This document shows, one piece after another, positions 1 to 64,000 of a DNA stretch of 64,000 bases. Position 1 is the stretch's first letter, and every line of letters starts with the position of its first letter. The translations under genes and the position numbers were made by a program. The notes below the pieces were generated by a model. It ran no database searches. It was not told the DNA's origin and saw only the letters and a program-made list of their open reading frames with translations. Origin of the DNA: Pseudomonas putida (lineage in GTDB: Bacteria; Pseudomonadota; Gammaproteobacteria; Pseudomonadales; Pseudomonadaceae); NCBI RefSeq assembly GCF_001941965.1, contig NZ_MKZO01000058.1, forward strand, positions 1 to 64,000, in the 5' to 3' direction.

Positions 1-122
1 TCAAGCCAGGGTTTGGCTGGCGGTGTCAAGCGATGCGGTATAGGTAGTCAAAAGGGCTTCTCCCATGCACTGATTTGAGCGCTAATTATATGATATTTAT
101 GGATAATTTCCAAAGTTGATGA

Positions 123-236
123 CATTGGCTCTTCCCTACCGCCAAGAAGTTGTTGGGCAAAAAAGCTCTTGAGGAACTGGGCCGAGTCATGGAGGCGCAG
201 AAGAAGCTGCTCAAGGGTGAGCAACGAGCTGCCTGA
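123..236 (+). pseudogene. C-terminal remnant resembling a hemerythrin-domain protein
   Basis: An open stretch with no start codon begins right after an in-frame stop at 120-122 and ends at TGA 234-236. Its last residues (LLGKKALEELGRVMEAQKK) resemble the final helix of HHE hemerythrin-domain proteins common in Pseudomonas. A terminator-like hairpin follows at once, as expected at the true end of a gene. The upstream part of the gene is missing, so this looks like a leftover 3' end. The family assignment rests on about 30 residues and is tentative. Confidence 0.35.
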
Positions 237-245
237 CACAGCATG

Positions 246-283
246 GCCTGCTGGCCCGCACCGGGCCGGCAGGCGCTTCTTGT
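246..283 (+). terminator. Rho-independent terminator-like hairpin
   Basis: A 13-bp stem (246-258 pairing with 262-274, one G-T mismatch) with a 3-nt loop is followed by a T-containing tail (CTTCTTGTT). It lies 10 bases after the stop of the hemerythrin-like remnant and before the small membrane protein gene. Confidence 0.55.
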
Positions 284-311
284 TAAAACCGAAACAGCGA
301 TTAAGTAGGGC

Positions 312-560
312 ATGACTTATTGGATTGGGTTTCTTGAATGGCCAGCCATGGTGATGACGGTGCTGGCAGCGTGGTGCATAGGCTCACGTCGCCCAGGAAG
401 GAGGAAGGTCGGCTTCTGCTGTTTTGTTGTCAGCAACGTGCTTTGGAGTGTTTGGGGATGGCAGGCAGAAGCCTGGGCTCTGATCATATTGCAGCTCTGT
501 CTGTGCGCTATGAATCTGCGAGGATGGAGACAAAGCATCCAGTTGCAGAGCTGCGAATGA
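312..560 (+). CDS. Small membrane protein, function unknown
   Basis: An 82-residue protein with hydrophobic stretches near residues 3-23, 34-50 and 53-67, split by a basic loop (RRPGRRK, about 26-32), which suggests two or three membrane helices. Tryptophan and cysteine are frequent. The arrangement loosely recalls short PnuC-like membrane proteins, but no transport motif can be identified. It stands alone on the plus strand after a terminator-like hairpin. The Shine-Dalgarno signal is weak (GTAGGG just before the ATG). Real coding is likely from the coherent hydrophobic pattern; the function is unknown. Confidence 0.5.
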   Translation: MTYWIGFLEWPAMVMTVLAAWCIGSRRPGRRKVGFCCFVVSNVLWSVWGWQAEAWALIILQLCLCAMNLRGWRQSIQLQSCE

Positions 561-615
561 CCTTTTAATGTAAAATCAACGACAGCAACCACAACTCTTC
601 TAGGTTGGCCTCACT

Positions 616-783
616 ATGAGGCGGGGAAGTGTCTACGAAACACAAGGCGATTCACAGAGGCGTTTGAGCGTCGTTCCCAATGCTAGGGAGGAGAAACTTT
701 ATAGGTATCCCGGATATCTCGTTAGGTATGGAGATCCAGAAAACCATATCTTGAAATTTTGGGTTGAGGTAAAGCCAACCTGA
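616..783 (+). CDS. Short ORF (55 aa), hypothetical
   Basis: A 55-residue frame opens at ATG 616 and closes at TGA 781-783. It is charged and aromatic (for example EEKLYRYPGYLVRYGDPENH) and carries no signal peptide or membrane segment. It precedes the metallo-beta-lactamase-fold gene by 52 bp on the same strand and could be its partner or a remnant of a longer protein. No convincing ribosome binding site is visible and I recognise no family, so it may not be expressed. Confidence 0.3.
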   Translation: MRRGSVYETQGDSQRRLSVVPNAREEKLYRYPGYLVRYGDPENHILKFWVEVKPT

Positions 784-835
784 TTTAAGATTATATGTGT
801 AATTTATCTTTTGATGTTGTTAGGGAAGACACTGT

Positions 836-2083
836 ATGTTAAGTATAGAGCGGCACTTTCATCCTATAGGTCAGGGTGGTTTTTTTTCTGAGCACCATAA
901 GTTCAGTTCCGGAAAAGAATTCATAATCGTCTATGACTGTGGAGTTGCAAATAATCGAGGTAGTGCAGACGATGTGGTTAGAACTGACCTGCTGGATGGG
1001 ATTGAAGTTGATGTATTGTTTATATCTCACTTTGATTATGACCATGTTTGTAAGCTGAAGGTTTTAGCTGCGCATGTGGGCAAAATAAAAAATGTATTTA
1101 TGCCGTTGCTAAGAAAGGATGAAAAAATCCGTCTGACTAACCTGTTCAGAGCATCAGGCTTCAACGTGCTTAATTTGATTAACTCACCTAAAAAATTCTT
1201 TGGCAGCGCTACCAAGATTTTCAATGTGGCCCCAAGTGGTCCACGGGAAGGAGAGGGTGATGGCCCTCTAAATGAGGAAGCAGTACCACTCGACTCTCTT
1301 TCTCCAATCGAAAGTATACCTAGCGGTTTAAAGATCAGTCTCCCGATTGGTGCAGCTCCACTCGATCATGATTGGGTGTTTATTCCGTACAATTATGAGT
1401 CTGCTAATAATTTGGCAGTGCTTGAGGCTGAGCTTACAATGGCCGGTATCAGCACTCACCTGATAAAAACCGAACCTAGATATACTCTGGATAAGGCTAT
1501 AGTTAATCGTAAGCAAATTAAGGATTTATATAGCAGGCTTCCTGGTGGCATAAATCTTAACTCTATGATTGTGTACTCAGGCCCGGAGAAATGCGAGTCA
1601 AGATTAAGGCTGAGGATTAATATGCAAGGTGGTATTGAATTACATAGGCTACCTTATCTGAACTCTCACGCCGGACTGGTTACTCAGATGTTTCCTGTTT
1701 GGGGGGCGTACCGTCCGAACAAGAGTGATCTTGTAAGTCTTGATTTCTTCTTCGATTACGAGTTTGAAGATTTGTTCAAGCTGCCGGGTTGCATTTACAC
1801 TGGAGATGTTGATTTTAACCAGGTTGACATTCCACATGTGTTTAAAGAGGTTTGGGGTCAGGTTGGTACACTGCAAATCCCTCATCACGGTGCAGCGCCG
1901 TGCTTCGATGCATCTATACTAAAGGGACGTAGGTTAATTTGCCCTATAGCTGTTGGCACAAAATATATTCAGAACTATGTCCACCCTGCCAAGTCAGTAA
2001 TCGATGACATCATATTGAACGGGTGTGTGCCGGTTTTTGTTACAGAGCTAAACCCAGAGTTCTTGCAAGTTATTTCGGTATAA
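836..2083 (+). CDS. ComEC/Rec2-like metallo-beta-lactamase-fold hydrolase
   Basis: A 415-residue protein with the MBL-fold metal motif in its ComEC-like form, SHFDYDH (H65, D67, D69, H70). A later TGDVDF gives the bridging Asp, and IPHHGA near residue 345 is the paired His typical of ComEC-type soluble hydrolase domains. It has no membrane segment and no DNA-uptake channel domain, so it is a stand-alone hydrolase, perhaps acting on nucleic acid or a phosphoester. AGGGA at 822-826 supports the ATG at 836. The gene is clearly AT-richer than the chromosome to its right, which suggests transfer. It converges with the operon at 2282-4678. The biological role is unknown; defence is possible by context only. 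Confidence 0.72.
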   Translation: MLSIERHFHPIGQGGFFSEHHKFSSGKEFIIVYDCGVANNRGSADDVVRTDLLDGIEVDVLFISHFDYDHVCKLKVLAAHVGKIKNVFMPLLRKDEKIRLTNLFRASGFNVLNLINSPKKFFGSATKIFNVAPSGPREGEGDGPLNEEAVPLDSLSPIESIPSGLKISLPIGAAPLDHDWVFIPYNYESANNLAVLEAELTMAGISTHLIKTEPRYTLDKAIVNRKQIKDLYSRLPGGINLNSMIVYSGPEKCESRLRLRINMQGGIELHRLPYLNSHAGLVTQMFPVWGAYRPNKSDLVSLDFFFDYEFEDLFKLPGCIYTGDVDFNQVDIPHVFKEVWGQVGTLQIPHHGAAPCFDASILKGRRLICPIAVGTKYIQNYVHPAKSVIDDIILNGCVPVFVTELNPEFLQVISV

Positions 2084-2281
2084 GTGTTGTTGGGGCTCCT
2101 CTCGCAAAAATTATATTGAAGTGGAATTAAGGTCTTCTGAGCAGTTGGATGCCCCATTCGTGAGAGATGGTGTTTATATCTTGGGGTTGGAGTTTTTGGT
2201 TAAATCCTATATGGTTGATAAATAGTTGTGAGAATTGCTTTGCGCTGATTTCGAAGTGCTTGGTTAGAGTGATTATATCTA

Positions 2282-3541
2282 TTATGGTATTATAAGCATA
2301 GGATCTATATTTGATTCTGAAATTATTTTTATTAGTGACGCTAGGACGATTGCTCCAGTAGAATCCCAATATTTATTTAGCAAGACCAAAGTCGCGCTAA
2401 CGGCCGGTAGCAAGGACAGGGTTTTCAGGAGCCAGAAAGTTCTTCTCAGTGAACATCCCTGTTTCTCCACTTGGGTGATAGTTATTCTAAGGAGCTTCTG
2501 TAACTTTGGTGGGTATGTTTTTATTTTGTCTTTGAAGTCATCAAATACAACATTGAAGCTGTGTAGCAAGCGATTGGTCTGTAGATTCTGATTGTGCAAA
2601 ATCGCGAGAAGTACTATCGAGACCACTATCAATCCCATTGTGACGACACCTGCCTCAAATGGTGAGTCACTTTTGTTCAAGGCAATCAAGCCAGCAAATG
2701 AGATTGGTAACGCCAACATTTTCCCTGCGATATCTCCAAGCACTCCACTTAGCTTAGTACCGTAGTCAATCTCTGCTTGGGCAAGCTCTCGGCGCACTTT
2801 CTCGAAAGAGAAGCTATATACATAGGTTTGTAGGTTGGCTCGGTAATTAGATAGAACCTCACTCCACTCTCTGACCAGTACTAGAAAAAGATACGGATCT
2901 GTTTCGTGTTTTTCGATGACACTAGCTATGGCCATTCGAATCATCAATTTTCTTTCAGAAAGATGCGCTCTATTCTCATTTTTCCTATTTAGAATTTCCT
3001 CGAGCAAGCTCATGTGGCGAAGCTCGTGACCGAGCAAATTTTCATTCACTTGTGTAGGGAGCAAAAAGGTCTTAGGAGGCTTTGCACCATCCGGTGGGAG
3101 AGCAAAAAACAGGTTGTATGAATCTGGGCTACTGTCCCGATCTACTCCAATTGCCAGCATTGAAAGCAGCTCTATCAGACGGCAAATTCGTTTCAGCTCT
3201 TTAATTTTTTCCGGTTCTACCGCATCAAAGTCTGCCCAGCTTAATTCGCAGACATAAATGTTCTTTGGGAACAATCCTTTTCCAAGTGAGCTAGTGCGCG
3301 ATAGCTCTCGTATGTCCGAGTAGAATCTTCCAAGCTCATTCGAGGGGACTCGAAACTCAATTTCAGTTACGCCATCGTTCTCCTCTAGGTGTTGAATTTT
3401 TCCATACTCTGCCTGTAAATCCCTACAGGCATGGAGCGCCGCTGTGATTGCGGGCGTCGGGGCCCCCTCAAAGTAAGCTACGCCATCTTTTATAGCTGGC
3501 GCACCCATCGCACGGTATAGAGCCACGACATTCGCAAACAT
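2282..3541 (-). CDS. Membrane protein of unknown function, partner of the NdpA-like protein
   Basis: A 419-residue protein with a soluble N-terminal two thirds and hydrophobic segments in the last third: about residues 272-287, 300-320, 370-388 and 395-407. The N-terminal part is charged and has no motif I recognise. It starts only 3 bp after the stop of the upstream NdpA-like gene, so the two are almost certainly co-transcribed and probably work together. Composition is AT-rich compared with the core genes. A membrane protein paired with a nucleoid-associated protein in an accessory patch would fit an abortive or stress-response role, but this is inference. Confidence 0.65.
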   Translation of the reverse strand: MFANVVALYRAMGAPAIKDGVAYFEGAPTPAITAALHACRDLQAEYGKIQHLEENDGVTEIEFRVPSNELGRFYSDIRELSRTSSLGKGLFPKNIYVCELSWADFDAVEPEKIKELKRICRLIELLSMLAIGVDRDSSPDSYNLFFALPPDGAKPPKTFLLPTQVNENLLGHELRHMSLLEEILNRKNENRAHLSERKLMIRMAIASVIEKHETDPYLFLVLVREWSEVLSNYRANLQTYVYSFSFEKVRRELAQAEIDYGTKLSGVLGDIAGKMLALPISFAGLIALNKSDSPFEAGVVTMGLIVVSIVLLAILHNQNLQTNRLLHSFNVVFDDFKDKIKTYPPKLQKLLRITITQVEKQGCSLRRTFWLLKTLSLLPAVSATLVLLNKYWDSTGAIVLASLIKIISESNIDPMLIIP

Positions 3542-3544
3542 TTA

Positions 3545-4678
3545 TCATCCAACCCTAGCCTTCAACTCTTTGTCGATGACATCAATCAGCTCTTGGCTGA
3601 TGTTCGACAGAATTAGCTTCTTTCTTGCCTCATCGTAATAAACGTCAGCTGCTGGCTCTTTCCCAAGCGCCCCCCGTTCAAACTGGACCGACCAACTGGA
3701 TGCATCACCCTTGATGCGGGTTTTTTCTTTAAGAGACCTGGGATTGACAGTGAAGTCTTCAGGGACACGATGCTTCTCATCGTTCAGGTAATCCTTCAGT
3801 CCCGCGATCTCATCAACGAGCTCGGCAGGTACCTGCTGAGCAGCCGCATGGCAGATTGCGTCGAGTCTGGCGGACTTGCCGTCAGCAAGGCGGTCTTGAA
3901 GGTACTTAACTACGGCTTCCTTCGCCTTGTAGGCGTATGGCTTCAGCTCTTTCTTGTCACGGAAGAAGCGACCGACATAGTCGATAGCGTTTTTGGTAGC
4001 TCTGCCGGATGCAACGCCCTTGGCACAACCCAGTGCGGAGATGAAATAGTCCGATGCTTGGCTATCCCTTCCTCGGCTGATGAAGCACAGGTAGGTTGAG
4101 TCAACCTCTTCTGCTTCTCCATTATTAGCGGCTTGATCCACAGCTGCAGCTTGTGCCGCCAACTCTGTCACATTTAGGAAGCTGCCCAGGTTGATCCTCG
4201 CCGCCTGTTGGACAGTTTTCAAATCGACTTCTTGGATTTCTTTCGGAACATAGTTCTCGTCGAGCTGAATGCCTCCTCGCTCTTTGATGCTCGCCACGAG
4301 AAAGAAATCATCATTCCCCGATGTGTATTGGGCGCAGAGCACATGGCCTCCAGTTGCCAGCGTACGTGTGCCTGCTTGTTCGACCAATTGGTCCATGGCC
4401 AAATGAGTGAGCGCTACAAACTGGTGCTCATCATCACGGGCGTCGATGAACGCACCGAATCGTTCTGGGAACGGCCCTTGACGCCCATCGTTAGCGAACT
4501 GCCCGTAGACCACGCTGTTGCCCTCTTTGCCAATGAGGCCATTGATACCGTCGACCAAGAGCTTAAGAGCTGGGTTTTCCGTGCTCAATACGACGTCTTT
4601 CTTGACCACGTCGGATACGAACTCGGTATAAGCCAATTTTTTGAAGCTATGGATGATGGCGGTTTTTAGCGTAATCAC
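3545..4678 (-). CDS. NdpA/YejK-like nucleoid-associated protein (NA37 family)
   Basis: A 377-residue protein whose N-terminal half matches the 37-kDa nucleoid-associated family: MITLKTAIIHSFKK at the start, a central segment on substrate or ligand handling (ATGGHVLCAQYTSGNDDFFLVASIKE, quoted here only by its position, about 107-132) and the DENYVPKEI region near 140. E. coli YejK is about 335 residues, so this one is longer at its C-terminus. Family members bind DNA in the nucleoid. It is the first gene of a two-gene minus-strand operon with the membrane protein at 2282-3541. Its promoter region holds a LexA-like palindrome at 4795-4810, so damage induction is possible. Confidence 0.7.
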   Translation of the reverse strand: MITLKTAIIHSFKKLAYTEFVSDVVKKDVVLSTENPALKLLVDGINGLIGKEGNSVVYGQFANDGRQGPFPERFGAFIDARDDEHQFVALTHLAMDQLVEQAGTRTLATGGHVLCAQYTSGNDDFFLVASIKERGGIQLDENYVPKEIQEVDLKTVQQAARINLGSFLNVTELAAQAAAVDQAANNGEAEEVDSTYLCFISRGRDSQASDYFISALGCAKGVASGRATKNAIDYVGRFFRDKKELKPYAYKAKEAVVKYLQDRLADGKSARLDAICHAAAQQVPAELVDEIAGLKDYLNDEKHRVPEDFTVNPRSLKEKTRIKGDASSWSVQFERGALGKEPAADVYYDEARKKLILSNISQELIDVIDKELKARVG

Positions 4679-4794
4679 GGGTCGACTTCCATTTCAGTAG
4701 TGTCAAAGTGAGATTACGAAAATCACTCCTCGCTCTGCAAACGCCTTGTTCGTTTCCCTGACCGAAGGAGAAAGCGAGCGTCACTCTTGGGGTA

Positions 4795-4810
4795 CTGTAT
4801 GTGCATACAG
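4795..4810. promoter_or_regulatory. LexA (SOS) box-like palindrome
   Basis: CTGTATGTGCATACAG has the CTG-N10-CAG pattern of LexA boxes and is a near-perfect palindrome. It lies 117 bp upstream of the NdpA-like gene (minus strand) and 133 bp upstream of the XRE-type gene (plus strand), in the shared divergent intergenic region, so it could control either. LexA binding is inferred from the motif alone. Confidence 0.5.
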
Positions 4811-4943
4811 TTAACCTGTCTAGCGGGCTTTTCGCGAAAGCTGGGTCTTCGGTACAGTGCTTTGATTCACAGGTTTGGAGTGGCCCGGGCGCGTTCAAGG
4901 GTATAGATATTCAAAGCCAATGCCCCATCGGAGGATGACACCC

Positions 4944-5687
4944 ATGCTGGAAACTGCAGGAACGGCCGCAATTCAGGCGATAGTTAAAGCACTGATTGAT
5001 CGAATGCTCACCGGTAAGCCCTCCGCACCAGCGGCGCCGGAATCGCAAAGTTACGCTGTGGATGTTGGCCGCCGCATCCGTATTTTGCGGCAGGATCTGC
5101 TGGGGCTGAGTATGCGCCAGATGTGTGAGGTGGTTGGTTTGTCTGAGGTATCGCAGCTGGAAGCCTTTGAGGCCGGCGCGCAGGAGTTTCCTTTACAGCT
5201 CACGCGCGAGCTGGAAGCGAGGTTCTTCCTTAACCCTGATTTTCTCGACGGCGGCACCGCGTCAGTTTTCAGGTCATTTAGCGTGGACACACCCACCTGT
5301 GCCCAGTATTTGGCACAGGGGTTTTCGCCTGTAGTGATCTGCAATCCATCCGAGCGGGGAGATTTGTATAGCTACATTACCTTTGAGCGCGAGGCTGGAG
5401 ACTATCGACAAATTCACGTAGGCAATCTGTTGTGCTCGTTCAGTTCTAACGGCGGTGGCAGGCTGAACCTTCAGTACCTTATTCATGCCTTGGAAGGCGT
5501 GGGGCTTCCAGGCTCAGCGGTCAAGATCTACCGGGTGTCGTCGCGCGCCTGGGAGGCCGCACGATTTGACTGTTACCAATTGAAGACGGCAGATGTTCAC
5601 CTCCGCAGCTCGGATTGGGAATGCATGGAGATCTGGGGACAGTGGTGCGAGGAGTCCGGAGTCCGTGCTCACAGTTGGCTGATGTGA
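4944..5687 (+). CDS. XRE-type HTH protein with an unknown C-terminal domain
   Basis: A 247-residue protein. Residues about 42-85 (GRRIRILRQDLLGLSMRQM, then EVVGLSEVSQLEAFE) form a Cro/C1-like helix-turn-helix. The C-terminal 150 residues are an unrecognised domain, possibly ligand-binding. I chose ATG 4944 because GGAGGA at 4930-4935 is well placed before it; the upstream ATG at 4875 has no such site. It faces away from the NdpA-like operon and shares its intergenic region, which carries a LexA-like box. Likely a transcriptional regulator, target unknown. Confidence 0.65.
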   Translation: MLETAGTAAIQAIVKALIDRMLTGKPSAPAAPESQSYAVDVGRRIRILRQDLLGLSMRQMCEVVGLSEVSQLEAFEAGAQEFPLQLTRELEARFFLNPDFLDGGTASVFRSFSVDTPTCAQYLAQGFSPVVICNPSERGDLYSYITFEREAGDYRQIHVGNLLCSFSSNGGGRLNLQYLIHALEGVGLPGSAVKIYRVSSRAWEAARFDCYQLKTADVHLRSSDWECMEIWGQWCEESGVRAHSWLM

Positions 5688-6052
5688 GTGCTGAAGGCGA
5701 CCATCTTTACGCTGGTGAGCGTCTAAATTCACCCCCAAAGCTGGTCGCTTCGATAGGCAAAATTCCTATATTTATCAATAGGATAATCGTATAAAACAGT
5801 CTTTATTGTTTGTTGCCTCGCTGCAAGAGTGGAATTTTGCTGGCTGTGACAACTTTACCGAATTGTCCGAGGACCCCAGAGCCCTCGGAATACAGGGTCC
5901 TGAGATGACAGACTTTATTGTCGGAGATCATCGATCTAGGTTGTCACAAGCCGCTGCGATGACAGGATGTCAGGGCAGCGGCTTTCTTGTTTATAAGGTA
6001 CATAACTCTCTTACTGATCGTTGTGACAGCTCTCCAGGACTACGAGGTCACC
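5688..6052 (+). other. Intergenic region with a terminator-like hairpin, no gene seen
   Basis: This 365-bp gap holds an inverted repeat AGGACCC / GGGTCCT (5870-5876 and 5895-5901) and a stronger hairpin. In the latter, AAGCCGCTGC at 5948-5957 pairs perfectly with GCAGCGGCTT at 5975-5984 and is followed by TCTTGTTT, like a rho-independent terminator. The terminator is 260 bp from the nearest upstream stop, so it may end a short untranslated transcript rather than the XRE gene. Confidence 0.4.
5948..5992 (+). terminator. Rho-independent terminator-like hairpin
   Basis: A perfect 10-bp GC-rich stem (5948-5957 with 5975-5984) is followed by a T-rich tail. It lies about 60 bp before the alpha/beta hydrolase gene, so it separates that gene from whatever is transcribed upstream. 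Confidence 0.6.
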
Positions 6053-7027
6053 ATGACACACACCGGCAAGGACGCAGCGTTGGCTGTCGAACACCAACTG
6101 CTCGCGGTCAACGACATCACCCTCAGCATCTACAGCGCTGGTCCTGCTGACGGCCGCCCGCTCTGGCTGCTGCATGGATTTCCCGAATGCTGGTATTCAT
6201 GGCGACACCAGATTGAGCCGTTGGCGCGCTGTGGCTACCGTGTGCTCGTACCTGAGATGCGCGGTTACGGCCAGAGCAGCGCCCCGAGCGAACCTGAAGC
6301 CTATGACCTGATTACCTTGTGCGGTGATATCCAGGCGGCCATGGATGCTTTTGGTCACACCGAGGTCGGGGTGATCAGTCATGACTGGGGAGCGGGGCTG
6401 GCCTGGTACCTGGCACTGCTGGAGCCGCAACGGATCAAGGCGCTGGTGACCATGTCGGTGCCTTTCGGAGGGCGCCCCAAGCGCTCCGCTATCGAGATCA
6501 TGCGCGAGGCGTATGCGGACCGCTTCAACTACATCGTCTATTTCCAGGAAGTCGGTGTTGCCGAATCGGAGCTGGACGCAGACATCTCCCGCAGTCTTCA
6601 GCTATTGCTCGGCGGGAAAGGGGAAATGTTCCTGCAGGACAAACCGGCCGACGCCCGCCTGTTCGACGGAATGCCAGAGCCGCACGGCTTGCCCGACTGG
6701 TGCACAAAAGAAGAGCTCAGTGTCTACCAGAACACGCTGTCCCGAGGTTTTCGCGGCCCGCTGAACTGGTATCGGAACTTCACTCGCACTTGGCAGCGCA
6801 CGGAAGCACTGGCCGGCCAGTCAATCGTCCCGCCGACACTTTTCCTGCTGGGCGATCAAGATCCGGTTGGCAAGCTGGAAAGCCACACGCTCAAGCGAAT
6901 GAACCAAGTGGTTCCCAGGTTGGAACAGCATGTGTTGGAGAACTGTGGTCACTGGATTCAAAACGAGCGACCAGAGGAAGTGAATGCGCTGCTTGAGGAC
7001 TTCCTTGGTCGTTACTACAAGGCCTGA
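6053..7027 (+). CDS. Epoxide-hydrolase-like alpha/beta hydrolase
   Basis: A 324-residue cytoplasmic protein with the layout of soluble epoxide hydrolases. HGFP at 41-44 forms the oxyanion hole; SHDWGAG places nucleophile D111; the acid is D270 in LLGDQDPV and the base is H300 in NCGHWIQ. A lid tyrosine is probably supplied by NYIVYFQE and NWYRNF. This family hydrolyses epoxides, or haloalkanes in close relatives, through an ester intermediate on the Asp. The start at 6053 is preceded by ACGAGGTC and matches the usual family length, whereas the upstream ATG at 5987 would add 22 residues overlapping the terminator region. Single-gene unit on the plus strand. Confidence 0.85.
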   Translation: MTHTGKDAALAVEHQLLAVNDITLSIYSAGPADGRPLWLLHGFPECWYSWRHQIEPLARCGYRVLVPEMRGYGQSSAPSEPEAYDLITLCGDIQAAMDAFGHTEVGVISHDWGAGLAWYLALLEPQRIKALVTMSVPFGGRPKRSAIEIMREAYADRFNYIVYFQEVGVAESELDADISRSLQLLLGGKGEMFLQDKPADARLFDGMPEPHGLPDWCTKEELSVYQNTLSRGFRGPLNWYRNFTRTWQRTEALAGQSIVPPTLFLLGDQDPVGKLESHTLKRMNQVVPRLEQHVLENCGHWIQNERPEEVNALLEDFLGRYYKA

Positions 7028-7166
7028 GCAAAATCAGAATCTGCGCCATCCTGATTGTCACTTTTGGGGATACAGTAAGTCAGTTTAAGGCATATTTTTG
7101 CCTTTCAAAATTGACAGTAAAGTTGATTCATCACATCGAGGCAGCAACACCTCAAGGAGAAGAATC

Positions 7167-7889
7167 ATGATCACTGTCCGTAACGCTGAAGAACGTGGCC
7201 GCGCCAATCATGGCTGGTTGAAGTCCGCTCATACCTTTTCGTTCGCCGATTACTACGACCCTCAAGAACGCGGTTTTTCCGACCTTCTGGTCATCAACGA
7301 TGACCGGGTGATCGCCGGCAAAGGCTTCGGCCAGCATCCTCATCGTGACATGGAGATTTTCTCCTATGTCCTCGAAGGCGCCCTCGAGCACAAGGACACC
7401 CTGGGCACCGGTTCGGTCATCAAGCCAGGCGATGTGCAGTTGATGAGCGCAGGTAGCGGGGTGGCTCACAGTGAGTTCAACCACAGCAAGGCGCAGCCGG
7501 TCCACTTCCTGCAGATCTGGATCGTGCCCAATGTCCGTGGCGCCACTCCCCGTTATCAGCAACAGCATTTCAGCAACGATGAAAAGCGCGGCAAGCTGCG
7601 GCTGATCATTTCTCCCGATGGCAAGCAGGGCTCGCTGAAGGTTCGTCAGGACGCACGGGTTTATGCAGGCCTTTTCGACGGCGAAGAGCAAGCGACCCTG
7701 ACGCTGCCAGGCAACCGCCATGCCTACGTACACGTAGCGCGTGGAAGCATCGAGCTGAACGGCCAACTGCTGCGTGAAGGCGACGGTGTGCGGATGAGAA
7801 AGGAGCAGGTGATCGAGCTCTCCAACGGCCGTGATGCCGAGGTGCTGGTGTTCGACCTGCGACCTAACGAACTGCCGCGCATGCCTTGA
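7167..7889 (+). CDS. Pirin-family bicupin protein
   Basis: A 240-residue pirin, close to E. coli YhhW in length. The N-terminal cupin carries the metal-binding set HPHRDME (about 57-63) and the downstream SGVAHSEFNH (about 98-107). The C-terminal cupin covers about residues 140-235. Pirins bind iron, and some act as quercetin 2,3-dioxygenases or as regulators of metabolism. AAGGAGA shortly before ATG 7167 fixes the start; an upstream ATG at 7098 lacks such a site. A 20-bp perfect palindrome follows the stop at 7914-7933. Confidence 0.9.
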   Translation: MITVRNAEERGRANHGWLKSAHTFSFADYYDPQERGFSDLLVINDDRVIAGKGFGQHPHRDMEIFSYVLEGALEHKDTLGTGSVIKPGDVQLMSAGSGVAHSEFNHSKAQPVHFLQIWIVPNVRGATPRYQQQHFSNDEKRGKLRLIISPDGKQGSLKVRQDARVYAGLFDGEEQATLTLPGNRHAYVHVARGSIELNGQLLREGDGVRMRKEQVIELSNGRDAEVLVFDLRPNELPRMP

Positions 7890-7913
7890 TGGCTGCAACT
7901 CGCCCACTGTCCT

Positions 7914-7933
7914 GCCCCTCTTCGAAGAGGGGC
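7914..7933. terminator. Perfect 20-bp palindrome, probable hairpin terminator
   Basis: GCCCCTCTTCGAAGAGGGGC is a perfect inverted repeat lying 24 bp after the pirin stop and 35 bp before the MFS start. It has no T tract, so it may pause or attenuate transcription into the MFS gene rather than end it, or act as a regulator site. Confidence 0.45.
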
Positions 7934-7968
7934 AAGGCTATCGACCTGAACCTCAAGGCCGCAATCAT

Positions 7969-9576
7969 ATGAGCACACCAACATCCGGCGCCTGGAGCCC
8001 CTTGCGCAACACCACCTTCCGCATGTTGTGGATCGCCACTATCGCTTCCAACATCGGCACCTGGATGCACGAGGTCGGCGCCGGCTGGTTGATGACCACG
8101 CTTTCCGCCAATCCCCTGCACGTTGCCCTGATTCAGGTAGCGGGTTCGCTTCCCATGTTTTTCCTGGCGCTACCGGCCGGTGCCGCGGCTGACATCGTGG
8201 ACAAGCGGCGCTACCTGCTGCTCGTGCAACTGTGGATGTCCGCCGTTGCGGTGACGTTGGCAGGCCTCACACTGCTGGGATTGATGAACGTCCCTCTGCT
8301 GCTGGTGCTGACCCTGGCGTTGGGCATCGGTACAGCCCTGATGATGCCGGCCTGGAGTGCCCTTACGCCTGAGCTTGTTGGCAAGCAGGACCTGTCGAAT
8401 GCGGTTGCCATCTCGAGCGTCGGGATCAACGTCTCCCGTGCAATCGGCCCTGCCTTGGCCGGTGTCGTGGTGAGCCTGGTCGGCCCGTGGCTGACATTCG
8501 CACTCAACGCGGTTTCGTTTGCCGGTGTGATCGTGGTGCTGTTCATGTGGAAGCGAGAGGTGAAGGAACCACTGCTCCCTGCCGAGCGCTTCATCGGTGC
8601 CATGCGCACCGGGTTGCGCTTCGCCCGGAGTTCCAAGCCGCTCCAGGCTGTACTGGTTCGTGCACTGGCCTTCTTTCTGTTTGCCAGCGCGGGTACCTCA
8701 TTGCTGCCACTGATCGTGAAGGGCGAGATGCAGGGGACCGCAGCCGACTTCGGGTTGCTGCTCGCCGCAATCGGTATCGGCGCCGTCGGTGGCGCAACGC
8801 TGTTGCCGAAACTGCGTGAGCGGGTCAGTCGCGATCGTCTGGTGATGATCGCCAGCCTGGTTTACGCCGTGTTCCTGCTGGTGCTGGCCTCGGTTCGCAA
8901 TTTCCATGTGCTGATGCCGGCGATGCTGATCAGCGGCGCCGCCTGGATCGCGGTGCTCTCCAATATGCAGGTGGCCGCCCAGACCTCCGTGCCGGCGTGG
9001 GTCCGCGCTCGGGCGCTGTCGGTGTACATCCTGGTCTTCTTCGGCTCCATGGCGGGTGGTGGCCTGCTGTGGGGTACCGTCGCCAGCCATGCCTCGATCA
9101 CCCTGAGCCTGTTGTTGGCGGCGGGCGGTCTTGCCCTGGCGACGCTGGTGACCTGCAAGGTGACGCTGCCTGAAACCGAAGCCGAAGAGCTTGCCCCTTC
9201 GCTGCACTGGCCAACACCGATGATCAGCGATGAGCTGGATCAGGAGCGCGGCCCTGTGATGGTCACCGTCGAGTATCACGTCGACCCTGCTCGAGCAGAG
9301 GCGTTCACCCAGGCTGCTCGCGACCTGGAAGCCATGCGCAAGCGCAACGGTGCCTTGTCCTGGGGCTTGATGCAGGACAGCTCGGAGCCGACGTTGTGGC
9401 AGGAGTTTTTCTTCGAAGAGTCCTGGCTGGAACACCTGCGTCATCACCATCGGGTTACCCGTGGCGAGTTGAAAATCGAAGCGCGGGTGCGCAAATTCCA
9501 GACCGAAGGTGTACCGGTGAAAATCCGTCATCTGTTGGCTGAAGCACACAAGCATCAGCGGCCTGGCAGTCATTGA
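7969..9576 (+). CDS. MFS exporter of the MFS_3/DUF894 type with a C-terminal barrel-like domain
   Basis: A 535-residue inner-membrane transporter. About 12 hydrophobic segments fill residues 20-400, with ADIVDKRRY near residue 75 in the cytoplasmic loop between helices 2 and 3. Residues about 430-525 are soluble and resemble a dimeric alpha/beta-barrel (ABM-like) domain, containing RAEAFTQAARDLEAMRKRNG and WQEFFFEESW. This architecture is known in the DUF894 / enterobactin-exporter-like subfamily. The start at 7969 begins the first conserved segment; an earlier in-frame ATG would read through the 7914-7933 palindrome. A strong terminator follows at 9610-9638. The substrate is unknown, possibly a small organic molecule. 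Confidence 0.85.
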   Translation: MSTPTSGAWSPLRNTTFRMLWIATIASNIGTWMHEVGAGWLMTTLSANPLHVALIQVAGSLPMFFLALPAGAAADIVDKRRYLLLVQLWMSAVAVTLAGLTLLGLMNVPLLLVLTLALGIGTALMMPAWSALTPELVGKQDLSNAVAISSVGINVSRAIGPALAGVVVSLVGPWLTFALNAVSFAGVIVVLFMWKREVKEPLLPAERFIGAMRTGLRFARSSKPLQAVLVRALAFFLFASAGTSLLPLIVKGEMQGTAADFGLLLAAIGIGAVGGATLLPKLRERVSRDRLVMIASLVYAVFLLVLASVRNFHVLMPAMLISGAAWIAVLSNMQVAAQTSVPAWVRARALSVYILVFFGSMAGGGLLWGTVASHASITLSLLLAAGGLALATLVTCKVTLPETEAEELAPSLHWPTPMISDELDQERGPVMVTVEYHVDPARAEAFTQAARDLEAMRKRNGALSWGLMQDSSEPTLWQEFFFEESWLEHLRHHHRVTRGELKIEARVRKFQTEGVPVKIRHLLAEAHKHQRPGSH

Positions 9577-9609
9577 ACTGCGGCAGTCCGCGATACAGTC
9601 GAACACCAG

Positions 9610-9638
9610 AAGGGGCCATTGCGGCCCCTTCTTTTTTT
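9610..9638 (+). terminator. Rho-independent terminator
   Basis: AAGGGGCC (9610-9617) pairs with GGCCCCTT (9623-9630), with a 5-nt loop and a run of eight T. It ends the MFS exporter gene. Confidence 0.8.
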
Positions 9639-9839
9639 GCTGGACGACCCTGTCGCTGACGGTTTGAAGCGGCACTTTCCACTGTCACCAAAATAGGGAC
9701 AATCTTTCCACTTTCAGCCTAATTGTCTCGATCAATCATCAGCTTCAGAATGGCCCCCATACCGCAGACAACGCCAACGGCCAAGCGCGGGACACCTTTG
9801 AAACCCAACGCTTTCAACCCTTCTGAAGAGATCAAGACC

Positions 9840-10484
9840 ATGTCCAAACGTGAACTGCTGAACCCGACCAACTCCGCCCTGATCCTGATCGACCACCAGC
9901 CGCAGATGGCTTTCGGCGTCCAGTCGATCGACCGCCAGACCCTGAAGAACAACACCGTTGGCCTGGCCAAGGCGGCGAAAATCTTCGACGTACCGACCAT
10001 TTACACCTCGGTCGAAACCGAGAGTTTCAGCGGCTACATCTGGCCGGAGCTGTTGGCCGTCAACCCGGGCGCCCAGCCGATCGAGCGCACCTCGATGAAC
10101 AGCTGGGAAGACGCCAGGTTGGTGGAAGCGGTGAACGCCACCGGTCGCAAGAAACTGATCATGGCGGCCCTGTGGACCGAGGTCTGCCTGACCTTCCCGG
10201 CGCTGGAAGCGATGGAAGCCGGCTACGAGGTGTACATCGTCACCGACGCCTCGGGCGGTACCACCCAGGAAGCCCATGACATGTCGGTGCAGCGCATGAT
10301 CCAGGCCGGCGCAATCCCGGTGACCTGGCAGCAGGTCCTGCTCGAGTACCAGCGCGACTGGGCTCACAAGGACACCTACCAGGCCGTGATGGACCTGGTC
10401 CTGGAACACAGCGGTGCCTACGGCATGGGCGTCGATTACGCCTACACCATGGTGCACAAGGCCCCTCAACGTAAGGTGTCCTGA
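9840..10484 (+). CDS. YcaC-like isochorismatase-family hydrolase
   Basis: A 214-residue protein with the cysteine-hydrolase triad of the isochorismatase superfamily: D in LILIDHQ (about residue 19), K in RKKLIMAAL (about 105) and C in WTEVCLTF (about 117). Length and the ALWTEVCLTFPAL region match YcaC, an octameric hydrolase of unknown substrate in E. coli and Pseudomonas. GAAGAG lies upstream of ATG 9840. The protein is cytoplasmic. It starts 200 bp after the MFS terminator and is followed at 78 bp by the DedA gene on the same strand. Confidence 0.85.
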   Translation: MSKRELLNPTNSALILIDHQPQMAFGVQSIDRQTLKNNTVGLAKAAKIFDVPTIYTSVETESFSGYIWPELLAVNPGAQPIERTSMNSWEDARLVEAVNATGRKKLIMAALWTEVCLTFPALEAMEAGYEVYIVTDASGGTTQEAHDMSVQRMIQAGAIPVTWQQVLLEYQRDWAHKDTYQAVMDLVLEHSGAYGMGVDYAYTMVHKAPQRKVS

Positions 10485-10562
10485 CCGCCGGACGTGAACC
10501 GCCAGCCTGAGCCGAGTCAGTGCTCAGGCTGATTAGCGATCGAGCCCACAGGAGGTGCCGCC

Positions 10563-11186
10563 ATGAGTCCGGTCGAGAACTTCGCAGTCGATCACCCGCT
10601 GGTACTGCTCGGCCTGAACGTGTTCGGCGATCAGATCGGCCTGCCAATTCCGTCCTACCCTTCGCTTGTTCTTGCGGGCGCATTCGCCAGCAAGCATGGA
10701 TCACCTGATCCCGGCCTCGTGGTCTTGCTGGCGCTGGTGGTTTGCCTCTTTGCTGACAGCGTTTGGTACCTCATGGGCGCCCGCTTCGGTGAGGCCCTGA
10801 CACGCTGGATTTGCCGAGTCTCTCCGAGGACGGGCACGGCCTTTGTGCAGGGCCGCAAGGCCTATCTGCGGTATGGGCCGGTGGTGCTGGTGTTCGCCAA
10901 ATTCATCCCCGGAGCGGGAGCGGTCTCCACGCTGCTGGCCGGACAAATGGCCATGCCCAAAGCGCACTTCGTGGCCTACAGCCTTCTGGGCTCGCTGCTC
11001 TGGTCCAGTAGTGCGCTCGTGCTCGGGGCCGGCTTCGGCGGACCGATCCTGCACGCCTTCGACACCCTGCAGGATTACCTGGTACTCGGACTGGGATTCA
11101 TCGGTATCGCCGTGTTGACGCTTGTGGCGTTCAGAGCCGCGCTCTCGGCGTTGAAGCAGGCGATGCGGCGTCCGATCACCAAGTAA
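10563..11186 (+). CDS. DedA-family membrane protein
   Basis: A 207-residue inner-membrane protein with the VTT/DedA fold. GLPIPSYPSLVLAGAF (about 26-41) is the first re-entrant region, and FAKFIPGAGAVSTLLAGQMAM (near residues 115-135) contains the conserved Arg-less F-x-P-G motif. Several helices follow to the C-terminus. DedA proteins act in membrane lipid recycling and proton-motive-force homeostasis. AGGAGGT lies 6 bases before the ATG. It is followed at 35 bp by a DoxX gene, so the two may be co-transcribed. Confidence 0.85.
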   Translation: MSPVENFAVDHPLVLLGLNVFGDQIGLPIPSYPSLVLAGAFASKHGSPDPGLVVLLALVVCLFADSVWYLMGARFGEALTRWICRVSPRTGTAFVQGRKAYLRYGPVVLVFAKFIPGAGAVSTLLAGQMAMPKAHFVAYSLLGSLLWSSSALVLGAGFGGPILHAFDTLQDYLVLGLGFIGIAVLTLVAFRAALSALKQAMRRPITK

Positions 11187-11221
11187 CGGTTTTTTACCCT
11201 CTGCAAACAAGGATTCGTGAC

Positions 11222-11653
11222 ATGACTACTTCTGAGGTTCAAGGCAGGCCAAAGACCCTGGCTGATATTTCACTGTCATTGGGCTTGCTGTTTTTAAGGG
11301 TGTCGGCCGCTGTGCTGCTGCTCCAGATCCACGGCCTTCCTAAGCTGCTCAACTGGAGTACGGAGCTTCAGCGGATCGAAGATCCATTTGGCCTGGGGGC
11401 GAACTTGACGCTGGCAATGGCGGTTTTCGCTGAAGTTATTTGTCCGGTGTTGCTGATCCTGGGGGTGTTCGCCCGACTGGCTTGCCTGCCGGTGCTCGCA
11501 GTGCTCGGGGTTGCCCTGGTGGTGGTCCATCCGGAATGGTCCTTGGAACAGGCCCAGTTCGCCTGGCTGTTCACTGTGCTTTATGCGGGACTTGCGATGA
11601 CCGGTCCAGGCGCCTGGGCTATCAAGGTGCCTGCGTTTTTCCAACGTTTCTGA
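11222..11653 (+). CDS. DoxX-family membrane protein
   Basis: A 143-residue protein with four hydrophobic segments (about residues 17-36, 57-80, 83-101 and 108-128) and the DoxX-type opening LGLLFLRVSAAVLLLQIHGLPKL. DoxX proteins are linked to redox and thiosulfate or quinone metabolism, but many have no defined role. AAGGA lies upstream of the ATG. It is the last plainly chromosomal gene before the conjugative element and may form an operon with the DedA gene. Confidence 0.8.
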   Translation: MTTSEVQGRPKTLADISLSLGLLFLRVSAAVLLLQIHGLPKLLNWSTELQRIEDPFGLGANLTLAMAVFAEVICPVLLILGVFARLACLPVLAVLGVALVVVHPEWSLEQAQFAWLFTVLYAGLAMTGPGAWAIKVPAFFQRF

Positions 11654-11956
11654 GAAACAAAAAAGTTCTGGTGTCAAGTCCTTTGTGCAAATCACGCAGG
11701 ACTTGAAACCGTATATGGGACAGTAGGTTAGCTCTTTTCTCGGCCACTTTGGCGCGGTGTGGCTTCGTGGGCTAGGAGCCACATAGGAGCGTTGGGAGAG
11801 AAAGCCACATCGCACTGTGTCGTGCTGGATTGCCGAGGGACGGCGGGCTTGTCTTGTCATCATAGCCCAGGCGGCTCTTGGCGGCATCCAGAATGAAGAA
11901 CGCGCAGCCTTGGGCTGCGCGTTCGATGGATGTTGCTGGGCAGGCTTCGAGGGCCA
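11654..11956. other. Probable chromosome/ICE boundary region
   Basis: A 303-bp gap between the last chromosomal gene (DoxX) and the last gene of the trb module. It contains an 8-bp inverted repeat CAAGTCCT / AGGACTTG (11675-11682 and 11698-11705) just after the DoxX stop, and a GTGGCT / AGCCAC pair near 11760-11783. In Tn4371-type elements the end lies just beyond trbI and its downstream gene, so the attachment site should be here. I did not find the TTTTTCAT core reported for Tn4371, so the exact crossover is undetermined. Confidence 0.4.
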
Positions 11957-12199
11957 TCACGTCGGCTTGGACGGCACGCTCCGCGTCGTGGTGCCCTTCC
12001 TGAATCCCCGATCCCCCGCCATGAACGCCTCCAGCATGTGCGGGATCAACTTCTCGGCATCGACGGCCTCGCCATACGCCTGCGCGTGCAGCGCGGCGTA
12101 GCGGTCGAGGTCGGCTTTCAAGCTGGCCGGGCAGGCAAAGGTCAGCTTGACGCTCTCGGTCTTGGGCAGCGGCCCTAGCCGCAGTTTCTTCGTGTTCAT
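11957..12199 (-). CDS. DUF2274 protein, last gene of the trb operon
   Basis: An 80-residue protein starting MNTKKLRLGPLP, recognised as the DUF2274 family that sits directly after trbI in many conjugative elements. The region PASLKADLDRYAALH resembles a ribbon-helix-helix regulator, so DNA binding is plausible. Its ATG overlaps the trbI stop in an ATGA, and GGGAG precedes it. A possible earlier start at 12235 would overlap trbI further and has no better site. It is the final gene before the putative element end. Confidence 0.75.
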   Translation of the reverse strand: MNTKKLRLGPLPKTESVKLTFACPASLKADLDRYAALHAQAYGEAVDAEKLIPHMLEAFMAGDRGFRKGTTTRSVPSKPT

Positions 12200-13470
12200 T
12201 GGGAAGCTCCCCGGTTGAAGAACAGCGGCTGGCACGGCCGCAGCACCAGATCCCGGTTCACGATGACGCGAACCGGCAGGCCCGGCCTAATGGTCAGCGT
12301 CGGCTGGATGTCCATGTTGCGCCGGGTGATCTCCTGACCCACCTGATTGATGCTGTCCTGGGCGCTGTCGCGCCCCGCGATGACGATGCGGTTGCCGTCC
12401 TGGCGGTTCTCTGGCGCGGCCAACTCGGCGCCTACGCCCAGCAGCGTCGTCAGCACGGCGCCCGCGACGATGCGATTCCAATGCCAGTCCACGTCGTCTT
12501 CCAGGCCGGCGTAGCCGGCTGGATCGGTGCCGACAAGGTTGTCGAGCGTCAGCGAGGACGTATCGGGCAGGATGACCCGGTTCCACACCACCTGCACGCG
12601 GCTCTGCCCGTAGCTGACCTGGCTGTTGTATTTACCCAGGATGCGCGACCCCTGCGGGATCAACAGGAACTTGCCCGTGGCCGAGTCATAGACCGGCTCC
12701 GTCACCGTGGCGATCACGTCGCCTGGCAAGTCCGACTTGATGCCCGTCACCAGCGCGCCCGCAATCACCGTTCCGGCCATGACCTGATACGGCGAGGCCG
12801 GCATTTTCAGGTTTCCGGAATTGCGGGTTTCCATAGAGCCGCCTTTCAGGAACGCCTCTTTCTGGTCTTGCCGGTTTTGCACAGCTGTCGGATCGGCAGG
12901 CTGGGGCGCCGCCGAGGCCGGCCCAGCCGCGAGCGGGTCGAAGGCCGCGAGCGTGTTGGCAGCACCAGGCACACCCGGCGGCGCCACCGTGGCCGTGGCG
13001 GCGGCCTGGCCCTGGCCGCCCGAGCGGAAAAACACCGACGAAGCCGCTGCGGCTTCCGCCTCCTTGCGCAAGGCGTCGTTGGGATCGTGGCCGGGGGCCG
13101 CGTAAGCGGCCACGGCGGACTGCTGCGAGTTCACGATGGCCGGGCCAAGATCGCCCGGCAGTGGCGGCCCCAGCTCGGGCACCTTCGGCGGCAGCTTCGA
13201 GTAGTCGGACGGCAGGCCGTCCAGCCCTTCGGACTTCGAGACGCGATCGACGTTGTAAAGCTCGGTCTGCTCGCCCGCGCCGCGCCGGTGCGGTTGCAAT
13301 GACCAGATCGTGGCCCCGAGCACGGCGACCGACAGGCCGCCGACGAGGACGGCCAGCGTGCGCCGGTTCAACCGGGTCACGGCACGCGGCTGGGCGCGAA
13401 GCGCCACCGCCTCGGGCGCGACCTTGCCTGCCTGCCGCGTGGCGAGGTCGGGGGTATCGTCCTGGCTCAT
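12196..13470 (-). CDS. trbI: TrbI, VirB10-like conjugation channel protein
   Basis: A 424-residue type IV secretion core protein. A single membrane segment (about residues 37-58, LAVLVGGLSVAVLGATIWSL) follows a short cytoplasmic tail. A proline-rich periplasmic stretch (about 85-160) follows, then the conserved VirB10 domain (about 215-400) with MAGTVIAGALVTGIKSDLPG at its start. VirB10 spans both membranes and couples ATP use to channel opening. It starts 2 bp after the trbG stop and overlaps the DUF2274 start. Confidence 0.9.
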   Translation of the reverse strand: MSQDDTPDLATRQAGKVAPEAVALRAQPRAVTRLNRRTLAVLVGGLSVAVLGATIWSLQPHRRGAGEQTELYNVDRVSKSEGLDGLPSDYSKLPPKVPELGPPLPGDLGPAIVNSQQSAVAAYAAPGHDPNDALRKEAEAAAASSVFFRSGGQGQAAATATVAPPGVPGAANTLAAFDPLAAGPASAAPQPADPTAVQNRQDQKEAFLKGGSMETRNSGNLKMPASPYQVMAGTVIAGALVTGIKSDLPGDVIATVTEPVYDSATGKFLLIPQGSRILGKYNSQVSYGQSRVQVVWNRVILPDTSSLTLDNLVGTDPAGYAGLEDDVDWHWNRIVAGAVLTTLLGVGAELAAPENRQDGNRIVIAGRDSAQDSINQVGQEITRRNMDIQPTLTIRPGLPVRVIVNRDLVLRPCQPLFFNRGASQ

Positions 13471-13472
13471 GG

Positions 13473-14471
13473 TCAGTTCCTCCGTGCCACGCCATCCGTG
13501 CGCTCGATCCGCACCACGTCGCCCTTGTCACCGCCCAGGCGCAACTCTGCCGCGCCAAACAGGCGATCCACGATGTAGTACGGCGAACGGAAGCGGTAGT
13601 TCACCAGTTGCCCGTCGCCTTCCGGCCCGATCACGAACAGCGGCGGCAGTTCGCCTTGCGCGATGCCGGCGGGGAACTGGATATAGACCTTCTGCCCGTC
13701 GTCGAAAGCGCGCAGCGGCTTCCACGACGGATTGCTGCCGCCGATCGCGTAGCGAAAGCGCAGGTTCTCCAGCGACAGGCCGCTATCCACCGGCGCGGCG
13801 GCGCTGGCCGCTTGCGCCTGGCGCTGCAAGGCCAGCATCCGGTCGCGCGGGTACTCCCAGGACACCGACGCCATCCACGTCTTTTCCGTGGAAGTCAGTT
13901 CCAGCAGGTACGTCCTCCGGCTGGTGATGATGACCAGATTGGTCTTGAGGCCCGAGCGGATCGGCTTGACCAGCACGTTGACGCGCAAGTCGGCACCGCT
14001 GCCGCTGGACGTGTCGCCCACGATCCAGCGCACGGTATCGCCGGCGGCCACCGTCACCAGCTCCTCGCCCGGCTGCAAGGCAACCATCGTCACCCGGCCC
14101 ACGGCCGCATAGACCTGATACAGCGCGCCATCGGTGAAGGGCCACACCTGAATCGCGTTGACGTAGCCCTCGCGCGTGGGCGCGACACGCGCCTCGGCAT
14201 TGGCGCGTGAAACGCGCACCTTCTCGTCGGCCGGCTCGGGCGTGGGCTTGGCGTCCTCGGCCTCGGGTGCCGGCATCAACTGCGCCGGCATCGGCAGCAC
14301 CTCGGGCACGGCCACAACCTCCACGGGCGCGGGCGGCTCCGGCATCGGCTGGGCCTGCACCGGCACCGGCTCATCGAGCGAGATGGTCGGCGGCGGCTTG
14401 CCTTGCGTGGCGCAGCCCGCCAGGGCAACAAGCATCAACGGCAAAGCGTAAAAGCGGAAAGACAGGTTCAT
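13473..14471 (-). CDS. trbG: TrbG, VirB9-like outer-membrane-associated lipoprotein
   Basis: A 332-residue protein with an N-terminal lipoprotein signal (lipobox LAGC, C20). A proline-rich spacer (about 35-80) precedes the VirB9/CagX domain (about 85-325), which includes VWPFTDGALYQVYA, TNLVIITSRRTYLLEL and YRFRSPYYIVDRLF. VirB9 forms the outer-membrane core complex with VirB7 and VirB10. The start at 14471 gives the signal peptide and overlaps the trbF stop in an ATGA. A much longer open frame continues upstream but belongs to no recognisable protein. Confidence 0.9.
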   Translation of the reverse strand: MNLSFRFYALPLMLVALAGCATQGKPPPTISLDEPVPVQAQPMPEPPAPVEVVAVPEVLPMPAQLMPAPEAEDAKPTPEPADEKVRVSRANAEARVAPTREGYVNAIQVWPFTDGALYQVYAAVGRVTMVALQPGEELVTVAAGDTVRWIVGDTSSGSGADLRVNVLVKPIRSGLKTNLVIITSRRTYLLELTSTEKTWMASVSWEYPRDRMLALQRQAQAASAAAPVDSGLSLENLRFRYAIGGSNPSWKPLRAFDDGQKVYIQFPAGIAQGELPPLFVIGPEGDGQLVNYRFRSPYYIVDRLFGAAELRLGGDKGDVVRIERTDGVARRN

Positions 14472-15172
14472 GGTTTTGCTCCTTCGGAAGAATCCAGCTC
14501 GCGGCTCCAGGAAAGGCCGTTGACGTAGATGCCCAGCGGGTTCTTGCGCAGGCGTTCTTCGGTGCGCGGCGGCTGGAGCACGATGGACACCACGGCCGTC
14601 CACCGTTCCAGGCCCGCAGCAGCGCCGTTGACGTAGCGGCGTTCCGTCCAGCGCACGTTGAAAGACGTGTCGCTGGCACGCACGACGCTGGTGATCTGCA
14701 CCGTCACCGACTCCTTTCCGATGCGCGCGAACGGGTCGTTGACCCGCGCGTAGTCGTTGAGCACGGCCGCGCCTTTGTCGGTCGTGTAGTCGTAGGCGTC
14801 CAGCCAGTTCTGGCGGACGACGATGGGGTCGATGGACAGCGAGCGCACCAGCGTCACGAAGCGCGCGATGTGGTGCGCCGTCTGCGCATCGTTGGGCCGG
14901 TACGGCGTGGCGGCTTCGCCCACGGCGCGCACCTGGCCCGCGTTGTCCACCTCCACGACGTAGGGCGTGACGATGGATTGCGCCGAGCGCCACACCAGTC
15001 CGCCGGCCATCAGCAGCGCGAGCGTGAGGCAGCCGAAGGCCATGAATCGCCAGTTCTTGGCCTGGACGCGGGCCGAGCCGATACGGTCGTCCCACACCTG
15101 GCCGGCGGTTTGGTACGGCGTGGCAGGCTGCGGCGTGTCGGCGTAGCGCACCTGCGGTTTCTTGAATCGCAT
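14468..15172 (-). CDS. trbF: TrbF, VirB8-like inner-membrane protein
   Basis: A 234-residue protein with a short cytoplasmic N-terminus, one membrane helix (about residues 42-62) and a periplasmic VirB8 domain (about 65-225), including PYVVEVDNAGQV and the NWLDAYDYTTDKGA helix region. VirB8 is an assembly factor of the type IV secretion inner-membrane complex. It starts 24 bp after the trbL stop and its end overlaps trbG. Confidence 0.9.
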   Translation of the reverse strand: MRFKKPQVRYADTPQPATPYQTAGQVWDDRIGSARVQAKNWRFMAFGCLTLALLMAGGLVWRSAQSIVTPYVVEVDNAGQVRAVGEAATPYRPNDAQTAHHIARFVTLVRSLSIDPIVVRQNWLDAYDYTTDKGAAVLNDYARVNDPFARIGKESVTVQITSVVRASDTSFNVRWTERRYVNGAAAGLERWTAVVSIVLQPPRTEERLRKNPLGIYVNGLSWSRELDSSEGAKP

Positions 15173-15196
15173 GGTCAGTTCTCCTTGTGAATCGCG

Positions 15197-16567
15197 TCAG
15201 TCGTCGGAGCCGCGCAGGCTCGGGCCTTGCCCGGAGCCGCCGCCGTCGCCACCGCGCAGCGCGTGGGCAGCGGTGGTCGCGGCGTGGGTGAGCTGCTGGC
15301 GGCGATGCAGCCGCTTGGCCCAAGCGGGCTGCTCGGGCGCCTGTGCAGCGGCAGCGCCTGCCGGCGCTTCGCTGGTGGCGGCCTGGCCGGCTGACGCGCC
15401 AGCGTCGCCGTTCCAGCCCGCGCGGAACGGTGCGGCCATGCGCTGCCCGGCAGCGGAAGCGCGGGATGCGGCAGCGCGTCCGGCAGACTGCGCGCCGGTC
15501 TTGGCGACGTTGCCCAAGCCCGCCATCGCGCCTTTGGCACCGCCGCCGGCGGCAGCGGAACCCGCCTGGAACGCCGACTTCGCGCTGCCAGCCGCCGACG
15601 TGGCGGCACGCGCGCCGCTGCCGGCCAGCTTGGCGGCAGCCGGGGCCATGCGCGCGCCAGCGGCCACCGCGCCGCCCACGCCCGTCGCGGCAGCACCGAC
15701 AGCCACTGCCGTTCCGGCCGCGCCGACGGCGGCACCGGCCATCGCGCCCGCGCCGAGCTGGGGCGCGCCGGACACAAGGCCCGTGGCGATGCCGGGGCCG
15801 AAGATCCCGAGCGCGAGCAAGGTGAGCGAGGCCAGCATGATGACCAGCGCGTGGTCGATGTTCGGCTCGGCGGGGTGGACTTGGAACTGCGCGAACAGGC
15901 CCGAGCCGATGCCGACGATCACAGCCAGCACCAGCACTTTGATGCCAGCGGCCACGACGTTGCCCAGCACCTTCTCGGCGAGAAAGCTGGTCTTGTTCCA
16001 CAGCGCGAACGGCACCAGCACGAACCCGGCGAGCGTGGTCAGCTTGAACTCGATCAGCGTGATGAAAAGCTGGATCGCCAGCACGAAGAAGCACAGCACC
16101 ACGACCAGCCACGCGAGGAACATCACCACGATGGGATCGAGATTGGCGAACACCTCGGGGAAGCCCGCCATCTCGCCGATCTGCTCCAGAATCGGCGCCC
16201 CGGCGTCGATGCCGGTCTTGGCGAGCCGGCCCGGCTGCAAGAAGTTCTCCATCGTGATGGCCGAGCCGGTGGCGGTGATGCCCAGCCCCGCGAACGAGCG
16301 GAACACGATGCTGGCCAGCCAGTTGAAGTTGTTGAGGATGTAGGCGAAGGCACCGACGTAGAGCACCTTGCGCAGCAGCTTGGCGATCACGTCATCGCCT
16401 TGGCCGGTGGCGTGGCTCATGGCCCAATACAGCCCGGCGATCGTCATGTCGATGACGATCAGCGTGGCCGTGAGGAACGCCACTTCGCCGCGCAGCAGCC
16501 CGAAACCCGAGTCGATGTAGGTGGCGAAGGTGTTGAGGAACTGGTCGATGATGGTCACGTCATTCAT
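15197..16567 (-). CDS. trbL: TrbL, VirB6-like polytopic membrane protein
   Basis: A 456-residue protein. The first 260 residues carry about six membrane segments (for example LIVIDMTIAGLYWAM and VVLCFFVLAIQLFITLI). The last 190 residues are low-complexity, Ala/Gly-rich (many AAG and GA repeats) and end in a hydrophilic RRQQLTHAATTAAHALRG tail. TrbL corresponds to VirB6, the inner-membrane entry channel. It overlaps the trbK-like gene upstream in an ATGA. The Ala/Gly-rich DNA is the source of several spurious open frames on the other strand. Confidence 0.9.
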   Translation of the reverse strand: MNDVTIIDQFLNTFATYIDSGFGLLRGEVAFLTATLIVIDMTIAGLYWAMSHATGQGDDVIAKLLRKVLYVGAFAYILNNFNWLASIVFRSFAGLGITATGSAITMENFLQPGRLAKTGIDAGAPILEQIGEMAGFPEVFANLDPIVVMFLAWLVVVLCFFVLAIQLFITLIEFKLTTLAGFVLVPFALWNKTSFLAEKVLGNVVAAGIKVLVLAVIVGIGSGLFAQFQVHPAEPNIDHALVIMLASLTLLALGIFGPGIATGLVSGAPQLGAGAMAGAAVGAAGTAVAVGAAATGVGGAVAAGARMAPAAAKLAGSGARAATSAAGSAKSAFQAGSAAAGGGAKGAMAGLGNVAKTGAQSAGRAAASRASAAGQRMAAPFRAGWNGDAGASAGQAATSEAPAGAAAAQAPEQPAWAKRLHRRQQLTHAATTAAHALRGGDGGGSGQGPSLRGSDD

Positions 16568-16848
16568 GGCGTGCCCTCCGGTTCCTCGAAGCTGGGCGGG
16601 ATCGGCGGCAGGTCGGCCAGCGTCTGGTATTCATCCGGCCCGGCCTCGCCGGAAAAGAAGCGCCGCCGGAAGGCTTCGGCGGCGGCGCGGCAAGCGTCCT
16701 CGCCCGTGGCCTGCCGGTCGGCCGCGCATTGCGCGCGCAATGCCTTGAGCCGCACGCGATCGGCGGCCAGGGCATCGGCGAGGTTGTCGGCCGGCTGCTC
16801 GCCGCAAGCGGCCAGCAGCACGGCACCAAGGACGAGGACGCATCGCAT
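16564..16848 (-). CDS. TrbK-type lipoprotein, probable entry-exclusion protein
   Basis: A 94-residue lipoprotein: signal MRCVLVLGAVLLAAC with lipobox LAAC (C15). The mature part has the pattern LRAQCAADRQATGEDACR then FRRRFF. The same pattern (LR-x-QC-x2-DR-x3-G-x3-C, then RKRFY) occurs in the EexN-like gene at 24447-24725, so the two are paralogues. TrbK-type proteins reduce uptake of the same element by a cell that already carries it. It lies between trbJ and trbL with a 12-bp gap to trbJ and an ATGA overlap with trbL. Confidence 0.75.
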   Translation of the reverse strand: MRCVLVLGAVLLAACGEQPADNLADALAADRVRLKALRAQCAADRQATGEDACRAAAEAFRRRFFSGEAGPDEYQTLADLPPIPPSFEEPEGTP

Positions 16849-16860
16849 GGCGGCCTCCTG

Positions 16861-17586
16861 TCAGTCGCGGTAGAAGTTGACGGACTGCGGCGTGTACGGC
16901 GTGCCTTCCCCGAGGAAGCGCCGCCGCACTTCGCGGGCGCGCTCGGTGGCCGCCGCCTGCCGCGCCAGTTCCAGCGAGGCGGCCCGGTCTTGCGTGATCT
17001 GGAGCCGCTGCGACTGGATCGACTGCTTGGCCTGCAAGGCGAGCAACTGGTTCATGGCCTGCATCGCCTGCAACGCGCCTTGCGCCGACTGGCTCTTGCC
17101 GACCAGATCGGCCAGCACGCTTTCGTCTTCGCCCAGGTTCTGCGACACCTGCGCCTGCATCTGCATGGTGGTCTGCAAGCCGCCCAGCGTGTTCTTCCAC
17201 CGCTCCTGGGCGTCGCGGTACATCTGGTCGCCGCTGACGGTGGCGGCGTACTGCTCCGGGTACAGGCGGGCAAACTCCCGATCCAGATTCGTCACGTCGT
17301 AGGCCAAGCCTCGGGCCTGGGCGATCAGCCGCTCGGTCGTCGCCAGGTTGGCGCGCAACTGGCCGACCACGCTGGATGGAAGGCTGGCGAGGTTGCGCGC
17401 CTGGTTCATCAGCATTTGCGCTTCGTTCTGGAGCTGGCGAATCTGGTTGTTGATCTGCTCCAGCGTGCGGATCGCGGTCATCGTGTTCTGCACGAGGTTG
17501 GTGGGGTCGATCACGACCCATTGCGCATGGGCAGTGGCGGTGCAAAGCATGGCCGCGATGGCAGCGGCGACAAGGCGCTTCTTCAT
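16861..17586 (-). CDS. trbJ: TrbJ, VirB5-like conjugation protein
   Basis: A 241-residue protein with a Sec signal peptide (MKKRLVAAAIAAMLCTATAHA, cleavage after AHA). The rest is almost entirely helical and coiled-coil-like, rich in Gln and Leu (about residues 40-230), as in TrbJ/VirB5 minor pilus subunits. It ends GEGTPYTPQSVNFYRD. The start codon overlaps the trbE stop in an ATGA. Periplasmic or pilus-tip location is expected. Confidence 0.88.
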   Translation of the reverse strand: MKKRLVAAAIAAMLCTATAHAQWVVIDPTNLVQNTMTAIRTLEQINNQIRQLQNEAQMLMNQARNLASLPSSVVGQLRANLATTERLIAQARGLAYDVTNLDREFARLYPEQYAATVSGDQMYRDAQERWKNTLGGLQTTMQMQAQVSQNLGEDESVLADLVGKSQSAQGALQAMQAMNQLLALQAKQSIQSQRLQITQDRAASLELARQAAATERAREVRRRFLGEGTPYTPQSVNFYRD

Positions 17587-20036
17587 GGCAGGATCTCCTG
17601 TGGTTGGTCAGCGAGGGAATCCGGCGCGAGGCCGGGGAACGAGGGCAGCAGGTCAGCCGCCCAATCGAGGCCGCGATGGCGCAGCCAGGCACCCGCGAAG
17701 CCGGGCGTGCCGGCGTCCAGCAGCACGCGGTCTATGTCGCGCTGGTCTTGCGGCGTGGAAGCGCCCGCGAAGGCCAGCGTCGCCGCCCCCAGGTCGAGGT
17801 CGAACAGGCGGTTGCCGAGGCGGGATTGGTAGTAGTAGTCGCGCTTGGGTTGCGCGGTGGCGACGATCTCGATCTGGCGCGAGTTCAACCCGAAGCCCTC
17901 GTAGATCGTGCGAATCTGCGGCTCGGTCGCCTGCGGGTTCGGCAGGAAGATGCGGCTTGCGCAGCTCTCGATGATTGCGGGCGCGATGCTCGAATCCTTA
18001 ATGTCCGCGAGCGACTGCGTGGCGAAGATCACCGACACGTTTTTCTTGCGCAGCGTCTTGAGCCACTGGCGGATGCGCGCGGCAAACACCGGGTCATCCA
18101 GGAACAGCCACGCTTCATCGAGGATCAGCATCGTGGGCGCACCGTCAAAGCGTTCGTCAAAGCGCGCAAAGAGGTAATGCAGCACGGCCATGACGGCGGC
18201 CTTGCTGTGCATCAGCTCCTCCATCTCGAAACCCTGCACGTCCGCCATGCCCAGCCGGTCGTGGTCGGCATCCAGCAGCTTGCCGTGCGCGCCGCCCAGC
18301 ACATAGGGCGCGAGCGCCTGGCGCAGCGCGTTCGATTGCAGCAGCACCGACAGGCCGGTCATCGTGCGCTGCTCGACGGGCGCACCGGCCAAGCTGCCCA
18401 GCGCCGACCAGATGGCGGCTTTCTCGTCCGGGCCGACTGCTACGCCTTCATGCAGCAAACGGCCTTCGATCCATTCGGCGGCCCAGGTGCGGTAGCCTTC
18501 GCGGTCAATGCGGGCGAGCGGCTGGAAGGCGATTTCGCCGTCCGTGCCCAAGTCGTAGTGCTCGCCGCCAAGCCCGAGGATCGTGGCGCGCATCGAACGC
18601 CCCATATCGAACGCGAAGATGCGCGAGCCGAGGTAGCGGCGGAACTGCATCGCCAGCGTGGCGAGCAGCACTGACTTGCCCATGCCCGTCGGGCCGGCCA
18701 CCAGCATGTGGCCCACGTCGCCATCGTGCGTGACCAAGCGAAACGGTGTGGCGCCATCGGTGCGCGTCACGATGAGAGGCGGGCCGTCCAGATGCGCGTT
18801 GCGCTCGGGGCCGGCCCACACGGCCGACACCGGCATCATGTGCGCCAGGTTCAGCGTCGAGACGATCGGCTGGCGCACGTTGGCATAGGCGTTGCCGGGG
18901 AGCGAGGACAGCCACGCATCCACGGCATTGAGCGTTTCGGAGATGGTCACGAAGCCCCGGCCCTGGATGACGCGCTCCACCATGCGCAGCTTCTCGTCGG
19001 CTGCGGCCGGGTCGGCATCGAGCACCGTCACCGTGGCGGTGAGGTAGCCGAAGGCGACTTGATCACTGCCCAGCTCCTGCAACGCGGCATCGGCATCGGT
19101 CGCCTTGTTCGAGGCATCCGTGTCCACCAGCGGCGACTCCTGTTGGAAGATCGTTTCGCGCAGCAGCGCGATGACGTTCTTGCGCTTGGCGAACCACTGG
19201 CGGCGCAGGCGGGCGAGGTCTTTTTCCGCCTCGGATTTGTCCATGCAGAGGAAGCGCGTACTCCAGCGATACGCAAATCCGAGGCGGTTGAGGTCGTCCA
19301 GAATCCCCGGCCAGGTCGAGGTCGGAAAGCCCCGCACCGACACCACGCGCAGGTGCCGGTCGCCCAGCATGGGGGCCAGGCCGCCAACCAGCGGCGAGTC
19401 GGCCAGCAGCGCGTCGATGTGGAAAGGCACCTCGGGCACACCGACGCGATAGCGTCGCGTCGAGATGGTCGCGTGCAGGTAGGTCAGGGTCTGCGCGTCA
19501 TCGAGCCAGGCAATTTCCGGCATGACGCCATCGAGCTGGTCAAAGACCCGATCCGTTTCCGCGACGAAGGCTTGCAGCCGCTCGCGCCAGTCCACGCCAT
19601 TCGTCGGCGTGTTCTCGTAGAGCATCTTGGCGGCACGAGCGCGCGATTCTTCAGGCGGCAGGTACACCAGCGTCAAGTGATAGCCGCTCTCGAAGTGATG
19701 GCCGGTGTCCTCGAAGGCCGAGCGGCGTTCTTCGTCCACCAGCCACGACAGCGCCTCCGGAAACTCTGAGTGCGGGTAGTCCGCGGCGGCGCTGCGTTCG
19801 GCCTCGATGAACAGCGCCCAGCCCGATCCCAGCCGGCGCAGCGCATTGTTCAAGCGGGCCGACGTGGCGATCAGCTCGCCTTGCGTGGCACTGTCGAGGT
19901 CAGGCCCGCGAAACCGGGCCGTGCGCTGGAAACTGCCGTCCTTGTTCAAGACGACACCCGGCGCGACGAGCCCGGCCCACGGCAGCCAATCGGCGAGCAA
20001 GGCCGGGCGCTGGCGGTATTCGGCGAGGTTCAGCAT
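17583..20036 (-). CDS. trbE: TrbE, VirB4-like conjugation ATPase
   Basis: An 817-residue ATPase. The N-terminal CagE/TrbE_VirB domain covers about residues 170-400. Walker A is AGPTGMGKS at about residue 453, Walker B is LILDEAWLF near 640, and FATQSLADIKDSS follows as the later motif. VirB4 proteins energise pilus assembly and substrate transfer. The start at 20036 gives MLNLAEYRQRP, typical of TrbE. It lies 12 bp after the trbD stop and overlaps trbJ. Confidence 0.92.
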   Translation of the reverse strand: MLNLAEYRQRPALLADWLPWAGLVAPGVVLNKDGSFQRTARFRGPDLDSATQGELIATSARLNNALRRLGSGWALFIEAERSAAADYPHSEFPEALSWLVDEERRSAFEDTGHHFESGYHLTLVYLPPEESRARAAKMLYENTPTNGVDWRERLQAFVAETDRVFDQLDGVMPEIAWLDDAQTLTYLHATISTRRYRVGVPEVPFHIDALLADSPLVGGLAPMLGDRHLRVVSVRGFPTSTWPGILDDLNRLGFAYRWSTRFLCMDKSEAEKDLARLRRQWFAKRKNVIALLRETIFQQESPLVDTDASNKATDADAALQELGSDQVAFGYLTATVTVLDADPAAADEKLRMVERVIQGRGFVTISETLNAVDAWLSSLPGNAYANVRQPIVSTLNLAHMMPVSAVWAGPERNAHLDGPPLIVTRTDGATPFRLVTHDGDVGHMLVAGPTGMGKSVLLATLAMQFRRYLGSRIFAFDMGRSMRATILGLGGEHYDLGTDGEIAFQPLARIDREGYRTWAAEWIEGRLLHEGVAVGPDEKAAIWSALGSLAGAPVEQRTMTGLSVLLQSNALRQALAPYVLGGAHGKLLDADHDRLGMADVQGFEMEELMHSKAAVMAVLHYLFARFDERFDGAPTMLILDEAWLFLDDPVFAARIRQWLKTLRKKNVSVIFATQSLADIKDSSIAPAIIESCASRIFLPNPQATEPQIRTIYEGFGLNSRQIEIVATAQPKRDYYYQSRLGNRLFDLDLGAATLAFAGASTPQDQRDIDRVLLDAGTPGFAGAWLRHRGLDWAADLLPSFPGLAPDSLADQPQEILP

Positions 20037-20048
20037 GGCGGCGTCCCC

Positions 20049-20321
20049 TCACACGTCCAGCAGCGGGCGGTGCTTGATGTGCCGGGCGAACACGGCCATG
20101 AACTGCGGATCGACGCGCGCACCCCATACCGCCAGCGAATGGCCGACGATCCAGAGCACCACGCCAGGAATCCACAGTTGCAGGCCCAGCCCGACGGCGG
20201 CGGCCAGCGTGCCGTTGGCAATCGCCACGGTGCGCGGTGCGCCGCCCAGCAAGATCGGCTCGGTGAGCGAGCGATGCAAAGGCACCTCGAACCCGGCCGC
20301 CAAGCTATCCGGGCCGCTCAT
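20049..20321 (-). CDS. trbD: TrbD, VirB3-like inner-membrane protein
   Basis: A 90-residue protein with two adjacent membrane segments (about residues 32-70) after the conserved EVPLHRSLTEPILLGGAPR opening, which is the VirB3/TrbD signature. It ends with a hydrophilic HIKHRPLLDV tail. The start at 20321 overlaps the trbC stop (ATGA), as in the neighbouring genes. An open frame runs on upstream but has no homology there. Confidence 0.88.
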   Translation of the reverse strand: MSGPDSLAAGFEVPLHRSLTEPILLGGAPRTVAIANGTLAAAVGLGLQLWIPGVVLWIVGHSLAVWGARVDPQFMAVFARHIKHRPLLDV

Positions 20322-20701
20322 ACGACAGCCCCGCCCGAGAACGAAAAGAACGACAGGAAGAAGCTCGAAGCCGCGAACGCGATGGACAGGCCGAACACGA
20401 TCTGGATCAGCTTGCGAAAGCCGCCCGACGTGTCGCCGAAGGCGAGCGCGAGGCCCGTGGCAATGATGATGATGACCGCGACGATGCGCGCCACCGGCCC
20501 CTGAATCGACTCCAAGATCGACTGCAACGGGCCTTCCCAGGGCATCGAGGAACCAGCGGCCTGCGCGGTGCCGGCCAGGAACAGCAACAGCGCGGCCAGC
20601 AGCAGCCCTCGCCCCGCAGGGCGGGCCAGGCAGCGCAGCCGTGCAAGGCGCAAAGCCGGATTTACGGAAACACGGAAAGCAGGAATGGTCATCTGCGTCA
20701 T
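20318..20701 (-). CDS. trbC: TrbC, VirB2-like pilin
   Basis: A 127-residue prepilin. A long signal region (about residues 1-48, ending AGTAQAAGSS) is followed by two hydrophobic segments (about 68-90 and 95-120), split by GDTSGGFRK. This is the VirB2/TrbC layout, giving a mature pilin of about 78 residues after cleavage at AQA. Its ends overlap trbB and trbD. Confidence 0.88.
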   Translation of the reverse strand: MTQMTIPAFRVSVNPALRLARLRCLARPAGRGLLLAALLLFLAGTAQAAGSSMPWEGPLQSILESIQGPVARIVAVIIIIATGLALAFGDTSGGFRKLIQIVFGLSIAFAASSFFLSFFSFSGGAVV

Positions 20702-21750
20702 AGCAGTTCTCCAGGTTGGTCAGGGGACGAGGAAGTCGCCGCAGCGGGTGCGGCATCAGGGATCGGCGGCAGCTCGGGAAACGGCGTTTCCAGCGCGTCC
20801 ACCAGTTGGTAGCCCACGCCGTCGAAGCCGACGATGCGGGCGATGTTCTCGATGCGGCGCTTGCGTCCGCGCCCGGCGATCTGGATCACCACGTTGACCG
20901 CCTCGGCGATCAGCGCACGCGGCGGATTCACCGCCACTTCGAGAATCAGTTGCTCCAGGCGCAGCAACGCGCCCAGCGCGGAGCCGGCGTGGATCGTGGC
21001 GACGCCGCCGGGGTGGCCGGTGCCCCACACCTTGATGAGATCCAGCGCCTCGGCACCGCGTACCTCGCCGACGACGACGCGATCAGGTCGCAGGCGCATG
21101 GACGAGCGCACCAGCTCGGTCATGGACACCACGCCGGAGCGCGTGCGCAGCGGAACGTGGTCGCGGGCCGCGCATTGCAGCTCCACCGTGTCTTCGAGCA
21201 CCAGCACGCGGTCGCCCGTGGCAGCTATCTCGGCCAGCAGCGCGTTCGCCAAGGTCGTCTTGCCGCTGCTGGTGGCCCCCGCGATCAGGACGTTCTGGCG
21301 CTCGCGCACGGCGCGCACCAAAAAGCCCGCCTGGGCGGCGGTCATCATTCCGTCCACGACGTACCGCTCCAGCGGGATCACGCCGATGGCGCGCTTGCGC
21401 AGCGCGAAGGCCGGCCCCGGCGCGGCTGGCGGCAGGATGCCCTCGAAGCGTTCACCGGTTTCGGGCAGTTCGGCGGACAGCAGCGGCTGGCCGCGATGCA
21501 CCTCCGCGCCGACGTGGGCCGCGACCAGGCGGATGATTCGCTCGCCATCGGCTTCGGGCAGCTCCACGCCCATAGGCGCGCGGCCCGACGACAGGCGATC
21601 CACCCAAAGGGTGCGGTCAGGGTTGAGCATGATTTCCACCACGTCGGGGTCTTCGAGCGCGGTGGCGATCAGCGGCCCCATTGCCGTGCGCAGCATCTGG
21701 ATGCGCCGGTCGAGCGACGTGGCACTCATGGATTGGGAAACGGCGCTCAT
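20698..21750 (-). CDS. trbB: TrbB, VirB11-like secretion ATPase
   Basis: A 350-residue hexameric ATPase of the type IV secretion/GspE superfamily. Walker A is GATSSGKT (158-165), followed by VLVLEDTVELQC (Asp box) and RMRPDRVVVGEVRG-like Walker B region, read here as LRPDRVVVGEVRG, then GHPGGVATIHAGSA (His box). It powers pilus assembly and DNA transfer with TrbE and TraG. The start at 21750 overlaps the CopG-like gene's stop. Confidence 0.92.
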   Translation of the reverse strand: MSAVSQSMSATSLDRRIQMLRTAMGPLIATALEDPDVVEIMLNPDRTLWVDRLSSGRAPMGVELPEADGERIIRLVAAHVGAEVHRGQPLLSAELPETGERFEGILPPAAPGPAFALRKRAIGVIPLERYVVDGMMTAAQAGFLVRAVRERQNVLIAGATSSGKTTLANALLAEIAATGDRVLVLEDTVELQCAARDHVPLRTRSGVVSMTELVRSSMRLRPDRVVVGEVRGAEALDLIKVWGTGHPGGVATIHAGSALGALLRLEQLILEVAVNPPRALIAEAVNVVIQIAGRGRKRRIENIARIVGFDGVGYQLVDALETPFPELPPIPDAAPAAATSSSPDQPGELL

Positions 21751-22211
21751 GACGCACGCTCCTGCGCATCGGCGGCTGCCGCCGCGTCCTCCATCCGCAC
21801 CGAATCGGGATGCAATTCCTCCACCACGTCGCGCACCAGGCTGCGCCCACGCATCAGGTGGCGGCCAAGCTGCTCGGTGAACTGCTCGAAACGCGCCTTG
21901 CCCAAGGCGCGGGCCGCCTCTTGGTGCGCCTCGGGAACCGGCGTGCTGACGGTCAGGTAGTAGCGGATGAACAGCGCCAGCGTCTCGATGGCGATGCTCT
22001 GGTCGCGCTCCATTCGCTCGGCCTGGCGCGAGAGGCGATCAAGGCGCTTGGCGATGGCCGCCTCGCGCTGGTCGGCCGCGTCCGGCGACAGCCAGGACGC
22101 CAAGGCAGCGGCGACGATGCTGGACTTGGACACGCCTTTCTTGGCGGCCAGTTCATCGAGCCGCTGGGCGTGCTCGGGCTGGATAAAGAGGTTCAGGCGA
22201 TAGTGGCTCAT
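21747..22211 (-). CDS. CopG-like ribbon-helix-helix regulator between traG and trbB
   Basis: A 154-residue protein. Residues 4-45 (RLNLFIQPEHAQRLDELAAKKGVSKSSIVAAALA) give a ribbon-helix-helix DNA-binding fold. The rest is helical with charged coiled-coil character (about 50-110). It overlaps traG upstream and trbB downstream by 4 bp each, so it is made with the mating apparatus. In Tn4371-like elements a CopG gene at this position is typical; a role in feedback control of the trb operon is likely but inferred. Confidence 0.8.
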   Translation of the reverse strand: MSHYRLNLFIQPEHAQRLDELAAKKGVSKSSIVAAALASWLSPDAADQREAAIAKRLDRLSRQAERMERDQSIAIETLALFIRYYLTVSTPVPEAHQEAARALGKARFEQFTEQLGRHLMRGRSLVRDVVEELHPDSVRMEDAAAAADAQERAS

Positions 22212-24211
22212 AGCTCGATTCCGTCGTTGGGGTCGAGGGACGCCAGCCGGGCCGTGCGCTGCATGGCCGGATCAAGCTGGCGAGGAAGGGGAAGCGGCAG
22301 GTCGTCGTCGTCATCGAGCAGGCCGAGGTCGGCCGCGGGCGCGGCCAGCTCGGGGTCGTAGGCGACGGCCTCAGTTAGCTCGGGCTGACGGCGCGGGCCG
22401 CCGTCGTCGGCCGACGCCCGGAAGCCTTCGGCGGCATCGGCCGCAGGCGCGGCAGGCACGGCAGGAATCGCCAGGCCACTCCAGTCGTCGGGGCGCAGTG
22501 GCGGCGCGTCGGCGTACCGGCCGTCCGCCAGCTCGGGCGGCGGCAGCACGCGCTGCTTGAAATTGGCGTCGGCGTAGTAGCGCAGCTTCCGGGCCTTGAT
22601 CGGCGCCATGCTGGACACCATCACTACGGCATCGTCCGGCGGAAGCTGCATCACCTCGCCCGGCGTCAGCAGCGGGCGGGCCGTCTCCTGGCGCGACACC
22701 ATGAGGTGGCCCAGCCACGGCGCGAGCCGGTGGCCCGCGTAGTTGCGTTGCGCGCGCAGCTCGGTCGCAGTGCCCAGCGTCTCGGAAATGCGCTTGGCGG
22801 TGCGTTCGTCGTTGGTGGCGAACGTCACCCTGACGTGGCAGTTGTCGAGAATGGAATGGTTCTGTCCATACGCCTTGTCGATCTGGTTGAGTGACTGCGC
22901 GATGAGGAAGCTGCGGATGCCGTAGCCCGCCATGAAGGCCAAGGCTGTCTCGAAGAAGTCGAGCCGCCCCAGGGCCGGGAACTCGTCGAGCATCAGCAGC
23001 AGCTTGTGGCGGCGTTCGATGCCGTCGCTGCCGTCCAGCGATTCGGTGAGGCGTCGCCCGATCTGGTTGAGGATCAGGCGGATGAGCGGTTTGGTGCGCG
23101 ATATGTCCGAAGGCGGCACCACCAGGTACAGCGACACCGGATGCTCGGCCGCGATCAGGTCGGCGATGCGCCAGTCACAGCGCGAGGTGACTTCGGCCAC
23201 CGTGGGATCGCGGTACAGGCCGAGGAACGACATGGCGGTGCTTAACACGCCGGAACGCTCGTTGTCCGACTTGTTGAGCACTTCACGCGCCGCCGACGCG
23301 ACTACCGGATGCGGCCCCTCGCCCAAGTGGGGCGTGGTCATCATTCGATGCAAGGTCAGCTCGAACGGGCTGGCCGGGTCGCTGAGGAAGTTGGCGACGC
23401 CGCGCAGCGTCTTGTCTTCGCCCGCGTAGAGCACATGCAGGATCGCGCCGACCAGCAGCGCGTGGCTGGTCTTTTCCCAATGGTTGCGCTTCTCCAGCGC
23501 GCCTTCGGGATCGACCAGAATGTCCGCGATGTTCTGCACGTCGCGCACTTCATGCGCGCCGCGCCGCACCTCCAGCAGCGGGTTGTAGGCCGCCGACTTC
23601 GCATCCGTGGGGTTGAACAGCAGGCAATGCGAGAAGCGCGAGCGCCAGCCTGCGGTGATCTGCCAGTTCTCGCCCTTGATGTCGTGGATGACGGCGGACG
23701 CGGGCCAAGAAAGCAGCGTCGGCACCACCAGGCCGACGCCCTTGCCCGAGCGCGTGGGTGCGAACGTCAGGACATGCTCTGGCCCCTCATGGCGCAGGTA
23801 CTGGCGGTCGTGCTGGCCGAGGAACACGCCCTCTGGCTGCGTGAGGCCCGCCTTGCGAATGTCATGCGCGTTCGCCCAGCGGGCCGATCCGTAGGTCGTG
23901 ACAAGGCGTGCCTGCCGCGAGCGCCAGACCGACATGGCAATGGCGACGGCCACGGCGACCATGCCACTGCTGCCAGCGATGGCTCCGCCGGTGTCGAAGA
24001 TTTCCGGGGTATAGGCGCCGTAAGAAAACCACCACTCAAACAGCTTCCACGGGTGATAGATCGGCGTGCCAAGAAGATCGAACCAGGGCGAGCCAAGGCG
24101 TACTTGATAGCCAAGGGCTGCTGCTGTCCATTGTGTGGCACCCCACACTCCGGCGATCACGATGCCGAATACCACGGCGATCTGACCGAACAGCACGTTC
24201 GTCCCTTGCAT
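22208..24211 (-). CDS. traG: TraG, VirD4-like coupling protein
   Basis: A 667-residue type IV coupling protein. Membrane segments lie at about residues 7-30 and 75-100. Walker A is APTRSGKG near residue 150 and Walker B is LLMLDEFPALG near residue 405. TraG links the relaxase-DNA complex to the trb channel. The acidic and alanine-rich C-terminal tail (about 580-667, with DDDDDLPLP) is the likely substrate-docking region. It is the first gene of the tightly overlapping copG-trb block; a 235-bp gap without a visible gene separates it from eexN. Confidence 0.92.
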   Translation of the reverse strand: MQGTNVLFGQIAVVFGIVIAGVWGATQWTAAALGYQVRLGSPWFDLLGTPIYHPWKLFEWWFSYGAYTPEIFDTGGAIAGSSGMVAVAVAIAMSVWRSRQARLVTTYGSARWANAHDIRKAGLTQPEGVFLGQHDRQYLRHEGPEHVLTFAPTRSGKGVGLVVPTLLSWPASAVIHDIKGENWQITAGWRSRFSHCLLFNPTDAKSAAYNPLLEVRRGAHEVRDVQNIADILVDPEGALEKRNHWEKTSHALLVGAILHVLYAGEDKTLRGVANFLSDPASPFELTLHRMMTTPHLGEGPHPVVASAAREVLNKSDNERSGVLSTAMSFLGLYRDPTVAEVTSRCDWRIADLIAAEHPVSLYLVVPPSDISRTKPLIRLILNQIGRRLTESLDGSDGIERRHKLLLMLDEFPALGRLDFFETALAFMAGYGIRSFLIAQSLNQIDKAYGQNHSILDNCHVRVTFATNDERTAKRISETLGTATELRAQRNYAGHRLAPWLGHLMVSRQETARPLLTPGEVMQLPPDDAVVMVSSMAPIKARKLRYYADANFKQRVLPPPELADGRYADAPPLRPDDWSGLAIPAVPAAPAADAAEGFRASADDGGPRRQPELTEAVAYDPELAAPAADLGLLDDDDDLPLPLPRQLDPAMQRTARLASLDPNDGIEL

Positions 24212-24446
24212 GACCTGGCCTCCGATTTCTCCTGCGCCGATTCCTCATGGAAAAAGCGGCACAAGGACGTGCCGGAGGCGTCAGGATCGGTGCCGCGTCA
24301 GTGCCGGTCAAAGACCGTTTTAAGCAGAAAGATCGAGCAAAAAGAAAGAATTAGCGCGGTGGCGAGCCAACGAAAAACGTCGCAAGCGCAGGCGCGTTGC
24401 GGCGTGTCGGTCAGGAAATCCAATATTCGTGGCGAAGCGGCCACGA

Positions 24447-24725
24447 TCAAAACTTAGGCGGCTCCTTCGGCGGTGTGTAGGGCGTTTCCCCGTCGCCATA
24501 GAACCGCTTGCGCGTGGCCTCGGCCACCCGGTTGCACAACACGTCGCCCAGCTTGGGGCGGTCGGTCTTGCACTGCTGGCGCAGTTCCTTGAGCCGTTCG
24601 GGGTTGGCCGCCAGCTCTTCCACTGTCGGGATGTTGGCTGCGGAACCGGCGGACTTCTGTGGCCCATCGGACTGGCCGCAGGCAGTCAACACGGCAACCA
24701 GCAAGAATGGGATGATCTTCTTCAT
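24447..24725 (-). CDS. EexN-family lipoprotein, probable entry exclusion
   Basis: A 92-residue lipoprotein with signal MKKIIPFLLVAVLTAC (lipobox LTAC, C16). The mature part has LRQQCKTDRPKLGDVLCNRVAEATRKRFYGDG (about 48-79), the EexN pattern of two spaced cysteines followed by RKRFYG. It overlaps the LysR stop in an ATGA and lies upstream of traG. The resemblance to the TrbK-like lipoprotein at 16564-16848 indicates two related surface proteins in one element. Confidence 0.72.
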   Translation of the reverse strand: MKKIIPFLLVAVLTACGQSDGPQKSAGSAANIPTVEELAANPERLKELRQQCKTDRPKLGDVLCNRVAEATRKRFYGDGETPYTPPKEPPKF

Positions 24726-25666
24726 GGCGTCAGTTCCTCCGGGTGATCGGGATTACGGCCTCGTATGGGCCTGGGGGTTTCCGGCTGTTCGATGGCCTGT
24801 GCGCGCTCAATAAACCGCGCCAACTCGTCGGACGGATCTCCGTCCAGCCGCAACAGATAGGTCGTGAGGGGCGACACGCGCGAAGCTAGCGGCCGGGCCA
24901 CTACACCCGGCTCACGGCTGGCGGCAATGTGTGCACTGCCTGCTAGGCCGAGCGCAAAACCGGCCGAGACTAGGGCCATCATCAGGTCGGTGGACGAAAC
25001 CCTCTCTGCAATCAGTGGCTCCACATCCGCACGGCGCAACACCCGTTCAACTTGCTTGGCATGGCCCTCACATGCCTGTGGATCGCACAGAACCAGTGGA
25101 TAGCGAAGCAACTCATCCAAGGGGATGCGCTTGTGGGCCAGAAGCGGATGCCGAGCTGGCACGGCCACCATCAGCGCATCGCTCCATGCGGGCGTGGCGA
25201 CGATACCGTCGCCCACTTCGTCGGATTGAGCAAACCCTACGTCATACAGATCGCTATGCAGCCCCTTGATCTGTTGCGATAGGGGCACCTCGAAGAACCG
25301 GATTTCGACCTCGGGTTCTTCCTGGCGGCAAAGTACGAGCAACGCAGAAAGGCGCGACGGCGTGATGCCGTCGGACAATGCCACGCGCAACTGGCCATGA
25401 AAACCGTTTGCTGCCGCTTTCACGCTATCGCGTGCCTGCTCCAAGGCGGAGAGCACGCGGCGCACGTGCTCCAGAAACAGCTCGCCCGCACGGGTCAGCC
25501 GAGTGCTGCGCGTGGTGCGGGCAAACAGCATCACGCCCAGTTCTTCTTCCAGTTCCTTGATGGCCCGTGACAGTGGAGACTGCTCGATGTGCAGCCGCTC
25601 GGCAGCGCGGGCGAAATGGAGTTCCTCAGCAACCGCAATGAAGCAGCGCAAGTGACGAAGTTCCAT
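24722..25666 (-). CDS. LysR-family regulator of the transfer module (TraR position)
   Basis: A 314-residue LysR regulator. The winged HTH is at residues 1-60 (LRCFIAVAEELHFARAAERLHIEQSPLSRAIKELE, read as a motif region), followed by a linker helix and a ligand domain (about 90-290). In Tn4371-like elements a LysR protein at this place, called TraR, precedes traG and probably controls transfer. The start at 25666 begins the HTH; upstream in-frame Met codons add a non-conserved tail. Its stop overlaps the eexN start. The upstream region 25667-25890 contains no gene, and an ATGAACA-like half-site lies near 25770-25785. Confidence 0.85.
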   Translation of the reverse strand: MELRHLRCFIAVAEELHFARAAERLHIEQSPLSRAIKELEEELGVMLFARTTRSTRLTRAGELFLEHVRRVLSALEQARDSVKAAANGFHGQLRVALSDGITPSRLSALLVLCRQEEPEVEIRFFEVPLSQQIKGLHSDLYDVGFAQSDEVGDGIVATPAWSDALMVAVPARHPLLAHKRIPLDELLRYPLVLCDPQACEGHAKQVERVLRRADVEPLIAERVSSTDLMMALVSAGFALGLAGSAHIAASREPGVVARPLASRVSPLTTYLLRLDGDPSDELARFIERAQAIEQPETPRPIRGRNPDHPEELTP

Positions 25667-25890
25667 AGTCTTGTCCTTCCATGATCCATGTTGATTCGGG
25701 GGACGAGATGCACGCCTGCTGTAGCACCAGTCGAGCTGAGGCCAAATATTGAATAAACAATTATACATGTGTTCATATATTAGTCAAAGAAGCCTGCACC
25801 GTGCCGTGGTGATGTTCGATTGTGAGGAGATGAATGGTGCAAGCTGCACGAGGGCCAATGGGCATCGTGGAGGCCGCTTGCCAAAATAGT

Positions 25891-25911
25891 GCGAGCCCCA
25901 CCGGGGCTCGC
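25891..25911 (-). terminator. Hairpin, probable hpd terminator
   Basis: GCGAGCCCC (25891-25899) pairs perfectly with GGGGCTCGC (25903-25911). On the minus strand it is followed by a T-rich stretch (TATTTT). It sits 42 bp after the stop of the hpd fragment, so it is probably that gene's original terminator, carried along with the fragment. Confidence 0.55.
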
Positions 25912-25952
25912 GAGATGCGGAAGGTGCTATGCCTTCAGGGGGAAAGCCCGAA

Positions 25953-26108
25953 TCAGGCTGGGTTGATTTCCAGCGCGCCGCGGTTGATCTGGTCGCGCTC
26001 CATCGACTCGAACAAGGCACCGAAGTTACCTTCGCCGAAGCCCTCGCGGTAGTTGCCCTTGCGCTCGATGAACTCGAAGAACACCGGGCCGAGCAGCGGC
26101 TCGGAGAA
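25953..26108 (-). pseudogene. hpd: C-terminal fragment of 4-hydroxyphenylpyruvate dioxygenase
   Basis: The minus strand codes for about 52 residues ending in a stop at 25953-25955. It contains [15 protein letters not shown], then [21 protein letters not shown]. This is the C-terminal end of HPPD, with the Fe-binding Glu in FFE. The rest of the gene is absent: at about 26108 the sequence switches to an Lrp-type regulator on the other strand. HPPD and an Lrp regulator are normally divergent neighbours, so a deletion removed the 5' ends of both. No function is expected. Confidence 0.75.
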
Positions 26109-26442
26109 GATCGGCCTCACGCTCACGGCCTACCTGAACGTGCGTCTCGAAAAGCACTCCGACTCGCACAAGCGCAATCCCATGGACGTGTTCCGCGCGT
26201 CGGTCCAGAAATGGCCGGAGGTCGTGGAATGCCATGCGCTGACCGGCGACATGGACTATCTGCTGCGGGTGGTCGTCAGGAACATGGCTCACTACTCTCG
26301 CTTCGTGCTCGACACGCTGCTCAAGCACCCCAGCGTGCAGGACTGCAAGACAAGCTTCGTGCTGGATCGGGTAAAGAGCACCACGGCCTTGCCCTATGAG
26401 CATTCGGCCGATTGGTGTAGCGGGGATGCAAATAGCGCTTGA
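26105..26442 (+). pseudogene. N-terminally truncated Lrp/AsnC-family regulator
   Basis: From about 26107 the plus strand codes for [20 protein letters not shown], then ASVQKWPEVVECHALTGDMDYLLRV and a normal-looking continuation (ALTGDMDYLLRVVV, FVLDRVKSTTALP). This is the C-terminal RAM domain of Lrp/AsnC regulators. The helix-turn-helix half is missing, as the gene is cut at the junction with the hpd fragment. An ATG at 26053 lies in frame but reads antisense hpd sequence. The frame ends at TGA 26440-26442 and overlaps the copper promoter. Probably non-functional. Confidence 0.72.
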
Positions 26443-26469
26443 CCTTCCAACCGTGGCAAGGACCAGACT
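26439..26469 (+). promoter_or_regulatory. MerR/CueR-type promoter of the small metallochaperone gene
   Basis: -35 TTGACC (26439-26444) and -10 CAGACT (26464-26469) are separated by 19 bp, the long spacer typical of MerR-family control. The spacer begins TTCCAACC and ends GGCAAGGAC, a CueR-like dyad. The same TTGACCTTCC start occurs at 31155 (minus, copA) and 43300 (plus, DUF305 gene). Confidence 0.7.
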
Positions 26470-26499
26470 TCAAACACCCCAACCCGAAAGGAGTTTTCC

Positions 26500-26694
26500 A
26501 TGCAATTCCATCTCGAAGACATGACCTGCGGCGGCTGCGCCCGCACCGTTACGAAAACGATCCAAACGATCGACCCCAACGCCAAGATCGTCACGGACCC
26601 GCCGACCCGCCGTGTCGAGGTCCAGACCTCGGCCTCGCAAGAGCAGATCGCCGCGGCCCTGAGCGAAGCTGGCTTCCCGCCGCGCGCGCAGTAA
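26500..26694 (+). CDS. Small heavy-metal-associated (HMA) metallochaperone, CopZ-like
   Basis: A 64-residue single HMA domain. DMTCGGC (residues 7-13) gives the two metal-binding cysteines C10 and C13; the rest follows the beta-alpha-beta-beta-alpha-beta order. It is a CopZ-like copper chaperone, expected in the cytoplasm and likely to hand Cu(I) to CopA or CueR. AAGGAG lies 8 bases before the ATG, and the promoter at 26439-26469 with a 19-bp spacer indicates CueR control. It converges with the glutaredoxin-MauE gene. Confidence 0.82.
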   Translation: MQFHLEDMTCGGCARTVTKTIQTIDPNAKIVTDPPTRRVEVQTSASQEQIAAALSEAGFPPRAQ

Positions 26695-26768
26695 CACCGC
26701 GTCGTGGCCGGCCTGCACACAGGACGGCCGATGCGAGCACGTGCGCTGCGCCGTACCTGGCGCGGCGC

Positions 26769-27527
26769 TCAGTGCATCCCAAGGTAGGCGACCTTGGCCC
26801 ACATCCACAGGGCCATCGCCACCATCATCAGGTTCTCGGTCAGGGACACGAAGCCCAGCGGCACGTTGCTGTCCCCGCCCACACAGGCGCACTTGAGTTC
26901 CCGGCGATCGACATAGACCGCCTTGAAAACCGACACGGCCCCGACGGTCCCGATGAACAGCGCCAACGGAATCGACACCCACATCCCCACGCCCGCGACC
27001 ATCAGGACGCCTGCGATGGCCTCCGCGAACGGGTAGAAATAGGCATACCGAACCCAGCGCTTGGCCAGCAGGTCGTAGTTGAGGAACATCGTCGCGAAGC
27101 CGTCCACGTCCTTGAGCTTCTGCAGCGCCAGGAGACACATGGCAAAGGCCACGAACCACTCTGCCGCCTGAATGCTCCAGAGCTGGCCGAAGGCCGCCCA
27201 GCTCGCCGCCAGCGCCATCGCGGCCGCCATGGCGAACAGCGCGATCACAGGGGTGTAGGTCACGGCGTTCTTGTCCTTCACGGACATGCCGAAGAATTTG
27301 CGCAGGTCGTCGTAGCCGCCCACGCGCCGCCCGTTTATGAAGACCTGGGGCGTGGTCTCGACGCCATGCTCCTTCTTGAACGCATCCGTCTGCTCGCGGC
27401 TCGCCAAGTGTTTGTCCTCGACCTCGTAGCCCTTGCGGTTGAGCAGATCGAGCGACTTCAGCCCGTAGGGGCAGGTATGGCCGGGCATGACCATCCGGTA
27501 GAGCGTGGCTTGTTTGGGCGCAGACAT
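26769..27527 (-). CDS. Glutaredoxin-MauE fusion membrane protein
   Basis: A 252-residue protein. Residues about 5-85 are a glutaredoxin-like domain with CPYG (single cysteine in HTCPYGLKS, and the TTPQVFING cis-Pro region). Residues about 95-250 carry four membrane segments of the MauE/DoxX type, with KCACVGG near 225 holding two cysteines. MauE-type proteins are linked to disulfide formation; here the glutaredoxin half faces the cytoplasm and the MauE half is in the inner membrane. AGGAG precedes the ATG at 27527. It lies among the copper genes, so a thiol-redox role in metal stress is plausible. Confidence 0.75.
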   Translation of the reverse strand: MSAPKQATLYRMVMPGHTCPYGLKSLDLLNRKGYEVEDKHLASREQTDAFKKEHGVETTPQVFINGRRVGGYDDLRKFFGMSVKDKNAVTYTPVIALFAMAAAMALAASWAAFGQLWSIQAAEWFVAFAMCLLALQKLKDVDGFATMFLNYDLLAKRWVRYAYFYPFAEAIAGVLMVAGVGMWVSIPLALFIGTVGAVSVFKAVYVDRRELKCACVGGDSNVPLGFVSLTENLMMVAMALWMWAKVAYLGMH

Positions 27528-27744
27528 GCTGGACTTCTCCTGTGGGACTTTTCATGGGCCGGCCGCAGCGCCGACTATCACGGATTGAAGGACTTTGACG
27601 ACATTTCCAGCCTAACCGGCGGTGGTGCAAGGGGGTGTAGGCATCTGGCTCCCGGGGCGGTCGTCAGGCTGCAACGCCGTCAGTCCTCCGTCTGCCAGAG
27701 CAACCCCGCCGCAGGCCGGCGCGCCCGCGGCGGCACGCTGGGTC

Positions 27745-28083
27745 CTAGTGGTTCTCCTTGGCATGGTTGATCGTGTACTTCGGGATCTCGACGGTCAGGT
27801 CCTCGTTCGCCACGATGGCCTGGCAGCTCAGGCGCGATTGCGCCTCTAGCCCCCAGGCCCGGTCAAGCAGGTCGTCCTCGCACTCCTCGACCTCGTTGAG
27901 GGAATCGAATCCCTTGCGCACGATGCAGTGGCAGGTCGTGCAGGCACAGCTCATGTCGCAGGCATGTTCGATCTCGATGCCGTTGTCTAGCAGCGCCTCG
28001 CAGATCGAGGTGCCGACCGGCACGTTCAGCTCGGCGCCCTCGGGCGCCAGTTCAGGATGGGGCAAGACGGTGATCTTGGGCAT
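27745..28083 (-). CDS. ISC-type [2Fe-2S] ferredoxin
   Basis: A 112-residue ferredoxin matching Fdx of the ISC iron-sulfur system. C42, C48, C51 and C87 are the cluster ligands (HACDMSCACTTCHC, RLSCQAI). It acts as an electron carrier, usually in iron-sulfur cluster assembly. Here it lies 16 bp after the CueR-like gene and would be the third gene of the copA-cueR unit, rather than beside isc genes. A copper operon could need a spare ferredoxin because copper damages iron-sulfur proteins, which is inference. The 217 bp to the MauE-like gene hold no visible gene. Confidence 0.85.
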   Translation of the reverse strand: MPKITVLPHPELAPEGAELNVPVGTSICEALLDNGIEIEHACDMSCACTTCHCIVRKGFDSLNEVEECEDDLLDRAWGLEAQSRLSCQAIVANEDLTVEIPKYTINHAKENH

Positions 28084-28099
28084 GGTCTCTCCCGGCTGC

Positions 28100-28579
28100 T
28101 CAGTGCGCACGCGGCTTCTTTGCCGCTGCGTTGCCACTTGCACGCCGTGGCACGGCGCCGGTGCGCGCTTCGGGCTCGTCGTCGCTGGTATCGAGTTGCT
28201 CCAGCGTGTGCAGGATCGGGCAGTCGGGCCGTTCGTCGCCGGCGCAGCACCGGATCAGCGCCTTGAGCGTCTCGGCCATCTCCAACATGCTCGCGATGCG
28301 CCGGTCCAGCTCGGAGATGTGCTGCTGCGCCAGGCGCTTGACGTCGGCACTCCGGCGCGACTTGTCGTTCCACAGTCCCAGCAGGTCCGTGATCTCGGCC
28401 ACCGAGAAGCCGAGGTCGCGCGCACGCCGGATGAAGTGCAGCCGGTGTACGTCGTCCTGGCTATAGGCGCGGTAGCCCGAATCGTTCCGGTCGGCCGGGG
28501 GAATCAAGCCGATCTGCTCGTAGTAGCGGATCATCTTGGCCGAGACCTTCGAGGCCTTGGATGCTTCACCGATGTTCAT
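28100..28579 (-). CDS. CueR-like Cu(I)-responsive MerR regulator
   Basis: A 159-residue MerR-family activator. The HTH is at residues 1-25 (MNIGEASKASKVSAKMIRYYE), followed by the wing and a dimerisation helix. C112 and C120 (CCAGDERPDC) sit exactly where E. coli CueR binds Cu(I). The C-terminus has about 25 extra residues rich in charged groups, unusual for CueR. It lies 15 bp after the copA stop and is likely co-transcribed, giving autoregulation from the 19-bp-spacer promoter upstream of copA. It probably also acts at 26439 and 43300. Confidence 0.82.
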   Translation of the reverse strand: MNIGEASKASKVSAKMIRYYEQIGLIPPADRNDSGYRAYSQDDVHRLHFIRRARDLGFSVAEITDLLGLWNDKSRRSADVKRLAQQHISELDRRIASMLEMAETLKALIRCCAGDERPDCPILHTLEQLDTSDDEPEARTGAVPRRASGNAAAKKPRAH

Positions 28580-28594
28580 GGTGTTCCTCCTTTC

Positions 28595-31090
<2,496 letters not shown>

Positions 31091-31124
31091 GGTTGTTTCC
31101 CATAGTTGATATTCGACATGGGGG

Positions 31125-31155
31125 AGCTTAGGGTTTACCATCGTGGGAAGGTCAA
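31125..31155 (-). promoter_or_regulatory. CueR-type promoter of copA
   Basis: On the minus strand: -35 TTGACC (31155-31150), a 19-bp spacer beginning TTCCCACG and ending AAACCC, and -10 TAAGCT (31130-31125). The position sets the copA transcript start at about 31118 and the translation start at 31090. It shares TTGACCTTCC with the promoters at 26439 and 43300. Confidence 0.8.
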
Positions 31156-31328
31156 GCGCTTTTTTCGGGTACTGTCAGGTTTCAGAAATGGCCCGGCGCA
31201 CGGGGGAAACGAGGGGCCTTGGTCGCCAGGCTCGCCCTGGTCCCGGGCTGTGCGCGCGCTCAAGCGGTCGCAGCCTCGTTGATCCTGAAGGGCACGAACA
31301 GCCGTTCGAGGGTAGGAATTTTTGAGAG

Positions 31329-31685
31329 ATGACTCCACGCAAACCAGCCAGTGCCCCACCGAAGGGCCCAAGCACCGATCTGGCCTCCCTGTCACAGAAT
31401 GACGTGACCATCCTGGCCGAGACTTTCCGGCTCCTGGGCGATCCGTCGCGGCTCAAGGTCATGCTGTGCTGCATGAAGGGGTCCACGTCGGTAAGCGACA
31501 TCGCGGAAGCCGTCGAACTCTCGCAGTCGTTGGTCAGCCATCACCTTCGACTGTTGCGTGGAGCCCGTCTGGTCAAGGGCGCGCGCCAGTCCAAGCAGAT
31601 CTTCTATGAGGTAGCGGACAAGCACGTGAGCCAGGTGCTGCTGGACATGGCCATCCACATCGTTGAGGACAACAGCGACGACTAG
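31329..31685 (+). CDS. ArsR/SmtB-family metal-sensing repressor (first copy)
   Basis: A 118-residue winged-helix repressor. The recognition helix is SQSLVSHHLRLLRGARLV (about 61-78). The C-terminal helix has D-x-H-x10-H-x2-E (DKHVSQ then MAIHIVE), the alpha5 metal site of Zn- and Co-sensing SmtB/CzrA proteins. It is closely related to the protein at 34667-35044, which has the same site, so the pair is a duplication. It is monocistronic on the plus strand, beside copA and convergent with the NreB-like gene. Metal release from DNA is expected on Zn or Co binding. Confidence 0.85.
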   Translation: MTPRKPASAPPKGPSTDLASLSQNDVTILAETFRLLGDPSRLKVMLCCMKGSTSVSDIAEAVELSQSLVSHHLRLLRGARLVKGARQSKQIFYEVADKHVSQVLLDMAIHIVEDNSDD

Positions 31686-31723
31686 CCTTGGTGCGAAACA
31701 GCCCTTACCGCGTCCCGTGAGGC

Positions 31724-33034
31724 CTATCCTTTCGGCCAGATCCGGTGCAAGTCATCCACGACCAGCACGTGATGGTGCCCGCCTTGGTTCGCGTGCTGAC
31801 GCAAGTGGGGGTGATCCGCCGACAGGTTCGGATGGTCATGGGCCAAGTCCGACGGGTCGCTGGCCGGCCACAGCCGAAGCGCCAGCGCCACGCCAGCTAG
31901 GCCGATCAAGGACATGACGACGAACGTCGATTGCAGCCCCATGGCCGCGCCGAAGCGTCCGGCCAGCGGGTAGCAGATGAGCCAGCAGGCGTGCGACAGC
32001 GCGAAGTGGGCCGCGAAGATCGCTGGACGGTCCTCGGCGTGGGCCGAGCGGCGCAGAAGACGGCCGGATGGCGTCTGCGCCACGCTGTAGCCAAAGCCGA
32101 TCACCAGCCACAGCGGCAGCAACAGCGCATAGCTCGGCAGCAGTGCGCCGATCGCCGTGCCCACGACGAGGACAGCGGCGCCGGTGAGCATCGCGGGTCG
32201 GTCGGCTACTTTCTCCAGTAGGGACGGCAAGACGAAGGCGGCCACCATCGAGCCGCCTCCGAACGCCGCCAGTGCCCACGCCACCTCGACTTCGCCCAGG
32301 CCGAAACGCGCCTTCACGAGCACCACCGTGTTCACGATCACCATCGCGCCGGCCGCCGAGACGGCCAGGCTGATCGCCAGCAGGCCCCGCAGGCGAGGCG
32401 TGGCGAGGTAGATGCGCGTGCCGCGCGTCGTTCGCTCCCAGATGCCGCGGCGCGGGCCGGGGACGGACGTGGGCAACCGCACGCTGACCACGAGAGCGGC
32501 TGAAACGAGGAAACCGAGCACCGTTCCCGCGAACAGGTTGTGAAAGCTGATGACGGTCAGCAGCGCGGCGGCCAGCATCGGGGAAATCAGGCTTTCCAGG
32601 TCGTAGGCCAGCCGGGACAGCGACAGCGCCTTCGTGTAGTCCTCTTCGTCGGGAAGGATGTCCGGGATGGTGGCCTGGAAGGTCGGCGTGAAGCCGGCGG
32701 ATGCCGCCTGCAGAACGAAGATCAGCAGGTAGATCTGCCAGACCTCGGTGACGAAGGGCAGGCACAGCGCGACGGCCGCTCGCACGAGGTCCAGCGCCAC
32801 GAGCAGCGAGCGCCGCGGGAGCCGGTCGGCGAAGGCCTGCGCGACCGGCGCGACCCCCGCGTAGGCCAGCATCTTGATGGCCAGCGCCGTCCCGAGCACC
32901 GCGCCTGCATCCGCGCCGGCCAGCTCGTAGGCCAGCAGGCCGAGCGCCACCGTCATCAGGCCGGTGCCGACGAGCGCGATCACCTGGGCGGTGAACAGGT
33001 GGCGGTAGGTGCGGTTATTCAGGACGGAGAGCAT
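31724..33034 (-). CDS. nreB: NreB-like MFS nickel/cobalt exporter
   Basis: A 436-residue MFS protein with 12 membrane segments (residues about 10-395) and a histidine-rich cytoplasmic tail (about 400-436; LAHDHPNLSADHPHLRQHANQ and GGHHHVL). The His-rich tail and a neighbouring DUF156 repressor match NreB of nickel-resistance operons. It lies 9 bp after the NreA-like gene and is presumably co-transcribed with it. It is convergent with the ArsR gene at 31329. Export of Ni(II), and perhaps Co(II), is inferred from family and context. Confidence 0.75.
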   Translation of the reverse strand: MLSVLNNRTYRHLFTAQVIALVGTGLMTVALGLLAYELAGADAGAVLGTALAIKMLAYAGVAPVAQAFADRLPRRSLLVALDLVRAAVALCLPFVTEVWQIYLLIFVLQAASAGFTPTFQATIPDILPDEEDYTKALSLSRLAYDLESLISPMLAAALLTVISFHNLFAGTVLGFLVSAALVVSVRLPTSVPGPRRGIWERTTRGTRIYLATPRLRGLLAISLAVSAAGAMVIVNTVVLVKARFGLGEVEVAWALAAFGGGSMVAAFVLPSLLEKVADRPAMLTGAAVLVVGTAIGALLPSYALLLPLWLVIGFGYSVAQTPSGRLLRRSAHAEDRPAIFAAHFALSHACWLICYPLAGRFGAAMGLQSTFVVMSLIGLAGVALALRLWPASDPSDLAHDHPNLSADHPHLRQHANQGGHHHVLVVDDLHRIWPKG

Positions 33035-33043
33035 CGGACGGCC

Positions 33044-33301
33044 TCAGAGCAGTTTGGTCAGCGCCTTCATTTCGGTCAGAACGGAGTCCTCGTCATGGGA
33101 CAGGCAGTGGTCGATGTGGTCGTGGATCAGGACGCGCTTGGCCGCCGTCACCGCGCTTTCCACCGCCGCGAGCTGGCGGGCGATGTCGAGGCAGGTTTCT
33201 CCCCCTTCGATCATCCCGATGACGTGCCGCAGATGCCCCTCGGCGCGCTTGAGCCGCTTCACCAGGTCGGGATGGGTGGTGTGCTTATGCATGTCTTCCA
33301 T
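33044..33301 (-). CDS. nreA: NreA/RcnR-like metal-sensing repressor (DUF156)
   Basis: An 85-residue all-helical repressor of the CsoR/RcnR family. Residues H and C typical of the Ni/Co site are visible: GGETCLDIARQ (Cys near 37) and HDHIDHC (about 60-66), with an N-terminal MHKHTTH. It binds DNA as a tetramer and releases it on nickel or cobalt binding. Its probable operator is the palindrome at 33312-33330, just upstream of the ATG at 33301. It is the first gene of the nreA-nreB unit. Confidence 0.82.
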   Translation of the reverse strand: MEDMHKHTTHPDLVKRLKRAEGHLRHVIGMIEGGETCLDIARQLAAVESAVTAAKRVLIHDHIDHCLSHDEDSVLTEMKALTKLL

Positions 33302-33311
33302 GCTGAAATCA

Positions 33312-33330
33312 TATCCCCCCAGGGGGGATA
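33312..33330. promoter_or_regulatory. RcnR/NreA-type operator palindrome
   Basis: TATCCCCCCAGGGGGGATA is a 19-bp perfect palindrome around a central A, built of G/C tracts as in CsoR/RcnR-family operators. It lies 10 bp upstream of the NreA-like start, so the repressor probably controls itself and nreB here. Confidence 0.75.
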
Positions 33331-33460
33331 CTGCCACTGGATGTTAGATCAACGGCTGCTTGCCAGGCGGGGGGAATGGTCGCCGAGCCAGGCTAAGGCA
33401 ATTGCCCGGAGCGGCATCCCGGCCGTGGTGAGACGCGAACACAAATGTGTACAACAATTC

Positions 33461-33480
33461 ACATGAAAACATGTTCATGT
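33461..33480. promoter_or_regulatory. ArsR/SmtB-type operator upstream of the CDF gene
   Basis: ACATGAAAACATGTTCATGT contains TGAA-N6-TTCA with extended symmetrical flanks (ACATGAA / TTCATGT), like SmtB/CzrA sites. It lies 45 bp before the CDF exporter start. The two ArsR-type repressors in this region are candidates to bind it. The same pattern occurs at 41881-41894. Confidence 0.65.
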
Positions 33481-33525
33481 GTTATATTTTGAGCCACAGT
33501 CAAAGACCCAGTTTCCCGAGGCCCC

Positions 33526-34623
33526 ATGTCCCAATCCCACGCACATGACCATGGTCACGATCACGACCATGATCATGACCACACCCCGACCGTGACCAGC
33601 GCCAACGAGCGCAAGGTCCTGCTGTCCTTTTTCCTGATCTTCGGCTTCATGGTCGTGGAGGCCGTCGGAGGCGTGCTGTCGGGCTCGCTGGCCTTGCTGG
33701 CCGACGCGGGCCACATGCTGACCGACGCCGCGGCGCTCGCACTGGCCTACGCAGCATTCCGGTTCGGCCGCCGCGCGGCCGACAGCAAGCGCACCTTCGG
33801 CTACCTGCGCTTCGAGGTCATCGCCGGTTTCCTGAACGCCGTGACCCTGTTCGCGATCGTCGCTTGGATCGCCTACGAGGCGTGGGAGCGGCTGCAGGCG
33901 CCGCCCGTGATCCTGGCCGGCCCGATGATGATCGTCGCCGTGCTCGGCCTGCTGGTGAACGTGCTCGTGCTGTGGATCATGACCCGCGGAGAGACCGATC
34001 ACGTCAACGTGAAGGGGGCCATCCTGCACGTGATGGGCGACCTGCTCGGCTCGGTCGGCGCCATCGTCGCTGCGATCGTCATCTACCTCACGGGCTGGAC
34101 GCCGATCGATCCCATCCTGTCGGTCCTGGTCGCGGCGCTGATCCTGCGCAGCGCATGGAAGCTGCTCGCCAAGTCGATCCACATCCTGCTGGAAGGCGCG
34201 CCGGAGGATGCTTCGCCGGAGAAGGTGGAGCAAGGCCTGATGGGCGCCGTGCCGGGCCTGGCGGCCGTCAGCCACGTTCACGTGTGGCAGCTCACCTCCG
34301 GGCGCACGATGGCCACGCTGCACGTTCGCCCCAACGTGGACGAGGAAGCACGCGCCGTGGTCAAGCGCGTCGAAGCGGTGCTTCGAGAGCAATTCAGCAT
34401 CGAACACGCCACGGTCGGGATCGACTGGAACTCGGGCACCGACGAGAACGTCTGCAGCTTGCAGCCCACGTCGGAGCGTCAGGACCACAGCGGCCACGAT
34501 CACAGCGGTCATGACCACAGCGGGCACGACCACAGCGGCCATGATCATGGCAATCACAAGCATGGCGGCGGGCACAGCCACGGCCATGACCACGACCATT
34601 CCGCTCCTGGTCACAGGCATTGA
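33526..34623 (+). CDS. CDF cation exporter with His-rich termini (CzcD/DmeF-like)
   Basis: A 365-residue inner-membrane cation/proton antiporter with six membrane segments (about residues 28-225). ADAGHMLTD (near 63-71) and HVMGDLLGS (near 168) carry the two CDF metal-binding His/Asp sets. The N-terminal tail is almost pure His/Asp (HAHDHGHDHDHDHDH) and the C-terminal tail (about 310-365) has repeated HSGHDHSGHD units, giving strong metal buffering. The substrate is probably Zn, Co, Cd or Ni. It is expected to be repressed from the ArsR-type operator just upstream and lies 43 bp before an ArsR gene. Confidence 0.88.
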   Translation: MSQSHAHDHGHDHDHDHDHTPTVTSANERKVLLSFFLIFGFMVVEAVGGVLSGSLALLADAGHMLTDAAALALAYAAFRFGRRAADSKRTFGYLRFEVIAGFLNAVTLFAIVAWIAYEAWERLQAPPVILAGPMMIVAVLGLLVNVLVLWIMTRGETDHVNVKGAILHVMGDLLGSVGAIVAAIVIYLTGWTPIDPILSVLVAALILRSAWKLLAKSIHILLEGAPEDASPEKVEQGLMGAVPGLAAVSHVHVWQLTSGRTMATLHVRPNVDEEARAVVKRVEAVLREQFSIEHATVGIDWNSGTDENVCSLQPTSERQDHSGHDHSGHDHSGHDHSGHDHGNHKHGGGHSHGHDHDHSAPGHRH

Positions 34624-34666
34624 GGCCGCGCGAGCCGGCTCGCACTCCACTTGAGGATTTGCATCC

Positions 34667-35044
34667 ATGACGTCCCGCAAAACCACCAGCGCCGACACCG
34701 CGCAATGCTCGACCACCAGCCACGACGCGGCGACCGATGCCCTCGCAATGTCGCAAAGTGACGTCGCTGTTCTGGCCGAGACCTTCCGCCTGCTGGGCGA
34801 CCAATCGCGATTGAAGATCCTGCTGCAGTGCATGCATGGCTCGGTCGCCGTGGGGGACATCGCCGAAGCGCTCGACCTGTCGCAGTCTCTGGTCAGCCAT
34901 CACCTGCGGCTGCTGCGCGGTGCGCGCCTCGTGCGCGGCGAACGCCAAGCCAAGCACATCTTCTACAGCATCGCGGACCAGCACGTCAGCCAGGTGCTGC
35001 AGGACATGGCGGTCCACATTTCCGAGGACAAAGCCGACGACTGA
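34667..35044 (+). CDS. ArsR/SmtB-family metal-sensing repressor (second copy)
   Basis: A 125-residue winged-helix repressor, closely related to the protein at 31329-31685. The recognition helix is SQSLVSHHLRLLRGARLV and the alpha5 site is D-x-H-x10-H-x2-E (DQHVSQ then MAVHISE). It lies 43 bp after the CDF gene on the same strand, so it probably represses that exporter from the site at 33461-33480 and controls itself. Zn(II), Co(II) or Cd(II) sensing is inferred from the site. Extra N-terminal residues are low-complexity. Confidence 0.85.
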   Translation: MTSRKTTSADTAQCSTTSHDAATDALAMSQSDVAVLAETFRLLGDQSRLKILLQCMHGSVAVGDIAEALDLSQSLVSHHLRLLRGARLVRGERQAKHIFYSIADQHVSQVLQDMAVHISEDKADD

Positions 35045-35066
35045 CCAGGCCCAAGCACCCAGGCGA

Positions 35067-35310
35067 ATGGCAGGTTGCGAGGCGCCGGTACCCACGCCGC
35101 CGGTTAGCCTCAAGGACGTCCTCGATGCGGCCTGGGCGCAACACCCTGAATCGCGGGCCCTGCCTGGGCGCCGGGATGCCGCGCAGGCACAGCAATGGGC
35201 GGCGGCAGCTTGGACGCCTGAGCCTCCCGCGCTCGCAATCACCCACAAGACCGACCGGTTCAACCGCACAACGGCACTCGTGAGCTGGATGTCGGAGTGG
35301 CCACAGCGAC
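35067..35310 (+). pseudogene. czcC: Frameshifted N-terminal fragment of a CzcC-like outer membrane factor
   Basis: The frame from ATG 35067 gives VSLKDVLDAAWAQHPESRAL, then AWTPEPPALAI and KTDRFNR, matching the N-terminal part of CzcC/CnrC outer membrane factors. After FNR, at about 35267, the frame shifts: the next frame gives NGTRELDVGVA, which continues the expected CzcC sequence. A one-base deletion near 35267 explains this. Similarity stops near 35305 and the rest of the gene is missing. It lies 22 bp after the second ArsR gene; together with the CDF they look like the remains of a Czc-type locus. Confidence 0.6.
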
Positions 35311-35371
35311 GACGCGGGGTTTTCCCACCACCTTGTCCATGCAGCCTGCCCGCTAGGGCAACCCAAAGGGC

Positions 35372-35402
35372 TTGACCTTGCCTTCGTTGTAACGCCTAGC
35401 CT
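35372..35402 (+). promoter_or_regulatory. MerR-type promoter of the RND efflux operon
   Basis: -35 TTGACC (35372-35377) and -10 TAGCCT (35397-35402) are separated by 19 bp (spacer TTGCCTTCG then TTGTAACGCC). It lies 66 bp before the MFP gene. The operon's last gene encodes a MerR-family regulator (41457), a likely activator. The dyad is weak and differs from the CueR-type sites. Confidence 0.5.
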
Positions 35403-35468
35403 CCACACAAATTTCTGCAGAGCGCTTCGGAAGGGCCGGAGTCCTGCATCCAAGAAAGGGGCACTTCC

Positions 35469-36707
35469 ATGCGTAAAAAAATCAGAATCGTTGTGGTGGC
35501 AGGCGTCATCGCAGCCGTCGGGGGCATAGCGATTGCCGCCCGCGACGCCAAGGACGAGGGCAAGGCCGCGGCGCCCCCGGCGGGCGCGCCGATGGCGCCG
35601 CAGGTGCCCGTGGCCGAGGTCATCACCCGCACGGTCGCGCCATCGGCCGAGTACACCGGCTTCCTGGCCGCGCCCAAGACCGTCGAGCTGCGCTCGCGGG
35701 TCGGCGGCGCCGTCGATGCTGTGAGCGTCCCCGAGGGCAGCCTGGTGCGCAAGGGACAACTGCTGTTCCAGATCGACCCCCGACCGTTCCAGGTCACGCT
35801 CGACACGGCTGCGGCGCAACTGCAACAGGCCGAGGTGCTGGCCAGTCAGGCCCAGGCCGACTTCGACCGCGCCGAGCGCCTGGTGGCGACCGGCGCTGTC
35901 GCGCGCAAGACCTACGACGATGCCGTCTCCGCGCGCAGTGCGCGCCAGGCCCAGGTGCAAGCGGCCAAGGCCGCCGTCGCTGCGGCGCGGCTGGATCTGT
36001 CCTACGCCCGCGTCACGGCGCCCATCGCCGGGCGCGTTGACCGCGTGCTCGTGACCGAGGGCAACCTGGTCAGCGGCGGTGTCGCCGGCGCGGCCACGCT
36101 GCTGACCACGATCGTGTCCATCGACCCGCTGCACGTGTACTTCGACATCGACGAAGCCACGTACCTCAACGTCGTGAGCCGCTCGCGGCCCGCTGCGGGC
36201 GCCGGCGGCAAGGCCTCGCTGCCCGTGCAGGTCGGGCTGACCACGGACAAGGGTTTCCCGCACAGGGGCGCGCTCGACTTCGTGGGCAACACCATTGACC
36301 GAAGCACCGGCACGATCCGCGCGCGCGCCGTTGTGCCCAACCCGGATGGGCGCATGGCACCCGGCATGTTCGCCCGGGTCAAGCTGTCCACCGGCGCGGC
36401 GCGCGAGGCCGTCCTGATCGACGATCAGGCCGTGGGCACCGACCAAGGGCGCAACTACGTGCTGGTCGTGGGCGAGAACAACCAGGCCCAGTACCGGCCC
36501 ATCGAACTGGGGCCGGTGGTGGACGGGCTGCGCGTCATCAACGGCAGCCTGCAGGCCGGTGAGAAGATCATCATCAAGGGCCTCGTGCGCCCCGGCATGG
36601 CGGTCACGCCGCGCATGGTGCCCATGCAGCCGCCCGCGGCACCGGCCGCCGGCGCGGACCCCGCCAAGGCTGACGGCGCGGCCGGCTCGGCGGAGGCCCG
36701 CAAATGA
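35469..36707 (+). CDS. RND periplasmic adaptor (MexE-like)
   Basis: A 412-residue membrane fusion protein with an N-terminal signal or anchor (about residues 5-24). The lipoyl/hairpin region holds SRVGGAVDAVSVPEGSLVRKGQ (about 77-98), followed by a helical hairpin (about 110-185) and the TAPIAGRVDRVLVTEGNLVS barrel start. It links the RND pump to the outer membrane channel. It overlaps the pump gene by 4 bp. Sequence and order resemble MexE of MexEF-OprN drug efflux rather than metal-type CzcB adaptors. A MerR-type promoter lies upstream. Confidence 0.88.
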   Translation: MRKKIRIVVVAGVIAAVGGIAIAARDAKDEGKAAAPPAGAPMAPQVPVAEVITRTVAPSAEYTGFLAAPKTVELRSRVGGAVDAVSVPEGSLVRKGQLLFQIDPRPFQVTLDTAAAQLQQAEVLASQAQADFDRAERLVATGAVARKTYDDAVSARSARQAQVQAAKAAVAAARLDLSYARVTAPIAGRVDRVLVTEGNLVSGGVAGAATLLTTIVSIDPLHVYFDIDEATYLNVVSRSRPAAGAGGKASLPVQVGLTTDKGFPHRGALDFVGNTIDRSTGTIRARAVVPNPDGRMAPGMFARVKLSTGAAREAVLIDDQAVGTDQGRNYVLVVGENNQAQYRPIELGPVVDGLRVINGSLQAGEKIIIKGLVRPGMAVTPRMVPMQPPAAPAAGADPAKADGAAGSAEARK

Positions 36708-39700
36708 ATTTCCCCCGCTTCTTCATCAACCGGCCCATCTTCGCCATCGTCCTGTCGGTGCTGATGCTGATCGCGGGCGCGATCAGCTACTTCCAGCTGC
36801 CGCTGAGCGAATACCCGCAGGTCACGCCTCCCACGGTGCAGGTCACCGCTAGCTATCCCGGTGCCAACCCGCAAGTGATCGCCGATACCGTGGCATCACC
36901 GCTGGAGCAGGCGATCAACGGCGTAGAAGGCATGATGTACATGCAGTCTCAGATGTCCACCGACGGGAAAATGGTGCTCACCGTCTCCTTCGAGCAGCAT
37001 ATCAACGCCGACATTGCGCAGATCCAGGTGCAAAACCGGGTCTCGCGGGCGTTGCCGCGCCTACCGCCTGAAGTTCAGCGCATCGGTGTTGTCACCGAGA
37101 AAACGTCGCCGGACGTTCTCATGGTGGTGCATTTGCTTTCGCCTGGAGGTCGATATGATCCGCTGTACGTCTCCAACTACGCCACACTTCATGTGAAGGA
37201 TGAGCTGGCTCGTACGCCAGGCGTCGGCGATGTCCTAGTCTGGGGCGCCGGGGAGTATTCGATGCGGGTCTGGCTCGAACCCGCCAAGGTCGCTGCTCGT
37301 GGGCTGATCGCGAGCGACGTGGTTGCCGCCATCCGCGAGCAGAACATACAGGTTGCCGCTGGTTCGGTTGGTCAGCAGCCGGATGCCTCGGCGGCGTTCC
37401 AGGTCACGGTCAACACTCTGGGCCGACTGTCGAGCGAGGAGCAATTCGGCGAGATCGTCGTGAAGACGGGCGCCGACGGCCAGGTAACTCGCCTGCGGGA
37501 TGTCGCCCGCATCTCGATGGGGGCCGATTCCTACTCTTTGCGCAGCCTGCTCAATGGCGAGCCGGCGGTGGGGATACAGATCATCCAGAGCCCGGGCGCG
37601 AACGCGCTGGATGTGTCTAGCGCGGTGCGCGCGGCAATGGACCGACTTCAAGCTAAGTTCCCCGACGGCATTGAGTATAGGATCGCCTACGACCCCACGG
37701 TCTTCGTGCGCGCCTCGCTCCAGTCCGTCGCCGTCACGCTGCTGGAGGCCATCTTCCTGGTGGTGATCGTGGTGGTGCTGTTCCTGCAATCCTGGCGCGC
37801 GTCGATCATCCCGCTGATCGCCGTGCCGGTCTCGCTGGTCGGCACGTTCGCGGTGATGCACATGTTCGGTTTCTCGCTGAACACACTGTCGCTGTTCGGA
37901 CTGGTGCTGTCCATCGGCATCGTGGTGGATGACGCCATCGTGGTGGTGGAGAACGTGGAGCGCCACATAGCGCTGGGCGAATCACCCAAGGACGCGGCGC
38001 GCAAGGCGATGGATGAAGTGACTGGCCCGATCCTGGCCATCACCTCGGTGCTGGCAGCGGTCTTCATCCCCTCGGCGTTCCTGTCGGGGCTGCAGGGCGA
38101 GTTCTATCGCCAGTTCGCGCTAACCATCGCGTTCTCGACCATCCTGTCGGCGATCAACTCGCTTACGCTGTCGCCAGCGCTGGCCGCCATCCTGCTCAAG
38201 CCGCACCACGGCGCGGCCAAGCCCGATCGCGTCACGCGCATCATCGACGGCGTGTTCGGCGGCTTCTTCCGCCGCTTCAACCGCTTCTTCGACCGCGCCT
38301 CGAATTCCTACGTCGGGGGCGTGCGCCGCGCGGTGCGCGGCAGCGCCATCGTGCTGCTGCTCTACGTCGGCTTCCTGGGCCTGACCTGGCTGGGCTTCCA
38401 CAAGGTGCCTGCGGGCTTCGTGCCCGCCCAGGACAAGTACTACCTCGTGGGCATCGCCCAGCTTCCGACCGGCGCCTCGCTGGATCGCACCGAGGCGGTC
38501 GTCAAGGAGATGACCAAGATCGCACTGGCTGAGCCGGGCGTCGAGAGCGTGGTGGCCTTCCCGGGCCTGTCGGTCAATGGACCGGTGAACCAGCCGAACA
38601 CCGCGCTGATGTTCGCCATGCTCAAGCCCTTCGATGAGCGCAAGGACCCGTCGCTGTCGGCCTTCGCCATCCAGGGCAAGCTCATGGGCAAGTTCAGCCA
38701 GATCCCGGACGGCTTCGTCGGCATCTTCCCGCCGCCGCCGGTGCCGGGCCTGGGTTCTATGGGCGGCTTTAAGCTGCAGATCGAGGACCGGGCGGGCCTG
38801 GGTCCCGAGGCGCTTGCACAAGCACAGGGCCAGATCATGGGCAAGGCCATGCAGGCGCCCGAGCTGGCGAACATGCTCGCCAGCTTCCAGACCAATGCGC
38901 CGCAGTTGCAGGTGGACATCGACCGGGTGAAGGCCAAGTCGCAGGGCGTGTCGCTGACCGAGGTGTTCGACACCCTGCAGGTCAACCTTGGCTCGCTCTA
39001 CGTCAACGACTTCAACCGCTTCGGTCGCACCTACCGGGTAATGGCCCAAGCCGATGCGCAGTTCCGCATGCAGGCTGAGGACATAGGCATGCTCAAGGTG
39101 CGCAATGCAGCGGGCGACATGATCCCGCTGAGCGCGTTCGCGACCATCGAGCGCAGTTCCGGCCCCGACCGGGTGATGCATTACAACGGCTTCCCCTCGG
39201 CGGACATCAGCGGCGGGCCAGCGCCGGGCTACTCATCCGGCCAGGCCACCGCCGCGATTGAGAAGATCGTGAGCGAATCGCTGCCTGACGGTATGACCTA
39301 CGAATGGACGGACCTGACTTTCCAGGAAAACCGAGTTGGCAATACTGCTATCTATATCTTCGCGCTGGCGGTGCTGCTCGCCTTCCTGTTCCTGGCGGCC
39401 CAGTACAACAGTTGGTCGCTGCCGTTCGCTGTGCTGCTGATTGCACCCATGGCGCTGCTCTCGGCGATCGCCGGCGTCTGGCTCTCTGGGGGGGACAACA
39501 ACATCTTCACGCAGATCGGTTTCGTGGTGCTGATCGGCCTGGCCGCCAAGAACGCGATCCTGATCGTGGAGTTCGCCCGCGCGAAGGAAAGCGAAGGGGC
39601 CGATCCGCTGGCAGCCGTGCTCGAAGCCGCGCGCTTGCGGCTGCGCCCGATCCTGATGACGTCGTTCGCCTTCATCGCTGGCGTGGTGCCGCTGGTGCTG

Positions 39701-39880
39701 GCCAGCGGTGCGGGCGCCGAGATGCGCCACGCCATGGGCATCGCGGTGTTCGCCGGCATGCTGGGCGTGACGGTATTCGGCCTGGTGCTGACGCCGGTGT
39801 TCTACGTCGTGGTGCGCAAGCTGGCGCTGCGCCGCGAAGCGCGCCATGCCCGTGTCGGCATGACCGACCAGCACGCATGA
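36704..39880 (+). CDS. RND efflux pump, HAE1 type (MexF-like)
   Basis: A 1058-residue inner-membrane multidrug/proton antiporter. It opens MNFPRFFINRPIFAIVLSV, as in MexF, and helix 4 has GIVVDDAIVVVENVE with the proton-relay Asp pair. Twelve membrane helices and two large periplasmic loops (about 40-330 and 560-870) are as in the HAE1 family. The substrate is probably organic compounds such as drugs or solvents. About 36.83-37.70 kb has different codon use (more A/T at third positions) from the flanking parts of the gene, which suggests a mosaic origin. The start overlaps the adaptor gene. Confidence 0.9.
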   Translation: MNFPRFFINRPIFAIVLSVLMLIAGAISYFQLPLSEYPQVTPPTVQVTASYPGANPQVIADTVASPLEQAINGVEGMMYMQSQMSTDGKMVLTVSFEQHINADIAQIQVQNRVSRALPRLPPEVQRIGVVTEKTSPDVLMVVHLLSPGGRYDPLYVSNYATLHVKDELARTPGVGDVLVWGAGEYSMRVWLEPAKVAARGLIASDVVAAIREQNIQVAAGSVGQQPDASAAFQVTVNTLGRLSSEEQFGEIVVKTGADGQVTRLRDVARISMGADSYSLRSLLNGEPAVGIQIIQSPGANALDVSSAVRAAMDRLQAKFPDGIEYRIAYDPTVFVRASLQSVAVTLLEAIFLVVIVVVLFLQSWRASIIPLIAVPVSLVGTFAVMHMFGFSLNTLSLFGLVLSIGIVVDDAIVVVENVERHIALGESPKDAARKAMDEVTGPILAITSVLAAVFIPSAFLSGLQGEFYRQFALTIAFSTILSAINSLTLSPALAAILLKPHHGAAKPDRVTRIIDGVFGGFFRRFNRFFDRASNSYVGGVRRAVRGSAIVLLLYVGFLGLTWLGFHKVPAGFVPAQDKYYLVGIAQLPTGASLDRTEAVVKEMTKIALAEPGVESVVAFPGLSVNGPVNQPNTALMFAMLKPFDERKDPSLSAFAIQGKLMGKFSQIPDGFVGIFPPPPVPGLGSMGGFKLQIEDRAGLGPEALAQAQGQIMGKAMQAPELANMLASFQTNAPQLQVDIDRVKAKSQGVSLTEVFDTLQVNLGSLYVNDFNRFGRTYRVMAQADAQFRMQAEDIGMLKVRNAAGDMIPLSAFATIERSSGPDRVMHYNGFPSADISGGPAPGYSSGQATAAIEKIVSESLPDGMTYEWTDLTFQENRVGNTAIYIFALAVLLAFLFLAAQYNSWSLPFAVLLIAPMALLSAIAGVWLSGGDNNIFTQIGFVVLIGLAAKNAILIVEFARAKESEGADPLAAVLEAARLRLRPILMTSFAFIAGVVPLVLASGAGAEMRHAMGIAVFAGMLGVTVFGLVLTPVFYVVVRKLALRREARHARVGMTDQHA

Positions 39881-39900
39881 CGGCCAGGAGGACATACGAC

Positions 39901-41406
39901 ATGAAAACATCTTTCGCATTCACACGACCCGCCAGGACGCTGGCGCCGCTCGCCCTCGCGGCGGCGTTGACTGGCTGCTCCATGGCACCGAAGTATGACC
40001 GGCCCGCAGCGCCGATCGACACGGCTTATCCCTTGGGCGCGGCCTATGTGGAACCGGCGGCCGCGACGCCCGACGACGCGATCACGGCCGAGATCGGCTG
40101 GCGGGACTTCTTCCGCGACCCGCTGCTGCAGCAGTTGATCGGCATTTCACTGGAGAACAACCGCGACATGCGCAAGGCCGCGCTCAACGTGGAGGCGGCT
40201 CAGGCGCTGTACCGTATCCAGCGTGCCGAGATGCTGCCGAACCTGGGCGTTTCCGCCCGCGGCGCGTCAGAGCGCGTACCGGCCGACCTCAGCACCACGG
40301 GGCAAAGCGACGTGCTCCGGCGCTACGACGTGGCCGGGGTGACGGCCGCCTGGGAACTGGACCTGTGGGGCCGCATCCGCAGCCTCAGCGACCGGGCGCT
40401 GGCGTCCTACCTGGCCCTCGACGAGACCCGCATCGCCACGCAGATGAGCCTGGTGTCCGAGGTGGCCAGCGCCTACCTCACGCTGCGTGCCGACCAGGAA
40501 CTGCTGCGCCTGACGAGCGACACCCTCGCCACGCAGAAGCGCTCCTACGGGCTGACCACCCAACTGGTGGAAGCGGGCAACTCCACGCAGCTCGACCTGC
40601 GCCGCGCAGAGATCGCGTTGCGCACCGCCGAGGCCAACCATGCCGCCTACACACGGCAGGCGGCCAAGGACCGCAACGCGCTGGTGCTGCTGTTGGGCCA
40701 GCCGCTGACGCCGGAGCTGTCCCGGCAGCTTGACGAGGCCATGGCGCTGCCGGACGACATCGTGCCGACCGGCCTGCCGAGCGGCCTGCCGTCCGAACTG
40801 CTCGCGCGCCGGCCGGACATCCGCGCCGCCGAGCAGATGCTGATCGGCGCCAACGCCAACATCGGCGCGGCGCGGGCCGCGTTCTTCCCGACGATCAGCC
40901 TTACGGGCTCGGCGGGCACGGCCAGCGCTTCGCTGGACGGCCTGTTCGATTCGGGCTCGCGGGCCTGGAGCTTCCTGCCGCAGATCACGCTGCCCATCTT
41001 CCGCGGCGGCGCGCTGCGCGCCAACCTGGACGTGGCGCACGTACAGAAGCGCATCGAGATCGCCAACTACGAGAAGTCCATCCAGGCGGCCTTCGCCGAG
41101 GTGGCCGACGGCCTGGCGGGCAAGCGCACGCTCGATGAGCAGATCCGCGCGGAGCAGCTCCTGGTGGCGGCCAGCCAGAAGGCCTACGAGCTGGCCGAGC
41201 AGCGCTTCCAGGAGGGCGTGGACGACAACCTCACTGTACTCGACGCGCAGCGCACGCATTACGGCACGCAGCAGACCCTGGTGCGCACGCGCCTGACGCG
41301 GCTGAACAACCTCATCCATCTGTACAAGGCGCTGGGCGGCGGCTGGACTGAGCACACGGTGCAATCGGGCGCCACGGCGCAGCAGTCCGCCCGGTCGCCG
41401 GGATGA
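39901..41406 (+). CDS. RND outer membrane factor, lipoprotein (OprN/NodT-like)
   Basis: A 501-residue TolC-family channel protein. The signal peptide ends in lipobox LTGC (C26). Two repeated halves each hold helical barrel segments; RRPDIRAAEQMLIGANANIGAARAAFFPTISL (at about residue 302-333) is the characteristic motif. The start at 39901, 20 bp after the pump stop, gives the signal peptide; the open frame continues upstream inside the pump gene but is not homologous there. Completes the tripartite efflux system. Confidence 0.9.
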   Translation: MKTSFAFTRPARTLAPLALAAALTGCSMAPKYDRPAAPIDTAYPLGAAYVEPAAATPDDAITAEIGWRDFFRDPLLQQLIGISLENNRDMRKAALNVEAAQALYRIQRAEMLPNLGVSARGASERVPADLSTTGQSDVLRRYDVAGVTAAWELDLWGRIRSLSDRALASYLALDETRIATQMSLVSEVASAYLTLRADQELLRLTSDTLATQKRSYGLTTQLVEAGNSTQLDLRRAEIALRTAEANHAAYTRQAAKDRNALVLLLGQPLTPELSRQLDEAMALPDDIVPTGLPSGLPSELLARRPDIRAAEQMLIGANANIGAARAAFFPTISLTGSAGTASASLDGLFDSGSRAWSFLPQITLPIFRGGALRANLDVAHVQKRIEIANYEKSIQAAFAEVADGLAGKRTLDEQIRAEQLLVAASQKAYELAEQRFQEGVDDNLTVLDAQRTHYGTQQTLVRTRLTRLNNLIHLYKALGGGWTEHTVQSGATAQQSARSPG

Positions 41407-41456
41407 GGGCCGGCGCGCAGCGGTGGCGTCCCCCATCGCTGCGCGCGGAGAGCTGG

Positions 41457-41849
41457 ATGAGGATTGGTGAACTCGCGCGCTTGACCGGCACGCCCCCTGA
41501 GAACATCAGGTTCTACGAACGGGAGGGCCTGCTGCCCGCTCCCGAGCGGTCCCGCAACAACTACCGGCGCTATGGCCCGGCCCATGTCGAGCGGCTTTAC
41601 CTGATTCGCAACTACCGCGCGTCGGGCATCGGCCTGGATGACATGCGCAACTTGCTGGGCTGGACGCATCGCGAGTCCCCGGAACCCGAGCTGCTGACGC
41701 AGGCTGTCCGGGACCATCTCGCCTATGTCGAGGAACGCATGGCGCAACTGACCCGGGTGAAAGAGCACCTGCTCGCATTGGAACGGCAGGCTGTTCCTTC
41801 TGCCGCTCGGGAGATTTGCGAGGAGCGACCAGGTTGCGGCGGTTCATGA
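41457..41849 (+). CDS. MerR-family regulator at the end of the RND operon (CadR/PbrR-like)
   Basis: A 130-residue MerR activator with the HTH MRIGELARLTGTPPENIRFYEREGLLPAP (residues 1-29) and the wing RSRNNYRRYGP. The C-terminal EICEERPGC holds two cysteines that could bind a metal, but the usual Cys near residue 78 and the full C-terminal loop of CadR/PbrR are not present, so the ligand is uncertain. ATG 41457 follows GCGGAG. It lies 50 bp after the outer membrane factor and may activate the 19-bp-spacer promoter at 35372. Confidence 0.75.
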   Translation: MRIGELARLTGTPPENIRFYEREGLLPAPERSRNNYRRYGPAHVERLYLIRNYRASGIGLDDMRNLLGWTHRESPEPELLTQAVRDHLAYVEERMAQLTRVKEHLLALERQAVPSAAREICEERPGCGGS

Positions 41850-41880
41850 GCATCGCATGGCCGAATCATGGTCGGATAAC

Positions 41881-41894
41881 TGAACATATATTCA
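41881..41894. promoter_or_regulatory. ArsR/SmtB-type operator upstream of the MFS gene
   Basis: TGAACATATATTCA has the TGAA-N6-TTCA pattern, 46 bp before the MFS start and 31 bp after the MerR stop. It matches the site at 33464-33477, so one of the ArsR repressors may control this MFS gene as well. Confidence 0.55.
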
Positions 41895-41940
41895 TGCGTG
41901 TAATATTTCCGGCCAGACAAACGAACAAGAAAGACCGCCC

Positions 41941-43137
41941 ATGACCGACCAGAGCATCACGCGCCGAAACATCGGCGTTCTCACCGCCGCGCAGGCGCTC
42001 GGTGGCGCCAGCGCGCCCATCGTGATGTCGCTGGGCGGGCTGGTCGGCCAGCAGCTTGCCAAGGACTCGGCCTGGATCACCTTGCCCGTGAGCCTGTTCG
42101 GCCTGGGTCTTGCCATCGGCACCTTGCCTGCGGCGTTCATCATGCGGCGCCATGGCCGCCGCAACGGATACGTGGTCGGGGTCGGCTTCGGCGTGGCCTC
42201 GGGCCTGATCGCCGCGCTGGGCATCATGCTGGCCTCGTTCTGGATCTTCTGCGCCGGCACCTTCCTGGCGGGCTTCTACGGCGCGTATGTGCAGAGCTAC
42301 CGCTTCGCAGCCGCCGACACCGCCGAGGACGCGCTCAAGGCCAAGGCGATTTCCTGGGTGATGGTGGGGGGTCTCGCGGGTGCCATCATCGGGCCGCAGT
42401 TGGTGATCTTCACGCGCGACGCGGTAGCGGGCACGCCCTACGTCGGCAGCTTCCTCAGCCAGGCGCTGCTGCCGCTGATCGCCCTGCCGATCTTGCTGAT
42501 GCTGCGCACGCCGCGCCAGACCCCGGCCGAAGCCGCCGCCGACAGCGGCCGCACGGTGCTGCAGCTCCTGGCGATGCCGCGCTACGCGCTGGCCGTGGCC
42601 GCGGGCGTGGTGTCCTATGGGGTGATGGCGTTCGTGATGACCGCCGCGCCGGTGGCGATGGTCAACCACGGGCATTCGGTGGACAACGCCGCCCTGGGCA
42701 TCCAGTGGCACCTGCTGGCGATGTTCGGGCCGAGCTTCTTCACTGGGCGGCTGATGGTGCGCTACGGCAAGGAGCGCGTGACCGCCGTGGGCATGGTGCT
42801 GCTCGCCGCCTCCGGGGTGGTGGCCCTGGGCGGGCTCGGCCTGTCCCACTTCTGGGGCTCGCTGGCGCTGCTGGGCATCGGCTGGAACTTCAGCTTCATC
42901 GGCGCGACGGCGGTGGTCACCGATTGCCACACCCCGGCCGAGCGCAGCAAGGCGCAGGGCATGAACGATTTCTTCGTCTTCGCCGCCACGGCGGCCGTGT
43001 CGTTCCTCGCGGGATCGATCCTGCACAGCTCGGGCTGGCAGGCGGTCAACTGGATGATCTTCCCGGCCCTGGCGCTGATCTTGGTGCCGCTGCTGTGGCA
43101 GACCGCGCGAAAGCCGGTGCGGCTAGGTCCGGGCTGA
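41941..43137 (+). CDS. MFS transporter, possible metal or drug exporter
   Basis: A 398-residue inner-membrane protein with 12 membrane segments. RHGRRNGYVVG near residue 70 is the loop 2-3 motif, and WVMVGGLAGAIIGPQLVI lies near 140. It resembles MFS exporters found in arsenic, chromate or nickel clusters but lacks a diagnostic motif, so the substrate is not assigned. The ArsR-type palindrome at 41881-41894 is just upstream, and ArsR repressors are encoded nearby. The first Met (41941) follows a short spacer after GAAAGACC. Confidence 0.75.
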   Translation: MTDQSITRRNIGVLTAAQALGGASAPIVMSLGGLVGQQLAKDSAWITLPVSLFGLGLAIGTLPAAFIMRRHGRRNGYVVGVGFGVASGLIAALGIMLASFWIFCAGTFLAGFYGAYVQSYRFAAADTAEDALKAKAISWVMVGGLAGAIIGPQLVIFTRDAVAGTPYVGSFLSQALLPLIALPILLMLRTPRQTPAEAAADSGRTVLQLLAMPRYALAVAAGVVSYGVMAFVMTAAPVAMVNHGHSVDNAALGIQWHLLAMFGPSFFTGRLMVRYGKERVTAVGMVLLAASGVVALGGLGLSHFWGSLALLGIGWNFSFIGATAVVTDCHTPAERSKAQGMNDFFVFAATAAVSFLAGSILHSSGWQAVNWMIFPALALILVPLLWQTARKPVRLGPG

Positions 43138-43361
43138 TCGGGCCGATGCGGGAGGTGTTCCATCTAGCGGTCGCCTCAGGCGCTACATCACCTGCTTCCA
43201 CCGCTGCAGCTTCGACAGCGCGTTGTCGTAGGCGGCGGAAGTGAAGGACTGGATCTTGCGCCGAGGGTCTTCATCGGCATCAACGGCGAAATGAGGGGCT
43301 TGACCTTCCAACAATGGGAAGCCCTACAGTGACTCCATCAATCTCATTCAAGGAGTTTTTC
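43138..43361. other. Intergenic region with a possible gene remnant and a CueR-type promoter
   Basis: The minus strand from about 43290 to 43180 can encode a short C-terminal-like stretch ([20 protein letters not shown]) ending in a stop, with no start, which may be the tail of a lost gene. I do not recognise its family. A CueR-type promoter at 43300-43330 reads toward the DUF305 gene. Confidence 0.3.
43300..43330 (+). promoter_or_regulatory. CueR-type promoter of the DUF305 gene
   Basis: -35 TTGACC (43300-43305) and -10 TACAGT (43325-43330) are 19 bp apart; the spacer TTCCAACAATGGGAAGCCC holds a TTCC/GGAA dyad. It matches the copA and metallochaperone promoters, so copper-induced expression is likely. 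Confidence 0.75.
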
Positions 43362-44009
43362 ATGAGAGTCAACAAGTTCAGCCTGTTGTTCATTGCGGGC
43401 GCCGTCGTGGTCGCCATCGGCCTGATGGCCGTTCAGAAGAAGGTGGTCCCGTCGGGTGAAGTGATGCAGGCCAATGCGAGCGGAGATCACCAAGGGCACG
43501 CGATGCCCTCCAGCGCCTCGGCCAATGACAGCCCTTCCACGACCGCGTATCGCGCCGTGAACGACCAGATGCACGCGGGGATGGGAGCGCAGTTCACTGG
43601 CAACGCCGACGTCGATTTCATGCGCGGCATGATCCCGCACCACCAGGGCGCGATCGACATGGCCAAGGTGGCGTTGCAGTACGGCAAGGACCCGGAGGTC
43701 CGCAAGTTGGCTGAGGAGGTTATCTCTGCGCAGGAAGGCGAGATCGCCATGATGAATAAGTGGCTTGGAGAACGCGGCCAACAGGCGGCGACCGGCAGCT
43801 CGGGCGACGCCTCGACGACCGCCTACCGTGCCGGCAATGACCGCATGCACGCCGACATGATGATTGACTTCAGCGGCGATGCCGATGTGGACTTTATGCG
43901 CGGCATGATCCCGCATCACCAGGGCGCGATCGACATGGCCAAGGTGGCGTTGCAGTACGGCAAGGACCCGGAGGTCCGCGAGTTGGCTCAGGAGGTTATC
44001 TCTGCGTAG
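43362..44009 (+). CDS. DUF305 (CopM-like) protein with two tandem repeats and an early amber stop
   Basis: A 215-residue exported protein with an N-terminal hydrophobic signal (residues 5-23). Two DUF305 units follow, each with [16 protein letters not shown] (His pair). The second unit is a near-identical copy of the first at DNA level (about 43618-43750 and 43892-44024). The frame ends at TAG 44007-44009, at the position of a CAG in the first unit (GCGCAGGAAGG versus GCGTAGGAAGG). Without it the protein would run to TGA 44058-44060 with EGEIAMMKSWLAARGK. DUF305 proteins such as CopM bind copper outside the cytoplasm. AAGGAG at 43350-43355 sets the start. Confidence 0.85.
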
Positions 44010-44070
44010 GAAGGAGAGATCGCCATGATGAAGAGCTGGCTTGCCGCTCGGGGAAAGTGAAGGCACGACC

Positions 44071-44337
44071 ATGAACCAAGCCAGCACCCCGCGCATCATC
44101 ATCTATAGCACTCCAGCCTGCCCGGACTGTCGGGTGCTGAAGGAGTGGCTGTCCCAGCAGAGCATCGTGTTTGAAGAACGCGACCTGACCGACCCGAAGA
44201 TTTCTGCGGAAGCCAAGTCACGAACCGGCGTGCGCGTGGCTCCGATCACGCTCATCGGTAATGAGGTCTTCTATGGCACCTTTGCGAGCCAGAAGCCGGG
44301 GCTGATGAAGGCGCTCGGCCGTTCGACAAGTAGATGA
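44071..44337 (+). CDS. Glutaredoxin-like protein
   Basis: An 88-residue thioredoxin-fold protein with CPDC at C17-C20, TPITL-like cis-Pro region (VRVAPITL, about 55-62) and the following glycine-rich segment. It reduces disulfides or glutathionylated proteins in the cytoplasm. It lies 61 bp after the DUF305 stop (10 bp after the restored stop at 44060) on the same strand, so it is probably co-transcribed from the CueR-type promoter. It is convergent with the relaxase gene. Confidence 0.82.
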   Translation: MNQASTPRIIIYSTPACPDCRVLKEWLSQQSIVFEERDLTDPKISAEAKSRTGVRVAPITLIGNEVFYGTFASQKPGLMKALGRSTSR

Positions 44338-44343
44338 AGGGTC

Positions 44344-46338
44344 TCAAGAAATACTTGGCCCGCGCTGCCGTCCAAGCTCCCAAGATACGCCGCCACCGCG
44401 CACCACGGCGGCGATATGCTGCCCCAGCCGCTGCTCGATCACCGGCCGCCACGGCACCAAGCTGAATCCCATGCCGTCGTCCAGCATCGCGTAGCGCCCG
44501 CTGGCGAGCATGACGCTGCGCCGGTAGATGCCAGCCACGCGCTGCCCGTCGGCCACCGGGCGATGCTCCAGGCCGGTTTCAGCGGCAATGCCCTTCGCGG
44601 CCTGTGCCAGTTCCCGGTTGCGCAGTGTGCCCAGCAGGTTGCGCGCCAGGATCACGCGCTGCCCGCGCCGCTCGGCCAGCCCCTGTTCGGCCAGGAAGTC
44701 GGCGCGCTGTTGCATGGCCTGTTTGGCCTCGCCACCAAAGCCCAGGTCGCCCAGGCCCGAGCCGCCGCCGATCAACTGCTGGTCGAGCCACGTGGCCCCG
44801 ATCACGCGGGCCTGCCGCTCGATGGGCAAGTGCGATTTCAGCTCCACGGCCACGCCGCCCAGGCGCTGCGCGTCGTACTGGCGGCCACGCTCGGCCAGGT
44901 CGTCCGGCACCTTCCATAGCCCTTCGGCAACGCGCTCCACAATGCCGGCCCGACGCAGGGCCTCCAGCCGGCGGATGTGGGCGGCGACGACTTCTTGCGG
45001 GTCGCGTCCGGCCTTGGCCCGGCCCTGCCCGATCGCCAGGTGATGGTCAGTGCGGTACAGGCCATCGCTCGCCAGCGCGGCGATGTTCTTGTCGGCTGCG
45101 CGCACGTCGGCCGAGCCTTTCACCTCCACCACGGCGCCGCTCGGGTAGTTCGCCAGCTCGTCGCGGGCGTTGAGCGCGACGTAATGGGCCTTGCCGTCCA
45201 CCCCGTCGATGACCAGATAGCCCCGGTCGCGCAGCTCGTCGGCCAGCCCCTTCGCGGCCACACGGCCGAGGATGGTTCGGCCATCGTCCCCCGGCTCGAA
45301 CACGGCCAGCTCGCGCGGCTCGCCGCGCATGGCCCGCTGCACGGTGCGGATGATGTCGCCGCGCTCGCCCAGCGCGCGCAATGTCTTTTCCGCATCGGCA
45401 TGGATGGCCCAGGTGCCGGGCTGCGTCTCGTCGGCCAGGCCCAGGCGCTGCAAGTGTTGCAGGCGGCCGATTAGCATCAGGCGTTGGCGCTGCAAGCGGG
45501 GGGCGTTGAACCTTTCGACGCGCACCAGGCCATCGCCGCCGGCCTCGCCTATCTCACGCTTGAGGGTGCGATCCAGGCTCGTCCACCGCTCTTGCTCCAC
45601 CTCACGCTGCAAGGTCTGCTGGATCTCCAGTTCGGTGCGCGGCCCCAGCCATTCGGTCGCCAGCTCGGCGGCGCGATAGCGGAAGCCATCGGCGATGTAG
45701 TCGCCCGCGATGATGAGGTCTTTGCCGGTGTCGTCGCGCCCGCGCACGACGATGTGCGTGTGCGGGTTGTCGGTGTTCCAGTGGTTCACGGCCACCCAAT
45801 CGAGGCCCGTACCCAGGTCGGCCTCCATGCGGCCCATGAGGTGCCGCGTGTAGGTGCGCAGGTCTTCCAGCTCCGCGCCATCCTCGGGCGAGAGGATGAA
45901 GCGGAAATGGTGCCGGTCGTCGGCGCAGCGTTCCTTGAAGGCGTCGAGATCGGCCACGTCTGTCTGCGGCCCGTAGGCTTGGCCCGGCTCGCCGTCGCGG
46001 CCCACGCCGTCGCGCTCGATGTAGCGCAGGTGCTTGGCGAGCGACTGCGGGCTGGCCCGCTGGTGGTTCACCAGCAGCGTCTTGATGGTCGCGCGCCGCG
46101 ACATAGGCGTCAGCTTCGCCCCGGCGAAGCGTGCTGCCGTGTGGCCGCGCCCCAGGCGCGAGCCGGGCCGCTGGCCGGTGCCACTCGCCGATGCCGGACG
46201 GCGCACCGTGGACTTGCCGCTGCTGGCTTTGCCCGCCTGTTTGAGCACCTTGGAAACGAAGCTCTGCCCCTGGCCCTTGCCCCGGTTCTTCGGGGCGCTG
46301 GGGCGCACGCGGAAATCGTCGTCGCGGCGGTCGGTCAT
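44344..46338 (-). CDS. DUF3363 relaxase (TraI/RlxS-like, VirD2 type)
   Basis: A 664-residue relaxase that nicks oriT and leads the transferred strand. The HUH metal site is NHWNTDNPHTHIVVRG (H186, H193, H195), and Y106 in LRYIERDG is a candidate catalytic tyrosine. The N-terminal tail (about 1-75) is basic and disordered. The C-terminal DUF3363 half follows from about residue 290. The start at 46338 begins MTDRRDDDF; an upstream ATG at 46713 lies in hairpin-rich DNA that looks like oriT. This is the core mobilisation gene of the element. Confidence 0.9.
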   Translation of the reverse strand: MTDRRDDDFRVRPSAPKNRGKGQGQSFVSKVLKQAGKASSGKSTVRRPASASGTGQRPGSRLGRGHTAARFAGAKLTPMSRRATIKTLLVNHQRASPQSLAKHLRYIERDGVGRDGEPGQAYGPQTDVADLDAFKERCADDRHHFRFILSPEDGAELEDLRTYTRHLMGRMEADLGTGLDWVAVNHWNTDNPHTHIVVRGRDDTGKDLIIAGDYIADGFRYRAAELATEWLGPRTELEIQQTLQREVEQERWTSLDRTLKREIGEAGGDGLVRVERFNAPRLQRQRLMLIGRLQHLQRLGLADETQPGTWAIHADAEKTLRALGERGDIIRTVQRAMRGEPRELAVFEPGDDGRTILGRVAAKGLADELRDRGYLVIDGVDGKAHYVALNARDELANYPSGAVVEVKGSADVRAADKNIAALASDGLYRTDHHLAIGQGRAKAGRDPQEVVAAHIRRLEALRRAGIVERVAEGLWKVPDDLAERGRQYDAQRLGGVAVELKSHLPIERQARVIGATWLDQQLIGGGSGLGDLGFGGEAKQAMQQRADFLAEQGLAERRGQRVILARNLLGTLRNRELAQAAKGIAAETGLEHRPVADGQRVAGIYRRSVMLASGRYAMLDDGMGFSLVPWRPVIEQRLGQHIAAVVRGGGVSWELGRQRGPSIS

Positions 46339-46783
46339 GGCTGCGCTCCCTGCAAGCTCTGGCGTGTCCTGTCGTGCGAAGCACGCGGACATGCCTGCAT
46401 TGGCGCGACCTTCGCGCCGAACGCGGCACGGCGGCAAAGCCGCTCCGTGCCGCGCCACCCCCATGTGCAGACTGGCTTTCGACGCGGCCCGGTGCCGCGT
46501 CCTTTTGTCTTGCCTTCCGCCTTTGCCCCTCGCTGTCGCTCCGGGCGTCGGCGGCCCGGCGGCGCTGTGCTGCTTGCAGCCAGCCCGCCGGCGAACGCGC
46601 CGATGGCCGCAGGCCAGGCACGTTCGAGGCAAGACGCCTGCACACTGGACGGCTGCGCCGGAGACAGCGCGAAGTGCGGTGCGAATGCCCCCGCACTGCA
46701 CGCGCGACGACACGACGACGAACAGTAGAACGAGACGCCCGATGGCACGACAAGATGCACGGCAACGTGCAGCGAGTCGGCCA
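46339..46783. other. Candidate oriT region between the relaxase and traF
   Basis: A 445-bp non-coding stretch with several inverted repeats: CGTGC / GCACG (46373-46377 and 46381-46385), GGCGCGA / TCGCGCC (46402-46408 and 46412-46418), GCGGCACGG / CCGTGCCGC (46423-46431 and 46445-46453, with an inner stem) and AGTGCGG / CCGCACT (46673-46679 and 46691-46697). Origins of transfer commonly lie beside the relaxase gene, so this is the best oriT candidate. No known nic sequence was recognised. Confidence 0.5.
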
Positions 46784-47380
46784 TCATGGGCGCGACTCCA
46801 GCCAGACCGGATGCGCGAAGCCGATCACGGCGGATGCGCTGACCGGGCCGAAATACCGGCTGTCGAACGATGCCGGATTGGTCATGCTCAACAGGAACAG
46901 CTCGCCCGCTTGGAGACGGCGGCAAAGCTGCAAGGATGGCAGTTGCCGGCCCAGCCGGTCGGCGGGCAGCGCGGCGGCCGCAGGCTCGCCGTCGATGCGT
47001 ACCTGACCAGCAACGATGCAAACGTGTTGTGGCGCGACCGCACCCACACGTTTGAGCAGCGGCACGCGCGTCGGCAGGTAGCCGCGCTGCGCGGCCAGCA
47101 TGGCGGACTTGGCGGGCAGCGGCACCAGCACAATGCTGTCCACGGACAACGGACGTGGCAGCGAGGCGGTGCGCGGGTCGAACGGTTCGATGCGATACCA
47201 GCCGACCGCCACGCTGTCGGACGGGTTGTAGGTCAGGCGCGGCAGCGGCGACACGAAAGCCGCCCAGGCCAGCGCAGCGAGGCCGACGGCGGCGAAGCCC
47301 GCCAGGACGATGCGAGCGCGCAAACGTGCACGGGGCGAGCGAGGACGCGACACGGGGCCGGTCGTGGAAATAGTGGTCAT
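46784..47380 (-). CDS. traF: TraF, S26-type signal peptidase for pilin maturation
   Basis: A 198-residue protein with one membrane segment (about residues 23-42). The S26 peptidase core has the Ser nucleophile in NPSDSVAVGWY (S55 region) and the Lys base in PLLKRVGAV (about 106-114). TraF processes the TrbC pilin in related conjugation systems. Its start overlaps the DUF2840 stop. It ends 445 bp before the relaxase gene in the transcribed direction, separated by the putative oriT. Confidence 0.82.
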   Translation of the reverse strand: MTTISTTGPVSRPRSPRARLRARIVLAGFAAVGLAALAWAAFVSPLPRLTYNPSDSVAVGWYRIEPFDPRTASLPRPLSVDSIVLVPLPAKSAMLAAQRGYLPTRVPLLKRVGAVAPQHVCIVAGQVRIDGEPAAAALPADRLGRQLPSLQLCRRLQAGELFLLSMTNPASFDSRYFGPVSASAVIGFAHPVWLESRP

Positions 47381-47922
47381 GGGAATGTCCTCCCGGCCAG
47401 CCAGGCGGCGTGCCGTTCGATGCTGTATTCGGGCAGCGGCGAGCGCGCCGCAAGCCGGTTGGCGAGCGCGCGCCAGTACGCGGGCGACACGGCGGTGGGC
47501 GCGATGCCCAGAGCCTCAATGCCGTCGATGCGTTCGAGCACGGCGCGCACGCTGGCATCGCCTTCGGCGTGCAGCAGCAGGTGTGCGCCCGGCTGCACGG
47601 CAGGAATGCGCTGCACCGCATCGAGCGGCGTGGCGGTCTGCATCACCATGAGCTGCCAGCGGATCGTGCCGTAGTCGTTCGCCTGCCAGCGGATGCGGCA
47701 GAGCACCGCACCCGGCAGGAACACGGCGCAGCGCCGCCAGCGGTCGAGCTGGAGCGTGCGTGCCGGTTCGCCGAAGCGCAGGTAGAGCTTGAAACGGGCA
47801 TCGATGTAGGCCAGCGCCACGCGCGTCAGCGGCACGTTGCCGGCCTGGCCGGTGAGTGTCGCAAGCGCGGGCCGCGATGCAGCCGTGGGCGCGTGCGCCG
47901 CAGGTAAGGCGGATGTGTTCAT
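47377..47922 (-). CDS. DUF2840 protein
   Basis: A 181-residue protein of the DUF2840 family, recognisable from VALAYIDARFKLYLRFGEP (about 33-51), RRCAVFLPGAVLCRIRWQANDYGTIRW and the ERHAAWLAG end. It regularly sits between parA and traF in Tn4371-type elements. Function unknown. The start at 47922 overlaps the stop of the upstream RHH gene; its own end overlaps traF. Confidence 0.82.
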   Translation of the reverse strand: MNTSALPAAHAPTAASRPALATLTGQAGNVPLTRVALAYIDARFKLYLRFGEPARTLQLDRWRRCAVFLPGAVLCRIRWQANDYGTIRWQLMVMQTATPLDAVQRIPAVQPGAHLLLHAEGDASVRAVLERIDGIEALGIAPTAVSPAYWRALANRLAARSPLPEYSIERHAAWLAGRTFP

Positions 47923-48191
47923 GGCGTGTTCTCCCTGCGGTGTTCCGGAAACTCGCGCTCCAGCAGTTCGCGCAGTAGTTCGGCCACGGTCACGCCTCGC
48001 GTGAAGGCCGATACCTTGATGCGCGCCCGCATGGCGGGCGTAATGTCGAGCGTCAGGCGAGCCGTGTAGAGGTCGCCTTTGTTGAGTGCATCGGCGTCGC
48101 CCTGGCGAATCCACGCCTCGGCGTGAGGATTCGCGGGCGGGCGTGCGCCGATGCCAACGCGCTTACCGCGTGGTGGCTGCTTCGCTGTCAT
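47919..48191 (-). CDS. Ribbon-helix-helix-like partner of ParA
   Basis: A 90-residue protein. The C-terminal half (LYTARLTLDITPAMRARIKVSAFTRGVTVAELLRELL) resembles a ribbon-helix-helix DNA-binding domain. It follows parA with an ATGA overlap, the position of a centromere-binding protein or regulator. A partitioning role with ParA is inferred from position. The ATG at 48191 was chosen for the overlap; an ATG at 48200 is possible. Confidence 0.7.
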   Translation of the reverse strand: MTAKQPPRGKRVGIGARPPANPHAEAWIRQGDADALNKGDLYTARLTLDITPAMRARIKVSAFTRGVTVAELLRELLEREFPEHRRENTP

Positions 48192-48826
48192 GTCGGCCAC
48201 CGCAGCAGTTCGTCCACCAGTGCGGTGATTTCGCGTGCGGCGGCACTGTCGGGTGCCGTCTCACGGGCGAGCCGGCCAGCGGCCACGCTGTCGGCGAACA
48301 CGATGCGCTGATGCACCTCCGAGCGCAGCGCGGGAAGCGGCTGTTCGGCCAGCGATTGCCGTGCCTCGCGGCCGATGATGGTGGTGCTGACGCGCCGGTT
48401 GATGACGAAGGCCGCGCGCAGTGCAGGCCGGAACACCTGCGCCTCGCGGATCAGCGCCACCATCTCGGCGCTGGCCCACACGTCATAGGGGCTGGGCTGC
48501 ACCGGGATCAGCACGCGCTCGGCCGCCAGCAGCGCGGAGCGCGCCAAGGCGGCAATCCTGGGTGGGCCGTCGATGATGACGTGATCGGCCCGCCTGGCCA
48601 ACTCTGGCGCTTCCTGATGCAGCGTTTCGCGGGCCAAGCCCACGGCGCTGAACAGCCGTGGCAAGCCCTGCTGGCTTCTGCGCTGCGTCCAATCCAGTGA
48701 TGAGCCCTGCGGATCGGCATCGAGCAGGACGACATGCTGGCCGTGCATCGCCAGTTCGCCCGCGATGTGCGTGGCGAGCGTGGTCTTGCCGACACCGCCT
48801 TTCTGGTTGAGCAGAGCGAGGATCAT
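48188..48826 (-). CDS. parA: ParA-like partitioning ATPase
   Basis: A 212-residue deviant-Walker ATPase. NQKGGVGKTTLATHIA (residues 7-22) carries the deviant Walker A, LLDADPQGSSLDW follows, and VIIDGPPR is Walker B. Such proteins move the element's DNA to daughter cells. It lies downstream of repA and the iteron array, and overlaps the RHH gene. Its presence with RepA suggests the element can be kept as a circle for some time after excision. Confidence 0.88.
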   Translation of the reverse strand: MILALLNQKGGVGKTTLATHIAGELAMHGQHVVLLDADPQGSSLDWTQRRSQQGLPRLFSAVGLARETLHQEAPELARRADHVIIDGPPRIAALARSALLAAERVLIPVQPSPYDVWASAEMVALIREAQVFRPALRAAFVINRRVSTTIIGREARQSLAEQPLPALRSEVHQRIVFADSVAAGRLARETAPDSAAAREITALVDELLRWPT

Positions 48827-49127
48827 GGCGCGGCCCTCCAGTTTGAAGAACCGGGCTGTTCTTGCCCTGCTGAACGGCGTTTGGTTTTGGGCTGATTTCG
48901 CCTTTCAAGCCGCCGTGCTTTTTTCGTTTCGGGAGTTGTCCACCGAAACGGTGCTTCTCTACTAAAAGTTAGAGAATTTAAGTTAGGAATGTTAGAGGCC
49001 GGCGAAACCCAATGCTGGCGCGGGTTTTCGGCCAATTTTGTTGCCTGATAGCACGAGGATTTGTTGCCTGATAGCACGAGCCTTCTGTTGCCTGATAGCA
49101 CGAGTGAATTAACAGGTTTTCCCGCAC
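48827..49127. other. Intergenic region between repA and parA
   Basis: A 301-bp gap. 49039-49104 holds three direct repeats (see separate entry). 48950-49000 is A/T-rich (AAAAGTTAGAGAATTTAAGTTAGG), as expected at a replication or parA promoter region. No gene is seen. Confidence 0.6.
49039..49104. repeat. Three direct 19-bp iteron-like repeats next to repA
   Basis: TGTTGCCTGATAGCACGAG occurs exactly at 49039-49057, 49062-49080 and 49086-49104, with periods of 23 and 24 bp. Tandem repeats at about two helical turns beside a replication initiator gene are typical iterons where RepA binds. They sit just after the repA stop and before parA, next to an A/T-rich stretch. Confidence 0.85.
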
Positions 49128-49985
49128 TTATCCCCGTGCCGTGGGCGGCACGGGCCGGAAGGTCAGCAGCTCGGTTTTCTCGCCGGGCATCCGCTCGATG
49201 CCCAGGACGTAGCCGGGCAGCGACTGCCGCGCCACCAGCGTGCGCAGATCGGCGGCGAAGTCGTAGAAACGCGCCACGCTGCCCGACTTGCGGTACAAGT
49301 GCTGGAAATCGAATTGCCAGCCGTGCTCCTGCCGGCCTCCATGCTTGCGCACCAGCCGGTACAGCCAGCGTTCGATGCCGCCAGTGAGCCGGAAGTACGT
49401 CGGGTCGATGGTCAGTACCAAGGCGGCGTCCACCACGCCCGCGTAGAACCAGTCTGGCAGGATCAACTCTATGCCCAGTGGCGTGCCGCTGGCATCGGCC
49501 AGTTCCTTCCACTCGTTGATCCACGAGAATCGGTGCAGCCGCCTTCCCGTGGTTTCGCGGATGGACGTGGCCACTGTGGTCGATTGCAGCCGGTCGAGCG
49601 CGGCCTTGAGGCGCTGGTAGTCGCGCAGCGACGTACCGCGCCCGATGAAGCGCAGGATCTCGTAAGGGCGCACCTGCATCAGCCGCGAGGTCGGGATGCC
49701 CGCATCGCGGGCTTCCACGATTTGGCTGGCGGCCCAGATCAGGATGTCGGCATCCCAGATTGTTGCGATGCCGTGTTCCCGCGTCCCTTCCACGCAGATG
49801 GTGATGCCGCCCGCCCGGAAGTCGATCGGCGCGGTGCGCCGCGACTTCGCCAGCGAGAAGAACGGAAAGGCCATCAAGTCCTGGCTGTCGCGCGGCGCCA
49901 TGTCGCCCGGCAGCGCGCGGAACAGGTCGAGCTGTTCCCGCTGCTTTGCTGGTCGCTGCCGCAGGGGCAGCGATGGGCTGGACAT
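49128..49985 (-). CDS. RepA-like replication initiator
   Basis: A 285-residue initiator of the RepA/RPA type. FPFFSLAKSRRTAPIDFRAG (about 40-59) and WDADILIWAASQIVEA (about 77-92) mark the family, with winged-helix regions later (YQRLKAALDRLQSTTV; RWLYRLVRKHGGRQ). It should bind the iterons at 49039-49104 and start element replication. ATG 49985 was chosen; a GTG at 49997 is possible. It is preceded by an AlpA-like gene and a DUF2285 gene on the same strand. Confidence 0.85.
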   Translation of the reverse strand: MSSPSLPLRQRPAKQREQLDLFRALPGDMAPRDSQDLMAFPFFSLAKSRRTAPIDFRAGGITICVEGTREHGIATIWDADILIWAASQIVEARDAGIPTSRLMQVRPYEILRFIGRGTSLRDYQRLKAALDRLQSTTVATSIRETTGRRLHRFSWINEWKELADASGTPLGIELILPDWFYAGVVDAALVLTIDPTYFRLTGGIERWLYRLVRKHGGRQEHGWQFDFQHLYRKSGSVARFYDFAADLRTLVARQSLPGYVLGIERMPGEKTELLTFRPVPPTARG

Positions 49986-50011
49986 GGCGATTGCCACCGG
50001 CGAGCCAGAGA

Positions 50012-50296
50012 TCAGCGGCCGTCACGGTAGTCGCCCGCATGCCGCTCGGCATATTCCGGGTCGGAAGTCGCCGCGTAGCTGTGCGCATCGGCCCAGGCAT
50101 CCAGGTCGGACACCGCGTACATGACACGGCGGCCGAACTTGCGAAACTTCGGCCCGCCGCCGATCACGCGCTGTTTCTCCAGCGTGCGCGGCGACAGGCG
50201 CAGGTAGTCGGCGGCTTCGTCGTTGGTCAGGTAGCGTTGGGGCTGCGCGGGTGCAGCGACAGCAGCGGCGGCAGGCCGCAAGGGAGCAGGTCGCAT
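50012..50296 (-). CDS. AlpA-like helix-turn-helix protein
   Basis: A 94-residue protein with an AlpA/MerR-like HTH: YLTNDEAADYLRLSPRTLEKQRV (about 22-44), then GGPKFRKFGRRVMY and LDAWADAH. Members act as excisionase-like or regulatory proteins. GGAGG lies 8 bp before the ATG at 50296. It precedes repA with a 26-bp gap. Control of repA or excision is plausible. Confidence 0.8.
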   Translation of the reverse strand: MRPAPLRPAAAAVAAPAQPQRYLTNDEAADYLRLSPRTLEKQRVIGGGPKFRKFGRRVMYAVSDLDAWADAHSYAATSDPEYAERHAGDYRDGR

Positions 50297-50408
50297 GGGA
50301 AGTACCTCCATCAAGCCCGGCCACACCACGCGGCCGGATAGAGGCACTTTCAAGAAAGCGAGGCTTCTTGCTAAGGGACGAAATGAAGAGGCTGCAAAAC
50401 GTCCCCCC

Positions 50409-51179
50409 TTACTGCGATGCAACTGGCGGAAGCTGCGCCAGGCTGCGATAGCCGCCGCGCATCAACGCCTCGCCACGCCGCACCAGCCGCCGCACGCGGG
50501 CACGCAAGGCGCTGTCCTTGTGCCAGTCGGCCGCGACGGCATCAGTGCCGAACAAGCCTTCGGCCACTTCGCGCAAGGACGCGCCCGCCAGGGTGGCGTC
50601 GAGCGCCTGCAAGGTGTGCAGTTCCAGCATTGCCGATAGCGACGGACGTGGCCGAACGGTCGCCGCAGGTGCGGCACCGGCGGCTACGGCGATCGTATTC
50701 AATTCGCTCGCGATGGCCGCATAGCGTTCGCAAGGCGCGGCGCAGGCCCGGATGGCATAGGCGTAAGCCATGCCGTCGGCCAAGCCTGGCGCGAGCACGA
50801 AGCGCAGGCAGCAGCCGGGCCAGCGCGCCATCAGCACCAGGCGCTTGCCGTCATGGATCAGGTGTTTGCGGCCCGGCAGCTTCCAGAACTCAAAACCCAG
50901 CGCATCGGGCGGCGGATCTGCATCCGGGTAGAGCTGCACCACGGCATCGTGATCGGGGAACCAGGCCGGATGCGCATCCCGCGAATCCAGGGTGGGATCT
51001 TCCAGCAGACGCAGCCCCCAGCGCTCGGCAGCATCCGGTTGGCGACGATGGCGCAGCCAGTCGCGCCGGTAGTCGGGATCGCGGCGCAGATACTCCCAGG
51101 CCAGCGCCGGGCCATCCAGGTGCAGAACGTAGAGATAGGCCGCCGTGGCATACCACGGCTCGGCACTGCGATCAGCCAT
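50409..51179 (-). CDS. DUF2285 protein
   Basis: A 256-residue protein. The N-terminal part (AWEYLRRDPDYRRDW, about 27-41) is the DUF6499-like start and the C-terminal part (about 180-250, with ELHTLQALDATLAGASLREVAEGLFG and RVRRLVRRGEALMRGGYR) is the DUF2285 domain, a helix-turn-helix-like fold. It is a routine member of the maintenance module in Tn4371-type elements. Possibly a transcription regulator of repA and parA. Confidence 0.82.
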   Translation of the reverse strand: MADRSAEPWYATAAYLYVLHLDGPALAWEYLRRDPDYRRDWLRHRRQPDAAERWGLRLLEDPTLDSRDAHPAWFPDHDAVVQLYPDADPPPDALGFEFWKLPGRKHLIHDGKRLVLMARWPGCCLRFVLAPGLADGMAYAYAIRACAAPCERYAAIASELNTIAVAAGAAPAATVRPRPSLSAMLELHTLQALDATLAGASLREVAEGLFGTDAVAADWHKDSALRARVRRLVRRGEALMRGGYRSLAQLPPVASQ

Positions 51180-51500
51180 GAGGCAACCTCCCTGTGCTGG
51201 GGATGCGTCGCCAAAGCGAAACGGCGTGCTACGAGGCCATCGTCAAAACGTTATGGGTGAAGCGTAAATTGGCAGTGTCAAGACCGATGGACTCCGATGC
51301 GTTGCTGAAATCGTCCGAATGCGACGGCGGCAACGCACTCCAATGGCATGCCGCGTCGGCCAGCTTGCCGCAGCCCGCGCCAGGCATCATGACCGTTTCG
51401 ATCAGGCACGCACCGCTACGGTGCAAGACTGCCGATTCAGACCGAACGGGTCATAGACCAGACCGAAATAGACATAGTGCGCCCCGCTTCGCGGTGGCGC
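51180..51500. other. Intergenic region, no gene seen
   Basis: A 321-bp gap between the DUF2285 and DUF2958 genes on the minus strand. No convincing reading frame, hairpin terminator or repeat was seen. Confidence 0.5.
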
Positions 51501-51848
51501 TCAATCGGTGATCGAGCCGTTGTCTTCGGCCAGTCGCAGGTATTCCGACAGCCGCCGCACCGGCTTGAAGTAGCGATCCCGCATCACGGGCTGCTGGCGC
51601 GGCCCGACGATGGCGGCCAGGTCGGACAGCTTCACCGTTCCCAGTGCAGGCATGCCAATCCCCAGGTCGATCAAACCGTGGGCGGTATCGCCATCGGCTG
51701 GATCGAGTGAGGCCAGCAGCCAGGTGACATGCGCATCCGGGGTGAACAGGCGCACCACGGGCAGTGGATCGGTGTCCTGCCCGGCAGCACGGGCTTGGCC
51801 GTTGGCCAGCAGGCGCAAGCGTTCGTCGGCGGTGATGAGCGGGGTCAT
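51501..51848 (-). CDS. DUF2958 protein
   Basis: A 115-residue protein of the DUF2958 family, recognised from LITADERLRLLANG at the start, VVRLFTPDAHVTWLLASLDP and the GLIDLGIGMPALGTVKLSDL region. The family is common in conjugative elements; function unknown. The start at 51848 begins at MTPLITADE. A 265-bp gap to the XRE gene upstream holds nothing I recognise. Confidence 0.82.
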   Translation of the reverse strand: MTPLITADERLRLLANGQARAAGQDTDPLPVVRLFTPDAHVTWLLASLDPADGDTAHGLIDLGIGMPALGTVKLSDLAAIVGPRQQPVMRDRYFKPVRRLSEYLRLAEDNGSITD

Positions 51849-52113
51849 GGTTTTACTCCCACGGATGCACAAAGCATCAGAGACGCTTTACCGCGTTCCC
51901 TCGTAAGCGGGGATGCGCAAGCCCACGCATCCGCAGAAGCGTGGAAGCACGAAGGCACATGCACGGAAGTCAAGAAAGACACGGATCAGGCTCTCCGCTT
52001 TTGAAGAAAGCCGCCAATGCGGATTTCAGTAAAGGCACAAAAACAGGTGAGATTGGATGAATGAGTTAAATATAACGTGGTTTTAATTGTGCTGCGAATC
52101 GACGCTTCTGTCT

Positions 52114-52404
52114 ATGCAGAAGCGAACCGTCCAGCGCGGCCGACCGGCCGGCTCCACCACCTTCGACGCCGAGCTGGCCCAGGCTTTCGGTGTGGCGGTG
52201 CGTGCGCTGCGCACGGAACGCGGCATCGCCCAGGAAACGCTGGCCAACCTGGCCGGCATTGAGCGCTCGCACATGGGCAAGATCGAGCGCGGCGAGCACG
52301 CGCCGACCCTGGCGATCATCTTCAAGATCGCCGGTGCTCTGGAGTGCAGCACAGCAGCGCTAATGGCCGAGGCGGAAAACCGACTTTCGGCTTCCGAGAC
52401 GTAG
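52114..52404 (+). CDS. XRE-family HTH regulator
   Basis: A 96-residue Cro/C1-type regulator. VRALRTERGIAQETLANLAGIERSHMGKIERGEHAPTLAIIFKIAGALE (about 30-78) is a full XRE domain. It has no effector domain and could set the state of the element. It is on the plus strand, opposite to most of the maintenance module, and lies beside the DUF736 gene. A TTG start at 52087 is a possible alternative to the ATG. Confidence 0.8.
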   Translation: MQKRTVQRGRPAGSTTFDAELAQAFGVAVRALRTERGIAQETLANLAGIERSHMGKIERGEHAPTLAIIFKIAGALECSTAALMAEAENRLSASET

Positions 52405-52437
52405 CGCCTCGTCGCGATGGACGGGGCGCTGCGGCGG

Positions 52438-52752
52438 TTACGCCGCTTTGGGCTTGCTACGCGACCAGATCAGGTCGTGCGTGCCGTCCCCGTTGTCGAT
52501 CAGACGGGCATAGACCGTTGCAGGGAAAGAAGGATCGTCCAGGGTCACGGACACGTAGGAGCGTCCTGCCTCGCTGGTCTTTTTCCACGCTGCGCCGATG
52601 TCATGGCCAGCCGCTTGCAGGCGGTAGTCGGGTGCGCTTTCGTTGTTACCTTTGTCGTTGGGAACCAGCTTGACCTTGACGTTGAGGGTCAGGGTGCGAA
52701 GCGTGCCGGTGAAGCCGTCTTTCTCTGCGGTGAAGGTGCCGATGTTTGCCAT
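52438..52752 (-). CDS. DUF736 protein
   Basis: A 104-residue protein of the DUF736 family (MANIGTFTAEKDGFTGTLRTL start, PDYRLQAAG in the middle). It is short, soluble and of unknown function, but almost always found in this module of Tn4371-type elements. AAAGGAAA precedes the ATG at 52752 on the minus strand. It converges with the XRE gene. Confidence 0.85.
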   Translation of the reverse strand: MANIGTFTAEKDGFTGTLRTLTLNVKVKLVPNDKGNNESAPDYRLQAAGHDIGAAWKKTSEAGRSYVSVTLDDPSFPATVYARLIDNGDGTHDLIWSRSKPKAA

Positions 52753-53527
52753 GATGAATTTCCTTTCGGTTGAACAGGGTTCGCGCCCATCGCGTCCTGT
52801 TGTGATCCGAACGGCGGGGGGACGGGCTGGCTGCACCGCTTGCGGGCGCAACGCAGTGGAGCGCCTGGAAGCGAAAGGAATTTGTCCCGCGAGGAATGCG
52901 CGCAGCGCAGGGGAAATTGTTTTCGCTGGAAGGTTGCAGCCATAGAAGCTCGGCCACCGCCAGTATTCATAAACAGACAGAACGCCTTGGGCCGACCCGC
53001 TCCGGAAGGAAACATGGCCGGCTCGGCTCCCCGCGTGACGGCGTCACCGGCTTGCGCCCTGACACGGGCAAGGACAACGCCCAGCGACAAGGTGAACGCG
53101 TCCCTGACGTAGCAGGCGGCCTCTTGCTTGAGGCGTGGCGTGGAAGCTCCATTGCAAGGCCGGGCGGCGTGTCGGTGAACCGTCCTTCGTGACGTACAAG
53201 CGACGAACCGCCAGCGTCGAGGACGGCACGCTTTCATGCAACCTGTGGCAGCAAGCCGGGGCGTAGGCCCACAAGCCCCGATCATTGGTGCGGGGCGCAT
53301 TCGGAATGTCGTCGGCGCTGTGCGCCGACGCACTGATGGGTTTTGATCGGCTTCGAGGGTTTCCCGCGCACAAGGCTACTTGTGCGCCACCCCTGCGCGG
53401 CCTGCCCGAAGGCGGCGCAGGGGCGCTCTGGCTTTGGGCCTTGAACACCGGGCGCGGCTACCGCCGCGCCCGGATTTTTGGCATTCCCCGCGCCCAAGAC
53501 GGAACGGCTTGGGCGCGGGACTGCTCC
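52753..53527. other. Intergenic region, no gene seen
   Basis: A 775-bp stretch between the DUF736 gene and the next small gene on the minus strand. Frames are short and no family is recognised. It is GC-rich and may hold a regulatory or untranslated RNA, but no clear structure was found. Confidence 0.45.
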
Positions 53528-53737
53528 CTATTCTTTGGTTTCGATGATCCACCACACGGCACGCGGCAAGGCGCGGTCCGTAATGGGGTGCAGGTCGGTC
53601 AGGTCGGCGCGGGCTATCCAGCCGCGAGTCGGGCGGTAACCGCGCACGTCGCTAGCGCCATGCCAGCGGCGGGCGCGTAGCGTGCCGGGGGCATAGGTCG
53701 CGGCCATGCGGGGGCGGTTTGCGGGGTGGTGGTTCAT
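53528..53737 (-). CDS. Hypothetical small protein
   Basis: A 69-residue basic protein (MNHHPANRPRMAATYAPGTLRARR at the start, RALPRAVWWIIETKE at the end). It has no recognised domain, but lies in a constant place of the maintenance module, 62 bp after the ParB stop on the same strand, which supports it being a gene. Confidence 0.55.
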   Translation of the reverse strand: MNHHPANRPRMAATYAPGTLRARRWHGASDVRGYRPTRGWIARADLTDLHPITDRALPRAVWWIIETKE

Positions 53738-53799
53738 GGTGGGTATCCTCGGCATGAAGCGCCCCGGCCGGAACCGGGGCGCTTATCTGCTGTGCAGGG

Positions 53800-55884
53800 T
53801 CACGCGGCCAGTGCCTCGGCCTGCGGCTGCTCATCCGCCACGGCGGCGGCTTCCTCCGGCGCTTCGGCTTCCGTGTCGGTCGCTGCTTCCTGCGCGGCCT
53901 GCTGCGGGTCTTCGGTGCGGAAGATGGCGGGCATCCAGCCGGTGCCATCGGCCAGCCGTTCGGCTTCGCTGGCAATGTCGCCTTTCTTCAACTTCGCCAG
54001 CCGGGTGACGTGCGCCGGGGCGTACTGCTCCACGGCTTCCAGAATCGCGGCCTTCGGCACATGCTGGAAATAGCCGTCAGCGGTGGGCTTCCACCATGCG
54101 GCCATGTCCAAGCCGACAGCCTGCGCCAGTTCCGCGCCGGGTTGGTGCTGTGCAGCGCGGGACGTCACCACGTCCACCGTGACGGCCACGCATACGGCCA
54201 GCAGCCGCACCAGTTCATCCTGCGACTTCGCCAGCAGCACGGCGAACAGTTCGGCGCTGTCCTCCGGCAAGCCTTCGCCTGCTACCTGCTGCAACTCGCG
54301 CAGCGCCACGGCGGCGGGCGAATCCGGTATGTCCGGGGCGATGCCTTCCAGCCGGTCTTGCGCTTTGAGGCTCACGCCCAGCGGCAACGCATCATGACGG
54401 TGGCCGTAGTGGCTTCCCTGCAAGACGGTCTGCACCATGCCATGCACCAACGCGGCCAGCGCCACTTGCGGATGACGGGCGACTTCGATTTGCAGCGCGG
54501 CGGTGCGGTGGGCGCTCAACCGCTGCGCCAACTTGTCGGACATGGCGGCGGTCTTGGGCTGCCCCTCGCTGTCTCCGTCCTCGCCTTCGTGGTCGTTCCC
54601 GGCATCCTCGCCGCTGAAACCTTGGCGCAGGCGTTCCAGCGTGCGCAGCGCCTTGGCTTCGGCTTCGCGCATCAACCCGCGATGAATCACGGCTTCGCCG
54701 CTGCGGTCGATGGTGACGATGGCACCGGCTGCGGCCTTCACGGTCGCACCGTAGTCCTGCAAACCATCTTCCAGCGCCTGCAACTGCTCGCCCAGGGCTT
54801 CTCCTTCTTCCTGCAAGGCATCGGCCTTTTCCTCGTCGTCGGCGTCCAGCGCGGTATCCACGGCCTCGGCCAGTTCGTGCAGCTTGGCTTGCAGCTTCTC
54901 GATGCGGGCAGCTTCGCGCTTGTTGGGTTCACGGCACTCCCTCGGCGCACGCTGGAAGGCGTGCAGGTCGGCATGGGTCACGCTCGGCGTGGCATCCACC
55001 CATGCCCAGCCTTCGGCCTTCACCTCGGCGGCAATGCCTGCCAGCTTGTCTTGCGCCAGCCGTTCCAGCAGCGCGGCATCGGTCAGATACACGCCTGCAT
55101 CCCCTTCCGCGAACAGGTCGCGGCGAATGCCGCCGCCTGCGGCATCGTAGGTGTCCAGCCCGACGAAACGCACCAGCGGATGGCGGTAGGCGTCAATCTC
55201 CCTTTCGGTGAGGCGGTCGCGCAGCGCGGACGGCTGGCGCTGCCACGCCGGCGCGTCATAGAAGGCGCTTTCCTGCGCGGCGTGGTCGTCGGTGATGGCA
55301 AGGGCCATCAACTGATCGAGCGTCACGGCTTCGGCACGGTAGTCGGCCAGCAGGCGCGGCGAGACGTTCGCCAGCTTCAAGCGGCGCTGCACCACCAGCG
55401 GGGACACGCTGAAATCGGCGGCTATGTCCTCAATGGGGCGGCCTTCGGCCACCAGAGCGGCGAAGGCTTCAAACTGGTCTGCCGGGTGCATGGCTTCACG
55501 CTGCACGTTCTCGGTGAGGCTGGCCGTGCGGGCGGTTCCATCGGCCACCAGCAGGCAAGGCACGTCCCATTCCTTGCTGATGCGGCGCTTCTTCGCCAGC
55601 AGCTTCAACGCGGCCAGCCTGCGGCCACCGGCCACCACTTCGTAATGCTCGCCATCGGCGGATGCGATCACGATCAGATTTTGCAGCAGGCCGACCCGCT
55701 GGATGCTGGCGGCGAGTTCGGGAATGGACATGCGCGGGGTCTTACGCACGTTGCGGCCAGCGGGACGCGATACCAGCCGCGACAGCGGGACAAGAATCAG
55801 GTTCTTGGCCGGGTCGGCGGCTTCCAGCGGGATAGCGGCGGCGGTGTTGAGGGCGCGGGCTTCGGTTTGGGTAATGGCGTTCAT
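53800..55884 (-). CDS. Large ParB/RepB-like protein
   Basis: A 694-residue protein. A ParB nuclease-like domain (LSRLVSRPAGRNVRKT at about 34, VVAGGRRLAALKLL at about 83, TENVQREAMHPADQFEAFAAL at about 124) is followed by an HTH (DIAADFSVSPLVVQRRLKLANVSP). The long C-terminal part (about 250-694) is acidic and Ala/Glu-rich and unlike normal ParB proteins, which are about 300 residues. It could act as a regulator or nuclease. The start at 55884 begins MNAITQTEA. It belongs to the element's maintenance module. Confidence 0.82.
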   Translation of the reverse strand: MNAITQTEARALNTAAAIPLEAADPAKNLILVPLSRLVSRPAGRNVRKTPRMSIPELAASIQRVGLLQNLIVIASADGEHYEVVAGGRRLAALKLLAKKRRISKEWDVPCLLVADGTARTASLTENVQREAMHPADQFEAFAALVAEGRPIEDIAADFSVSPLVVQRRLKLANVSPRLLADYRAEAVTLDQLMALAITDDHAAQESAFYDAPAWQRQPSALRDRLTEREIDAYRHPLVRFVGLDTYDAAGGGIRRDLFAEGDAGVYLTDAALLERLAQDKLAGIAAEVKAEGWAWVDATPSVTHADLHAFQRAPRECREPNKREAARIEKLQAKLHELAEAVDTALDADDEEKADALQEEGEALGEQLQALEDGLQDYGATVKAAAGAIVTIDRSGEAVIHRGLMREAEAKALRTLERLRQGFSGEDAGNDHEGEDGDSEGQPKTAAMSDKLAQRLSAHRTAALQIEVARHPQVALAALVHGMVQTVLQGSHYGHRHDALPLGVSLKAQDRLEGIAPDIPDSPAAVALRELQQVAGEGLPEDSAELFAVLLAKSQDELVRLLAVCVAVTVDVVTSRAAQHQPGAELAQAVGLDMAAWWKPTADGYFQHVPKAAILEAVEQYAPAHVTRLAKLKKGDIASEAERLADGTGWMPAIFRTEDPQQAAQEAATDTEAEAPEEAAAVADEQPQAEALAA

Positions 55885-55964
55885 GGTGATAACTCCTAAC
55901 GGTTCAGGGATGCAGCAGCGAGGGATGCGGCAAGGGCTGCTGCCTGCCCCTGCCGCGTGGGGAA

Positions 55965-56795
55965 TCAGGCTTTCAACTGGCGCAGGCCATCGGCCAGCAT
56001 CCAGAGGGCGCGATTGAGGCGCACATCGGAATCAATGCCCTGCACCGGCCGGGTCTGCTGGCGGCGTCCGTTGGCGCTGCGCCCATGCAGTCCGCCTTTG
56101 GTCAGGTTTTCTTGGGTGCGGTTGAACACGCTCCACAAGTCCGGGCGGCGGTCGTCGAACCGGCGCGGCATCAGGATTTGCGATTCGGTGATGGGCGCGG
56201 GCTTGTTGTCGGTGGGGTCGTACTTGAGAGCCAGCGCGGAACGGGCGAACACCTCGGCTTCGCCTTCGTCCAGCGTGATGGCCTGCATGGATTCGCGGGA
56301 TTCCAGCGCACGGTCAAAACCGTGCAGCACCTGATAGGCACCTTCGATCACTTGCCCGGCCACGTCGCCCTTATGCGGCACGCGCACATCGGCCACGGTA
56401 TCGCCGCAAACAAGGCCATTGCTGCACACGAAACGGAACATGCCGGCCAGCATCTGGTAACTGCTGGTGCCGTCATGCGAGTTCAGCAGGATGATTTCGT
56501 TGGCTTCGCCTCGGGCGTTGATCTGGCTGGCGTGGCGCAGCCGGATCATGTGCTTGGTGTAGTCGCGCCGGTCTTCGTGGCGGGTGCGGGTCTGCGTCAC
56601 CATGAAGGGCTGAAACCCTTCCTTGCGCAGTTCGGTCAGCACCGTGGCGGTGGGGATATAGGCGTAACGCTGGGAACGGCTTTCGTGGGGTGCTTCCGCG
56701 AAGATGGACGGAGCCACGCGGTGAATCTGGTCATCGGACAGCGGGGAATCGCTGCGCAGTACCGGGGAAAGGGAAGCGAAACGGGATGCAAGCAT
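55965..56795 (-). CDS. DUF932 protein
   Basis: A 276-residue protein of the DUF932 family. Features are VLRSDSPLSDDQIHRVAPSIF at the start, HMIRLRHASQINARGEANEIILLNSHDGTSSYQML in the middle, and VCSNGLVCG. Function unknown; common in conjugative plasmids and elements, often near anti-restriction functions. The start at 56795 begins MLASRFASL. It precedes the ParB gene with an 80-bp gap. Confidence 0.82.
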   Translation of the reverse strand: MLASRFASLSPVLRSDSPLSDDQIHRVAPSIFAEAPHESRSQRYAYIPTATVLTELRKEGFQPFMVTQTRTRHEDRRDYTKHMIRLRHASQINARGEANEIILLNSHDGTSSYQMLAGMFRFVCSNGLVCGDTVADVRVPHKGDVAGQVIEGAYQVLHGFDRALESRESMQAITLDEGEAEVFARSALALKYDPTDNKPAPITESQILMPRRFDDRRPDLWSVFNRTQENLTKGGLHGRSANGRRQQTRPVQGIDSDVRLNRALWMLADGLRQLKA

Positions 56796-57378
56796 GGTCT
56801 TTCTCCTGACGAAAAGGGTTTGCTGTTCAAACCGCATACCGGATTCCTAGATTCGGAGCCCAGCCTTTCGGCTGTTCTGTGCGGTTGGCACGAGGAACCC
56901 GGTTGGCCCTGTTGCCACCGTCTTTCCTGAGTTCATCGCCCGCGACGGTCAGGAGCCCACGGACGTGGGCCGTCAAGGAGAAAAGCGGCAGGTAGGTGCG
57001 GCCCGCAGGCGCAGCCGAGGACACGGCCTGGCGCGCCTTGATGGCACGCGGCCACGGGCTACAGTCGCGAGCAAGGTGATGGAGTCAGGAGAGACGGCTG
57101 GACATGGCAACGGCCGCCGCGATGTGCAAACCGCACGCAAGCGAAGCGCGCAGGCCCGAAGCTGGAAGCCGGGCCGTAGGCGTCAGGGATGTGGAAGGCT
57201 GGCGAATGCCAGTCCCGTCAGGGATGAGCGGACAACGAACCTGGCGCAGCCTGGGCCGCGAAGCGGAGACGCACGCAAAAGCAATGCGCAACACGCAGAA
57301 CTTGCCAATTTCGCCGATTCTTGCCAAATTGGACTAAAATTCGCCAATCCATGAACTGTTTTGTTGGGCTATAGCGCC
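56796..57378. other. Intergenic region upstream of the defence-like operon
   Basis: A 583-bp gap between divergent genes. No gene is seen. Three GCCAA boxes at 57304, 57323 and 57343 are spaced 19-20 bp apart just before the HTH gene, with TAAAAT at 57335-57340 as a possible -10. They are candidate sites for the HTH regulator or RNA polymerase entry. Confidence 0.45.
57302..57349 (+). promoter_or_regulatory. Three GCCAA repeats at 19-20 bp spacing
   Basis: TTGCCAATTT, TTGCCAAATT and TTCGCCAATC start at 57302, 57321 and 57340, so the boxes are phased by about two helical turns. They end 30 bp before the ATG at 57379 and probably are operator sites of the operon. Confidence 0.45.
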
Positions 57379-57609
57379 ATGCCGACTGATAGCGACGAAA
57401 TTTTTACCATTGAAGAAATGGCCGTCTATTTAAAGGCGGGCAAGCGCACGGTTTACCGCTTGGCGGCAGAAGGAAAAATTCCCGCGTTCAAAGTTGGTGG
57501 GACTTGGAGATTCCTGCGTGCGGACATCGAGCACTGGATCAAGCAGCAGTCAACCGGCCAGTCCAAGGACGGTCTCCAAGAAAAATCGCGTAAAGAGGAA
57601 GAAAACTAA
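57379..57609 (+). CDS. Excisionase/AlpA-like HTH protein, first gene of the defence-like operon
   Basis: A 76-residue protein with a DNA-binding MerR-like fold: FTIEEMAVYLKAGKRTVYRLAAEGKIPAFKVGGTWRFLRADIEHWI (about 9-54), followed by a charged tail. It starts at ATG 57379; a TTG at 57361 is possible. Its TAA overlaps the DUF499 ATG (TAATG), so it is translationally linked. It may regulate the operon via the repeats upstream. Confidence 0.82.
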   Translation: MPTDSDEIFTIEEMAVYLKAGKRTVYRLAAEGKIPAFKVGGTWRFLRADIEHWIKQQSTGQSKDGLQEKSRKEEEN

Positions 57610-60422
57610 TGCTTGGATTGACTTTACGTGATGAGTTTCGGGGCAAGCGCCTCAAGGGGACGGCCATTGAGCTTTCCAACGACTCGAACACTGGCGCCAC
57701 TCAGATTGCCGCACAGGCATTCTTGGAGATTACATATCCGACCCACGATCTGCTGAAGGGGATCGAAGCCGTTGGTCCTAACCAAGGGCGGCCGGTGGTC
57801 GTGATCGGCGAGCGCGGCCTGGGTAAGTCGCACTTGATGGCAGCGCTCTATCACGCAGTCAATGATCCCGCATCGACGGGCGCTTGGCTTAACTCTTGGT
57901 CAAGCACGCTGGGTGATCCCAGCATCGGAAAGATTGCACTACGCGATGGCATGTTGGTCATTGGCGAGAGCTTGCACCGTCAACGCTATAAATTCTTGTG
58001 GGACTTGCTGTTCGAGCGCCATCCGCGTGGCGAATTCATAAAGGGCAAGTGGGAAGGCATGGGGTCGGCCAAAACTGACATACCCTCAGACAAGCTCATC
58101 ATCGAGCTGCTTGAGCATCGGCCCGCGATGCTCCTCCTCGACGAATTCCAGACTTGGTACGACGGCCTGACCAACACCAAGCAGTACCCCTGGAAGCAAT
58201 GGGCATTCAACTTCATCCAGATCCTGTCGGAGATCGCCAAAGAGCGCCCCGACCTACTGGTGTTGGTTATCTCCGTGCGCAATGGTAGCAGCGATGCTTA
58301 CCAGCAGGTACACCGCGTCAATCCGGTGGCCATCGACTTCAAGGCGGGAGGCAATGCCGAGCGCATCCAGCAGGATCGGCGGCGGATGCTGTTGCATCGC
58401 CTATTCGACAACCGTCTTCAGATTGCAGACGGCACCATCGAATCGCTGGTTGCACAACACGTCTACGAATACTTCCGCCTGCTGGATGTGCCGCCCGCTG
58501 AGCAGGATCGCAAGCGCCGTGAATTCACGGAGTCTTGGCCTTACGCACCCCACTTGCTGCGCCTGCTTGAGGAACAGGTGCTGATCGCCACAGATGCGCA
58601 AGAAACACGCGACATGATTCGCATCCTGGCCAACCTCTACAAGAGCCGAGGCGAAGCGGTGCCTGTGCTCACTGCTGCTGATTTCCGGCTGGATGACGAT
58701 GCTTCGGGCATTGGCGCACTGCTGGATTCAGTTTCCAACGAACACCACCGCACGCTGCGCGAAAAAGCGCAACACAACATCATTTCGGTGACCGAGGCGG
58801 TGTACGCCCACGCCAACCTTGCCCCTCACCTGCAAGAAATCTTGAGCGCGCTGTGGCTGCGTTCCATCGCCGTCGGCAATCTGGCCGGGGCCGATCCTGC
58901 CACGTTGCAGGTGGACATTACCCGCAACAAGCCGGTGGATGGCAATGCCTTTCAGGTCGAACTGGCAACTATTGTCGAAAACAGCTTCAACATCCACCAG
59001 GAAGGCCCACGGTTAGTCTTCCGCGAAGAAGAAAACCCTCGCGCCAAGCTGATGGCCTGCGCGCGCAATGACAAGCTATTCACCGATGGTTCCGACCAAG
59101 CACAGCTTGCTAGACAGGTTCGCTATGTCATCGGCGGCAGCGAAGATGCTGCTGGTAAGTTCCGCGTGATTGCGCTGCCGAAATCATGGCAGAACGATCC
59201 CTGGGCGTCGCTCGACGAAGCCGAGCAGCCGGAGCGCTGGGACGACCGGCTTCCCATTCTAGTGCTGCCCGAAGAACCGGAGAAAATTGACCAGACGCTG
59301 GGACGCTGGCTCAAGGATCACCTGCAAAAGCGCCGCAACACCATTCGTTTCTTGTTGCCTCGCGCCGGTTCCACCAATGCCTTTCAGGATCGCGATCTGC
59401 TCATCCTTGCCCGTGCCGAAATGAAGGCGCAGGAATGGAGTGGTCAGAACCCCGAATACAAGAAACTCCACAAAGAATTTGAAGGCACGCTGCGCGAGAA
59501 CCTGAAGAAGCGCTTCGATCGGTTTGCCATCCTGCACCGCTACGACCACCAGAACCCGCAACAATCGCTGCTCAGTGCGGAACATTTGAAAAAGCAAGGT
59601 GCACAAATCCCCGAGGGCATCGAGGAAACGCTGACCAACGACCTCTTTGTTCCCGAAGACTTCGAAGACCTCGTGCTTGAAGCCGCCTCTGAGAACGCAC
59701 CCCTCGGAAAGCTGCTGCGTGAACTGCAAGAGCCTCGTCCTGCGGGCCAGGATTGCATCCCCTGGCTGGGTGAAACCGCGATGAAGGAGCGCATCCTGCG
59801 GTTGTGCGCGCGCGGCAAGATCGCCATCAACCTGCGTAATCTGGAGCACCTGCAAACGCAAGCAGGCGAAGATGAGGATACCGCTTGGCGGCGCTTGCGG
59901 CCCAAGCTCTCATACACCGGGCGTCAGCTCGATGAAGTGTTCCTGATGGAACCCTCGGCAGTGTCCGCCACCGGCGGCACTACGCCACCCGCGCCGCAGC
60001 CGTCCGCTGGCGGCAATGGTGGAATGGGTGGCGATATCTTTGGCAGTGGCACAGCTTCCGCCATCGGTTTACAAGAGCCGCAGCCTGGTACCACATCCAC
60101 ACCAGCTGGCATTTTCGGTGACACGAGCAGCGGCGCCAAACCGCGTATCCCGCTCTCTAATCCACCCACATCGCCGCTCAACCTGATCGGCAAGCTCGAA
60201 GGCTGGGGCATCGGCCCAGCTTCTCCTGTCCACGAGGTCCGACTTGCCTCCATTGGCAGTGCAAACGGTCGTCTTGTGGACGCGTTGAAAATTGTTGGCG
60301 AAGCCAGCAGTGAAGTCACGATCAAGGTGTCTTCCGCCACCGGTGCGCAAATCAAAGAACTGCTCAAGAAGCTGCCCGATGGCATGACTTTCGAGCTGAG
60401 CCTTGAGAAGGAGGACAACTGA
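57609..60422 (+). CDS. DUF499-family ATPase (PglY-like)
   Basis: A 937-residue P-loop ATPase. Walker A is GERGLGKS (67-74) and Walker B is MLLLDEF (174-180). The N-terminal ATPase region and the following helical part match the DUF499 family, seen in phage-defence loci and related to PglY/BrxC of BREX. A Pro/Gly-rich linker (about 785-855, including GGNGGMGGDIFGSG) joins a small C-terminal domain. Start and stop overlap the neighbours (TAATG and TGATG), so it is the core of a tight operon. It probably moves on DNA or assembles a complex; this is inference. Confidence 0.82.
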   Translation: MLGLTLRDEFRGKRLKGTAIELSNDSNTGATQIAAQAFLEITYPTHDLLKGIEAVGPNQGRPVVVIGERGLGKSHLMAALYHAVNDPASTGAWLNSWSSTLGDPSIGKIALRDGMLVIGESLHRQRYKFLWDLLFERHPRGEFIKGKWEGMGSAKTDIPSDKLIIELLEHRPAMLLLDEFQTWYDGLTNTKQYPWKQWAFNFIQILSEIAKERPDLLVLVISVRNGSSDAYQQVHRVNPVAIDFKAGGNAERIQQDRRRMLLHRLFDNRLQIADGTIESLVAQHVYEYFRLLDVPPAEQDRKRREFTESWPYAPHLLRLLEEQVLIATDAQETRDMIRILANLYKSRGEAVPVLTAADFRLDDDASGIGALLDSVSNEHHRTLREKAQHNIISVTEAVYAHANLAPHLQEILSALWLRSIAVGNLAGADPATLQVDITRNKPVDGNAFQVELATIVENSFNIHQEGPRLVFREEENPRAKLMACARNDKLFTDGSDQAQLARQVRYVIGGSEDAAGKFRVIALPKSWQNDPWASLDEAEQPERWDDRLPILVLPEEPEKIDQTLGRWLKDHLQKRRNTIRFLLPRAGSTNAFQDRDLLILARAEMKAQEWSGQNPEYKKLHKEFEGTLRENLKKRFDRFAILHRYDHQNPQQSLLSAEHLKKQGAQIPEGIEETLTNDLFVPEDFEDLVLEAASENAPLGKLLRELQEPRPAGQDCIPWLGETAMKERILRLCARGKIAINLRNLEHLQTQAGEDEDTAWRRLRPKLSYTGRQLDEVFLMEPSAVSATGGTTPPAPQPSAGGNGGMGGDIFGSGTASAIGLQEPQPGTTSTPAGIFGDTSSGAKPRIPLSNPPTSPLNLIGKLEGWGIGPASPVHEVRLASIGSANGRLVDALKIVGEASSEVTIKVSSATGAQIKELLKKLPDGMTFELSLEKEDN

Positions 60423-61441
60423 TGGCGTTGGATGCTCAAATCTTGCGGTGCTTAACCCAGGAAAGCCCGAAAGACGCGTGGCGTATCATTACCGAACGGG
60501 CGTTAGAGATCGCCTCCAAACCGCTGGCCGAAGGCAATGCCCCCGGCGAAGTGGTCAAGCGTGACCGCGAAATTGGCGAGCTCGATTTATTCCTTGCCTC
60601 TAGCGGCTGGGATCTGTGGCAGACCTTCGGTCAACCCGAAATCAGTGGTGTGGAACGTACCTCAGACCGGCTTGCGCGCTGGTGGAACGAGCCCGGTTAT
60701 GGCCATAGCGCCGCTCGCGCCGTACTGATTCTTGACGCCCTCTCGTTGCGTGAACTGCCCTGGCTGCTGCAAGGAGCCAAAGAGCGTGGATTCACCCTGC
60801 ACACAGTGGCCGCTACTGCATCCGAGCTGCCTAGTGAGACCAACCCGTTTGCCCGCGCATTAGGGCTGGCCAGCCGCAGCCAGCTGCAAGCCAACGGCGG
60901 CGGCTTGGCGCATAAGCTGCAACCGGCACAGACCGAAACCATCGATCTGCCGTGGAAGGACTGCGCAGGCTTGGTGGGCAACGCCTCGGGCGCGAAAAAC
61001 TGGGTGTTCTGGCACCATTGGCCAGATGCCAAGCTGCACGATTACGGCGCAGGCCAGGGGCTGGAGCTTCTAACCAAAGATGCCGCGCAGCAACTTACCA
61101 GTGACGAATTTTGGGGCCTTGTTGAGCGCCTCGCCACTGGGCGGCGCTTGGTCATCACATCGGATCACGGCTACGCCGCCACTGGCTATTTCCCTGATGC
61201 CGATGGCGAGGTTGCAGCTCACCTTAAGCAAACTTTTTCAAGCGGACGCAGCAAGGCGGGGAATGGCGATGTTGGCCCCTTCGTTCCTCCGGTTGCATTG
61301 CAAATCGACAGCCCGCACGGCACACACCTGTTGGCGCTGGGCCGCAGAAAGTGGCGAAGTCAAGGCGGCTACCCGACGTTGACGCACGGTGGCCTCACTC
61401 TGCTGGAGGTGCTGTCGCCGTTTGTCGAATTGACCAAGTAG
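60422..61441 (+). CDS. Minimal PglZ-like protein
   Basis: A 339-residue protein. VLILDALSLRELPWLL (about 101-116) matches the opening of the PglZ domain with its metal-binding Asp (D105). RRLVITSDHGYA (241-252) supplies D248 and H249, and GGLTLLEVLSPFVEL (about 323-337) is the end of the domain. PglZ is an alkaline-phosphatase-fold protein required in BREX; classical forms are about 800 residues, so this one is compact. It overlaps the DUF499 gene by one base and precedes the SIR2-like gene by 10 bp. Confidence 0.75.
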   Translation: MALDAQILRCLTQESPKDAWRIITERALEIASKPLAEGNAPGEVVKRDREIGELDLFLASSGWDLWQTFGQPEISGVERTSDRLARWWNEPGYGHSAARAVLILDALSLRELPWLLQGAKERGFTLHTVAATASELPSETNPFARALGLASRSQLQANGGGLAHKLQPAQTETIDLPWKDCAGLVGNASGAKNWVFWHHWPDAKLHDYGAGQGLELLTKDAAQQLTSDEFWGLVERLATGRRLVITSDHGYAATGYFPDADGEVAAHLKQTFSSGRSKAGNGDVGPFVPPVALQIDSPHGTHLLALGRRKWRSQGGYPTLTHGGLTLLEVLSPFVELTK

Positions 61442-61451
61442 GCGGCGCGAT

Positions 61452-62528
61452 ATGTCAGCGGCAGAATTACCCGACGATCTCTTCACAGAAATACAGGGCG
61501 CTTTCCGCAAAGCGCCTGTGCTCCTTGTGGGGTCTGGATTCTCTTGCGGCTATGGCCTTCCTGGCATGGGGGCTCTGGCAGAGCATCTGGCGAATACCGT
61601 TAATGGCGTGCTGACCACAGATGAAGCAAAAAGAGCTTGGGCACAGGCAATTGAGGCGATCAAGGAGAACCTCGAGACAGGGCTGAACAATATTCCGTTG
61701 GGCGCTTTGGGCTGGGGTGAAATCGTATCAGCCATACGCAGTGAAACTGCTCGGCTGATTCTTGATAGAACGGCCACCGCTGAATCGAAGGTACTTCAAG
61801 AAAAAGCGGATGGTGGACACGCGCCATCACGCCTTCTGAATCGTCTGTTCGATGGCTCGCCGCAGAACGCAGAAGGCATTCACGTCATCACGACCAACTA
61901 CGACACGTTGTTGGAGCTATTCTGCGATCTGGCAGGACTTCCCATTGATACAGGTTTCACCGGATTTCGCAGACGAAAACCTCGCCCCCGACCAATTTTC
62001 GAGAATCAGTACACGCGAATCTGGGTTGCTGAGAAGCGTCAGCAGCAATTCGACCACAGGCTTTGCAAAACCGTTCGCATCTACAAACCTCATGGTTCCA
62101 TTAGTTGGTTGACCACCGATGAAGGGCCGATGGAGGTTCTTAACGATGCCGCAACAGCAGGTCGGGCGATCGTAGTACCCGGCCCGTCAAAGTACCAAGA
62201 CGCGCTGGTCAATACCTTGTTCGACGAAATGCGAACCGCGATGAATGCAGCACTCGCCGATGCTCAAGCGTTGTTGTGCATTGGGTTTGGCTTCAATGAC
62301 GACCATCTGCAAGGCGTCATCAAACGCCGTCTGGCGGCAGGCATGCCCGCAATCATTGTCACGCGCGACTCCACCCCGAACATTGAACAACTGCTTGGCG
62401 AACACCCTCACGTGATCGCTGTGTTCAGGAACGGTGACGGGGCGGTTTGCCGCTGGAATGGGAATGCATTGCAGTCTTCAGAGCCAATCTGGCAACTTGA
62501 TGATTTTCTGAAAAAATTTGTGGAGTGA
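61452..62528 (+). CDS. SIR2-like NADase
   Basis: A 358-residue protein with the sirtuin NAD-binding core. GSGFSCGYGLPGM (27-39) is the glycine-rich loop, ITTNYDTLLE (about 146-155) the Rossmann segment, YKPHGSISW (211-219) carries the catalytic His (H214), and IGFGFNDDHL (277-286) the later loop. Such stand-alone SIR2 proteins in defence loci usually act as NADases that deplete NAD during phage infection, often with HerA. The gene is followed at 7 bp by the HerA-like gene. Confidence 0.85.
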   Translation: MSAAELPDDLFTEIQGAFRKAPVLLVGSGFSCGYGLPGMGALAEHLANTVNGVLTTDEAKRAWAQAIEAIKENLETGLNNIPLGALGWGEIVSAIRSETARLILDRTATAESKVLQEKADGGHAPSRLLNRLFDGSPQNAEGIHVITTNYDTLLELFCDLAGLPIDTGFTGFRRRKPRPRPIFENQYTRIWVAEKRQQQFDHRLCKTVRIYKPHGSISWLTTDEGPMEVLNDAATAGRAIVVPGPSKYQDALVNTLFDEMRTAMNAALADAQALLCIGFGFNDDHLQGVIKRRLAAGMPAIIVTRDSTPNIEQLLGEHPHVIAVFRNGDGAVCRWNGNALQSSEPIWQLDDFLKKFVE

Positions 62529-62535
62529 GGCAAGG

Positions 62536-64000
62536 ATGAGCATTTTCAACTTCACCGACGAGCAGTCACTGGGCGAAGTCCGCAGTGTGGAAACCTCGCG
62601 GATCACCGTGCGGGTGACGGACGGTCAACGTCTGCAAAAAGCGCGCGTCGGTCGACTGGTTGCCATCCAGTCGATAGGGGATGAATGGCTGATCGGCATC
62701 ATCGAAAGAGTGTGGCGACATCCGGTGGAGCTGCCGACGCTACCAGAAGCTGACCCACCAGCGGATATTGCCGGTGTTCCCCAGGAGGAAAACGGCGTGT
62801 CGATCAGCTTGGTCGGCACCTATCGCGCTCGGGATGGGCAGCGCAAGGACACCTTCACGCGCGCAGTTTTCATGCTGCCGGAGATCAACCGCCCTGTGTT
62901 CCCCATCGAAGAAAAGTCTCTCGAAGAATTCATGGGCATCTTGAGTGCATCGTCCAAGGCGGATGCCGCTGCCCCGCTCAAGGTCGGCACCTACACCCTG
63001 GATGGCAAGGCCAGCGCCTATATCGATGGCGACAAGCTTTTTCAGCGCCATGCCGCGTTGCTGGGCAGCACCGGCTCAGGGAAATCCTTCACTGTCGCAT
63101 CCATCCTAGAGCAGTCCGCGCAACTGCCTCACGCCAATATCGTTGTGCTCGATTTGCATGGCAAGTATTCGAGCATGAAATTCGCGTCGCATTACCGCAT
63201 CGCTGGTATTGGCGACATTAAAGCCAAGAAAGACGGGGCGATCTTCCTGCCGTTCTGGCTGCTGACCTATGACGAAATGCAATCGGTATTTGTGGATCGC
63301 TCAGGGGACAACGCACCCAATCAGGCACTTGCGCTCATGGATTCCGTCATGGTGATGAAGCGCGCAGCTATAGCCGCGCTTGGCAAGCCAGACCTTTTGG
63401 AAGGCTTCACCGTTGATACACCAGTACCTTACCGGCTTGCTGATCTTGTCCAATCGCTGGATGACAAAAACGACGAAGCTATTGATACCGGGGAAACCTA
63501 CGCAAGCGGCCCGCGCAAAGGTCTAGCCAAAACCGAAAAAGGTCCATTGAATGGCAAGCTCTCGCGCTTCCTCATTCGCTTGAAAACCAAGATGAACGAT
63601 CGCCGTTATGCGTTCATGTACCAGGCGCCGGAGGAATACGAGACTTACGAGGCGCTGCACGATCTCGCAAAAAAACTGCTCGGCACAGGTAACGTCAACG
63701 ATGGCGTCAATCCTGGCATCAAGATCATCGATTTCTCGGAAGTGCCCTCGGATATCCTGCCGGTAGTGGTGGGCTTGGTCGGGCGGCTGATCTACCAAGT
63801 TCAGTTTTGGAGCAGCCCGGGCGAAGACGGTGATGCGCGCCACCCTATTGTCATCGTCTGCGATGAGGCGCATCTCTATCTGCCAAGCAGTGCCGCTTCC
63901 ACCGGGCCGCTGGAAAAGCGCGCCCTGGAAAATTACGAGCGCATCGCCAAGGAAGGCCGTAAATATGGCGTTGGTCTAATGGTGGTCAGTCAGCGTCCCT
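62536..64000 (+). CDS. HerA-like DNA translocase ATPase, cut by the window edge
   Basis: At least 488 residues; the end lies beyond the window. The N-terminal HAS-barrel region (about 10-60) precedes Walker A GSTGSGKS (177-184) and Walker B IVIVCDEAH (438-446, with D443 and E444), then NYERIAKEGRKYGVG and VSQRP. HerA ATPases form hexameric rings that move along DNA and pair with nucleases, or with SIR2 as in the two-gene Sir2-HerA defence system. ATG 62536 follows GAGGCAAGG. It is the fifth gene of the operon, and more may follow. Confidence 0.88.
   Translation, partial: MSIFNFTDEQSLGEVRSVETSRITVRVTDGQRLQKARVGRLVAIQSIGDEWLIGIIERVWRHPVELPTLPEADPPADIAGVPQEENGVSISLVGTYRARDGQRKDTFTRAVFMLPEINRPVFPIEEKSLEEFMGILSASSKADAAAPLKVGTYTLDGKASAYIDGDKLFQRHAALLGSTGSGKSFTVASILEQSAQLPHANIVVLDLHGKYSSMKFASHYRIAGIGDIKAKKDGAIFLPFWLLTYDEMQSVFVDRSGDNAPNQALALMDSVMVMKRAAIAALGKPDLLEGFTVDTPVPYRLADLVQSLDDKNDEAIDTGETYASGPRKGLAKTEKGPLNGKLSRFLIRLKTKMNDRRYAFMYQAPEEYETYEALHDLAKKLLGTGNVNDGVNPGIKIIDFSEVPSDILPVVVGLVGRLIYQVQFWSSPGEDGDARHPIVIVCDEAHLYLPSSAASTGPLEKRALENYERIAKEGRKYGVGLMVVSQRP

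What the first reader, a model, noticed from the sequence alone, without database searches (positions are those of the whole stretch)
60422..61441. Unusually short PglZ-like protein
The visible motifs match the PglZ domain but the protein has only 339 residues, compared with about 800 for classical PglZ. It may be the core catalytic domain without the accessory parts, a useful minimal form.
Basis: partly seen in the sequence, partly recalled or inferred. Interest (0 to 1): 0.6.

Follow-up and report, generated by a model that had tools for sequence, protein, structure and literature searches.

The report
Short PglZ nuclease in modular defence operon
The short protein looks like a complete, stand-alone PglZ enzyme of an already described type of bacterial anti-phage operon; the less expected part is that this operon carries other whole defence modules that replace each other at fixed places between its core genes.

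Summary
Confirmed: the 339-aa ORF is a PglZ-fold enzyme. An AlphaFold2 model matches PorX (Z 15.7) and BREX PglZ (Z 12.6) over its whole length. The length is the family norm, not truncation. It is known in kind: DUF499–PglZ–methyltransferase–small protein–SNF2 helicase matches the "Type-3 BREX-Related" system, whose stand-alone PglZ was published in January 2026. That paper's main text never mentions SIR2, yet here a SIR2–HerA pair lies between pglZ and the methyltransferase gene. In relatives this junction is empty in 56 of 87 loci and otherwise holds SIR2–HerA (9), the IetAS protease system (9) or other cargo (13). The window's nearest relative (96% PglZ) carries IetAS; DNA identity stops 22 nt before the pglZ stop and resumes 5 nt before the methyltransferase start. 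A second junction takes an OLD-like ATPase plus DUF4276 (8 of 9 inserts; 0 of 31 in the first). Slot IetS and SIR2 form lineages apart from the stand-alone relatives sampled. Best reading: a restriction-like chassis with slots for interchangeable effector modules. No function was tested.

The parts
57361..57609 (+). Small excisionase-type HTH protein (82 aa), likely regulator; relative of MAD1 just below its cut-off
   Evidence: Pfam HTH_17 65.9 bits; NCBIfam antiphage_MADS1 78.1 bits vs cut-off 80; a relative measured upstream of DUF499 in 41 of 93 loci
57609..60422 (+). DUF499-type AAA+ ATPase (937 aa), core ATPase of the operon
   Evidence: Pfam DUF499 29.2 bits vs cut-off 23; gap to PglZ over 250 b in 1 of 93 loci
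60422..61441 (+). Stand-alone PglZ (339 aa), the finding
60734..60736 (+). codon D105, metal-1 ligand (PorX-Fj D237)
   Evidence: invariant in A2; aligned with a BREX-type PglZ D; PorX ligands from passages of PMC10951265
60839..60841 (+). codon T140 in P-S-E-T-N-P, predicted nucleophile (PorX-Fj T271)
   Evidence: invariant; aligned with the T of LPSYT in BREX-type PglZ
61025..61039 (+). codons D202-x3-H206, metal-2 ligands (PorX-Fj D360, H364)
   Evidence: both invariant in A2; H206 is E in the two haloarchaeal relatives
61163..61168 (+). codons D248-H249, metal-1 ligands (PorX-Fj D414, H415)
61385..61387 (+). codon H322 in HGG, metal-2 ligand (PorX-Fj H499)
   Evidence: this part of the model has pLDDT under 50, so by sequence only
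61442..64000 (+). Cargo slot 1 (pglZ|methyltransferase junction); runs on past the window to contig position 64339
   Evidence: empty or filled in relatives
61452..62528 (+). SIR2-like cargo protein (358 aa); TTNYD and HGS invariant in 8 aligned slot copies
   Evidence: PADLOC SIR2 8e-92, Pfam SIR2_2, alignment
62536..64000 (+). HerA ATPase cargo (597 aa from the ATG at 62536; ends at contig position 64329, past the window)
   Evidence: PADLOC HerA 1.5e-222 and Pfam DUF87 95.3 bits for the whole protein; GSTGSGKS and CDEAH invariant in 8

Best explanation
The protein is the stand-alone PglZ of a Type-3 BREX-Related (DUF499-centred) anti-phage operon. Likely working: the methyltransferase marks self DNA; the DUF499 ATPase, the SNF2 helicase and the small protein detect unmarked incoming DNA; PglZ, a two-metal phosphodiesterase with T140 as nucleophile, is the nuclease effector that nicks or cuts it. 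Between pglZ and the methyltransferase gene the operon has an exchangeable cargo slot that here holds a SIR2-HerA pair, most likely a second, abortive layer (NAD depletion and/or nuclease) expressed with the core. Shown here: predicted fold, conserved ligand set, gene order, slot, cargo exchange and loss, slot lineages. Inferred: nuclease activity, self/non-self logic, NAD depletion, co-expression, and any wiring of cargo to core.
For: Fold. Ligands: with PMC10951265 passages. [quoted passage not shown] System: operon components and the Type-3 BR description (PMC12839542 section 33). Slot: junction gaps, states on the PglZ tree, DNA breakpoints, decayed and scarred cargo, slot-specific content, slot lineages.
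Against: No assay. In BREX the nuclease-dead PglZ mutant still defends well, so PglZ cleavage is not the whole story there. The iSTAND identity of the 170-aa protein was not tested (no hits of that kind). MTase and helicase stay far below NCBIfam equivalog cut-offs (87.9 vs 1000; 306.9 vs 610). The AlphaFold2 model is moderate and poor at 253-261, 270-293 and 302-324. The PglZ tree is weakly resolved (15 of 86 inner branches starred, 41 open), so 22 cargo changes may be too many; starred branches alone force 3-4 per state. Cargo is also clustered on the tree (0 of 200 shuffles as low as 22), so it is partly inherited with the core. The relatives are the best 80 of 213, so cargo frequencies are not unbiased.
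Confidence: 0.78

Rival explanations
1. The short PglZ is a degraded or truncated BREX PglZ on its way out.
For: Family profiles barely see it; it lacks the N- and C-terminal parts of BREX PglZ.
Against: 80 aligned sequences keep all seven active-site residues; PglZ lies within 250 b of DUF499 in 92 of 93 measured loci.
Confidence: 0.03
2. PglZ here is not a DNase but a phosphodiesterase on (cyclic) oligonucleotide signals or other phosphoesters, gating the other effectors.
For: Closest solved fold is PorX, above BREX PglZ (Z 15.7 vs 12.6); PorX PglZ is described as acting on cyclic and linear oligonucleotides, and BREX PglZ cleaves them too (PMC12839542 section 18; PMC12205998 passages).
Against: Operon context is restriction-like (MTase, helicase, DUF499) and BREX PglZ also cuts dsDNA. 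No cyclase was recognised among the operon proteins scanned.
Confidence: 0.2
3. The slot is only a recombination outcome: independent defence genes settle between co-oriented core genes, and there is no functional coupling.
For: Cargo is dispensable: 56 of 87 loci empty, a decayed pair in L016 and a scar in L023. The inserted gene BrxU works on its own in a Type I BREX operon (PMC8565348 passages).
Against: Slot content is specific: OLD-like ATPase plus DUF4276 in 8 of 9 slot-2 inserts and 0 of 31 slot-1 inserts; slot IetS and SIR2 are lineages apart from the stand-alone ones sampled.
Confidence: 0.45

Closest known systems
Stand-alone PglZ of Type-3 BREX-Related (BR) systems (Rakesh & Krishnan 2026, PMC12839542)
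   Same: DUF499 ATPase, methyltransferase, nuclease-free SNF2/BrxHII-like helicase, separate PglZ of core size with full metal set
   Different: SIR2-HerA between pglZ and the methyltransferase gene; that paper's main text has no hit for SIR2, sirtuin, NADase or subtilisin. Its supplements were not seen.
PglZ of Type I BREX (e.g. E. fergusonii, Acinetobacter)
   Same: Same fold over 385-749 (Z 12.6); same D, T, DH and H positions in a BREX-type profile
   Different: Longer protein (879 residues in 9zn5_B) with extra N- and C-terminal parts; BrxC/PglX/BrxL context
PorX effector part (type IX secretion regulator)
   Same: Best structural match, helical bundle plus PglZ domain, same zinc ligands
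   Different: PorX has an N-terminal CheY-like domain and no restriction context
SIR2-HerA two-gene defence pair
   Same: Adjacent SIR2 and HerA genes, motifs kept
   Different: Outside this operon the SIR2 relatives seen are distant: at most 34% over a segment in 369 class genomes; on plasmids under 60%, at most 31% in the rows listed
BrxU (GmrSD) inside a Type I BREX operon (PMC8565348)
   Same: Complete second defence gene inserted between core genes
   Different: One cargo type in the locus described; here many alternatives at one junction
BREX-Related Capture (BRC) systems (PMC12839542)
   Same: PglZ and HerA in one locus
   Different: BRC has DUF6079, STAND and DUF4007 proteins, a PglZ with an N-terminal helicase-like domain, and universal HerA; here HerA is optional cargo

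Membership tests
PglZ / alkaline-phosphatase superfamily | alpha/beta/alpha PglZ fold | tested here: met
   AlphaFold2 pLDDT 73.4, pTM 0.79; 16 Foldseek matches at E 0.001 or better, all PorX; PorX Z 15.1-15.7, BREX PglZ Z 12.6, other rows Z 8.8 or less
PglZ / alkaline-phosphatase superfamily | seven two-metal active-site residues (D,T,D,H / D,H,H) | tested here: met
   D105, T140, D248, H249, D202, H206, H322 invariant in 80 sequences; correspondence to PorX by motif, spacing and profile alignment, not by superposed coordinates
PglZ / alkaline-phosphatase superfamily | Pfam PF08665 curated cut-off | tested here: not met
   no hit at E 1; the model misses this branch of the family
PglZ / alkaline-phosphatase superfamily | metal-dependent phosphodiesterase/nuclease activity | not testable with these tools
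   needs protein
Type-3 BREX-Related system | DUF499 AAA+ ATPase | tested here: met
   PF04465 29.2 bits over cut-off 23, matched stretch 156-341
Type-3 BREX-Related system | N6-methyltransferase of the DUF1156 kind | tested here: met
   PF01555 30.7 bits over 26.7; PADLOC HmaB 1.3e-36; DUF1156 itself 16.8, below its cut-off 24
Type-3 BREX-Related system | BrxHII-like helicase without fused nuclease | tested here: met
   helicase domains and a weak RapA_C only, no nuclease domain in Pfam at E 1; best PADLOC hit BrxHI/BrxHII 344.9 bits
Type-3 BREX-Related system | separate stand-alone PglZ with metal residues | tested here: met
Type-3 BREX-Related system | iSTAND protein (in 82% of taxa per the paper) | not tested
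   a 170-aa protein lies between MTase and helicase genes; no family hit of that kind; its fold was not predicted
Canonical BREX (Types 1-3) | long multidomain PglZ with BrxC/DUF6079 | tested here: not met
   PglZ is 339 aa; the ATPase hits DUF499, with no DUF6079 hit at E 1
BREX-Related Capture (BRC) | DUF6079, DUF4007, universal HerA | tested here: not met
   no DUF6079 or DUF4007 hit in the operon proteins scanned; SIR2-HerA in 9 of 87 scored loci
SIR2-HerA defence pair | adjacent SIR2 and HerA with catalytic motifs | tested here: met
SIR2-HerA defence pair | NCBIfam anti-phage SIR2 / HerA equivalog cut-offs | tested here: not met
   45.2 vs 500 bits (SIR2) and 177.6 vs 850 (HerA as cut at the window end): relatives, not members of those models
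MADS | MAD1 model cut-off | tested here: not met
   78.1 vs 80 bits

The most novel reading that the evidence does not exclude
The operon is a programmable defence chassis: fixed internal docking sites accept interchangeable effector cartridges (SIR2-HerA, IetAS, OLD-like ATPase plus DUF4276, GmrSD, Schlafen-type) that have evolved as slot-specific lineages and are triggered through the shared DUF499-PglZ-helicase sensor rather than by sensors of their own.
Probability: 0.3. Interest if true: 0.75.

Novelty: new variant of a known kind. Interest (0 to 1): 0.5.

Why it matters
The short PglZ itself is a known, convenient minimal PglZ for biochemistry: one catalytic core without the BREX accessory domains. 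The larger point is organisational. If one restriction-like core keeps exact internal slots in which unrelated effector modules replace each other, then near-identical natural operons that differ mainly in cargo are ready-made controls for asking how restriction and abortive layers work together, and whether effectors such as SIR2-HerA and IetAS can be fired by a foreign sensor.

Tried and rejected
Single-sequence AlphaFold2 of PglZ gave a useless model (pLDDT 37.9); the alignment-based job replaced it. phmmer of the single protein against PDB found nothing. Rfam and tRNA scans of the window found nothing. E. coli genomes (blastn, distant mode) and the phage collection (tblastn) hold no match to the short PglZ; of 57 genomes in the relatives search only the window's own has it. 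Viral-contig scans with SIR2 and with IetS found no relatives. Reverse-strand ORFs in slot 2 looked like a cargo cluster at first but are antisense to DUF4276. S108 was first taken as a possible nucleophile; the PorX spacing and the P-x-x-T-x-P motif point to T140 (the motif as a nucleotide-pyrophosphatase hallmark is recalled). Truncation of a BREX PglZ was rejected on conservation.

Rows dropped or not counted: A2 holds the window and 79 of 80 genome-collection loci (L084, partial, left out). A3 holds the window, 55 of these 80 and the 6 viral-collection loci. The haloarchaeal L011 and L012 were left out of the PglZ tree, and 4 of its 91 rows had no methyltransferase on the contig and were not scored; one of them, L053, has IetAS directly after PglZ before its contig ends. 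Of six PF08665 loci meant for the BREX-type profile, five were used, and only L106, L107 and L110 gave long frames. In the IetS tree 7 of the 10 fetched stand-alone loci were used (three were left out as partial), and in the SIR2 tree L016 (decayed) and L105 (same gene as L103) were left out.
Full report
What was checked. The ORF 60422-61441 (+) is present as described, 339 aa. On its own it is almost invisible to family libraries: no Pfam or PADLOC hit, one NCBIfam hit to BREX_PglZ_3 at E 0.024 covering residues 299-337. With relatives added it is clearly PglZ. A profile of 8 family members finds the solved PglZ 9nv3_C at E 1.7e-4 and PorX chains at 0.06 or worse. An AlphaFold2 model from 62 aligned sequences has pLDDT 73.4 and pTM 0.79. 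Foldseek's 16 matches at E 0.001 or better are all PorX. VIA-align 2, a second look at Foldseek's candidates, gives PorX-Fj Z 15.7 (266 residues, model 1-339 on PorX 138-516), BREX PglZ 9zn5_B Z 12.6 (270 residues, on 385-749 of 879), and then ENPP5, a phosphoethanolamine transferase, phosphonoacetate hydrolases and others at Z 8.8 or less, covering about 86-339. So the protein is the catalytic domain plus the helical segment that precedes it in PorX and BREX PglZ.

Active site. In PorX-Fj, zinc 1 is held by T271, D237, D414 and H415, and zinc 2 by D360, H364 and H499 (passages of PMC10951265). In this family D105, T140, D202, H206, D248, H249 and H322 are invariant in 80 sequences. DH248-249 and H322 align with PorX and 9nv3_C by HMMER. 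A global profile alignment of 91 family members with BREX-type PglZ (three long frames, two short ones) puts D105, T140, DH248-249 and H322 on the corresponding D, T (LPSYT), DH and HGG positions, E 2.1e-10. That alignment does not place D202/H206; D202 rests on the HMMER alignment with 9nv3_C, H206 on the PorX D-x3-H spacing. H206 is glutamate in two haloarchaeal relatives. The correspondence is by sequence; no coordinates were superposed, and H322 lies in a low-confidence stretch of the model.

What system it is. The window ends inside the second gene after pglZ, so the contig was read onward. The operon is HTH, DUF499 ATPase, PglZ, SIR2, HerA, a 1072-aa methyltransferase (contig 64340-67558), a 170-aa protein and a 929-aa SNF2 helicase ending at 70866, with family hits. 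Apart from SIR2 and HerA this matches the Type-3 BREX-Related system of Rakesh and Krishnan (PMC12839542; [quoted passage not shown] The short PglZ is therefore known in kind. The iSTAND identity of the 170-aa protein was not tested.

The slot. Relatives came from GTDB genomes (80 loci, the best of 213), plasmids (6 of 41 records fetched) and viral contigs (6), and the core genes were mapped by tblastn. Gaps over 250 b occur at HTH|DUF499 in 0 of 41, DUF499|PglZ in 1 of 93, PglZ|MTase in 31 of 89, MTase|small in 5 of 79 and small|helicase in 9 of 79 loci. Of 87 loci scored for slot 1, 56 are empty (gap under 250 b; the median over all 89 loci is 12 b), 9 hold SIR2-HerA (the window included, one decayed), 9 IetA-IetS (AAA ATPase plus S8 protease; names from PADLOC and Pfam), and 13 other cargo. 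Among these 13 are one GmrSD (L022), four of the TIGR04255 kind (L080 scanned, L083, L086 and L089 by 63% similarity to it), and two related ~310-aa unknowns with a distant third. Among the 80 genome loci alone: 47 empty, 29 filled, 4 unscored; all 6 viral contigs are empty. Slot 2 holds an OLD-like ATPase plus DUF4276 in 8 of 9 cases and a Schlafen-AlbA protein in 1 ('OLD-like' is my label: Pfam AAA_21, best PADLOC model HEC-01A, AriA lower). That ATPase is found in 0 of 31 slot-1 inserts (Fisher p 1.2e-7, relatedness of loci not corrected for). Slot 3 holds Schlafen-AlbA proteins in 3 of 5, with a ParA-like partner in L068 and L090. Slots 1 and 2 are both filled in L031, L060, L080 and L086.

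Exchange and loss. On a PglZ tree of 91 rows the four slot states need 22 changes (shuffled mean 29.4, least possible 3). Two cautions: the tree is weak, with starred branches alone forcing 3-4 changes per state; and no shuffle of 200 was as low as 22, so cargo is partly inherited with the core and not freely shuffled. The window's nearest relative, Stutzerimonas stutzeri KOS6 (L013, 96%), carries IetAS; the next, S. kunmingensis (L014, 95%), SIR2-HerA; a supported clade of 7 is split 4 IetAS to 3 SIR2-HerA. At DNA level window and L013 are 95.5% identical up to 22 nt before the pglZ stop, show no match over 150 b across the slot, and are 92.3% identical from 5 nt before the methyltransferase start. 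The pglZ end tends to go with the cargo: it reads EIS(K/R) in 8 of 9 IetAS loci, 0 of 9 SIR2-HerA loci and 0 of 56 empty ones. One Hydrogenophaga MAG has two copies, one with each cargo (L018, L020). Loss is visible too: Comamonas (L016) keeps only SIR2 1-195 and HerA 495-603, and Pseudomonas fluorescens PS723 (L023) has a ~70-b gap that resembles a HerA 3-prime tail by eye, of which 15 nt match at 93% (E 0.002); the scar is thus suggestive, not firm.

Slot lineages. In plasmids, SIR2 relatives are 34 records at 80-90% identity and 102 below 60% (the distant rows listed reach 31%); HerA relatives are 34 at 90% or more and 606 below 60% (listed up to 45%). The short PglZ also has 34 records at 80-90%, and all 15 high-identity SIR2 records listed are among them. 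In 369 class genomes the other SIR2 matches are at most 34% over a segment; their six loci, from five genomes, carry HerA but no PglZ in the short flanks. In 398 phylum genomes no other SIR2 reaches E 1e-30. IetS from L013, searched in 398 phylum genomes, matched 14: two at 67% and 98%, both in the PglZ|MTase slot; ten fetched loci at 31-43%, none with PglZ or MTase in the short flanks. Of the five match rows not fetched then, three loci were looked at later: two are stand-alone IetAS at 31-41%, and one is a 59% fragment with a stop, at a contig end, without IetA, PglZ or MTase within 3 kb, which is the one closer relative outside the slot. On plasmids all 97 IetS matches are below 60%, 37% at best among the rows listed. 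In trees, slot IetS (11) is one side of a branch against 7 stand-alone copies with support 100; slot SIR2 (8) against 5 with support only 83. Most slot rows were chosen by their PglZ neighbours, so only searches are independent of that choice.

How it most likely works. BREX PglZ nicks and linearises dsDNA with metals; its T538A mutant loses the activity and about 3 logs of defence but still protects, and the section heading seen says that methylation does not depend on the nuclease (passages of PMC12205998). By homology, T140-dependent cleavage by this PglZ is the likely restriction step of a core that marks self through its methyltransferase. SIR2-HerA would be a second layer; its motifs are intact in 8 aligned copies, and NAD depletion is inferred from other SIR2 defence proteins, not tested. 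That phage inhibitors of BREX favour embedded backups such as PARIS is argued in PMC12839542 (section 35) and applies here only as inference. The stronger idea, that the core fires the cargo, is suggested by slot specificity but not shown.

Known or new. PMC12839542 describes nucleases (GmrSD/HNH, OLD-TOPRIM, Schlafen, PIN) within BREX and BR loci, and PMC8565348 an inserted GmrSD gene, brxU, between brxC and pglX. Non-nuclease cargo such as SIR2-HerA and IetAS at one exact junction, with slot lineages, was not found in the papers searched: search listings, and word searches in PMC12839542. Its supplements were not readable here, and preprints and most subscription papers are not in the library, so this is absence from that library only.

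Noticed in passing
L007 9875-12001 (K. michiganensis plasmid pK516_KPC): The DUF499 match starts at residue 214 of the window's protein, so the part with the N-terminal P-loop is not matched, and no HTH hit lies upstream; the locus lies near blaKPC-2. Described only; the other 33 such plasmids were not looked at.
   Followed up: no
contig C58 70969-73331 (L002 14969-17331, minus strand): A YhcG/DUF1016 PDDEXK protein (PADLOC PDC-S02) and a tyrosine integrase follow the operon, and ParB and DUF932 genes precede it, which suggests a mobile genomic island.
   Followed up: partly
window 57361-57609: The HTH protein scores 78.1 bits against the MADS regulator MAD1 model (cut-off 80): different defence operons may share a regulator type.
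   Followed up: no
L011 11758-12648 and L012 11758-12648: Haloarchaeal plasmids carry a PglZ of about 296 aa between DUF499 and a methyltransferase gene, with E in place of metal ligand H206.
   Followed up: no
L045 10990-11928, L065 11000-11923, L032 11002-11949: Unknown ~310-aa proteins in slot 1 with no Pfam hit; L032 is only about 25% alike to L045. Candidate unrecognised effectors.
   Followed up: no
L018 and L020 (Hydrogenophaga MAG PRO26): Two copies of the operon in one MAG with different slot-1 cargo, IetAS and SIR2-HerA; binning error not excluded.
   Followed up: no
L051 3639-6723: A distant IetA/IetS-like pair (32% and 24%) lies on the other strand just before the HTH of an operon whose slot 1 is empty.
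   Followed up: no
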